This document shows, piece after piece, positions 1 through 35,958 of a stretch of DNA of 35,958 bases (the first letter of the stretch is position 1; every line of letters starts with the position of its first letter). Under the pieces are notes generated by a model. The model was not told where the DNA came from. It did not search any database and saw only the letters and a program-made list of their open reading frames with translations. This stretch comes from an uncultured Bacilli bacterium (GTDB lineage: Bacteria; Bacillota_I; Bacilli_A; RF39; UBA660): assembly GCA_944359065.1 (NCBI GenBank), contig CALVSP010000007.1, positions 1 through 35,958 on the forward strand, read 5' to 3'. The position numbers were made by a program, and so were the translations under genes.

Positions 1-27
1 TTTATAACTGGAATTTGATGTAAGACT

Positions 28-67
28 AAATTCAGTTTTCAAATATTGAAACCGGAATTTACTTTTT
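28..67 (+). terminator. possible terminator of an upstream gene outside the window
   Basis: An interrupted hairpin pairs AAATTC (28-33) with GAATTT (55-60) and TTTCAA (37-42) with TTGAAA (46-51), and is followed by a short T run (63-67). Two mismatches and weak AT pairing make it uncertain. The 28-37 arm can also pair with AACTGGAATTT at 6-16, giving two mutually exclusive folds. Confidence 0.35.
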
Positions 68-111
68 CAATTCACATTTGTTTAAATAATGAATAAATTA
101 TAGTAAAATAC

Positions 112-140
112 TTGATTAAGTAAAATTATTTTGCTATAAT
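112..140 (+). promoter_or_regulatory. promoter of tRNA-Cys
   Basis: TTGATT (112-117), a 17-base spacer and a perfect TATAAT (135-140) preceded by TG form an extended -10 promoter. It ends 10 bases before the first tRNA base, so transcription should begin almost at the mature 5' end. Confidence 0.8.
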
Positions 141-150
141 TTATTTACAT

Positions 151-225
151 GGGTCCATAGCCAAGTTGGTAAGGCATGGGACTGCAACTCCCCGAGCGTC
201 GGTTCAAGTCCGGCTGGGCCCTCCA
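151..225 (+). tRNA. tRNA-Cys (anticodon GCA)
   Basis: The sequence folds as a full cloverleaf. The acceptor 151-157 pairs with 215-221 (one G-T wobble). The seven-base anticodon loop 182-188 has anticodon GCA at 184-186. The T arm has loop TTCAAGT. The discriminator base is T222, typical of cysteine tRNAs, and CCA is encoded at 223-225. The top pair of the anticodon stem (T177 with C193) is mismatched. It stands alone with its own promoter and a terminator 11 bases downstream. A cysteine tRNA reads the many Cys codons of the secreted protein at 22121-25804, but I see no functional link beyond that. Confidence 0.95.
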
Positions 226-236
226 ATATAAAATAA

Positions 237-266
237 AAACTTACAAATCAATGTAAGTTTTTTTCT
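237..266. terminator. bidirectional terminator, tRNA-Cys / MATE fusion
   Basis: AAACTTACA (237-245) pairs with TGTAAGTTT (252-260) around a six-base loop. T runs lie on both sides (258-264 on the + strand, and the complement of 235-239 on the - strand). The stop codon of the minus-strand gene (248-250) lies in the loop, so both convergent transcripts end here. Confidence 0.8.
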
Positions 267-2215
267 AATATAATATTTTTTAACATTTCTGCAGTTTTTT
301 CTACGCCTAATGTATCAACATTAATTGCTATATCATAATGATTTATATCATACCAATTGTTATTTGTATAAAATTTATAATGTTTTGCTCTTTGTTTATT
401 AACATTATCGATAATTTTTTTCGCATTGTTTTTATCGATACCATAATATTTAACAGCTCTTTGCTCTTTTTTGTCGCTATATAAAAATACATTATAAACA
501 TTATTTTTATTTCTTAAAATATAGTCAGCACATCTACCGATTATAACACAAGAATCATTAGATATTTTTTTAATAACTTTACTTTCGGCTAAGAATATAT
601 TATCATCATTTTGATAATATGATTTTTTAGTTTGTTCATTTTCTTCGATGTATTTTTCAGTAAATCCTGATTCTTTTGCTGTTAATCTAATTAATTCTTT
701 ATCATAAAATGGTATTCCTAAAGATTGGGCTAATAATTTTCCAACGTATCTACCACCAGAGCCATATTCCCGAGCAATAGTTATAATAATTGGTTTATTT
801 AAAATTGATTTTGTTTTAATTTGTTCATCTTTAGTTATAGTATGGTTTTCTAACTCTAATTTTGTTAATTTATGATATTCTGAATAAAATACAAATAAAA
901 CAATAATAAAACAAATACCATCAGCGATTGGCCCAGCATATAAAGCCCCATATAAACCAAAAATATTAGATAATATAATAGCAAGTGGAATAAATAATAT
1001 TATTTGTCTTGTGAATGATACTAAAGTAGATTTTTTAATATTTCCTAATGATTGAATAGTAATACCAGAACACATTTCAAAGATATTTATACATATTAAC
1101 ATTAAAAATATTCTAAAGAAATCTACTGAAAATTCCATAACTAATTCATAATTTAGATCAGTGTTAGTGATGAATAATGAAGTAATTTGTTCTGGGAAAA
1201 TATAAAATATTAAATTAAATATTAAACCAGTAATAAAACTAATTAAAAATACTTTTCTAAGAACTTCTTTAACTCGTTTATAGTTTCCAGCCCCATAATT
1301 ATAACCAATAATAGGTTGTGAGCCAATAGCCATTCCTAAAATAGTTGAAATATATAAACTATTTACTTTTGATACAATACCATAAACTGATAATGGTATA
1401 TCACTATCAAATTTACTACTAGCGCCAAAGATGGTCATTAAATTATTCATAACGACAAATAAGGCTAAAACTGTCATTTGAGTTATAAAACTAGATAAAC
1501 CTAAACCCAAAGTTTTAAAAATAGATTTATCTAACTTATAATCTTCTTTAGTTAATTTAACGGATTTAATTTTTGGGATATATATTAAAGCTATAATTAA
1601 AGATATAAACTGCCCAATTATAGTCGCTAAAGCACCACCAGCAACACCCATATTAAATATTAAAATAAATATATAATCTAAAACAATATTTATAATTGCG
1701 CCGATAACTAAACAGTTCATAGAATATTTTGGTGAACCATCAGCTCTTATTATAGAAGCTAATCCTGTATAAATTATCATAAAAGGTGCTCCTATTAAAA
1801 TAATTCTTCCATATGTAATAGCATAATCATATACATTAGGTGTACAACCAAAAACATTAACTAAAATAGGTAAAAATATTTCCCCTAAAATAGCGATAAT
1901 GATTGAAACAATAAATAATAATGTAATAGCACCACCTAAACTTTTTTTAGCATCTTTTAAGTTTTTTTCACCTAACTTTAAACTAAAATTAGAAGCCGCA
2001 CCATTACCAATTAAAGATGCTACCGCACTACACATAATAACTAAAGGAAATATAACATTAGTAGCAGCATTTCCTAGTGTTCCAACCCCTTGACCAATAA
2101 ATATTTGATCGACAATATTGTAAACTGAATTAATAAGCATACTAATAATACAAGGTATAGCAAACGCTATTAAAAGTTTCCCAATTTTTTCATTTTCTAA
2201 ATCTAATTTTTTCAT
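248..2215 (-). CDS. MATE-family transporter fused to a cytidylate-kinase-like domain
   Basis: The protein has 655 residues. Residues 1 to about 455 are a twelve-helix MATE (multidrug and toxin extrusion) transporter, with an N-terminal core typical of the bacterial DinF/NorM-type branch, expected to exchange Na+ or H+ for organic cations at the membrane. From about residue 470 a soluble domain follows, with IAREYGSGGRYVGK and later CVIIGRCADYIL. These are hallmarks of the cytidylate-kinase-like family (PF13189), a P-loop fold whose members mostly have no proven substrate. The P-loop is G-x4-G-K followed by Leu instead of Ser/Thr. I start it at 2215 because AAGGAG lies 5 bases upstream of that ATG; an in-frame TTG at 2251 overlaps the -10. 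The kinase part would face the cytoplasm. It is a lone minus-strand gene with its own promoter. The family assignment of both halves is firm; the role of the fusion is unknown. Confidence 0.88.
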   Translation of the reverse strand: MKKLDLENEKIGKLLIAFAIPCIISMLINSVYNIVDQIFIGQGVGTLGNAATNVIFPLVIMCSAVASLIGNGAASNFSLKLGEKNLKDAKKSLGGAITLLFIVSIIIAILGEIFLPILVNVFGCTPNVYDYAITYGRIILIGAPFMIIYTGLASIIRADGSPKYSMNCLVIGAIINIVLDYIFILIFNMGVAGGALATIIGQFISLIIALIYIPKIKSVKLTKEDYKLDKSIFKTLGLGLSSFITQMTVLALFVVMNNLMTIFGASSKFDSDIPLSVYGIVSKVNSLYISTILGMAIGSQPIIGYNYGAGNYKRVKEVLRKVFLISFITGLIFNLIFYIFPEQITSLFITNTDLNYELVMEFSVDFFRIFLMLICINIFEMCSGITIQSLGNIKKSTLVSFTRQIILFIPLAIILSNIFGLYGALYAGPIADGICFIIVLFVFYSEYHKLTKLELENHTITKDEQIKTKSILNKPIIITIAREYGSGGRYVGKLLAQSLGIPFYDKELIRLTAKESGFTEKYIEENEQTKKSYYQNDDNIFLAESKVIKKISNDSCVIIGRCADYILRNKNNVYNVFLYSDKKEQRAVKYYGIDKNNAKKIIDNVNKQRAKHYKFYTNNNWYDINHYDIAINVDTLGVEKTAEMLKNIILEKNLH

Positions 2216-2250
2216 TTTACTCCTTCTTTCTAAATTTTTGCGACCTACCA

Positions 2251-2278
2251 ATTATAGCACAAAAAAAAATTCGTGTAA
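2251..2278 (-). promoter_or_regulatory. promoter of the MATE-kinase gene
   Basis: Read on the minus strand, TGC plus TATAAT (complement of 2251-2259) is an extended -10. TTACAC (2273-2278) sits 16 bases upstream as a weak -35. It lies 35 bases before the chosen start and excludes the in-frame TTG at 2251. Confidence 0.65.
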
Positions 2279-2330
2279 TAGTAAAATTTAAAAAAATTAA
2301 AAATTTTACATTTAAAAAAATTTCTTTAAA

Positions 2331-2350
2331 TGATATAATAAAAATGGTGA
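2331..2350 (+). promoter_or_regulatory. short-leader promoter and ribosome site of rnhB
   Basis: TGATATAAT (2331-2339) is an extended -10. Six bases later GGTGA (2346-2350) precedes the ATG at 2356 by 5 bases. The predicted transcript start near 2346 lies beyond the upstream ATG at 2344, which decides for 2356. Confidence 0.7.
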
Positions 2351-2355
2351 ATAAA

Positions 2356-2973
2356 ATGAATTTATATGAATATGAAAACGAATTATATGATAAAGGTATT
2401 AAATATATCGGTGGTGTTGATGAGGTAGGGCGGGGCCCTTTAATTGGACCAGTTGTTGCTAGTTGTGTCGTACTCCCTAAAGATTTTATATTAGAGGGAT
2501 TAACCGATTCTAAAAAATTATCTGAGAAAAAAAGAAATATCTTTTATGATTATATAATTAATAATTGTGTAGCGTATGGAATAGGTATTGTTTCACCAGA
2601 AGAAATTGATGAGATAAATATTTATGAAGCAAGTAGAAAAGCGATGATTATAGCGATAAATAAAGTAAGAGAACAAATCAATTTAGAACATGTTTTAATT
2701 GATGCTATGCCGATAAATTTAGATATTCCAACTACTAGTATTATAAAAGGGGATGCTAAAAGTATTTCGATTGCTGCTGCTAGTGTTGTTGCTAAGGTAA
2801 CTCGTGATAGTATGATGTATGAATTTGATAAAAAATATCCGATGTATGGGTTTGCTTCTCATAAGGGGTATCCTACGAAAAAACATATTGAAGCGATTCA
2901 TAAATATGGCTTGATAGATGGATATCGAAAAACATATGGTCCAGTAAAGGAGGTATTAAATGTTAATAATTAG
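2356..2973 (+). CDS. rnhB: ribonuclease HII
   Basis: RNase HII nicks RNA-DNA hybrids and removes single ribonucleotides misincorporated in DNA, in the cytoplasm. The 205-residue length is normal. The signature YIGGVDEVGRGPLIGPVVA near the N terminus carries the catalytic Asp-Glu pair. The later VLIDAMP and AAASVVAKVTRD segments supply the remaining acidic residues and the conserved basic strand. I start it at 2356, placed correctly behind GGTGA, rather than at the ATG four codons earlier. It is the first gene of a tight operon: its last 14 bases overlap the DHH phosphoesterase gene, whose ribosome site lies inside rnhB. Identification is secure. Confidence 0.96.
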   Translation: MNLYEYENELYDKGIKYIGGVDEVGRGPLIGPVVASCVVLPKDFILEGLTDSKKLSEKKRNIFYDYIINNCVAYGIGIVSPEEIDEINIYEASRKAMIIAINKVREQINLEHVLIDAMPINLDIPTTSIIKGDAKSISIAAASVVAKVTRDSMMYEFDKKYPMYGFASHKGYPTKKHIEAIHKYGLIDGYRKTYGPVKEVLNVNN

Positions 2974-3856
2974 TCATAAAGCTGATCCAGATGGTATTAC
3001 GCCTATTATTTTATCTAAATTGGTATTTGATAAATTTGAATATATATTATCTGATATCGATGAAGTAGATAAATATGTGATGGATAATATCGATAAAGAA
3101 ATGATTATAGTTGATTTAAACATAAGTGAAGAAACAGCAGATTATATTTTAAATAACAATAAAAATGTTTTAGTATTTGATCATCATTTAAGTAATATCA
3201 ATATGAATAAATATCCTTTTATTAAAGTCGTTGATTTTGATGATATTAAACAATCAGGGACATCATTATATTATAAATATTTGTTAGAAAAATATAATAA
3301 TGAATTATTAAATAAAGATGTAGCAAAAAAATTAGTTGAACACGTAAGAACGATGGATACTTATGATTTTAGTATTACTAGTAAAGAAGAAGCCAATAAT
3401 ATTGAAGTATTATTTAAAATATATGGAAGAGAATTATTTATCGACAAATTTTATAATGTAATAATTAATGATAAAGAATTATATAGTGATGAAGATTTAA
3501 ATTTAATTAATTTAGAAAAATTAAGAATAAAAAGATATGTTGAAGAAAAAGAAATTATCGAAATAACATTAGATAACAAAAAAGTAGGCGTAGTTTTTGC
3601 GGAACGAAATATGAGTGAATTAGGTAATTATCTGGTTAATAAATATGATTATTTAGATTATGTAATATTAATTAATGTCGATAAAAGTATTAGTTATCGG
3701 GGTAATAATAAAGTTGATTTAAGTGTTATAGCTAAAAAATATAATGGTGGGGGACACTTTAATGCAGCAGGTAGTCCTATTCCAATTGATTTAAAAGAAA
3801 AAATAATTAAAGCTATATTTAAAGATGCAATTATAAAGGAAGATAAAAATGATTGA
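2960..3856 (+). CDS. DHH/DHHA1-family phosphoesterase (NrnB-like)
   Basis: A 298-residue cytoplasmic phosphoesterase. SHKADPDG (residues 5-12), the Asp of IVDLNIS near 52, the DHH triad at 74-76 and a later Asp in HVRTMD build the two-metal site. GGGHFNAAG near residue 266 is the DHHA1 substrate-binding motif. DHH proteins of this size hydrolyse short RNA oligomers (nanoRNA), pAp or cyclic dinucleotide products. The SHKADPDG opening resembles the NrnB oligoribonuclease group more than the larger NrnA or membrane-bound GdpP types, but the exact substrate cannot be told from sequence. AAGGAGG lies 6 bases before the start, inside the end of rnhB. Cotranscription with RNase HII fits a role in clearing short RNA fragments. 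Confidence 0.85.
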   Translation: MLIISHKADPDGITPIILSKLVFDKFEYILSDIDEVDKYVMDNIDKEMIIVDLNISEETADYILNNNKNVLVFDHHLSNINMNKYPFIKVVDFDDIKQSGTSLYYKYLLEKYNNELLNKDVAKKLVEHVRTMDTYDFSITSKEEANNIEVLFKIYGRELFIDKFYNVIINDKELYSDEDLNLINLEKLRIKRYVEEKEIIEITLDNKKVGVVFAERNMSELGNYLVNKYDYLDYVILINVDKSISYRGNNKVDLSVIAKKYNGGGHFNAAGSPIPIDLKEKIIKAIFKDAIIKEDKND

Positions 3857-4301
3857 AATAAAAAGAGTAGTTGACTATCAAATAGCTAAAGAATGTGATG
3901 ATTTATTAACTAAATTAATTCAATCAGAACGAAGATTTGATAAAAATATAAAACCATCATTTATAGTAGATAATTATTATAAAGACAAAATTGATAAAGA
4001 TATATTATTTTTGGCTTACAAAGATGACATACCAGTTGGATTTATTTATGGTTATATAAAATATAAAAAAGGCGAATTAGCTTATAAAAATGTTATATAT
4101 ATTGATGCTTTATATGTGTTAGACAAATATCGAAATATGGGTATTGCTAAAAAATTAATAAATAAATTTTATGATTATTGTTATGAAAATGACATAGATA
4201 TTGTCGAAATAGCAGTATTCAAAGATAATGTAGAGGCTTTAAATTTATATAAGAAATTAGGCTATGAAGTAGAAATATATGGAATGAAAAAGGAGCTATA
4301 A
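3849..4301 (+). CDS. GNAT-family N-acetyltransferase
   Basis: The 150 residues have the GNAT fold. IYIDALYVLDKYRNMGIAKKLI is the beta4 strand plus the acetyl-CoA pyrophosphate-binding Q/R-x-x-G-x-G/A loop (here R-N-M-G-I-A). It is followed by VEIAVFKDNVEALNLYKKLGYEV, the usual C-terminal motif of small-molecule and protein acetyltransferases. The substrate cannot be inferred. The start overlaps the DHH gene by 8 bases, with AAGGAAG upstream. The next gene begins directly after its stop, so it sits in the rnhB operon. Confidence 0.85.
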   Translation: MIEIKRVVDYQIAKECDDLLTKLIQSERRFDKNIKPSFIVDNYYKDKIDKDILFLAYKDDIPVGFIYGYIKYKKGELAYKNVIYIDALYVLDKYRNMGIAKKLINKFYDYCYENDIDIVEIAVFKDNVEALNLYKKLGYEVEIYGMKKEL

Positions 4302-4832
4302 ATGAAAATAGAAAAAGTAGAAGTTGGGTATTTAGAAACCAATTGTTATATTGTAAGTATTGATGATAAATGCTTAATAATTGATCCAGGCGATGAAATA
4401 GACAAAATAATAAATAAAATAGATAATTTAAAGCCAGTTGGAATCATTATTACTCATTATCATTTTGATCATATCGGTGCTTTAAACAAATTAATTGATA
4501 AATATAACGTAAAAGTAATAGATTACAAACTAGAAGAAAAAGAATATAATATTGATAAATTTAAATTTAAAATTATTCATACTAAAGGACACGATAACAC
4601 TTGTATAACAATTTATTTTGAAAAAGAAAAAATAATGTTTGTTGGTGATTTTATATTTAAAGATTCAATTGGACGAACCGATTTAGAAAATGGCAATAAT
4701 TTTGATATGTTTGCGTCAATTAATAAAATAAAACAATATCCTGATGATATTATGTTATATCCAGGGCATGGTGATATAACTAATTTAGGATATGAAAAAG
4801 AAAATAATATTTATTTTAAAAGTGCACAATGA
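4302..4832 (+). CDS. metallo-beta-lactamase-fold hydrolase (glyoxalase II / YcbL-like)
   Basis: A 176-residue single-domain hydrolase. The two-metal ligands are visible: THYHFDH (His52, His54, Asp56, His57), HTKGHDNTC for the next His, FVGDFIF for the bridging Asp and LYPGHGD for the last His. The short length without a substrate-binding C-terminal domain matches the YcbL/GloB-like group, which hydrolyses thioesters in some members. The actual substrate is unknown. It starts immediately after the stop of the acetyltransferase gene behind AAGGAGC and is the last gene of this operon. A terminator follows 30 bases later. Confidence 0.85.
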   Translation: MKIEKVEVGYLETNCYIVSIDDKCLIIDPGDEIDKIINKIDNLKPVGIIITHYHFDHIGALNKLIDKYNVKVIDYKLEEKEYNIDKFKFKIIHTKGHDNTCITIYFEKEKIMFVGDFIFKDSIGRTDLENGNNFDMFASINKIKQYPDDIMLYPGHGDITNLGYEKENNIYFKSAQ

Positions 4833-4862
4833 TTGTGCAAAATTAAGGGATTAAAAAGATAA

Positions 4863-4897
4863 AAATGTGCAGTATTTTTAAAATATTGTGCATTTTT
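4863..4897 (+). terminator. terminator of the rnhB operon
   Basis: A 14-base-pair stem (4863-4876 with 4880-4893) with three G-T wobbles and a three-base loop is followed by six T (4892-4897). A separate short hairpin, TGCACAA / TTGTGCA (4823-4829 / 4833-4839), brackets the stop codon of the preceding gene and could compete with it. Confidence 0.75.
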
Positions 4898-4916
4898 TGC
4901 TTATTTTGCTTTTTTA

Positions 4917-4937
4917 ATATATAATAACGTTGGTGAT
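4917..4937 (+). promoter_or_regulatory. short-leader promoter and ribosome site of the UvrD-like helicase
   Basis: TATAAT (4917-4922) is followed after 9 bases by GGTGAT (4932-4937) and, 3 bases on, by the ATG at 4941. No clear -35 is present; TTGCTT occurs nearby but with poor spacing. Confidence 0.55.
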
Positions 4938-4940
4938 GTT

Positions 4941-7388
4941 ATGCCTTTTGAATATATTTCAGTTAAAGATATAAAAAAATATAATTTAAATTATGATAAA
5001 GTAAAAACACATAATGAAAATTATATTAAAGAAGCTTTAATTAAATATAAAGATTACTTTGATAATATGTATAAGGGAATCGATGATAATATTATATTAG
5101 ATGAAGAACAAAGAATAGCAATATTAACTGATGAAGATTATAATTTAATAATCGCAGGAGCAGGTGCGGGTAAAACGACAACCATGGCTGCAAAAGTTAA
5201 ATTTTTAGTTGATATTAAAAAAGTTGATCCTAAAGATATAATATTAATTTCTTATACTAATAAAGCAGTATCCGAGTTAAAACAAAGAATTAATAAAGAT
5301 TTTAAAATACCAGCCTTAGTTTGTACATTTCATAAATTTGGTGTGGAAATATTAAAAAATAATACTGATGAACATTTAAAAGTGTTAACTAGTTCTTATA
5401 ATTTAATAAAAGATTATTTTGATAAAAAATTATGTAATGATAATAAAAAATTAAAAGAATTTTTAAAATTTTTTGTCTTTTATTTTGATATACCTTTATT
5501 TGCTTTAAATTTTAATAGCTTAAATGATTATTTTAATTATAAAAAAAGAACTGATTATATAACTTTAAAATCACGTTTAAACGAATATAATAAACAAGTA
5601 ATCGATGAAAGAACTAATAAAAGATATACTATTTTAGGAGAGTTTTTAAAATCTAATGAAGAAGTGATGATTGCTAATTTTTTATATTTAAATAATATAG
5701 AATATGAATATGAAAAACCTTATCCAAAATTAAATAAAAGTAAAACTTATTTACCAGATTTTACAATTTATCAAGGTGAAAGAGTATTTTATTTAGAACA
5801 TTATAGTTTAAATAAAACTGGTTATAACAAATTATATGGTTATGTTAATAGTTTAAAATATAAATATCAAATTAATAATAAAAGAAAAATTCATAAATTA
5901 AATAATACAACCTTAATTGAAACTTATTCAAATAAAGATTTATTGAGTGATTTAAAAGAACAATTATTAAAACATAATATTATTTTAAAACCAAAAAATG
6001 ATTACGAAATATATACAAAATTAGTTGAAACATCAAAAGATGTCTATTATGCTAGGTTTATTATTTTTTGCTTAAAATTTATTCAAGGATTTAAAATTAA
6101 AGGATATACAAAAGAAGATTTTGCTAAATTAAAATATATTTATAATGATGAGCGAACTAATTTATTTTTAAATTTTGTTGAAGGCGTATATGATTACTAT
6201 CAAGAGAGATTAAAAATAAATAATTATATCGATTTTGAAGATATGATAAATGAGGCGTATTATAAATTAGATAATACTAAATTAAATTATAAATATGTTA
6301 TTATCGATGAATATCAAGATATATCAATGCAACGATTTAATTTGACTAAGAAAATAAGTGAAGTAAGTGATGCTAAAATAATTGCTGTTGGAGATGATTT
6401 TCAAAGTATTTTTGCTTTTGCAGGTAGTGATATATCATTATTTACTGAATTTAAAGAATTAATGGGGTATGCATCTTTACTTAAAATTACTCATACTTAT
6501 CGTAATAGTCAACAATTAATAAATATTGCTGGTAAATTTGTTATGACTAATAATAAACAATTTAAAAAGCAATTGATATCTCCTAAAAAACTTAATAATC
6601 CAGTAATGGTAATAACTTATGATGATAGTCATAGTAAATTAAAAAATAAAATAAAAATGTTAAATAAATGTTTAAAAGATATCGAAAATAAATTTGGTAG
6701 TAAGCAAAAGATATTGTTTATTGGTCGCTATAATTTTGAAAAATATTTTTTATTATTAAGTGATGATTTTTATGAAATAAGTAATGATAAAATAAAATCT
6801 AAAAAATTTCCTAATTTTGATATTGATTTTTTATCGGCTCATTCTTCAAAAGGATTAGGTTATGATCAAGTTATTATCTTAAATGGCGATGATGGAACTT
6901 ATGGCTTTCCTTCTCAAATAAAAGATGATCCGATTATGAAAATTATTAATGTTACTGATGATTCTTACCTATATGCAGAAGAACGACGATTATTTTATGT
7001 CGCATTAACGAGAACAAAAAATAAAGTTTATATTTTAACGCCAGTTAATAAACCATCTGATTTTATTTTAGAAATTGTTAAATATGATAATGTTTATCTA
7101 TATAATAAGACGGGAATAAAATTATCTAAAAAGCCCCAGCGATGTCCTAAGTGTGGGTATCCTTTAGTAAAAAAATATAGTGGTTTTAAAATAAATAATT
7201 TATATGTTTGTACTAATGATAAAGAATTATGTAATTTTAAAACGAATAATTTAAAATATAAAAAGGAAATTAAGAAATGTCCTAAATGTGATGGATATTT
7301 AATTGTTAAACATAGCAGAAAGAAAAATTATGATTTTATCGGTTGCACTAATTATGAAAAAGGCTGTAATTATACCGAAAATATCTAA
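4941..7388 (+). CDS. UvrD/Rep-type DNA helicase with a nuclease-like insert and two C-terminal zinc ribbons
   Basis: An 815-residue superfamily 1A helicase. Visible motifs are Walker A GAGAGKTT (73-80), ISYTNKA (103-109), IIDEYQD (454-460), VGDDFQSIFAFAGSD (483-497), THTYRNS (517-523), SAHSSKG (632-638) and FYVALTRTK (685-693). Within the region between the Walker motifs, residues about 233-330 look like a PD-(D/E)XK-type insert: Glu240/241, then PDF at 272-274, then LEH at 285-287. The tail holds two topoisomerase-type zinc ribbons: Cys735/738/757/764 and Cys780/783/802/809. These parts suggest a helicase IV-like repair enzyme that unwinds 3'-to-5' and may bind or cut DNA. Nuclease activity is inference only. 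It is expressed alone from its own promoter. Helicase identity is secure; no close gene symbol is justified. Confidence 0.9.
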   Translation: MPFEYISVKDIKKYNLNYDKVKTHNENYIKEALIKYKDYFDNMYKGIDDNIILDEEQRIAILTDEDYNLIIAGAGAGKTTTMAAKVKFLVDIKKVDPKDIILISYTNKAVSELKQRINKDFKIPALVCTFHKFGVEILKNNTDEHLKVLTSSYNLIKDYFDKKLCNDNKKLKEFLKFFVFYFDIPLFALNFNSLNDYFNYKKRTDYITLKSRLNEYNKQVIDERTNKRYTILGEFLKSNEEVMIANFLYLNNIEYEYEKPYPKLNKSKTYLPDFTIYQGERVFYLEHYSLNKTGYNKLYGYVNSLKYKYQINNKRKIHKLNNTTLIETYSNKDLLSDLKEQLLKHNIILKPKNDYEIYTKLVETSKDVYYARFIIFCLKFIQGFKIKGYTKEDFAKLKYIYNDERTNLFLNFVEGVYDYYQERLKINNYIDFEDMINEAYYKLDNTKLNYKYVIIDEYQDISMQRFNLTKKISEVSDAKIIAVGDDFQSIFAFAGSDISLFTEFKELMGYASLLKITHTYRNSQQLINIAGKFVMTNNKQFKKQLISPKKLNNPVMVITYDDSHSKLKNKIKMLNKCLKDIENKFGSKQKILFIGRYNFEKYFLLLSDDFYEISNDKIKSKKFPNFDIDFLSAHSSKGLGYDQVIILNGDDGTYGFPSQIKDDPIMKIINVTDDSYLYAEERRLFYVALTRTKNKVYILTPVNKPSDFILEIVKYDNVYLYNKTGIKLSKKPQRCPKCGYPLVKKYSGFKINNLYVCTNDKELCNFKTNNLKYKKEIKKCPKCDGYLIVKHSRKKNYDFIGCTNYEKGCNYTENI

Positions 7389-7437
7389 TTACCATATTTT
7401 CCCACTTTTTTATCAAATTATTACCACATTTATTTTA

Positions 7438-7533
7438 TATACTTAATTTGTCGGAGGTGATAGATGAAGATATAGAAAAATAAAAAAATAGTTTGAAAGA
7501 AGGTGGTATATGAAGAAATTTATGTTATACTAA
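7438..7533 (+). other. two tiny leader-like ORFs upstream of the two-component operon
   Basis: TATACT (7438-7443) is followed by a near-complete ribosome site GGAGGTGA (7453-7460) and an ATG at 7464 that reaches a stop after three codons (Met-Lys-Ile). A second site, AAGGTGGT (7500-7507), precedes an ATG at 7510 opening a seven-codon ORF (MKKFMLY, stop 7531-7533). The response-regulator -10 lies inside the second ORF. These could be leader peptides or the remains of a decayed gene start. Both have better ribosome sites than chance would suggest, but translation is unproven. Confidence 0.3.
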
Positions 7534-7543
7534 AAATAGGTGA
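7523..7543 (+). promoter_or_regulatory. short-leader promoter and ribosome site of the response regulator
   Basis: TGTTATACT (7523-7531) is an extended -10. AGGTGA (7538-7543) follows after 6 bases, and the GTG start at 7549 comes 5 bases later. Confidence 0.6.
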
Positions 7544-7548
7544 TTAAT

Positions 7549-8205
7549 GTGTATAAGATTTGTTTAGTAGAAGATGAAATATCTTTAAATAATTTAATAA
7601 AGTCCTATATGGAAAAAGAGGGATATGAGGTAATCCAATTTTATAAAGGAAATGATGCTTTAGAGTATATAGGCAAAGAAAAGATAGACCTTTGGGTTTT
7701 AGATATTATGTTAGGAGATTCAATCAGTGGATATGATTTAATTAAAAAAATAAGAAGTTTAGATAAAAATGTTCCCGTAATATTCACTTCAGCTCGTGAC
7801 CAAGATTTGGACAAAATTTTAGGTTTAGAGTTAGGTAGTGATGATTATATCGCTAAACCATATTCGCCAAAAGAATTGATGTTAAGAATCAACAATATAT
7901 TTAAAAGAGTTTATACAAATTCTAATATAATTAAGTATGAATGTTATGAAATCGATGTTGATAAAAGAATAGTTCTACATAATGGCAAAGAAATTAATTT
8001 AACGACTCTCGAATTTGATTTATTATATATGTTTTTAAGTAATAAAGGAAAGTCGTTCAGTCGTGATGATATTTTAAATATCATTTGGGGGGAAGACTAC
8101 TTTGGTAGTGACCGAGTAGTGGATGATTTAATTAGAAGATTAAGAAAGAAAATGCCAAAAATAAATATTAATACTATATATGGCTATGGTTATCGTTTAA
8201 CATGA
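7549..8205 (+). CDS. OmpR/PhoB-family response regulator
   Basis: A 218-residue DNA-binding response regulator. The receiver domain (1 to about 120) has acidic residues Glu8/Asp9, phospho-acceptor Asp52 in WVLDIML, Thr80 in IFTSA and Lys103 in IAKPYS. The winged-helix effector (about 125-218) shows LTTLEFDLL and the C-terminal IYGYGYRL hairpin. I start it at the GTG at 7549 because AGGTGA is correctly spaced; the GTG at 7540 lies inside that ribosome site. An out-of-frame ATG at 7547 overlaps the start codon. The stop overlaps the kinase start by 4 bases, so the two are translationally coupled. The target genes are not evident. Confidence 0.94.
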   Translation: MYKICLVEDEISLNNLIKSYMEKEGYEVIQFYKGNDALEYIGKEKIDLWVLDIMLGDSISGYDLIKKIRSLDKNVPVIFTSARDQDLDKILGLELGSDDYIAKPYSPKELMLRINNIFKRVYTNSNIIKYECYEIDVDKRIVLHNGKEINLTTLEFDLLYMFLSNKGKSFSRDDILNIIWGEDYFGSDRVVDDLIRRLRKKMPKININTIYGYGYRLT

Positions 8206-9449
8206 TTAGAACAACACTATATAGACAATTAGTTTCTTTAGCAGTTATTATTTGTGGAATTATATTTATAAGTTTGGGCTTACTCCTCCCAAAACTTTTA
8301 CTCCCTATCTATGAAAAAAATATATATCAATATTTAAAACAACCACTAGAGTTGATTGAAAGTAACATTGATAAAGTAGAATTTGATGATATTGCTTATT
8401 TATATGTTGTTGATGACAAAATAATAGTATCTGAAAACTTAAAGGATATCATTAATATTGATACTAAGCAAATATTAGATAGAATAGATAATGAATATGG
8501 CAAATTTACTTATTTAGGTAAAACATATTATTACTATAATATTGATACCGAGTATATTAATAAAATTGCTATTACTAATAACGATTATTTACTGGAAATA
8601 AGGGCTGATATTATGAAAACTTTACTTCCAGTAATAATTGGTACTTTATTAATAACAATTGGTATTATTATATTATGGGCAAATCAAATTGTAACTAAAA
8701 TATATCATCTAAAAGAAAAAGTTGATAACTTAGATAACGATGATTATATTGATAAATATGATTATATGGTAGACGATGAATTGAGTACTTTGAATAAAGC
8801 AATCGATGATATGAAAGCTACCTTAAAAAAACAAGAAGAATATAAAAATCAAATGTATCAAAATATTTCTCATGATTTTAAAACTCCACTTACTGTTATA
8901 AAATCTCATATTGAAGCCATTGAGGATGGAATTATGGATCCAACAACTGGCGGAAGTATTATTAAAGAACAAATAAATAAACTCGAAATAAAAGTACACT
9001 CCCTTTTATACTTAAATAAATTAGTATATCTCAAAGATATTGAAAAAAAAGATGAGAAAATTGATATAAAACCGATTATTGAAAGTAGCGTTAATAAATT
9101 TAAGATTCAAAGACCAGATGTCGAATTTATCATTAATATTTCAGGTAAGACAATATTTAATGGTACTTTAGATATGTGGGAAGCAATAATTGATAATTTG
9201 TTAAACAATTTTATGAGATATGCTATTAAAGAAATTAAAATAACAATTAAAAATAATAAAATTACACTATATAATGATGGCCCACATATTGATCCTGATA
9301 TCCTAAATAATATATTTACTCCTTACAAAAAAGGGATAAAAGGACAATTTGGCTTAGGTTTATCGATTGTAAAAAAAACCCTTAATTTATTAGGGTATGA
9401 AATAAATGTTAACAATGAAAAAAAAGGTATTAGCTTTATAATAAAGTAA
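8202..9449 (+). CDS. membrane sensor histidine kinase
   Basis: A 415-residue partner of the preceding regulator. Membrane segments at about 10-33 and 140-161 enclose a roughly 105-residue extracellular sensor. A HAMP-like linker follows, then the dimerisation helix with NISHDFKTPL (221-230, phospho-acceptor His224). The ATP-binding domain shows the N box around IIDNLLNNFMRYA, NDGPHI (G1) and GQFGLGLSIVKK (G2). The sensor carries no recognisable ligand motif. It begins in an ATGA overlap with the regulator stop, and a terminator overlaps its own stop codon. No adjacent transporter reveals the signal. Confidence 0.93.
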   Translation: MIRTTLYRQLVSLAVIICGIIFISLGLLLPKLLLPIYEKNIYQYLKQPLELIESNIDKVEFDDIAYLYVVDDKIIVSENLKDIINIDTKQILDRIDNEYGKFTYLGKTYYYYNIDTEYINKIAITNNDYLLEIRADIMKTLLPVIIGTLLITIGIIILWANQIVTKIYHLKEKVDNLDNDDYIDKYDYMVDDELSTLNKAIDDMKATLKKQEEYKNQMYQNISHDFKTPLTVIKSHIEAIEDGIMDPTTGGSIIKEQINKLEIKVHSLLYLNKLVYLKDIEKKDEKIDIKPIIESSVNKFKIQRPDVEFIINISGKTIFNGTLDMWEAIIDNLLNNFMRYAIKEIKITIKNNKITLYNDGPHIDPDILNNIFTPYKKGIKGQFGLGLSIVKKTLNLLGYEINVNNEKKGISFIIK

Positions 9450-9463
9450 TTACCTTTTTATTT
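9420..9463 (+). terminator. terminator of the two-component operon
   Basis: AAAAAGGTA (9420-9428) pairs with TACCTTTTT (9450-9458). The intervening bases form an inner stem, CTTTA / TAAAG (9433-9437 / 9441-9445). The T run 9454-9458 and more T follow. The hairpin includes the kinase stop codon. Confidence 0.7.
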
Positions 9464-9492
9464 TTAATAAATTTCATTTAAACTATTTTCTT

Positions 9493-9532
9493 TTGTATAA
9501 AAAAATTGTATAATTATATTATAATTGGAGGG
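9493..9532 (+). promoter_or_regulatory. promoter region and ribosome site of the HerA-type gene
   Basis: Two candidate -10 elements, TATAAT at 9509-9514 and 9520-9525, lie before GGAGGG (9527-9532), which is 5 bases from the ATG. TTGTAT (9493-9498) could be a -35, but neither spacing is ideal, so which -10 is used is open. Confidence 0.5.
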
Positions 9533-9537
9533 ATAAA

Positions 9538-11307
9538 ATGTTGGGACAAATTATAGGAATTGTAGAAAATGAAGTATTATTAAAATTAGCTATTGATATT
9601 AATAAATTTGAAAATTTAATTAATGTTCACGTAATTATGGAAGATAATAATAGAAAATTAGTAGGGGAGATTATTGATATTGAAAATAATGTAGCTCATA
9701 TTAATTTATTAGGGGAAATAATTGATAATAAATTTGTTTTTGGTGTTATTGTTAAACCTTCATTTAGTTCAGTTGTTAAATTAATTTCAAAGGAAAAAAT
9801 ACCAATGATAATTGGTGTTGAAAATTATAAAGAAAATATAGATATTTATCTTGGAACTAGTCCTGTTTATCAAGGTGTTAAAATAGGTGCTAATATTAAT
9901 CAATTTTTTAGTAATCATTTTGCAATATTAGGTTCAACAGGTTCTGGTAAATCATGTGGTGTAGCAAGAATTATTCAAAATGTATTTGATAAAAAAAGAT
10001 TTATACCATATCGAGCAAGTTTATTTATATTTGATGCCTATGGTGAATATCATAATGCGTTTAAAAATATTGTTAGTAATGAAATTTCTTTTAAAGCCTA
10101 TACTACAAATACACATTTTAGTGAAACAGAAGTTTTAAGAATTCCTGCTTGGTTACTTGGAGTTGATGATTTGGCGCTTCTTTTAAATGCAACTAGTTCT
10201 TCACAATTACCTATAATCGAAAAAGCGTTAAAACTTGTTAATATATTTGCTAGAAATGGTGCTGATGTTGTAAAACATCAAAATGATATTATAGCAAGAT
10301 CATTATTAGATATTTTAGCTAGTGGTAATCCACCAGCTCAAATAAGAGATCAAATCTTTTCTATTTTGTCATTTTATAATACTCCAGAATTGAATTTGGA
10401 AACACCAATATTCCAACCTGGGTATACTAGGCCATTAAAACAATGTTTATTAATTGATGCATCTGGTAAAATTAGAGAAATGGAATTATTAACAACATTT
10501 ATTGAAAAATTTGTTCAAAATGATTTGGAATTAAAATTGCCTGAAGGTGATTTTATGTACGGATTGGAAGATTTAGAAAAAGCCTTTGAATTTGCTTTAA
10601 TTAGTGAAGGAATACTCAATAGTGAAAAGGTTTATAATGAATCAAATGTTTTAAAAATTAGATTACATTCATTAGTTAATAGTGATTATAAAAAATATTT
10701 TGAATATGATAAATTTATTACCAAAGAAGATTATATAAGGGAACTTTTAACTGCACCTAATGGAAGAAAAGCTCAAATAATTAATTTTAATATAAATTAT
10801 GTTGATGATAGATTTGCTAAGACATTGACGAAAATATATTCAAAATTGTTGTTTGACTATGCTAAAGCATTAGATAGAAGAGCAACTTTACCATTTCATA
10901 TAATACTAGAGGAAGCTCATAGATATGTTCAAAATGATATTGATGTCGAATTATTAGGATATAATATATTCGAAAGAATTACTAAAGAGGGAAGAAAATA
11001 TGGCGTGCTATTAGGATTAATTTCTCAAAGACCTAGTGAATTATCTGAAACATCATTATCACAATGTAATAATTTTTTAATATTTAAAATGTTACATCCA
11101 GTAGATGTTGAATATATAAGAAAAATGGTACCCAATATAACAAACGAAATTATAAAACGTTTACGAATTTTGCAACCAGGTAATTGTATTGCTTTTGGTT
11201 CTGCGTTTAAAGTACCAGTTATGATAAAATTAGACATGCCAAATCCAGCTCCTGCTAGTAGTAGTTGTGATGTTAGTGGCGTTTGGTTCGTTGAAAAAAA
11301 ACAATAA
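9538..11307 (+). CDS. HerA-type hexameric ATPase / DNA translocase
   Basis: A 589-residue protein of the HerA/FtsK superfamily. An N-terminal beta-barrel (HAS-barrel-like, about 1-75) is followed by Walker A GSTGSGKS (132-139), an Asp-containing FIFDAYGEYH strand, Walker B IILEEAHRY near residue 456 and the C-terminal LGLISQRPSELSETSLSQCNN segment typical of HerA sensors. HerA rings pump DNA. In archaea they work with the NurA nuclease in end resection, and in some bacteria with Sir2 or DUF4297 partners in phage defence. No such partner is adjacent: the neighbours are a histidine kinase and a 68-residue minus-strand gene. It is transcribed alone. Family identity is firm; the process is unknown. 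Confidence 0.88.
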   Translation: MLGQIIGIVENEVLLKLAIDINKFENLINVHVIMEDNNRKLVGEIIDIENNVAHINLLGEIIDNKFVFGVIVKPSFSSVVKLISKEKIPMIIGVENYKENIDIYLGTSPVYQGVKIGANINQFFSNHFAILGSTGSGKSCGVARIIQNVFDKKRFIPYRASLFIFDAYGEYHNAFKNIVSNEISFKAYTTNTHFSETEVLRIPAWLLGVDDLALLLNATSSSQLPIIEKALKLVNIFARNGADVVKHQNDIIARSLLDILASGNPPAQIRDQIFSILSFYNTPELNLETPIFQPGYTRPLKQCLLIDASGKIREMELLTTFIEKFVQNDLELKLPEGDFMYGLEDLEKAFEFALISEGILNSEKVYNESNVLKIRLHSLVNSDYKKYFEYDKFITKEDYIRELLTAPNGRKAQIINFNINYVDDRFAKTLTKIYSKLLFDYAKALDRRATLPFHIILEEAHRYVQNDIDVELLGYNIFERITKEGRKYGVLLGLISQRPSELSETSLSQCNNFLIFKMLHPVDVEYIRKMVPNITNEIIKRLRILQPGNCIAFGSAFKVPVMIKLDMPNPAPASSSCDVSGVWFVEKKQ

Positions 11308-11329
11308 AAAGGCCTGATTAGGTCTTTTT
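11306..11329. terminator. bidirectional terminator, HerA-type gene / 68-residue minus-strand gene
   Basis: AAAAAGGCCT (11306-11315) pairs with AGGTCTTTTT (11320-11329) around GATT, with one wobble. T runs lie on both strands. The stop codons of both convergent genes (11305-11307 and 11328-11330) overlap the stem. Confidence 0.85.
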
Positions 11330-11534
11330 AATTTAAATAATTATTAATGTTACATTTTTTAATATTTAAAATTTTTGAAATTATATCAACATCAAAATTT
11401 AAATTAATCATGTTATTAATAACTTTTAAGATTATTTCTTCTTTGCCTATATTTATGCCTTGTTCATAGTAATATAGTAATTCATTAATTTCCTTTTCAT
11501 TTAAATTTTTCTTTTTTTGAATAAAATTTTCCAT
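11328..11534 (-). CDS. 68-residue protein resembling the C-terminal tail of Rpn/PD-(D/E)XK transposase-family nucleases
   Basis: A complete small gene with AAGGAGGAG seven bases before its ATG, a good promoter (11556-11583) and a terminator. The protein is highly charged at the N terminus. It then has an ELLYYYEQGINIGKEEIILK helix followed by a short helix-turn-helix-like segment ending in NIKKCNINNYL. That G-x-x-x-G-x-x-E...I-A/L pattern and the closing helix resemble the tails of Rpn-family nucleases. Small internal proteins of similar extent have been described in Rpn loci as inhibitors of the full-length toxin. No nuclease domain lies upstream (11535-11683 is noncoding), so this is either a free-standing tail or a relic with intact expression signals. 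The similarity is by eye only. Confidence 0.6.
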   Translation of the reverse strand: MENFIQKKKNLNEKEINELLYYYEQGINIGKEEIILKVINNMINLNFDVDIISKILNIKKCNINNYLN

Positions 11535-11555
11535 ATAATCTCCTCCTTGAATAAG

Positions 11556-11583
11556 ATTATACTTAAAAAATAAATAAAATCAA
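11556..11583 (-). promoter_or_regulatory. promoter of the 68-residue minus-strand gene
   Basis: On the minus strand TTGATT (complement of 11578-11583), a 16-base spacer and TATAAT (complement of 11556-11561) lie just upstream of the AAGGAGGAG ribosome site. Confidence 0.7.
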
Positions 11584-11620
11584 ATGAACAAATTTCAAAA
11601 TTAGGCTAATATTTTTAACC

Positions 11621-11655
11621 AATTTTTAAAATTATTTTAATTAATTTTAAAAATT
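11621..11655 (-). terminator. AT-only perfect inverted repeat downstream of the radical SAM gene
   Basis: AATTTTTAAAATTA (11621-11634) and its exact complement (11642-11655) flank a seven-base loop. It lies about 30 bases past the stop of the minus-strand radical SAM gene. The stem contains no G or C, so it may be a weak terminator or simply a product of base composition. Confidence 0.3.
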
Positions 11656-11683
11656 ATACTATAATTTAGATAAAATTCACATA

Positions 11684-12616
11684 TCAATTTTTAAAATCAT
11701 ATAATTTATCACCTTGCACAATATTTTTTTTATTCATATATTTATCGATACCATTTAATACAGAAATTTTTTTAGTTAACCATTTTGGTGCAACTAAGTC
11801 ATCAAGTTTTGGATCACCAGTTAATCGATGAATAACTATTTCTGGTCTTAAATATTCTAATTGTTCACAAACAATTTCTATATATTCTTGTTCTTGTAAT
11901 AATTTAAATTTTTCTTTAGCATATAATTTTTCCATTTCTGTATTTTTTAAAATGCTTAACATATGAATTTTTATTCCTTGAATATCTAATTTATTTAAAA
12001 ATTTTACCGTTTCTATCATCATTTCTTTTGTTTCGTATGGTAAACCATTTATTATATGAACGACAACATTAATATTTTTTTCTCTTAGTTTATTTACCAT
12101 ACTAACAAAACAGTTTAAATCATGTCCTCTATTAATTAACTTCGTTGTTTGTTCATGAATTGTTTGTAGTCCTAATTCGATGGTTAAGAATGTTCTTTTA
12201 TTTAATTCTTCTAGATAATTTAGACATTCATCTGATATACAATCAGGTCTTGTTGCTATGGCAAGACCGATTACATCTTTGAGATTTAAGATAGTTTCAT
12301 ATTTTTCTTTTAATATTGATACTGGAGCATAAGTATTAGTTCTTGCTTGAAAATATCCAATATATTTACCGTTAGGCCATTTTTTATTCATTAATTTTTT
12401 TCCTTGCATAAATTGAGTAACTAAATCATCGTTGACATTTCCAGCATATTCGCCACTTCCTAAATTACTACAATAAATACATCCCCCATTTTTTAAATGA
12501 GGACAGCTAAATCCAGCATTTAAACTAATTTTAATTATTTTATCATTAAATTTATTTTTATAATAATAATCCAAGGTATGATATCTTTTGTTCGTGTTTG
12601 AATATTTAAAATTCAT
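11684..12616 (-). CDS. YhcC-type radical SAM protein (TIGR01212 family)
   Basis: A 310-residue radical SAM enzyme. The iron-sulfur cluster ligands are Cys38, Cys46 and Cys49 in FSCPHLKNGGCIYC, the long C-x7-C-x2-C spacing characteristic of this family rather than the usual C-x3-C-x2-C. TIELGLQTIHEQTTKLINRGH and the following VHIINGLPYE segment complete the barrel core. HRLTGDPKLDDLVAPKW near the C terminus is also typical. The family's reaction is not established to my knowledge. The gene lies alone on the minus strand, divergent from the carrier at 12725. Confidence 0.9.
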   Translation of the reverse strand: MNFKYSNTNKRYHTLDYYYKNKFNDKIIKISLNAGFSCPHLKNGGCIYCSNLGSGEYAGNVNDDLVTQFMQGKKLMNKKWPNGKYIGYFQARTNTYAPVSILKEKYETILNLKDVIGLAIATRPDCISDECLNYLEELNKRTFLTIELGLQTIHEQTTKLINRGHDLNCFVSMVNKLREKNINVVVHIINGLPYETKEMMIETVKFLNKLDIQGIKIHMLSILKNTEMEKLYAKEKFKLLQEQEYIEIVCEQLEYLRPEIVIHRLTGDPKLDDLVAPKWLTKKISVLNGIDKYMNKKNIVQGDKLYDFKN

Positions 12617-12619
12617 AAA

Positions 12620-12640
12620 ATCACCATTAAAATTATATCA
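12620..12640 (-). promoter_or_regulatory. short-leader promoter and ribosome site of the radical SAM gene
   Basis: Read on the minus strand, TGATATAAT (complement of 12632-12640) is followed after 6 bases by GGTGAT (12620-12625) and the ATG at 12616. This is the same arrangement as for the plus-strand genes. Confidence 0.7.
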
Positions 12641-12675
12641 CTTTGTAAAAATATTGTGAAATTTTGGTATTTTCC

Positions 12676-12715
12676 TTGTAATAATTGTTTTTTTTTATTA
12701 TAATTATTTTGGAGG
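12676..12715 (+). promoter_or_regulatory. promoter and ribosome site of the YfcC-type carrier
   Basis: TTGTAA (12676-12681), a 17-base spacer and TATAAT (12699-12704) are followed by GGAGG (12711-12715). Its 9-base distance to the ATG at 12725 favours that start over the GTG at 12719, which is only 3 bases away. Confidence 0.7.
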
Positions 12716-12724
12716 TAAGTGAAA

Positions 12725-14182
12725 ATGAAGAAATATGATTTATTAAAAGTATTAGGAATAACATTTTTAGTTGTATTTTTAATGAGTTGGGTTATACCAG
12801 CTGGTAGTTATTCTAGCGGAATTTATAGTTCTACTGAAGCAGCAGCTCCATTAGGATTATATGATTTAGTTAGATTGCCATTTATTTCAGTAGCTACATT
12901 TATTCAATATGTATTGTTATTTTTAGCTATTGGTGGCTTTTATGGAGTGCTAAACAAGACAGGTGTTTATACTAAATTAGTTGAAGGACTTGCAAAAAAA
13001 TATAAAAACAATAGTAAAAAATTTATGATTATTACTGTTGCGTTATTTGCATTATTATCTTCTTTAGTAGGAACACTTAATGTTATATTGATTTTAGTGC
13101 CATTTTTTGTAGCTGTTTTATTAAAATTAGGGTATAGTAAAATAAATGCATTAGCATCAACAATAGGTGCTATGTTAGTTGGACAAATTGGTTCAACTAT
13201 CGGTTTTGGTACTTGGGGATATTTAACAATTGTATTTGGCCAAATAGTTAACAATTTTACTATGACAACATTAATTTTAATAAGAGTAATTTTGCTAATC
13301 ATTATAACTGCATTATTTGTTATATTAATTAGTAAAAAAAGTGTATTTAAAAAAGAAAATGTTGAAGTAAAATCAAAAAAAGGTAAAGAAAAACCTGCTG
13401 AAATTAAGGAAGAAAAAATTGATATTCCTTTATATAATGAAGTAAGAAGTGATAAAGGAACATTACCATTAATAATAATTACTGTTATGATGATTATTTT
13501 ATTAATGATTGGTGTTTATAATTTAACTTATACATTCAATATTTCAGTATTAGAAGATTTCCATGAATCATTAATGAGTGCTAAAATAGGAAATTATGAA
13601 ATTTTTTCTAATATTTTAGGTGGAGCTTCTGCTTTAGGTTTATGGGGTAATTATGATATAATAACTGTGTTAGTAATCGTATCATTAGTTATTACATGGA
13701 TTTATAGCATAAAATTTACTGATGCAATTGATGGATTTGTTAAAGGTATGAAAGAAATGCTTGCTCCAGCAGTTTATGCAAGTTTGTCTTGTATTGTGTT
13801 TACTGCAATTTTAAATATGTCAGGTGCTGATTTTGTAAATACTATTGTTAATCAATTTGTTGGTGAGGACTTTAATCTTGCAGGAACAACAGTTTCAACT
13901 TTAGTTTCTAGTTTCTTTTATAATGATTTTTACACTTTGGTTGCAACAATGTCTAGTCCTTTTAGTGTATTCGATGAAAATGTTATTCAAATAGTTGCTT
14001 TAATGTTCCAAACAATGTATGGTTTGGTTATGTTAATAGCTCCAACTAGTATATTTTTAATAGCTGGATTATCTTATTTACAAGTACCATATAAAGAATG
14101 GGTAAAATACATATATAAATATCTATTAATTATTTTTGGTATTGTAATAGTTGTTTCTGTTATTGCTAATATGATGATTTAA
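12725..14182 (+). CDS. YfcC/DcuC-family anaerobic C4-dicarboxylate-type carrier
   Basis: A 485-residue integral membrane protein with about eleven or twelve hydrophobic segments. The opening MSWVIPAGSY is the conserved signature after the first helix in YfcC/DcuC proteins (PF03606). GTLNVILILVPFFVAV and the Gly/Ser-rich GQIGSTIGFGTWGY correspond to the re-entrant substrate-binding part. A charged cytoplasmic loop of about 40 residues (around 200-240) splits the two halves. Family members are proposed to move dicarboxylates, amino acids or peptides, and the substrate is not fixed by sequence. The gene is monocistronic, with its own promoter and terminator. An alternative start is the GTG at 12719. 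Confidence 0.8.
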   Translation: MKKYDLLKVLGITFLVVFLMSWVIPAGSYSSGIYSSTEAAAPLGLYDLVRLPFISVATFIQYVLLFLAIGGFYGVLNKTGVYTKLVEGLAKKYKNNSKKFMIITVALFALLSSLVGTLNVILILVPFFVAVLLKLGYSKINALASTIGAMLVGQIGSTIGFGTWGYLTIVFGQIVNNFTMTTLILIRVILLIIITALFVILISKKSVFKKENVEVKSKKGKEKPAEIKEEKIDIPLYNEVRSDKGTLPLIIITVMMIILLMIGVYNLTYTFNISVLEDFHESLMSAKIGNYEIFSNILGGASALGLWGNYDIITVLVIVSLVITWIYSIKFTDAIDGFVKGMKEMLAPAVYASLSCIVFTAILNMSGADFVNTIVNQFVGEDFNLAGTTVSTLVSSFFYNDFYTLVATMSSPFSVFDENVIQIVALMFQTMYGLVMLIAPTSIFLIAGLSYLQVPYKEWVKYIYKYLLIIFGIVIVVSVIANMMI

Positions 14183-14205
14183 ACTGAATTAATTTCAGTT
14201 TTTTT
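14181..14205 (+). terminator. terminator of the YfcC-type carrier
   Basis: AAACTGAA (14181-14188) pairs with TTCAGTTT (14194-14201) around a five-base loop. Seven T (14199-14205) follow. The stop codon overlaps the stem. Confidence 0.85.
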
Positions 14206-14206
14206 C

Positions 14207-14249
14207 TTGTTTAAAATTCATAAAAAAGGTATAATAATATTAAGGTGAT
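14207..14249 (+). promoter_or_regulatory. promoter and ribosome site of the ABC transporter operon
   Basis: TTGTTT (14207-14212), a 17-base spacer and TATAAT (14230-14235) are followed after 8 bases by GGTGAT (14244-14249) and the ATG at 14253. The -35 begins just after the T run of the preceding terminator. Confidence 0.75.
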
Positions 14250-14252
14250 GGT

Positions 14253-14954
14253 ATGGCATATATTGAAGTAAAAAAAATTAGTAAAACATATAAAATGGGG
14301 GAAGTATTAATTAAAGCAATCGAAGATATATCATTTGAAATAGAAAAGGGGGAATTAGTTGTTATATTAGGCCCTTCTGGTGCTGGAAAAACAACTGTTT
14401 TAAATATTTTAGGTGGTATGGATACAACTGATAGTGGAAGTATTATAATTGATGGTAAGGATATATCAAAATACAATAAAAAACAATTAACTAACTATCG
14501 AAGATATGATATTGGCTTTGTTTTTCAATTTTATAATTTAGTTGGTAATTTAACAGCTTTAGAAAATGTTTCTCTAGCTAGTCAAATTTGTAAAAAGCCT
14601 AAAGATAGTGAAGAAACTTTAAAAAGTGTTGGTTTAGAAGATCGAATTAATCATTTTCCTGCTCAATTATCAGGTGGCGAACAACAAAGAGTAAGTATTG
14701 CTAGAGCTTTAGCTAAAAATCCTAAATTATTATTGTGTGATGAGCCAACAGGCGCTTTAGATTCAAAAACTGGTAAATTAATATTAGAACTATTACAAAA
14801 AACTTGTCATAAATCTAAAATGACTACAATAATAATCACTCATAATGCGATTATATCTGATATTGCCGATAAAGTAATTAAAATTAAAAATGGTACTGTT
14901 AAAGATATTATTATTAATGAACATCCTAAATTAGTTGAGGAGATCGATTGGTAA
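14253..14954 (+). CDS. ABC transporter ATP-binding protein (MacB/LolD type)
   Basis: A 233-residue ATPase. It has Walker A GPSGAGKT (40-47), the Q loop at Gln92 in GFVFQFYNL, signature [15 protein letters not shown] (139-153), Walker B plus D loop [12 protein letters not shown] (159-170) and switch His197 in IIITHN. The sequence belongs to the MacB/LolD/FtsE group, whose members power mechanotransmission permeases rather than channels. It pairs with the FtsX-like permease that starts at its stop codon. Its likely job is to drive export, lipoprotein or peptide handling, or antimicrobial-peptide resistance; the cargo is unknown. Confidence 0.94.
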
Positions 14955-17900
14955 TGATATTTAAAAATAGTTTAAGAAAAATAAAAAAATCATTAGGTCG
15001 ATTTTTATCTTTAATTTTTATTGTAATGTTGGGAAGTGCTTTTTTTTCTGGTATTAGAGAAGCTGCTACCGATATGATAAAAACGATGGACGAATACTAT
15101 GATGAAACGTCTTTAATGGATTATAAAATAATAAGTACAATGGGGTTAACTGCTGGTGATGTTGAATCGATTAAAGAAATATCATCAGATTTAATAGTTG
15201 TGCCATCTTATTCGTTTGATATATTATTGGATGGGGATGTAACGAGAATTCACGCTATTACAGAAATTAATAAAGTCAATTTAGTAAGTGGTAGTATGCC
15301 GAATGATAATGAATGTTTAGTTGAAGATGGTACTTATAATATTGGCGATAAAATAGTAATTGATAGTGATAATTTAAAGGTTAAAGAATATACAGTATCT
15401 GGTACAGTTACGAGTTCATTATATACTTACAAATCAAAAGGAATATCTAGTATTGGCGATGGTAAATTAGATACATTTATTTATATTCCAATCGATAATT
15501 TTGATATCGAATATTATACAGAAATTTATATAATCGATAAAAATAGTGTCGATAAAACTTCTTATTTAGATGATTATAAAGTAGTAATTAATACATTAGA
15601 AAATAAACTAAAAGAATTAAAGCCAATTAGAGAGACAATTCGTTATGAAGAAATTTTAAAAGAGGCTATGGATATTATTAATGAAGCCGAAGAAAAATTA
15701 TTAAATGAAAAAGAAACGAATGGTAAAAAATTAGAAGATGCTTTAAAAGAACTAGATGAAAATAAACAAAAAATTGAAGATGGTTATGATGAATTAGATA
15801 ATGGTAAAAAAGAATTAGATAAAACTAATAAAGAGATGGAAAGGACCTTTAATGATGCTAATAGTAAATTAGAAAGCGCTAAAAAAGAATATAATAATGC
15901 TTTAAAAAAATATAATTTAAAAGAAAGTGAATTAGAATCTAATTTAAATTTATTAAATGAACAAATTACTAATTTAAATAATTTATTAAATACATTAGAT
16001 CCAAGTAGTGAAGAATATCTAACTTATAGTACGCAATTAAAAATATTAGAAGAAAATAAAACTAATTTAGAATTATTAATAAATACCAAAGAAGAATTAA
16101 TAAAACAAGAAGAAGAATTAAATAAGAATATCGATTTATGGAATACTGAATTTGCTAAACAAGCAAGTATTATCAATGAAAAATATGATGAATTAGATGA
16201 AGCTTCAAAAGAATTAGAAGATGGTTATAAAGAATATGAAGAAAATTACAACAAATATATTGAAGAAATAACTAAAGCAGAAAATGAAATAAACGATGCT
16301 AAAGAAGAATTAAACAATATTGAAAAACCAAAATGGTATTTGTTATCAAGAGAAGATAATAGTGGTTATACTAATTTTTATGAAAGTGCAGTTAAAATAG
16401 ATGCCATTGCTGCAGTATTTCCAATATTTTTTATGTTAGTTGTATTTTTAATGAGTTTAAATACGATGACGAGAATGATCGAAGAAGAACGCGGTGAAAT
16501 TGGAACTTATGTATCTTTAGGAATCAATAAATTTAAAATTGTTTTGAGTTATTTATTTTATGTTTTAATTGCTACATCAATAGGTTTATCTATTGGATTA
16601 TCAATTGGTTATGCTTATGTACCACATATATTATATAGTGTTTATAAAGCTAACTTTGTCATACCTGAATTAAAAACATATGCCGAAGTTATACCTTGTG
16701 TTTCAATTATTTTAGTAACTATTTCATTAATGGTTGTTGTAACATTGTTAACTGTTTTAAAAGATTTTAAATATGTTCCGGCCGCTTTACTAAGACCAGA
16801 AGCTCCAAAAAAAGGTAAAAAAGTATTGTTAGAAAAAATTAAATTTATTTGGAAAAGATTATCGTTTACTTGGAAAGTTACGATTAGAAATTTGTTTAGA
16901 TATAAAAAAAGAATTATTATGACTTTATTAGGAATATCAGGTTGTACCGCTTTATTGTTGACTGGTTTTGGAATAAGAGATAGCGTTAGTTCACTAGTTA
17001 GTTTACAATATGATAAAATTCATTTATATGATACAATGCTTATTTTAAATGATGAACAAACTACTATTAATGAAGATATAAATAAAGTATTAAATGATAA
17101 TAATATAAATAATTTATTATATACCCATATGGAAACATTTACTTTTAATGCTGATAATAAAAATATTGATACTTATTTATTAGCTTTTGAAGATTTATCT
17201 TTAGTAGATAATTATATCAAAATAAATGATTTAAATGGTAACAAATTAGAATTATCTGATAATGGTATTATTATAACTTCTAAGATGGCTGAATTATTAG
17301 ATGCTTCCGTAGGTAAGTCAATTAGTATTCGAAATAGTGAAAATGAATTATTTATTTTAAAAGTTGAAGGTATATGTGAAAATTATGTCAATAGTTATAT
17401 TTATATGAGTAGTAATTACTATAATAAAATATTTAATGAAATAACTTATAATACAATTATTACTAATGTTTCAGAATCTTTAGCTACTACTTTAATGGAC
17501 ACAGAATATTTTAGTAATATTCAATTTACAACTGATAGTTTAGATGTGTTTAATGATATTATAAGTGGTATGAATAACATAGTTTATTTAATTATTATTT
17601 CTTCTAGTTTACTAACGGTTATTGTTCTATACAATTTAACAACAATCAATATAAATGAAAGAAAAAGAGAAATTGCGACTTTAAAAGTATTAGGTTTTAA
17701 AGATAGAGAAGTATCAACTTATGTTTATCGGGAAACATTAATACTAACTTCACTTGGCATAATAATTGGTTTAGTTTTGGGAGTCATTTTAAATAGTTTT
17801 GTATTGACGATTGCTGAAACTGATGAAATATTATTTGTTAAAAATATTAATAAATTAAGTTTTGTTTATACATTCTTAATTATGATATTCTTTACGGTTT

Positions 17901-17971
17901 TAGTTCAAGTAGTAACGCATTTTTCGCTTAAAAAAATAGATATGATTGAATCATTGAAATCAGTTGAATAG
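14954..17971 (+). CDS. FtsX/MacB-type ABC permease with a long extracytoplasmic coiled coil
   Basis: A 1005-residue permease. After an N-terminal membrane helix (about 13-33) comes a large extracytoplasmic region. Residues about 215-455 are almost entirely charged heptad-like helix rich in Glu, Lys, Asn and Leu, a long coiled coil. The transition KPKWYLLSREDNSGY and then MTRMIEEERGEIGTYVSLGI mark the first FtsX domain with three helices. A second MacB-like periplasmic domain and a C-terminal FtsX domain (NERKREIATLKVLGF, then three helices) follow. This matches the large Gram-positive permeases linked to cell-wall hydrolase control or peptide efflux. I start it at the ATG overlapping the ATPase stop by one base (TAATG) behind GAGGAGAT; a TTG two codons earlier is too close. 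Confidence 0.9.
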   Translation: MIFKNSLRKIKKSLGRFLSLIFIVMLGSAFFSGIREAATDMIKTMDEYYDETSLMDYKIISTMGLTAGDVESIKEISSDLIVVPSYSFDILLDGDVTRIHAITEINKVNLVSGSMPNDNECLVEDGTYNIGDKIVIDSDNLKVKEYTVSGTVTSSLYTYKSKGISSIGDGKLDTFIYIPIDNFDIEYYTEIYIIDKNSVDKTSYLDDYKVVINTLENKLKELKPIRETIRYEEILKEAMDIINEAEEKLLNEKETNGKKLEDALKELDENKQKIEDGYDELDNGKKELDKTNKEMERTFNDANSKLESAKKEYNNALKKYNLKESELESNLNLLNEQITNLNNLLNTLDPSSEEYLTYSTQLKILEENKTNLELLINTKEELIKQEEELNKNIDLWNTEFAKQASIINEKYDELDEASKELEDGYKEYEENYNKYIEEITKAENEINDAKEELNNIEKPKWYLLSREDNSGYTNFYESAVKIDAIAAVFPIFFMLVVFLMSLNTMTRMIEEERGEIGTYVSLGINKFKIVLSYLFYVLIATSIGLSIGLSIGYAYVPHILYSVYKANFVIPELKTYAEVIPCVSIILVTISLMVVVTLLTVLKDFKYVPAALLRPEAPKKGKKVLLEKIKFIWKRLSFTWKVTIRNLFRYKKRIIMTLLGISGCTALLLTGFGIRDSVSSLVSLQYDKIHLYDTMLILNDEQTTINEDINKVLNDNNINNLLYTHMETFTFNADNKNIDTYLLAFEDLSLVDNYIKINDLNGNKLELSDNGIIITSKMAELLDASVGKSISIRNSENELFILKVEGICENYVNSYIYMSSNYYNKIFNEITYNTIITNVSESLATTLMDTEYFSNIQFTTDSLDVFNDIISGMNNIVYLIIISSSLLTVIVLYNLTTININERKREIATLKVLGFKDREVSTYVYRETLILTSLGIIIGLVLGVILNSFVLTIAETDEILFVKNINKLSFVYTFLIMIFFTVLVQVVTHFSLKKIDMIESLKSVE

Positions 17972-17993
17972 AAGATTAAATATCTTCTTTTTT
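17971..17993 (+). terminator. terminator of the ABC operon
   Basis: GAAGAT (17971-17976) pairs with ATCTTC (17982-17987) around a five-base loop, followed by six T (17988-17993). The last base of the stop codon is the first base of the stem. Confidence 0.7.
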
Positions 17994-17997
17994 GTGG

Positions 17998-18015
17998 TAT
18001 AATTAAGATGGTGAG
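17998..18015 (+). promoter_or_regulatory. short-leader promoter and ribosome site of the ASCH gene
   Basis: TATAAT (17998-18003) is followed after 6 bases by GGTGAG (18010-18015). The start is TTG at 18021. No -35 is possible outside the preceding terminator stem. Confidence 0.6.
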
Positions 18016-18020
18016 ATAAT

Positions 18021-18416
18021 TTGAAAGTATTAACGATTAAAGAGCCTTTTGCAACACTTATTATGAATGGGGTAAAACATATTGAAACGCGAAGTTGGAA
18101 AACAAACTATCGTGGCGAAATATATATTCAAGCGTCGATATCTAAAATAAAAAAAGATATCTTTGAAAGAAAAGAATTGGTTAAATTATTTGAAAATTTA
18201 GATATGCATTGTGGTTATGTAATTTGTAAAGCTTGTTTAAAAGATTGTATTTATATGGACGATGAATTTATTAAAAATGTTAGTTATCAAGAACTTATTT
18301 GTGGCAGATATGAAATTGGTAGATATGCTTGGATATTAGATGATATAAAGATAATTAATCCGATTAAAGTAAAAGGTAAATTAGGAATATGGAATTATGA
18401 AGGAGATATAAAATGA
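18021..18416 (+). CDS. ASCH-domain protein
   Basis: A 131-residue single-domain protein. It opens with LTIKEPFATLIMNGVKHIETRSW, the conserved first strand-helix of the ASCH fold (beta-barrel related to PUA, an RNA- or modified-nucleotide-binding fold). It continues with YRGEIYIQAS and a closing GRYAWIL strand. Known ASCH members include YqfB (an amidohydrolase acting on N4-acetylcytidine) and RNA-binding coactivator domains; which activity applies here cannot be told. TTG is the only start compatible with the ribosome site and the conserved N terminus. The stop overlaps the next gene by 4 bases (ATGA), so it is coupled to the deoxyribosyltransferase-like protein. Confidence 0.85.
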   Translation: MKVLTIKEPFATLIMNGVKHIETRSWKTNYRGEIYIQASISKIKKDIFERKELVKLFENLDMHCGYVICKACLKDCIYMDDEFIKNVSYQELICGRYEIGRYAWILDDIKIINPIKVKGKLGIWNYEGDIK

Positions 18417-18868
18417 TAGTAAATTATTCAGATGAAAAAATTATAACTAGTGAGAAATCAATATTTTTAGCTGGTCCCACTCCTAGAGATAAAAATGCAA
18501 CATCTTGGCGAAATGAAGCAATTAAAATATTAGAAAGATTAGGATTTGATGGAGTTGTTTATGTTCCAGAATATTCAACTTGGAAACCAAAAACTGATTA
18601 TGTTGATCAAGCGATGTGGGAAAGAATTGGTCTAACTAATGCTACTATAATTGCTTTTTGGATACCTAGACATTTACCTGATATGCCGGCATTTACAACA
18701 AATGTCGAATTTGGTTATTGGTTACATAGTGGTAAAGTAGTCTATGGTAGACCAAATGATGCTGAAAAAATAAAATATTTAGATTGGTTATATAAATTAG
18801 ATTATAATGAAGAACCAGTTGCTTCGTTAGAAGAATTATTAAAAATATGTGTAAATAATATAAAATAA
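18413..18868 (+). CDS. nucleoside 2-deoxyribosyltransferase-like protein
   Basis: A 151-residue cytoplasmic protein of the Nuc_deoxyrib_tr_2 type (PF15891). It shows FLAGPTPR (18-25), SWRNEA, GFDGVVYVPE, MWERIGLTNATIIAFWIPR and TTNVEFGYWLHSGKVVYG. The last includes Glu99, a candidate for the family's catalytic glutamate. Classical relatives exchange bases between 2'-deoxyribonucleosides or hydrolyse the N-glycosidic bond. This subgroup is mostly uncharacterised, so salvage, nucleotide-pool cleaning or breakdown of a modified nucleotide are all possible. It is translationally coupled to the ASCH protein, which suggests both act on one nucleotide substrate (inference). Confidence 0.85.
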   Translation: MIVNYSDEKIITSEKSIFLAGPTPRDKNATSWRNEAIKILERLGFDGVVYVPEYSTWKPKTDYVDQAMWERIGLTNATIIAFWIPRHLPDMPAFTTNVEFGYWLHSGKVVYGRPNDAEKIKYLDWLYKLDYNEEPVASLEELLKICVNNIK

Positions 18869-18878
18869 GTAAAAAATA

Positions 18879-18900
18879 TGATATACTTATTATAGGTGAT
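18879..18900 (+). promoter_or_regulatory. short-leader promoter and ribosome site of the Hpt-REC gene
   Basis: TGATATACT (18879-18887), 7 bases, then GGTGAT (18895-18900) and the ATG at 18904. This gives the Hpt-REC gene its own promoter despite lying 35 bases from the previous stop. Confidence 0.65.
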
Positions 18901-18903
18901 GGT

Positions 18904-19659
18904 ATGAAAGATGTTAATATTTTAAAAAATAATGGTGTTAATGTTGAAAAAAGTTTAGAGTTATTTGGTGATATGGATACATATAATGAAACATTAGAAA
19001 CATTTTTAGGTGAAATAGATGAAAAAATAAGTAATATTAAAAAATATAAAGAAATTGCTGATATGGCTAATTATGCTATACTAGTCCATTCTTTAAAAAG
19101 TGATGCTAAATACTTTGGCTTTGATAAATTAGCTGAATTATCTTATAACCACGAATTAGAAAGTAAAGCTAATCATATTTACTATGTTTATGATCATTTT
19201 GACGAGTTGATGAATGAAACAGATAGAATACTAAATATAGTAAGAGAATATTTTGGTAAGGAAACAGTTAAAAAAGAAGAAGTTAATGTTGTTAAAGATA
19301 AAACAATATTAGTAGTAGATGATTCAGAAGTAATCAGTAGTTTTATAAAAAAAATATTTAATAATGAATTTAATGTTGTTGTTGCTAAAGACGGTATGGA
19401 AGCTGTTAAACAATTAAACAACGATAAATTAATTGGTATGTTATTAGATTTAAATATGCCAAACGTTAATGGTTTTGTTGTATTAGAATATATGAAAAGA
19501 AATAATTTATTAGAAAAAATACCAGTTGCTATAATAACAGGTGTTGGTAACGATGATATTGTTAAAAAGTCATTTGATTATAAAATAGTTGATGTTTTAA
19601 GAAAACCATTTAATGAACGGGATATTAGAAAAGTAGTTGAAAAGATAATAAATAGATAA
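18904..19659 (+). CDS. Hpt-REC two-domain phosphorelay protein without an output domain
   Basis: A 251-residue soluble protein. Residues about 1-115 form a histidine phosphotransfer domain with His62 in LVHSLKSDAKYFG, the canonical acceptor context. After a Lys/Glu linker, residues about 133-251 are a receiver with Asp139/Asp140, acceptor Asp182 in LLDLNMPN, Thr212 in AIITGV and Lys234 in RKPF. There is no DNA-binding, cyclase or methylesterase domain, so it acts either as a phosphorelay intermediate or through protein contacts. No hybrid kinase that would feed an Hpt domain lies in this window; the classical kinase at 8202 pairs with its own regulator. It may take part in chemotaxis-like or c-di-GMP-type control elsewhere in the genome (inference). 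Confidence 0.87.
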   Translation: MKDVNILKNNGVNVEKSLELFGDMDTYNETLETFLGEIDEKISNIKKYKEIADMANYAILVHSLKSDAKYFGFDKLAELSYNHELESKANHIYYVYDHFDELMNETDRILNIVREYFGKETVKKEEVNVVKDKTILVVDDSEVISSFIKKIFNNEFNVVVAKDGMEAVKQLNNDKLIGMLLDLNMPNVNGFVVLEYMKRNNLLEKIPVAIITGVGNDDIVKKSFDYKIVDVLRKPFNERDIRKVVEKIINR

Positions 19660-19661
19660 AT

Positions 19662-19705
19662 ATTTTATATTTTAAAATAAGCAATTTTATATTTTAAAAT
19701 AAGCA
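19662..19705 (+). repeat. perfect 22-base tandem duplication
   Basis: Two adjacent identical 22-base copies (19662-19683 and 19684-19705), each ending AAAATAAGCA. The second copy's end forms the 5' arm of the terminator at 19698, so the duplication doubled that arm. It lies entirely in the noncoding gap after the Hpt-REC gene. Confidence 0.9.
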
Positions 19706-19734
19706 AAAATAATTTACTTTTTTGCTTATTTTTG
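19698..19734 (+). terminator. terminator after the Hpt-REC gene
   Basis: AATAAGCAAAAA (19698-19709) pairs perfectly with 19719-19730 around a nine-base loop, with a T run to 19733. A spare copy of the 5' arm upstream (19676-19683, from the tandem duplication) could form an alternative weaker hairpin. Confidence 0.75.
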
Positions 19735-19753
19735 ATATCATTATTAAGGTGAT
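19733..19753 (+). promoter_or_regulatory. candidate short-leader promoter and ribosome site of the SpoU gene
   Basis: TGATATCAT (19733-19741) resembles an extended -10. GGTGAT (19748-19753) follows after 6 bases and the ATG at 19758 after 4 more. This fixes the start downstream of an in-frame ATG at 19722, which lies inside the terminator. Confidence 0.5.
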
Positions 19754-19757
19754 TATT

Positions 19758-20483
19758 ATGTTATATAGCTCTATTGATAATAATAAAATAAAAGATTTAA
19801 AAAAATTACATAATAAAAAATATCGTGATAAAAAAGGATTGTTTTTAGTTGAAGGTAAGCATTTAGTTTTAGAAGCATATAAAACAGGATATTTAAAAGA
19901 AATGTTATTAGAAGAAAATGAATTATTACCTTTAGATGTTATGACTTGCTATATGACAAATAATGTTAAAAATTATTTAAGTGAATTAGAAACACCTACT
20001 AATGTAATAGGTATCTGTAATAAAAAAGAAGGAAAAATTCAAGGTGATAGAATTGTATATTTAGATTGTATACAAGATCCAGGAAATTTAGGAACAATTA
20101 TTAGAAGTTGTGTTGCTTTTAATATTGATACACTAATTTTAAGTAGAGATTGTGTTGATTTATACAATTCAAAAGTAATTAGAGCAAGTCAAGGATTAAT
20201 ATTTCATTTAAATATAGTTATTGCTGATATAAATGAATTTGGTCCAAAATTAAAGGATAATGGTTATAAAATATATGGGACAAAAGTAACTCATGGAAAA
20301 AGTTTAAAAACTATTGAAAAAGTTTCTAAATTTGTTATAATAATGGGCAATGAAGGAAATGGCATCAGTGAATTAAGCAGTGAATTATGTGATGAATTTA
20401 TATATATTGATATGAATGATAAATGTGAAAGTTTAAATGTCGGTGTAGCGACTAGTATTATTTTGTATGAATTAGATAAGTAG
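19758..20483 (+). CDS. SpoU/TrmH-family RNA 2'-O-methyltransferase
   Basis: A 241-residue enzyme. The N-terminal substrate-binding part contains KYRDKKGLFLVEGKHLVLEA, typical of 23S rRNA-directed TrmH relatives. The C-terminal trefoil-knot SPOUT domain holds the three motifs: LDCIQDPGNLGTIIRS (with the catalytic Asn-Arg surroundings), VIMGNEGNGIS and ESLNVGVATSIILYE. It transfers methyl from SAM to a ribose 2'-OH of rRNA or tRNA; the target base cannot be read from sequence. It is followed 8 bases later by rimM and then trmD, a logical ribosome and tRNA maturation operon. The neighbouring rpsP and rplS of the usual rimM-trmD order are absent here. Confidence 0.92.
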   Translation: MLYSSIDNNKIKDLKKLHNKKYRDKKGLFLVEGKHLVLEAYKTGYLKEMLLEENELLPLDVMTCYMTNNVKNYLSELETPTNVIGICNKKEGKIQGDRIVYLDCIQDPGNLGTIIRSCVAFNIDTLILSRDCVDLYNSKVIRASQGLIFHLNIVIADINEFGPKLKDNGYKIYGTKVTHGKSLKTIEKVSKFVIIMGNEGNGISELSSELCDEFIYIDMNDKCESLNVGVATSIILYELDK

Positions 20484-20491
20484 GGATTTTT

Positions 20492-20977
20492 ATGGTTTAT
20501 GTTGGTGAAATAGTAAATACACATGGTATTAAAGGTGAATTAAGAATTGTATCTGATTTTAAATATAAAGATAAGGTTTTTTATAAAGGAAATAAACTTT
20601 ATTTAGGCAAAAGAAAACAAAAAGTTTTAATTGATAGTTATCGCAAACATAAAAATTATGATATGGTTAAATTTACTGATATAAATGATATAAATGATGC
20701 AATTATATTTAAGGGTGATGAAGTATTCGTCAAAAGAGAAGAGTTGGATATTGATGGTTATGTCGATGAAGATATAATTGGATTAAAAGTTTATGATAAT
20801 GATAAATTAATTGGTAAAGTTAGTAGTATAATTAAAAATAAACAAGAAATTTTAGTTGTTAAAAATAGAAATAAAAATTATTTAATACCATTTGTTGATG
20901 AATTTATTGAAAAAATTGATTTAGATAAAAAAATATTATACATCAATGTAATTGAAGGTTTATTAGATGAAAATTGA
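20492..20977 (+). CDS. rimM: ribosome maturation factor RimM
   Basis: The 161-residue length is normal for RimM, which assists assembly of the 30S head by binding S19. The N-terminal RimM barrel opens with [16 protein letters not shown], the family signature, followed by the [23 protein letters not shown] linker. The C-terminal PRC-barrel ends with [22 protein letters not shown]. Its last 11 bases overlap trmD, the conserved partner order in Bacteria. A weak GGGAT site precedes the ATG, so translation may partly depend on the upstream gene. Confidence 0.96.
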
Positions 20978-21635
20978 TATTTTGACTTTATTTCCAAATA
21001 TGTTTGATAATTTTTTAACTGAATCAATTATTAAAAGAGCTATTAATGATAAAAAAGTAATTATCAATATTCACAATATTAGAGATTATTCTAAAGATCC
21101 ACATAAAAAAGTCGACGATTATCCTTTTGGCGGCGGTGAAGGTATGGTTTTAATGCCACAACCGATATTTGATGCTGTTGAACATTTGAAAACACCAGAT
21201 TCATATATCATTCTAATGACACCGCAAGGAATAAAATATAATCAAAAAAAAGCCTATGAATTGAAAGATAAAAAACATTTAATTATTATTTGTGGTCATT
21301 ATGAAGGTTTTGATGAACGAATAAGAACATTAGCAGATACTGAAATATCTATAGGTGATTATGTTTTAACAGGCGGAGAATTAGCTAGCATGGTGGTTAC
21401 TGATAGTGTAGTAAGATTAATTGATGGAGTAATTGAAACGAATTCGCATTTAAAAGATTCATTTAATAATAATTTGTTGGATTATCCAACTTATACTAGA
21501 CCAGCTGATTACAAAGGATTAAAAGTTCCAGAAATTTTATTATCTGGCCATCATGAAAATATTAATATGTGGCGTCATGAACAACAATTAAAAAGAACTA
21601 AAGAACGCCGACCAGATTTGTTGGAGGAAGATTAA
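20967..21635 (+). CDS. trmD: tRNA (guanine-N1)-methyltransferase TrmD
   Basis: A 222-residue SPOUT methyltransferase that makes m1G37 in tRNAs and prevents +1 frameshifting. [17 protein letters not shown] and [16 protein letters not shown] near the N terminus, [12 protein letters not shown], and the trefoil-knot core [12 protein letters not shown] are diagnostic. The C-terminal domain ends with [21 protein letters not shown], as in true TrmD. It lies in an 11-base overlap with rimM and is followed one base after its stop by an unknown gene. Confidence 0.97.
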
Positions 21636-21636
21636 T

Positions 21637-22059
21637 ATGAAGCAATATTTTATTTCAAAAAAAAATTACGATGGTGAAGTTGTTTTTGTTAATTATGACA
21701 AACAAAATGGATATAAATTTAGTCCAAAAAATAACTATCAATATGATGGTATAAAAGTAAATGAGATGATAATAGTTAAGCCATCTTTAATAGAAAAAAT
21801 AATTAAAAGAAAAATAAAAAATAAACTAGATTTTTATTTAAAAATTATAATAGAAAACTTAGATAGCGAAGATGATGATGATACAAGAATTGCTTTAGAT
21901 GACTTGGAAAGATATAAAAAAATTATAAAAGAAAAATATTCAATTTATTTAGATGAAAAATATATGTCTTTATTAAGTAAAAAGATAGGCATTATTGAAA
22001 AAGAATTAAAAAATAGTTTAAATTATGTCAAAGAAGAAGAAATTTCAAGAAGAAGATAA
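21637..22059 (+). CDS. unknown 140-residue charged protein downstream of trmD
   Basis: I do not recognise this protein. It starts one base after the trmD stop behind GGAGGAAG, so it belongs to the rimM-trmD operon. The N-terminal third (YFISKKNYDGEVVFVNYD...YDGIKVNEMIIV) reads as a small beta-rich module. The rest is helical and very rich in Lys and Glu, with an acidic patch SEDDDD near residue 79 and an Arg tail. No membrane segment or signal peptide is present. Its position suggests an RNA- or ribosome-related role, but that is inference from context only. Confidence 0.8.
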   Translation: MKQYFISKKNYDGEVVFVNYDKQNGYKFSPKNNYQYDGIKVNEMIIVKPSLIEKIIKRKIKNKLDFYLKIIIENLDSEDDDDTRIALDDLERYKKIIKEKYSIYLDEKYMSLLSKKIGIIEKELKNSLNYVKEEEISRRR

Positions 22060-22067
22060 AAAAACAA

Positions 22068-22117
22068 TTTACTAATTTTTATTTATTTGATATAATGTTG
22101 CTTAGATGATAGGTGAT
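22068..22117 (+). promoter_or_regulatory. promoter and ribosome site of the cysteine-rich secreted protein
   Basis: TTTACT (22068-22073), a 17-base spacer and extended -10 TGATATAAT (22088-22096). AGGTGAT (22111-22117) precedes the ATG at 22121. The 15-base gap between -10 and ribosome site is longer than in most neighbours. Confidence 0.7.
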
Positions 22118-22120
22118 GTT

Positions 22121-25100
22121 ATGAAAAATAGTAAATTGTTTTTTATTTTTGTAATGATAGTTTTTACAATTTTTAGTCCTACAATAAAAGCAGTAACTGA
22201 TATTGAAAGTTTACCATCTAACGTTTCAAATGTTTGTACTGCTCATAGTTGTTGGCCACAATATAATTCTAAAGTTGGAAAATCAGTTCGTGGAATGAGA
22301 GTTTCTTTAATAAAGACTGATGGAACTGCAGTTGGCGAAACATATAATATTGTTGCGGATGATTCTCACTATCAATTACTAACTAATTATGGTAATTTTA
22401 TTGTTTTAGGGTCTAATTGTAATAAAGTTCAATACGAAATGGGAAAATGTAATGCAACAGTTCAAACTCAAAAAAATTGGTCAGGAAGTCCTTGGTCTGG
22501 TGGAAGATTGGGAGCTGCATCAGCAGTGGCAAGTTATTTTTCTCATTTAAATGTTCCACTTCAAAGTTATTTATCTAATTGGAATATTGAAGATGTGTGG
22601 AATTGGGCTGATACTGAAAAATTACCAATTTCTGATGATCGAACTATTAAATTATTAAATTTATTATTTGGCTTATCTAAAGAAGAAATTTTGGAAATTG
22701 CAGGTAATCCAGATTTGTTAAATGATTTATGGATAGTAGTAGAACCATTTACAATGTTAAGATATAATTATAAAACTTATTTAGGTACTAATTATGAATT
22801 AGCTAAACTTGATTATGCGGGTATGTTAAAATCTAATATTACTTCTGTAGTTGGCCGTATGATGCCATGTGCTGCAATGACTACTGGTGATATAGCAAAA
22901 AAATATCCTAACGCACCAGGCATTTCTACAGGAAGCTATTTTAATGGTAAATTAGTTTACGTTAATCCTTCGACAGAAGTTGCTTCTTCTTCAGGTAGTT
23001 CAACAATTACCCAAATTTGTTCTTCAAGTAAAAAATTTAAAAATGGCTATCCTAATTCAAATAAGGGGGTAGGGGTTGGATTAATTTATTTTAGAGATCT
23101 TTTTAAGAATGATTTAAGTTGTGAAGAAGTTAATAGTGGAATGTCTGATTATAATGGCTTTATGAACAAGTTGGATAATGCTTATAAATCTGGAGGTATT
23201 TCTAGCGTTTTTCAGTTACCAGAAGTTTCTAATGGTATAAAATATACATATAATGGTGAACAAAAAGTTGCCGATCAAAATTGGTATATTAATGAATGTA
23301 CTTGTTATGGTTTATATGATACTTACAAAAGCTCAACAGGTCAAGAAATTTTTAAATTACCATTGGCTAATATAAAAACAATTTTTACAGAAAAAGTAAC
23401 ATTATTTACAACATTTGTTGATAGTATAAAAGAATATGTTAAGACAGTTTCGGAAACAAAACCAGATACTGTTGGGTCAGTTACAACTTGGGATTTTGAT
23501 AAATACGAAAGGTTAAAATGTGAATATACTTCTTCAACATGTGAAGATGTCGATTTTGGAGAATTATCTTCTACTAGTGTTAAAAATCCGTCTCAATGTT
23601 ATACTAGTTGTATATCTTCGGGTAATTTTTCTAGGTGTTACAATGATTGTTTATCGGCATATTATAGTTATCAAAATCAAAGTAGTACAATAAGAAAATG
23701 CCAAAGTTTACCTCTTTTTCCAGATAAAAATTTTACAAATAGTTATGTTAATGCTAATGCTTCTTTGTATAATCAATGTTTTAGTCTTTATAATCAACAA
23801 TTTGGTACTTCTTGGACACTTAGTAGTTATAAAGCTGCAGGATGTTCTCCAGAAGATAATAATGGTAAAAAGAAATATGACTGTACTCCTCGTTATAACG
23901 TTGGAACTTGTATAAATCAAGAAAATGTTTTTTATAATGATTCTTCAAGTGAACTAAATGGTGATGATTATTGGAAGTATTGTGTTTTTAGCGATGATCA
24001 AGCAAGTTATGACATAGATCCACATAAATGGTCAGATAAAACTAAGGATCCCACTTATTTTGATAGTAACATCACATCTGATTATTGTGAAGTTTATTGT
24101 ATTGAAAATTTAACAGGAGCTTTTAATTCTGAAACAATCAAAGTAAAAGCTGGTCAACATTTTATATGGAACGATCATAGTGTAAGTGGTAGTAGAACGT
24201 GTAAAACTAAATCGATTGAATGGGATAAATTTACAAGCGCTTTGGAGAAAAAAAATGATGAAATAGAAAAAGCATTTAATACATATTTAGTTGCTAGAGA
24301 TCAGCAAGCTAGTGTGAAACAATATACTGTAAAGAATGGTTGCAGCGAATGTATATCTTGGTATCCAACACGTCCATGTTCTAATGGTAAGGGTACTTGT
24401 GGTGGAGGATGTCGTAGGTATAGATACTGGGATGAAACATGTATTAAATGGGATTCAGCTACTTATGGAAGTGGAGCGACATATGCACATGGTTCTGCAG
24501 GTAGTGCTTGTTCTTGTAGTGGTTATCCTAGTGATGACAGGTTTGGTAGAGATTCAAAGTATCAAACTTGGGATAATATGAAAGACGATGCAAAATATAT
24601 ATATGATCAAATGCGTAAATGCTATAATGAAGATAAAGGCTCAAGCTGGGTTAGTACAATGAGTGCTGCATCAGGAGAGGGAGCTTCTTGGGATCAGTGG
24701 TTATATATAGTTGATCCAACTGCAGTAGTTAAATATTATTATACAATTAATGGTTCAACAGGATTATACACTGTTGATGAAGATATGGATAGAACGATAT
24801 CTTATACTGGTAAAACAAATGTTAATGATTGTGTAAATTATAATGGTGGTGTTGAAGTTCTTATTTCTTGCTCAGGTAAAACATGTACTCGTCGATATTT
24901 AAGTATAAAAAAATGTACTGAAGTTGAAATGAGTAAAGGTGCTAATATAGAATTTAGTATTCCAGAAGGAATATATGAATATGTCAATAAAGATAATCAT
25001 ATATCATTTAATGCAGATCAATTTGAAACAATTAAATCCGAATATGTTTCTCAAGGTAAGTCTTTTAATTATATTTACTTAGGATATAGTAATTTTCCAG

Positions 25101-25804
25101 TTGAATATAGAACACCAGATGGTATTTATGGTAAGGACTATGGTAATGGTGAATTATCAATTACATACAAAGATTTGGGATATAAATTACCTAATAAGAC
25201 AACTGCAGTAGATACTATTTTATCTGGCGTTGATTCATCAAAATATGGTCAATGGCAATGTCAATTTGAGGTTGTTTCTAAATTAATTCCTGACGATAAT
25301 AATCCTTATGATCCTGATATCCCAGGGAGTCCTAAAGAGGGAGATATAAAGTTAATATATCGTCCAATAGACTTACATAATCCATTTCCAGATATCACTG
25401 CTGATGGTAGAAATACTGGTAGCAATTGGTGTGTAGGTGGAGAAGATAGAGCTGATTGTTCTAATACAAATGCAAATGTTCAAGATTATATATTGAATAA
25501 TCGAAATGTAGAAGGACATGATTTATATTATGAAGAACCGATGTATACTTTTATTTTAACTCCTGCTATTATAAAAGAAATAAGAAGGTATAATGATAAT
25601 AATTCGTATGCTGAATATTATGGAAGTTATAATGGCAAAGTTTATGATTTTAAATGTGAAGAAGGAACTGGAAGGACTTGTATAAGTGAATATTTGTCTT
25701 ATTTAATAGATATAACAGACGCAAAAAATCAACCTGGTGTTTGTGTTGATGATAAGTATAGAAGTTATAATGATCCAAATAACTTCGATGCTTGTAGATA
25801 TTGA
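22121..25804 (+). CDS. large secreted cysteine-rich protein of unknown function
   Basis: A 1227-residue protein that I cannot assign to a family. A classic signal peptide (Lys4, hydrophobic core about 6-18, likely cleavage after IKA near residue 24) sends it out of the cell. I count 44 cysteines spread over the whole mature chain, with dense clusters. One is a twin C-x3-C unit at Cys493/497/506/510. Another is Cys741/744/753/760/764/774. Trp and Tyr are also frequent. There is no LPXTG sorting signal or C-terminal membrane helix, so it is probably released or held by other contacts. I start it at 22121 behind AGGTGAT; an ATG five codons earlier overlaps no ribosome site. It is monocistronic. 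Disulfide bonding is likely but inferred. Confidence 0.85.
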   Translation: MKNSKLFFIFVMIVFTIFSPTIKAVTDIESLPSNVSNVCTAHSCWPQYNSKVGKSVRGMRVSLIKTDGTAVGETYNIVADDSHYQLLTNYGNFIVLGSNCNKVQYEMGKCNATVQTQKNWSGSPWSGGRLGAASAVASYFSHLNVPLQSYLSNWNIEDVWNWADTEKLPISDDRTIKLLNLLFGLSKEEILEIAGNPDLLNDLWIVVEPFTMLRYNYKTYLGTNYELAKLDYAGMLKSNITSVVGRMMPCAAMTTGDIAKKYPNAPGISTGSYFNGKLVYVNPSTEVASSSGSSTITQICSSSKKFKNGYPNSNKGVGVGLIYFRDLFKNDLSCEEVNSGMSDYNGFMNKLDNAYKSGGISSVFQLPEVSNGIKYTYNGEQKVADQNWYINECTCYGLYDTYKSSTGQEIFKLPLANIKTIFTEKVTLFTTFVDSIKEYVKTVSETKPDTVGSVTTWDFDKYERLKCEYTSSTCEDVDFGELSSTSVKNPSQCYTSCISSGNFSRCYNDCLSAYYSYQNQSSTIRKCQSLPLFPDKNFTNSYVNANASLYNQCFSLYNQQFGTSWTLSSYKAAGCSPEDNNGKKKYDCTPRYNVGTCINQENVFYNDSSSELNGDDYWKYCVFSDDQASYDIDPHKWSDKTKDPTYFDSNITSDYCEVYCIENLTGAFNSETIKVKAGQHFIWNDHSVSGSRTCKTKSIEWDKFTSALEKKNDEIEKAFNTYLVARDQQASVKQYTVKNGCSECISWYPTRPCSNGKGTCGGGCRRYRYWDETCIKWDSATYGSGATYAHGSAGSACSCSGYPSDDRFGRDSKYQTWDNMKDDAKYIYDQMRKCYNEDKGSSWVSTMSAASGEGASWDQWLYIVDPTAVVKYYYTINGSTGLYTVDEDMDRTISYTGKTNVNDCVNYNGGVEVLISCSGKTCTRRYLSIKKCTEVEMSKGANIEFSIPEGIYEYVNKDNHISFNADQFETIKSEYVSQGKSFNYIYLGYSNFPVEYRTPDGIYGKDYGNGELSITYKDLGYKLPNKTTAVDTILSGVDSSKYGQWQCQFEVVSKLIPDDNNPYDPDIPGSPKEGDIKLIYRPIDLHNPFPDITADGRNTGSNWCVGGEDRADCSNTNANVQDYILNNRNVEGHDLYYEEPMYTFILTPAIIKEIRRYNDNNSYAEYYGSYNGKVYDFKCEEGTGRTCISEYLSYLIDITDAKNQPGVCVDDKYRSYNDPNNFDACRY

Positions 25805-25835
25805 AAGAATTGATAAAATTAATCAATTCTTTTTT
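25804..25835 (+). terminator. terminator of the cysteine-rich gene
   Basis: AGAATTGAT (25806-25814) pairs with ATCAATTCT (25822-25830) around a seven-base loop, and six T follow (25830-25835). It is back-to-back with the rpmB terminator on the other strand. Confidence 0.85.
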
Positions 25836-25837
25836 AA

Positions 25838-25862
25838 TAAAAAAAATACCAAATTGGTATTA
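25838..25862 (-). terminator. terminator of rpmB
   Basis: On the minus strand AATACC / GGTATT (25845-25850 / 25856-25861) with a five-base loop is followed by a T run (complement of 25839-25844). The rpmB stop codon (25860-25862) overlaps the stem. Confidence 0.8.
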
Positions 25863-26030
25863 TGCTGCTTTGTTCAAAGTTCTTAATTCTCTAGCACTCA
25901 TTCTAACAGTTTGCCCATTATCTAATGTTACTTTTTGTAAATTTGGTTTTCTTGCATGTTTAGTAGCTTTGCATGAATGAGATCTTAAATTACCAGTTAA
26001 AGGTTTTTTACTTGTTATTTTTTTAGCCAT
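25860..26030 (-). CDS. rpmB: 50S ribosomal protein L28
   Basis: A 56-residue basic protein: MAKKITSKKPLTGNLRSH at the N terminus, then ARKPNLQKVTL and VRMSARELRT. NxRSH, KPNLQKV and SARxLR are the conserved L28 motifs. It is a component of the large ribosomal subunit. One cysteine lies at residue 20; the paired zinc-binding cysteines seen in some L28 forms are missing. AGGAGG stands 6 bases before the ATG, and a strong promoter lies upstream (26061-26089). It is transcribed alone, divergent from dnaE. Confidence 0.95.
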   Translation of the reverse strand: MAKKITSKKPLTGNLRSHSCKATKHARKPNLQKVTLDNGQTVRMSARELRTLNKAA

Positions 26031-26060
26031 AATATTCCTCCTTGTTTTCTTTGCTATTAC

Positions 26061-26089
26061 ATTTTACTATATTATTTCAAATAAGTCAA
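26061..26089 (-). promoter_or_regulatory. promoter of rpmB
   Basis: On the minus strand TTGACT (complement of 26084-26089), a 17-base spacer and TAAAAT (complement of 26061-26066). The near-consensus -35 fits a highly expressed ribosomal gene. Confidence 0.75.
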
Positions 26090-26125
26090 ATATTTCTTTT
26101 AAAAATGTTTAAAATATAGTAAAAT
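26061..26125. repeat. 13-base inverted repeat spanning both divergent -10 regions
   Basis: ATTTTACTATATT (26061-26073) and its exact complement AATATAGTAAAAT (26113-26125) lie 39 bases apart. They coincide with the -10 regions of rpmB and dnaE, placing the two promoters in mirror symmetry. Confidence 0.85.
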
Positions 26126-26138
26126 ATTTATAGGTGAT
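26115..26138 (+). promoter_or_regulatory. short-leader promoter and ribosome site of dnaE
   Basis: TATAGTAAAAT (26115-26125) contains overlapping -10 candidates. AGGTGAT (26132-26138) follows, and the ATG at 26142 is 3 bases further. No good -35 is seen. Confidence 0.6.
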
Positions 26139-26141
26139 ATT

Positions 26142-28970
26142 ATGGGACCACTTTATATAAAAACTGATAATAGTTTATTAAATAGTTTAGTCAAAATAGA
26201 TGATTTAATAGATTTTGCATTAAAAAATAATATTACTTCACTAGCCATAACAGATGATTCTATGTATGGATGTTTAGAATTTTATATGAAGTGTAAAAAA
26301 AATAATATTAAGCCTATTATAGGCTTAGAAATAAACAATATTGTTTTATATGCTATTAATTATAATGGGTATAAAAATTTAATTAAATTAAGCACAATTA
26401 GTTCAAAAGAAAATGTCGAAATAAAAACATTAATGAAATATAGTGATGATTTAATATGTATCGTTCCATATAATTATTTAAGTAACTATGATAATTATAA
26501 ATTTTATAAATATTTATATAAGGGATATACAAATTTGGATGAAAAGAGAAGTTTGAATGGTAAATTAGTTTATTTAAATGAAGTTTTATATTTAGAAGAA
26601 AAAGATAAAGAATATTTAAAATATTTATACGCAATAAAAAAAGGAACAAGTATAAATGAAGTCAATTTAAATAAACATGACAATCATTTACTGAATTATC
26701 GATTATATGTTGATGATTGCAATGAAGAAATTATTGAATTATGTAATTTGGAATTACCATTAAAACAGGATTTATTACCTATATATAATTGCCCCGACAA
26801 TTTAGATAGTTATTCTTATTTAAAAAAATTAGTTGTTGAAGGATTAAAAAAAATATTTGGCGATAGAGTAAATAAGGTATATTTAGACAGATTAAAATAT
26901 GAATTAAATATAATAAATAAAATGGGGTTTTGTAATTATTTTTTAATAGTTTGGGATTATGTTAAGTATGCAAAAGAAAATGATATATTGGTAGGTCCTG
27001 GAAGAGGTAGTGCAGCCGGATCATTAGTAGCATATTGTTTAGGAATAACTACAATTGATCCGATAAAATATAATTTATTATTTGAAAGATTTTTAAATCC
27101 AGAAAGAATTAGTATGCCAGATATTGACATTGATTTTGAATATACTAAAAGAGATGAGATTATTAATTATTGCATTAAAAAATATGGTAATAAAAGAGTA
27201 GCTCCGATTATAACTTTTGGTACTTTAGGAAGTAAACAAGTAATAAGAGATGTTGGAAAAACTTTAAATATAGATTCAAAATTGGTTGATAATTTTGTAA
27301 AAAAAATAGATCCAAGATTAAATTTACATGATAATTATTCAAAAATAAAAAATTATTTGGCTGATGAATTAAAAAAAATATATAAAATCTCTTTAAAATT
27401 AGAAGGCATAAAAAGGCATACTTCTATTCATGCTGCTGGGGTAGTAATGTCAAAATATGATTTGGATGAAATAATCCCTTTAACATATCATGATAATTTT
27501 TATATAACAAGTTATTCAATGGAATATTTGGAAGATATTGGTTTGTTAAAAATGGATTTTTTAGCTTTGAAAAACTTAACTTTAATAAATAATATTTTAA
27601 AAGAAATAAATTTAAATTTTGATAAAATACCATTAAATGATAAAAAGGCAATTGATGTTTTTAATAAAGCAGATACAATTGGTATATTTCAATTTGAATC
27701 AAGTGGAATGATTAATTTTATAAGTAAATTTAAAATAAATAATTTTGATGATATAGTTGCTGCTGTTGCTTTATTTAGACCAGGACCTATGAATAACATT
27801 GATAGTTATATTAAGAGAAAAAACAATTTAGAAAGTATCGATTATATAACTGATAGCTTGATACCGATTTTAAAAAGTACTTATGGAATAATTATTTATC
27901 AAGAACAAATAATGCAAATTGCAAATGTTATGGCAAATTATTCATTAGCTGAAGCTGATTTATTAAGAAAAGCAATGAGTAAAAAGAAAGAAGAAATTCT
28001 ATTAAAAGAAAAAGATAAATTTATTAAACAAAGTATCTCAAATGGATATAATAAAGATATTGCAACTAAAATATATGAATTAATTTTAAAATTTGCTTCT
28101 TATGGATTTAATAAAGCACATTCTGTATCCTATGCTATGATTGCTTATAAAATGGCTTATTTGAAAGCAAATTATTATAAAGTATTTATGAAAAATTTAT
28201 TATCAATGGTAATTGGTAGTGAAGTTAAAACAAGAGAATATATTAATATTTGTAAAGTTAATGTTTTAAAACCAGATATTAATATTAGTGAATTAGATTA
28301 TATAATCTATGAAGAAAATATAATTTTTCCTTTAACAAATATAAAAAGTATCGGTAATTCTATTGCATCTTCAATAATAAATGAAAGAAAAAAATCAAAA
28401 TACAATGATATATTTGATTTTGTTGCTAGAAATAAATTGGGGAAAAGCACTTTAGAAGTTTTAAATAAAGCTGGTTGTTTTGAAAAATTTATTAATCAAA
28501 AAACTTTTGACAATAATATTGATTTAATAGTTAATTATAGTGAATTGGGCAGTTTGTTAGAAGAAAATTTAAAACCAGAATTAATTAATATGCATGAATA
28601 TGACAAACAAGAATTATTAAAAAGAGAGATAGAAGTTTTTGGTACATATTTAAGTGGTCATCCTGTACTTGTCTTTAAAAATAAATATAAAAGTATTAAT
28701 TTAGATGAAATATCTAAATATTATAATAAAATAGTTGTTTCTATAATTTTTGTTGAAAAGGTAAAAAAAGTGAAAACTAAAAATAATAAAGACATGTTTT
28801 TTATTACAGGTAGTGATGAAACAAATAATTTAGAATTTATTTTGTTTTCTTCTCAAAATTGTGATATAATTATAGGTAGTATATATATTGTAGAGGGTAG
28901 AGTTGAAAAAAGATTTGATAAATTTCAAATTATTATTAATAGAATGAAGAGGTTAGAAAATGAAAGATAA
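26142..28970 (+). CDS. dnaE: DNA polymerase III alpha subunit, DnaE type
   Basis: A 942-residue replicative polymerase, shorter than the usual 1050-1160. The N-terminal PHP domain (about 1-200) is degenerate: the HxH opening is replaced by LYIKTDNSLL, and TDH is replaced by TDDSMYG, so metal-dependent activity there is unlikely. The polymerase core is intact, with GPGRGSAAGS near 285, PDIDIDF (catalytic Asp pair) near 326, and ALFRPGPM and ASYGFNKAHS later. A helix-hairpin-helix part and an OB fold (about 860-935) close the chain. The sequence resembles the Bacillus DnaE (lagging-strand) group rather than PolC, which has an exonuclease insert that is missing here. The last 11 bases overlap the prepilin-like gene. 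Confidence 0.95.
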   Translation: MGPLYIKTDNSLLNSLVKIDDLIDFALKNNITSLAITDDSMYGCLEFYMKCKKNNIKPIIGLEINNIVLYAINYNGYKNLIKLSTISSKENVEIKTLMKYSDDLICIVPYNYLSNYDNYKFYKYLYKGYTNLDEKRSLNGKLVYLNEVLYLEEKDKEYLKYLYAIKKGTSINEVNLNKHDNHLLNYRLYVDDCNEEIIELCNLELPLKQDLLPIYNCPDNLDSYSYLKKLVVEGLKKIFGDRVNKVYLDRLKYELNIINKMGFCNYFLIVWDYVKYAKENDILVGPGRGSAAGSLVAYCLGITTIDPIKYNLLFERFLNPERISMPDIDIDFEYTKRDEIINYCIKKYGNKRVAPIITFGTLGSKQVIRDVGKTLNIDSKLVDNFVKKIDPRLNLHDNYSKIKNYLADELKKIYKISLKLEGIKRHTSIHAAGVVMSKYDLDEIIPLTYHDNFYITSYSMEYLEDIGLLKMDFLALKNLTLINNILKEINLNFDKIPLNDKKAIDVFNKADTIGIFQFESSGMINFISKFKINNFDDIVAAVALFRPGPMNNIDSYIKRKNNLESIDYITDSLIPILKSTYGIIIYQEQIMQIANVMANYSLAEADLLRKAMSKKKEEILLKEKDKFIKQSISNGYNKDIATKIYELILKFASYGFNKAHSVSYAMIAYKMAYLKANYYKVFMKNLLSMVIGSEVKTREYINICKVNVLKPDINISELDYIIYEENIIFPLTNIKSIGNSIASSIINERKKSKYNDIFDFVARNKLGKSTLEVLNKAGCFEKFINQKTFDNNIDLIVNYSELGSLLEENLKPELINMHEYDKQELLKREIEVFGTYLSGHPVLVFKNKYKSINLDEISKYYNKIVVSIIFVEKVKKVKTKNNKDMFFITGSDETNNLEFILFSSQNCDIIIGSIYIVEGRVEKRFDKFQIIINRMKRLENER

Positions 28971-29316
28971 AGGTTTTACATTAGCAGAATTGTTAGGAAT
29001 TATAGTTATATTAGCAGTTATAGCTTTAATTGCAATAACTTCAATTACAAATACGATGAAAGAGAGTAAAGAAGATTTATATAATCTTCAGATTGATAAT
29101 ATAATAGTTGGTGCAAAGAATTGGGCTAGTAGTCATGTTTTTGAGCTCCCTGAAAACGATGGCGAGTCTATATCTTTAACTTTAGAAGAATTAAAAAATT
29201 TAGGATTTGTAGATGAGGATATAACTAATCCTAAAACAAATGAATTATTTAGTAATGATTTGCAAGTAAAAATAACAAAGGTTGATAACAATTATAAATA
29301 CGAAGTTATCGAATAA
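28960..29316 (+). CDS. prepilin-like protein with type IV N-terminal methylation motif
   Basis: A 118-residue protein starting KGFTLAELLGIIVILAVIALIA. The Gly5/Phe6 prepilin peptidase site, Glu at +5 and the hydrophobic helix are all present, so it should be cut and assembled into a pilus or pseudopilus. The remaining 85 residues form a small soluble head with an ITNPKTNEL stretch. No cysteine is present. Size and layout resemble competence pseudopilins (ComGC-like) or minor pilins. No pilus ATPase, platform protein or peptidase gene lies in this window, so the machinery must be elsewhere if functional. It overlaps dnaE by 11 bases. Confidence 0.85.
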   Translation: MKDKGFTLAELLGIIVILAVIALIAITSITNTMKESKEDLYNLQIDNIIVGAKNWASSHVFELPENDGESISLTLEELKNLGFVDEDITNPKTNELFSNDLQVKITKVDNNYKYEVIE

Positions 29317-29334
29317 AATATAATGAGGTGAACA

Positions 29335-30054
29335 ATGAATATTTTAGATATTATAATTATAATTTTTATATTATTTGGAGCTGTTTTAGGATTTAAACGA
29401 GGGTTTACAAAAGAAGTTGTTGAAGCATTAGGATTTATAGTAGTTGTAATAATAGCTTATTATTTAAAAAATCCTTTATCTGTACTTATGTATGAGTATT
29501 TACCTTTTTTCAAAATTGGCATATTAAAAAATGTTGAAATATTAAATATATTAGTATATGAAGCTTTAGCATTTATTATTTGCATAATCCTTTTATCAAT
29601 TGTTTTAAAATTTTTATTAATGGTGACATCTATATTTGAAAAAATAGTTGATGCAACAATAATACTGAGTATACCTTCTAAGATTGCTGGAGCGATAGTA
29701 GGAATTCTTTATCATTATGTTTTTGTTTTTATTGCATTATATGTTATTTCATTGGTTTTTTATGATGTTAAATTTATTGATGATTCAAGTTTTAAAGATA
29801 AAATTTTAGATAAAACTCCATTATTGTCTTCATTTGCTGATAAAAGCGTTAATGTAATTAATGAATTTTTCGTTTTAAAAGATAATTATAATGACAAATC
29901 TATAAGTGAAGATGAATTTAATTATCAAGCTATAGAATTATTTCTAAAATATGAAATAATAACGCCGACTTCATTAAAAAAATTAATTGATGAAGGAAAA
30001 ATTGATACATTTGATAATTACGGAGATTTAATAAGAACGTATGGAGGAGAATAA
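29335..30054 (+). CDS. CvpA-family membrane protein
   Basis: A 239-residue protein with an N-terminal ILDIIIIIFILFGAVLGFKRGFTKEVVEALGF, the opening of the CvpA family (PF02674), and about four hydrophobic segments within the first 150 residues. The last 90 residues are soluble and helical. CvpA relatives affect colicin V production, envelope homeostasis or biofilm in other bacteria, but the molecular function is not established. GAGGTGA lies 3 bases before the ATG, and a TATAAT (29319-29324) directly adjoins it. It is one base from thioredoxin. Confidence 0.85.
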   Translation: MNILDIIIIIFILFGAVLGFKRGFTKEVVEALGFIVVVIIAYYLKNPLSVLMYEYLPFFKIGILKNVEILNILVYEALAFIICIILLSIVLKFLLMVTSIFEKIVDATIILSIPSKIAGAIVGILYHYVFVFIALYVISLVFYDVKFIDDSSFKDKILDKTPLLSSFADKSVNVINEFFVLKDNYNDKSISEDEFNYQAIELFLKYEIITPTSLKKLIDEGKIDTFDNYGDLIRTYGGE

Positions 30055-30055
30055 G

Positions 30056-30361
30056 ATGGAAATTAAAAATGAAAAAGAGTTTAATGAAACTATCAATAGT
30101 GAATATGCTTTAGTTGACTTTTTTGCGACTTGGTGTGGTCCATGTAAAATGATGGGACCTGTATTAGAAAATGTGGCATCTAATCGTGACAATATAAAAA
30201 TAGCTAAAGTAGATGTTGATAAATTTGAGTCAATAGCTAAAGAATATGGTGTAATGTCTATTCCAACACTTATATTGTTTAAAAAAGGTCAAGTTGTCGA
30301 CAAAAAGATTGGTTTTTTGGCAGAACCATTACTAAATGAATGGATAAACAATAATAAATAA
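30056..30361 (+). CDS. trxA: thioredoxin
   Basis: A 101-residue thioredoxin with active site FFATWCGPCK, cis-Pro in SIPTLILF and the closing amphipathic helix. It is a cytoplasmic disulfide reductase with no signal peptide. The length is standard. I start it at 30056 because GGAGGAG lies 6 bases upstream; an in-frame ATG at 30041 covers that site. It starts 1 base after the CvpA stop, and RsmE begins one base after its own stop. Confidence 0.96.
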   Translation: MEIKNEKEFNETINSEYALVDFFATWCGPCKMMGPVLENVASNRDNIKIAKVDVDKFESIAKEYGVMSIPTLILFKKGQVVDKKIGFLAEPLLNEWINNNK

Positions 30362-30362
30362 A

Positions 30363-31058
30363 ATGCAAAGATATTTTTCAAAAGTAAAAAAAGATAATTT
30401 TTTAGTTCTTTCAAAAGAAGACTTGTATCATATAAAAACTGTTATGAGGATGAAAGAAGATTACATTGAAGTTGTGTACCAGAATAAATTGCATATTTGT
30501 AAATTAGATAAAGATTATAATGCAGTAATTGAAAAGATAATTGATGAAAATTACAATAAAAAAACTAAATTTATTTTATGTATTCCTCTTTTACAAGAAC
30601 AAAAAATGTCTTTTATTTTGCAAAAAGCAACAGAGTTGGGAGTAGATGAAATAATACCTATTTTTACAACAAGGAGTAAAGTAAAAATTGATGGTAAAGA
30701 AGAAAAAAAGATAGATAGGTGGAACAAAATTTGTAAAGAAGCTAGTGAACAATCAAAAAGATTGGATATTCCTGTTATTTCTAATGTTAAAAAAATAGAA
30801 CAATTGGATTATGATTGTTTAAAAGTAGTTTGTAGCACCAAAGAAAAAAATAATACAATAAAAAAAGTTCTTAAGAAGTTAAAAAATTATGATAAAATAT
30901 TGATGTTGATTGGGCCTGAAGGTGGTTTAACCGAAGAAGAAGAAAATAAATTAAAAGACTTGGATTTCGAGTTAGTAACATTAGGAGATAATATTTTAAG
31001 AGTTGAAACTGTACCTATTTATTTATTAAGTGTTTTTAATTATGAATTAATGGAGTGA
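30363..31058 (+). CDS. rsmE: 16S rRNA (uracil-1498-N3)-methyltransferase RsmE
   Basis: A 231-residue SPOUT methyltransferase that makes m3U1498 in the decoding centre. The N-terminal PUA-like part opens MQRYFSKV. The catalytic domain shows LLQEQKMSFILQKATELGVDEIIPI, then EASEQSKRL, the knot motif MLIGPEGGLTEEE and LGDNILRVETVP. All are diagnostic. No real Shine-Dalgarno sequence precedes its ATG, which follows the thioredoxin stop after one base (TAAAATG), so re-initiation coupling is likely. Its stop overlaps a possible start of the next gene. Confidence 0.95.
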   Translation: MQRYFSKVKKDNFLVLSKEDLYHIKTVMRMKEDYIEVVYQNKLHICKLDKDYNAVIEKIIDENYNKKTKFILCIPLLQEQKMSFILQKATELGVDEIIPIFTTRSKVKIDGKEEKKIDRWNKICKEASEQSKRLDIPVISNVKKIEQLDYDCLKVVCSTKEKNNTIKKVLKKLKNYDKILMLIGPEGGLTEEEENKLKDLDFELVTLGDNILRVETVPIYLLSVFNYELME

Positions 31059-31063
31059 TGTTT

Positions 31064-31588
31064 ATGGAAATAATAATTGAAAAAATAGTGGAATATAAAT
31101 ATGTTTTTGTTTTTGCATTATCAATACTTTTTTTAATTTTAATATTATTAATAGTCTTAAAACCTAAAAAAGTTAAACCAATTGAAAAAACTATTGATGA
31201 TGAAAAAGAAGAAAAAACAGATATAGAAAAAGTAATAGAAGCTTTAGAAGAAAATAAAGAAGGTAGAACAATGACTACTTTTGAAGAAGAACAAGAAGCA
31301 AATGCCATAATAAGTTATCAAGAGTTAGTTAAGGCAGTTCAAGAAAAAAAACTACAAGGAATAGAACCTATTAAAAAAAATGAGGTTGAAGTAAAAGAAG
31401 AAGAAATTATAGTTTCTGAATCAGAACCAGAAATAGAAATAGTTGAATCTGATGAGGAAGAAAACAAAACAGAAGAAAAAGAAGAAACAAAATTTAAAAA
31501 TAGTGAATTTATTTCACCTGTGTTTGGCAAAGATAGTAACAATGATAAATTTTTAAAAGATTTGAAAGATTTTAGAAATAATTTATGA
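31064..31588 (+). CDS. single-pass membrane protein with long acidic tail, function unknown
   Basis: A 174-residue protein with one membrane helix (about 13-33, FVFALSILFLILILLIVL) followed by a KPKK stop-transfer cluster. The remaining 140 residues should then be cytoplasmic. The tail is very Glu-rich and low in complexity apart from two segments that look constrained: FEEEQEANAIISYQELVKAV and, near the C terminus, SEFISPVFGKDS. I recognise no family. A short peptide motif at the end of an acidic tail can be a docking site, but that is inference. Start choice: GGAG is 8 bases from 31064; the ATG at 31058 (TGATG with the rsmE stop) is too close. It is linked in frame overlap to mtaB (ATGA). 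Confidence 0.75.
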   Translation: MEIIIEKIVEYKYVFVFALSILFLILILLIVLKPKKVKPIEKTIDDEKEEKTDIEKVIEALEENKEGRTMTTFEEEQEANAIISYQELVKAVQEKKLQGIEPIKKNEVEVKEEEIIVSESEPEIEIVESDEEENKTEEKEETKFKNSEFISPVFGKDSNNDKFLKDLKDFRNNL

Positions 31589-32865
31589 AATTTTATATAA
31601 TTAATCTTGGTTGTAAAGTAAATGCTTATGAATCAAAAGTTATAAGCGATTCACTTATCAATAATGGATACATAAAGGGAAGTATTGACGATGCTGATAT
31701 TTACATTGTCAATACTTGTTTTGTTACTAACATTGCCGAACATAAATCAATTCAAATGATTCATAAAGTAATTAATCAAAAGCATAAATTAGTTATTGTT
31801 TGTGGTTGCTTACCACAAATGAAATCAGAAGAAATACTTAAAATAGATGGTGTTGATATTGTACTTGGTAATAAAGATAAAACTAAAATAGTTGAATATG
31901 TTAAAAACTATCAAAAAAAAATTAGTAAGATTTATGATTTGTCAAATGCTGAATTTGAAAATATGCAATTAAATAATTTTGATAAAACAAGAGCTTTTAT
32001 AAAAATTCAGGATGGATGTAATAATTTTTGTTCATATTGCATTATTCCATATACTAGAGGAAATATAAGAAGCAAGAAAAAAGATGATGTTATAGCAGAA
32101 ATAAATAACTTAGTAAATAACGGTCATAAAGAAGTTGTGTTGACAGGAATACATACTGGAAGTTATCACGATGGAGAATACGATTTTGCTGATTTGCTTG
32201 CTGATATAGTTAAAATTAAAAATTTAAAACGGTTACGAATTTCTTCAATTGAAATAACAGAAATAAATAATCGAGTAATGGATATAATAAATAATAATGA
32301 TGTATTAGTAGATCATATGCATATTCCTTTACAATCAGGTTCTAATGAAATATTAAAGCTTATGAATAGGAAATATGATATTGAATATTTTTTAGGCATA
32401 ATCAATAAATTAAGAAGTATTAGACCAAATATGGCAATTACTACCGATGTCATTGTTGGATTTCCAAATGAAACAGATAGCTTATTTTTAGAAACTGTAG
32501 AAAACATTAAAAAAATTAATTTTGCAAAATTACATGTTTTTCCTTATTCAATTAGAGAAGGTACTAAAGCTAGTTTGATGGAAAATCAAGTGGATAATGT
32601 AGTAAAGAAACAAAGAGCTCATATTTTAATTGAATTATCTAAAGATTTAGAACTAAATTACATGAATAGATTTATCGATAAAACATTAGAATTTATTCCA
32701 GAAACTTATAAAGATGGATTTTTATATGGACATACTGGTAATTACTTATCTATTAAAGCAAAAGGAGAAAAAGAATTAATTAATCAAATTGTAACAATAA
32801 AAATTGTAAATATTGATTATCCATATTGTATAGGAAGTGTAAATGAACAATTGACTTTACATTGA
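31585..32865 (+). CDS. mtaB: tRNA threonylcarbamoyladenosine methylthiotransferase MtaB
   Basis: A 426-residue radical SAM methylthiotransferase that turns t6A37 into ms2t6A37 in tRNAs reading ANN codons. The N-terminal MTTase domain has Cys10 in NLGCKVNAYES, a Cys in VNTCFVTN and a Cys in VVCGCLP for the second iron-sulfur cluster. The radical SAM cluster is DGCNNFCSYC near residue 144. A C-terminal TRAM-like domain closes it. The NLGCKVN opening separates MtaB from MiaB and RimO. It is joined by an ATGA overlap to the preceding membrane protein gene. The promoter of the next gene begins inside its 3' end (TTGACT at 32851). Confidence 0.95.
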   Translation: MKFYIINLGCKVNAYESKVISDSLINNGYIKGSIDDADIYIVNTCFVTNIAEHKSIQMIHKVINQKHKLVIVCGCLPQMKSEEILKIDGVDIVLGNKDKTKIVEYVKNYQKKISKIYDLSNAEFENMQLNNFDKTRAFIKIQDGCNNFCSYCIIPYTRGNIRSKKKDDVIAEINNLVNNGHKEVVLTGIHTGSYHDGEYDFADLLADIVKIKNLKRLRISSIEITEINNRVMDIINNNDVLVDHMHIPLQSGSNEILKLMNRKYDIEYFLGIINKLRSIRPNMAITTDVIVGFPNETDSLFLETVENIKKINFAKLHVFPYSIREGTKASLMENQVDNVVKKQRAHILIELSKDLELNYMNRFIDKTLEFIPETYKDGFLYGHTGNYLSIKAKGEKELINQIVTIKIVNIDYPYCIGSVNEQLTLH

Positions 32866-32892
32866 TGGTATATTATAATTAAGTTAGGTGAT
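32851..32892 (+). promoter_or_regulatory. promoter and ribosome site of the small membrane protein at 32897
   Basis: TTGACT (32851-32856) lies inside the end of mtaB. A 17-base spacer, TATAAT (32874-32879), 7 bases and GGTGAT (32887-32892) follow before the ATG at 32897. This is the closest match to consensus in the window. Confidence 0.8.
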
Positions 32893-32896
32893 AATT

Positions 32897-33418
32897 ATGA
32901 AGCATTATACATTGCAAAGAAAAAGTTATTTAGAAGTTATTAGTGATAATTTTTCAGAAACATTAAAAAATTTCGGGTGCTTTGTTGGTTGTTTAGCCAC
33001 TAGTGGAATTACTTGGGGAATAATTCGTAATATGAACTTAGCTATGGATAATGTTAAAGATGATAATGTAAATATTGTGCCTATATTTTTTGGAATATCA
33101 TCTGTATGTTTTGCAAAAAAGATGTTTGATAGTTACAAAAAAGAAAGAAAGAGATTTCATGAGTTATCATTGGAAATTGATAAAGAAAGAGAAAAAAGAA
33201 GATTAGAAAGACAAAAATCTATGAGTGGTTTTGCAACTCCTGAACAAGTTTTCAATATAGAAACACAAAAATTATTTGATAAAGGTGAAAAAATAGTTGA
33301 ATTAAAAAAATATCAAGATATTTTAAATAATAGTGAACTCCAAGAAGAATCTGGAATTGTCCAAGGTAAGAGAAAATCATTAAATAATGGAATATTTAAG
33401 TCTAATGATAATTATTAA
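32897..33418 (+). CDS. unknown protein with two hydrophobic segments and a basic helical tail
   Basis: A 173-residue protein of no family I recognise. Hydrophobic stretches at about 26-45 (FGCFVGCLATSGITWGIIRN) and 59-75 (NIVPIFFGISSVCFAK) suggest two membrane helices. A strongly charged helix KKERKRFHELSLEIDKEREKRRLERQK and a polar tail follow, likely cytoplasmic. I start it at 32897 behind AGGTGA; a GTG at 32888 falls in that ribosome site. It has its own strong promoter, and its stop codon is in the terminator stem. Nothing in context shows its function. Confidence 0.75.
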   Translation: MKHYTLQRKSYLEVISDNFSETLKNFGCFVGCLATSGITWGIIRNMNLAMDNVKDDNVNIVPIFFGISSVCFAKKMFDSYKKERKRFHELSLEIDKEREKRRLERQKSMSGFATPEQVFNIETQKLFDKGEKIVELKKYQDILNNSELQEESGIVQGKRKSLNNGIFKSNDNY

Positions 33419-33441
33419 GATAGAATTTTCTATCTTTTTTT
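33417..33441 (+). terminator. terminator of the gene at 32897
   Basis: AAGATAGA (33417-33424) pairs with TCTATCTT (33429-33436) around ATTT, and T continues to 33441. The stop codon overlaps the first stem bases. Confidence 0.85.
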
Positions 33442-33461
33442 GGTATAATTAGCTAGGTGAT
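33441..33461 (+). promoter_or_regulatory. short-leader promoter and ribosome site of recD2
   Basis: TGGTATAAT (33441-33449) directly follows the terminator T run. AGGTGAT (33455-33461) and the ATG at 33465 come next. Any -35 would fall inside the terminator stem, so the extended -10 must carry recognition. Confidence 0.65.
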
Positions 33462-33464
33462 TGT

Positions 33465-35651
33465 ATGTCTTATATTAAAGGAAATTATCGTAAATCTATT
33501 TTTGAATCTGATAAAGGATATATAATTGGTTTATTCAAATTAAAGGAAACAGATAATGAAGAGTTAAAAATGTATGTTAATAAAATAATAACTTTTACAG
33601 GATATTTTGCTGAGTTGAATATTGATGATTTATATATTTTTAAAGGTGATGTAGTAAATCATCCAAAATATGGAATGCAATTCAATGTATTAGAATATGA
33701 ACGACTTAAACCAGATGATGAAGATGGATTAGTGGCATTTTTATCTAGTGATTTATTCAAAGGAGTTGGTGAGAAATTAGCTCAATCTATAGTTGATACT
33801 TTAGGTAAAAATGTATTAGATGAAATATTAAAAGATGAATCTTGCTTATTATTGGTTCCAAAAATGACTAGTAAAAAAGCCCACGCGGTTTACGAAACAT
33901 TAATGAAATATGAAGAAAGTCATCAAATAATAGTTTATTTAAATGAATTAGGCTTTAATATGAAAGATGCCTTAGAAATATATAATACTTATAAAAGTGA
34001 AACAATAAATCATATTGAACATAATCCTTATTGTTTAACAGAATTTATTTCTTTTTTAAAAGTCGACGAAATAGCTTTGAAATTAAATGTTGATATATTA
34101 GATGAAAGAAGAATTAAAGCGTGTATCATTTATATGATGAACAAATTATTATTTACTAATAGCGATACTTACTTAGAGTATGATGAAATATTAGAAAGTG
34201 TATTTAATTATTTAAAATGTGATTTAAATATTGACGATTTTGACCTATATTTAGAAGAATTAATTAATGAAAATAAAATAATTTTATTAAATAATAAATA
34301 TTATTTAAAAGAAATGTATGATTCAGAAATTAATATTGTTAATATAATTAAATATTTATCAAATAAAAAAATAGATAAATTATATTTAGACAATAGAATA
34401 GAAGAGTTAGAAAAAGTTAATAATATTAAATATAATGATAAACAAAAAGAAGCTATTAAGAAATCATTAGAAAATAATATCACAATTATTACAGGTGGAC
34501 CAGGAACAGGAAAAACAACTATTATTAAAGCTATTTGTGAATTATATCAAAATATATTTGATTTATCATTTGAAGAATTAACAAATAGGATAGCTTTACT
34601 TGCACCAACTGGAAGAGCTAGTAAAAGAATGAGTGAATCTACTAATTTACCAGCTAGTACAATCCATCGCTTTTTAAAATGGAATAAAGAAACTAATGAA
34701 TTTTCTGTTAATGAATATAATAAAAATAATCATCATTTAATTATAATCGATGAAGTGAGTATGATTGATTTAAATTTATTGGATAACTTATTTAAGGGAC
34801 TAACTAAAAATATAAAATTAATTTTAGTAGGTGATCATCACCAATTACCTTCAGTTGGACCAGGGAATATTTTAAAAGATTTAATTGAAAGCGAATTAAT
34901 TGATACAATTCATTTAGATACATTATATAGAACAGATGAAAATTCATATATAACTACTTTAGCACATGAAATAAAAAATAATGATTTGAGTGATTCTTTT
35001 TTAGAAACAAAAAGTGATTATACATTTTTAAAATGTCACTCAATTAAAGACAATTTAAAAAATTTGTGTTTACAATTAATGGAAAAAGGATATGATTATA
35101 AGAGAGTTCAAATAATGGCACCAATGTATGCTGGAGTTAATGGAATTGATAATTTGAATAAAGAATTACAAAGTATATTTAATCCAAAAACTAATCAAAA
35201 TGAAATTAAATATGGCGATGTTATATATAGGGAAAACGATAAAATATTACAATTAGTAAATTTGCCTGACGATAATGTTTATAACGGTGATATTGGCATT
35301 ATCAAAAACATTGTTAAAATAGAAAATAAAACATTTATTTATATTGATTTTGATGGTAATATAGTAAAATATGAAACTAAAGATTTAAATAAAATAACTC
35401 ATGGTTTTGTTATATCTATTCATAAATCACAAGGTAGTGAATTTGAAGTGGTTGTTATGCTAATATCTAATAGTTATAAAAGAATGCTTTACAAAAAATT
35501 AGTATATACAGGTATTACTAGAGCTAAGAAAAAATTAATTTTAATTGGTGAGCCTGATGCATTTTTATATGCTATTAATAATAATAATGAAAAAATAAGA
35601 AAGACTAATTTATTAGAACAATTAAAGAATAATATTTTAAATAAAGGTTAG
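33465..35651 (+). CDS. recD2: RecD2-family ATP-dependent DNA helicase
   Basis: A 728-residue superfamily 1B 5'-3' helicase acting without RecBC. The RecD2-specific N-terminal region (about 1-320) includes an OB-like start and a helix-hairpin-helix part (LFKGVGEKLAQSIVD). The motor has Walker A GGPGTGKTT near residue 345, LAPTGRASKRMSE, LIIIDEVSMID (Walker B), LVGDHHQLPSVGPG and the C-terminal HGFVISIHKSQGSEF plus YTGITRAKKKLILIG. The length agrees with the family. Its own promoter follows a terminator within 48 bases. Confidence 0.95.
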   Translation: MSYIKGNYRKSIFESDKGYIIGLFKLKETDNEELKMYVNKIITFTGYFAELNIDDLYIFKGDVVNHPKYGMQFNVLEYERLKPDDEDGLVAFLSSDLFKGVGEKLAQSIVDTLGKNVLDEILKDESCLLLVPKMTSKKAHAVYETLMKYEESHQIIVYLNELGFNMKDALEIYNTYKSETINHIEHNPYCLTEFISFLKVDEIALKLNVDILDERRIKACIIYMMNKLLFTNSDTYLEYDEILESVFNYLKCDLNIDDFDLYLEELINENKIILLNNKYYLKEMYDSEINIVNIIKYLSNKKIDKLYLDNRIEELEKVNNIKYNDKQKEAIKKSLENNITIITGGPGTGKTTIIKAICELYQNIFDLSFEELTNRIALLAPTGRASKRMSESTNLPASTIHRFLKWNKETNEFSVNEYNKNNHHLIIIDEVSMIDLNLLDNLFKGLTKNIKLILVGDHHQLPSVGPGNILKDLIESELIDTIHLDTLYRTDENSYITTLAHEIKNNDLSDSFLETKSDYTFLKCHSIKDNLKNLCLQLMEKGYDYKRVQIMAPMYAGVNGIDNLNKELQSIFNPKTNQNEIKYGDVIYRENDKILQLVNLPDDNVYNGDIGIIKNIVKIENKTFIYIDFDGNIVKYETKDLNKITHGFVISIHKSQGSEFEVVVMLISNSYKRMLYKKLVYTGITRAKKKLILIGEPDAFLYAINNNNEKIRKTNLLEQLKNNILNKG

Positions 35652-35660
35652 AATAATAAT

Positions 35661-35687
35661 GTATGTTTATACATACCTTCGTTTTTT
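35661..35687 (+). terminator. possible terminator after recD2
   Basis: GTATGT / ACATAC (35661-35666 / 35671-35676) with a TTAT loop is followed after five bases by six T (35682-35687). The gap before the T run makes it weak; it may only attenuate read-through into the small downstream gene. Confidence 0.4.
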
Positions 35688-35707
35688 CTAATAAAGAGGT
35701 GATTTAT

Positions 35708-35863
35708 ATGAAGAATAGTCTCAAGAATATGATGTTAATAGGTCTTGGTGTTGGCGCTACTATGATGTATCAAAAGTATAGTAAGCCGCTTATGAAAGAA
35801 ATGGAAAAAATTACTAATAAAACAATGAAAAAAATGAATAAAGAATTAGAAGAAATGATGTAA
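35708..35863 (+). CDS. YtxH-like small protein, 51 residues
   Basis: A 51-residue protein. A short hydrophobic Gly-rich start (MMLIGLGVGATMMYQKY) is followed by a charged amphipathic helix KPLMKEMEKITNKTMKKMNKEL. This resembles YtxH-type small membrane-associated proteins, of unknown function. GAGGTGAT lies 4 bases upstream of the ATG at 35708; an in-frame ATG at 35663 falls inside the possible terminator and has no ribosome site. It is followed 1 base after its stop by a strong terminator. Confidence 0.7.
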   Translation: MKNSLKNMMLIGLGVGATMMYQKYSKPLMKEMEKITNKTMKKMNKELEEMM

Positions 35864-35864
35864 T

Positions 35865-35892
35865 ATAAAACTCTCGTATTTGAGAGTTTTAT
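35865..35892. terminator. terminator after the YtxH-like gene
   Basis: ATAAAACTCTC (35865-35875) pairs perfectly with GAGAGTTTTAT (35882-35892) around a six-base loop. T-rich sequence follows, and an A run precedes it, so it could work in both directions. Confidence 0.85.
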
Positions 35893-35894
35893 TG

Positions 35895-35958
35895 TTTACT
35901 TTAAATTAATTATATGTTATAATTATTTTGGAATACTTAATGAGGTACTATTCCTTTC
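35895..35958 (+). promoter_or_regulatory. promoter and 5' leader start of a gene beyond the window
   Basis: TTTACT (35895-35900), a 17-base spacer and extended -10 TGTTATAAT (35915-35923). The expected transcript start near 35930 coincides with GGAATA (35930-35935), which pairs with TATTCC (35949-35954) to put a hairpin at the very 5' end. No start codon with a ribosome site appears before the window ends, so the leader is longer than usual here. Its gene is not visible. Confidence 0.6.

Follow-up and report, generated by a model that had tools for sequence, protein, structure and literature searches.

The tips of Tad/Kil pili are variable large minor pilins, one of which, KilN4, is described as a pair of long helices plus a beta scaffold without a match in the PDB (PMC12075869). 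Type IVa pili carry PilY1, a non-pilin tip adhesin of which one part is variable and another conserved (PMC13190605). A further point of reference is an operon predicted by a gene-context language model in gut Firmicutes, which encodes CpaF, GspF, DUF5411 and a large protein (PMC9523054).

We analyzed a window of 35,958 nucleotides, meaning the whole stretch of DNA under study, from a low-GC metagenome-assembled genome (MAG) that spans 1.43 Mb in 104 contigs at 85% completeness, with a GC content of about 25% in the window. On the forward strand, positions 22121-25804 encode a cysteine-rich protein, hereafter the giant protein, whose relatives in other genera are encoded within a Tad/Flp-type locus. 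This locus shares with textbook Tad/Flp systems a TadA/CpaF-like ATPase, an RcpC/CpaB-like protein, a prepilin peptidase, small putative Flp-like pilin genes and pseudopilins, as well as two colinear membrane proteins at the TadB/TadC positions. It differs in that DUF5411, the families fam2, fam8 and fam17, and the Cys-rich giant protein fall outside the textbook set, and in that its equivalents of TadB, TadC and TadZ have diverged beyond recognition by Pfam or NCBIfam.

Like KilN/TadG (PMC12075869), the giant protein is large, tad-encoded and equipped with an exchangeable variable domain. However, KilN/TadG are pilins with an alpha1 helix and a prepilin peptidase site, whereas the giant protein has a Sec signal and no pilin N-terminus, and their variation takes the form of separate paralogous tips rather than a cassette exchanged within one protein. 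PilY1/PilC of type IVa pili (PMC13190605) are large exported non-pilins encoded beside minor pilin genes, with functional cysteines in PilY1. The giant protein resembles them as a Sec-exported non-pilin with pseudopilin and DUF5411 neighbors in other genera, and both carry a variable part, presumed to face a ligand in the giant protein, and a conserved C-terminal part. PilY1 is defined by a C-terminal beta-propeller, often with an N-terminal vWA domain, whereas Pfam matches neither in the giant protein. The PDB fold search likewise found no beta-propeller in a model whose C-terminal module is poorly resolved, and the variable part is internal, unlike that of PilY1. Showing neither the pilin N-terminus of KilN/TadG nor the beta-propeller of PilY1, the giant protein is analogous to these classes but a member of neither.

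The operon of PMC9523054 shares CpaF, GspF, DUF5411, a large protein and an origin in gut Firmicutes with the locus studied here, and is probably the same kind of locus. Its taxonomic labels differ (Roseburia, Ruminococcus, Eubacterium), and that work describes neither the family of Cys-rich giant proteins nor the relocation or the cassette exchange. A pilus-locus component is ordinary in itself; the protein family, the rule by which it occupies a slot in the operon, the relocation and the exchanged cassette appear to be undescribed in the literature searched.

Sequence and predicted structure of the giant protein

A recount of the open reading frame confirms a length of 1227 residues, and the 'about 44' cysteines given by an earlier sequence-only reading are exactly 44. 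We prefer the ATG at 22121 over the mechanical start at 22106 because a ribosome-binding site found by inspection, AGGTGAT (22111-22117), lies upstream of the former. Residues 1-24 (22121-22192) were read by eye as a Sec signal peptide cut after TIKA, in agreement with the sequence-only reading, and its assertion that there is no membrane anchor also holds, since no hydrophobic segment outside these residues exceeds the threshold. The clean terminator that it described is an A+T-rich 12-bp stem followed by a T-run at 25803-25835 (z = -3.3). Its proposal of a dedicated promoter fared less well. An extended -10 site (TTTACT-17-TATAAT plus the TG extension) matches the consensus at 22068-22096, but shuffled versions of the region yield matches of this kind at least as often, and a promoter of its own is therefore plausible rather than established. 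The neighbors in the window are housekeeping genes, namely trmD with a 140-aa ORF (20967-22059, forward strand), which are the usual upstream neighbors in this genus, an L28-like ribosomal gene on the opposite strand, and dnaE.

Neither Pfam nor NCBIfam yields a match to the protein at E<=10, a PDB sequence search gives nothing significant, and the same three resources searched with its profile are equally silent, leaving intact the claim that it contains no recognized domain and belongs to no characterized family. Among 36 family members scanned with Pfam, only one dockerin and one weak DUF were found. Structure prediction and fold searching, proposed earlier as a check, were carried out on both halves with AlphaFold2 and Foldseek, and the best hit among PDB and viral models (E 0.03) is not meaningful. 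A similarity to PcsB is weak and at chance level, as are fold matches to perforin-2 and the F17 lectin, and a viral origin was rejected after no relatives were found in 2.9 million viral contigs.

The N-terminal region (residues 26-585; 22196-23875) is predicted to be mostly helical, with a mean pLDDT of 78 and no fold match in the PDB. Residues from about 325 to 575 are missing in some genus homologues, and a poorly conserved stretch of residues from about 476 to 550 (23546-23770) carries species-specific cysteines (493-527). The C-terminal region (residues 586-1227; 23876-25801), common to most other genera, is modeled as beta strands and two long helices (residues 701-730, 24221-24310, and 810-832, 24548-24616) with a pLDDT of 72.5 and a pTM of 0.62. 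Alignments and profiles place the most conserved module at 25331-25690, where it has the motif I-YRPIDL-x-x-PFP ... R-x-x-G-x-NW ... LTP-x-I-IK-x-IR-x-YN ... C ... C-x-S and is found also in the proteins that occupy the operon slot in distant genera. We define the family by this C-terminal module (YRPI..PFP..GxNW / LTP..I.xIRxYN) together with the conserved cysteines, and the giant protein carries both. Residues from about 1055 to 1140 of the module are modeled badly (pLDDT 30-50), as might be the case if this segment folds with a partner.

Each of the 18 species sampled from the genus, to which Candidatus Faecisoma merdavium also belongs, yielded a homologue in tblastn and HMM searches; the 17 that were aligned are 25-71% identical over the alignable length. 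Conservation of the cysteines, on which the earlier proposal of a disulfide-rich protein hinged, is evident from the fact that, at 33 of the 44 positions, 80% or more of the genus homologues extending over the site have retained the cysteine. Cysteine is the best-conserved residue type among these homologues (82%), followed by tyrosine (57%). We infer that the protein forms disulfides. The suggestion to look for exported thiol-disulfide proteins had a mixed outcome. Profile searches revealed no VKOR or Thioredoxin_4 members in the genus, and these two families were rejected as the disulfide makers, but the window's own genome encodes three exported thioredoxin-like CxxC proteins, of which two are lipoprotein-like and one is anchored by a transmembrane (TM) segment.

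The pilus locus and the displaced gene

Our comparison drew on more than 100 related genera, all represented by MAGs, and statements of absence rest on profile searches. A family-wide profile search matched 78 of 145 genomes. Beyond the family there is no match among the 296 genomes of the class that were sampled, all 15 matches belonging to that family. The protein is present in single copy in the window's own genome. Of the earlier guess of a surface factor through which this lineage may face its host or community, the restriction to a lineage stands, and the surface-facing role becomes more specific with the assignment of the gene to a Tad-type pilus locus.

About 20 genera share the operon order fam8-fam2-GIANT-DUF5411-RcpC-TadA-TadB-TadC-Flp-like-pseudopilins-TadZ-like, followed by fam17. 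The fam8 product is a membrane protein of about 530 aa, and fam2 encodes about 217 aa with a signal peptide, four conserved cysteines and a C-terminal TM segment. In 65 of the 78 matching genomes the giant gene shares its strand with DUF5411 and stops 0-1500 nt before it, with a median of 102 nt between its matched stretch and DUF5411. The remaining copies lie mostly on other contigs or in genomes without DUF5411, which was found in 119 of the 145. The gene adjoining DUF5411 is a stable component of the Tad/Flp locus in more than 60 genera, and its membership of a Tad/Flp-type pilus locus is well supported by this conserved gene order. A sortase-like gene adjoins the giant gene in the slot in some genera. 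We read the slot in 20 operons, nearly all from genera with little or no match to the giant profile, and found it empty in one and occupied in the other 19 by an ORF of 619-1566 aa with 12-56 cysteines; one of these ORFs is split, its Cys-rich part being fused to DUF5411. A profile of 16 slot proteins aligns with the giant profile by hhalign over 526 columns (99.8% probability, E 9.6e-30), from a YC-x-x-YC-x-E motif through the C-terminal module. Elsewhere in the class, a Tad locus outside this family encodes an exported protein of 1173 aa that contains only 11 cysteines, and the Cys-rich form therefore appears to be family-specific.

The components of the operon were assigned with varying ease. 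DUF5411, a pseudopilin-like protein, is recognized at 3.5e-50 and the TadA/CpaF-family ATPase at 1.2e-27 (T2SSE), with values of 1.5e-25 for the own-genome copy against the TadA family and 2e-18 against CpaF structures. RcpC (8.4e-6) falls just under its curated cut-off, and the CpaB match (5.4e-11) lies below its equivalog cut-off. The TadB- and TadC-like proteins (300 and 260 aa) are in the right order, and they are assigned, as are Flp and TadZ, by position, size and look. The TadB, TadC and TadZ candidates match no Pfam, NCBIfam or PDB profile (T2SSF included for the first two), although the TadB and TadC profiles do match a Tad locus in an outside family. The Flp-like ORFs (60-90 aa) lie beside TadC and have no Pfam match, and two pseudopilin-like ORFs each contain two conserved cysteines. 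An A24 prepilin peptidase is present in 18 of 18 species of the genus. DUF5411 fusions were considered as proof that the giant protein is borne by a pilin and were discarded for this purpose, the fused ectodomains being peptidases, Big_2 domains and unrelated Cys-rich stretches rather than the giant protein.

The window's genus keeps the whole colinear operon elsewhere (contig C69, locus L114 in the own genome). In all 17 genus species with a DUF5411 match, however, the slot is empty, such that fam2 is followed directly by DUF5411. Because the slot alone is vacant in an otherwise colinear operon, these comparisons indicate that the gene left the operon in this genus. It now resides mostly beside trmD, a flank common to twelve genus genomes, and in species G001 and G002 a single 142-aa gene separates it from the prepilin peptidase gene upstream. 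The link to pili was invisible to the sequence-only reading because the gene stands outside the operon here. The exchanged cassette was likewise not visible to it.

A cassette exchanged between species

Nucleotide comparison of the window with species G002 reveals a 356-nt tract (24258-24613, encoding residues 713-831) that is 98.0% identical, whereas the rest of the gene is only 67.6% identical. The seven differences within the tract comprise five nonsynonymous and two synonymous changes. The tract encodes a hypervariable Cys-rich cassette framed by the two long helices of the AlphaFold2 model, and no other part of the conserved half varies as much in length as the interhelix stretch. The converse pattern is also seen, as G001 and G002 are 91% identical in the C-terminal core and 33% in their cassettes, and the pairs G012-G014 and G009-G004 likewise combine a high core identity with unrelated cassettes. 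As judged from these alignments, the tract is a recombination footprint on an element of the surface-exposed type.

Four genus homologues have a short loop in place of the cassette, which is therefore dispensable; in one of the four, a dockerin domain closely follows the second helix. A search with the cassette found one copy per genome, always within the giant gene. A silent cassette store or shufflon was rejected on these grounds, with no local reservoir seen in genomes that are incomplete.

Proposed role and alternative explanations

We favor, as a reasonably probable reading, that the giant protein is exported by Sec as an accessory protein of a monoderm Tad pilus, probably at the tip, where it would display the swapped cassette. 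It cannot itself be a pilin because it has a Sec signal instead of a prepilin leader. In the proposed mechanism, the protein would be exported by Sec and fold outside the membrane with disulfides, its conserved C-terminal module would bind minor pilins or fam2, and it would travel outward as the non-pilin portion at the far end of the pilus. The hairpin of two long helices would display the Cys-rich cassette, which recombination would swap between species and which would contact the target, either host mucus or another cell. The tip position is suggested by analogy with the described tip proteins, and both minor-pilin binding and adhesion are presumed. Because the short cassette is swapped between species, it is probably through the giant protein that the pilus holds on to a host surface or to neighboring cells.

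A different function for the same locus member would be that of a conduit or assembly platform that spans the thick monoderm peptidoglycan in place of an outer-membrane secretin. The protein adjoins membrane and assembly genes and is always near DUF5411 and RcpC. DUF5411 is fused to a peptidoglycan peptidase M15 in four genera, in two cases together with an SH3 domain, so this end of the operon may handle the wall, and a conserved core without an anchor would suit a scaffold as well. However, cassette exchange and extreme divergence between the helices are expected of a ligand-facing part rather than of a conduit, and a cassette that can be reduced to a short loop is dispensable, leading us to regard this role as unlikely. 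More doubtful is the proposal that the protein is a free or loosely wall-held matrix or adhesion protein that is co-regulated with the pilus but situated outside it. Its position-specific linkage to the pilus operon is near-universal across more than 60 genera, and two species have the displaced gene back in the vicinity of the prepilin peptidase, which speaks against this proposal even though it would explain the exit from the operon and is in keeping with the missing anchor, the relocated gene with its own terminator, and the sortase-like gene beside the slot in some genera.

It is very unlikely that the cassette mosaic arose when sequences from different species of one sample were joined during assembly, with the remaining variation due to fast loop drift. 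The window's genome and that of G002 are both MAGs (85% and 71% complete), but their cassettes are 98% rather than 100% identical, the tract is in frame, mid-gene and mid-contig in both, and three more pairs combine high core identity with unrelated cassettes. We consider it still more improbable that the operon is a Tad/T2SS-like secretion system and the giant protein an exported effector or toxin. The CpaF/GspF/DUF5411 operon in gut Firmicutes was predicted to be 'secretion-related' and one of its proteins is remotely and partially homologous to internalin B (PMC9523054), and a pilus and a pseudopilus are hard to tell apart from genes in monoderms. A protein with a Sec signal peptide does not need a dedicated exporter, though, and small genes for Flp-like pilins and for pseudopilins neighbor the giant gene. 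None of the 36 family members scanned has an enzymatic or toxin domain.

As an accessory protein of the pilus, the giant protein would no longer be just a hypothetical protein but a pilus component amenable to testing, in small genomes that derive largely from gut and other metagenomes, without a cultured model, and DUF5411 would gain meaning from its locus. In bacteria that have no outer membrane, a Cys-rich giant protein exported by Sec may do for Tad pili what large minor pilins do elsewhere. The trading of cassettes among species suggests a recognition interface that is exposed to selection by a binding partner, by immune pressure or by phages that target the pilus, and the cassette is a possible marker for strain-level ecology.

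More tentatively, and with somewhat less than even confidence, we propose that this new family of Sec-exported, disulfide-rich giant proteins provides exchangeable Tad tips across the whole family of uncultivated monoderm gut Bacilli. The cassette at the hairpin turn, traded between species by recombination, would set target specificity, and one gene would thereby do the work of separate Kil tips or PilV shufflons.

Variants of the giant protein within the genus

The window's giant Cys-rich exported protein carries its hypervariable cassette between two long predicted helices. In the giant of species G016 (L035:7324-11052), a type I dockerin domain (6.8e-14) lies directly past the second helix. 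Species G011 of the same genus has two giant genes (L032:5211-8900 and L033:4589-8155) whose cassettes differ, with one copy residing at the trmD site and the other elsewhere.

Proteins of the pilus operons in relatives

In relatives whose Tad-type pilus operon holds a large Cys-containing ORF next to the gene for DUF5411, a pseudopilin-like protein, the position directly upstream of this ORF is normally that of fam2, a signal-peptide/TM protein of ~217 aa. In some genera, this position is occupied instead by a sortase-like gene (L130:10748-11551, L172:4798-5640). A Tad locus from another family of the same class encodes, downstream of TadC-like and pseudopilin genes, an exported protein of 1173 aa with only 11 Cys (L190:1133-4654), which may be a distant functional counterpart of the giant.

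DUF5411 itself is fused to a Peptidase_M15 domain in four genera (L131:7946-9649, L166:6829-8448, L169:7051-8577 and L103:4942-6285), and two of the four fusions additionally carry a bacterial SH3 domain. In these fusions a pilus subunit apparently bears a peptidoglycan hydrolase. Elsewhere, DUF5411 is joined to a large Cys-rich ectodomain, as in L133:4295-7816 (1173 aa, 44 Cys) and L171:5640-7991 (783 aa, 49 Cys, with a Big_2 domain).

The Tad operon ends with fam17, a small Cys-containing membrane protein (L042:14-367, with further copies in most operons) that is often present twice. A family search with fam17 returned no significant match; by eye, it looks like a small membrane protein of the TrbC/VirB2 type.

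Other genes in the window

Beside trmD, an arrangement kept across the genus, is a gene (18904-19659) for a 251-aa protein that has Hpt at its N-terminus and a response-regulator receiver domain at its C-terminus, which is an unusual domain order. At 18021-18868 two small genes sit side by side, one encoding a protein with an ASCH domain and the other a protein that resembles a nucleoside 2-deoxyribosyltransferase. Positions 14948-17971 encode an FtsX/MacB-like permease of 1007 aa bearing a long coiled-coil-like insertion.
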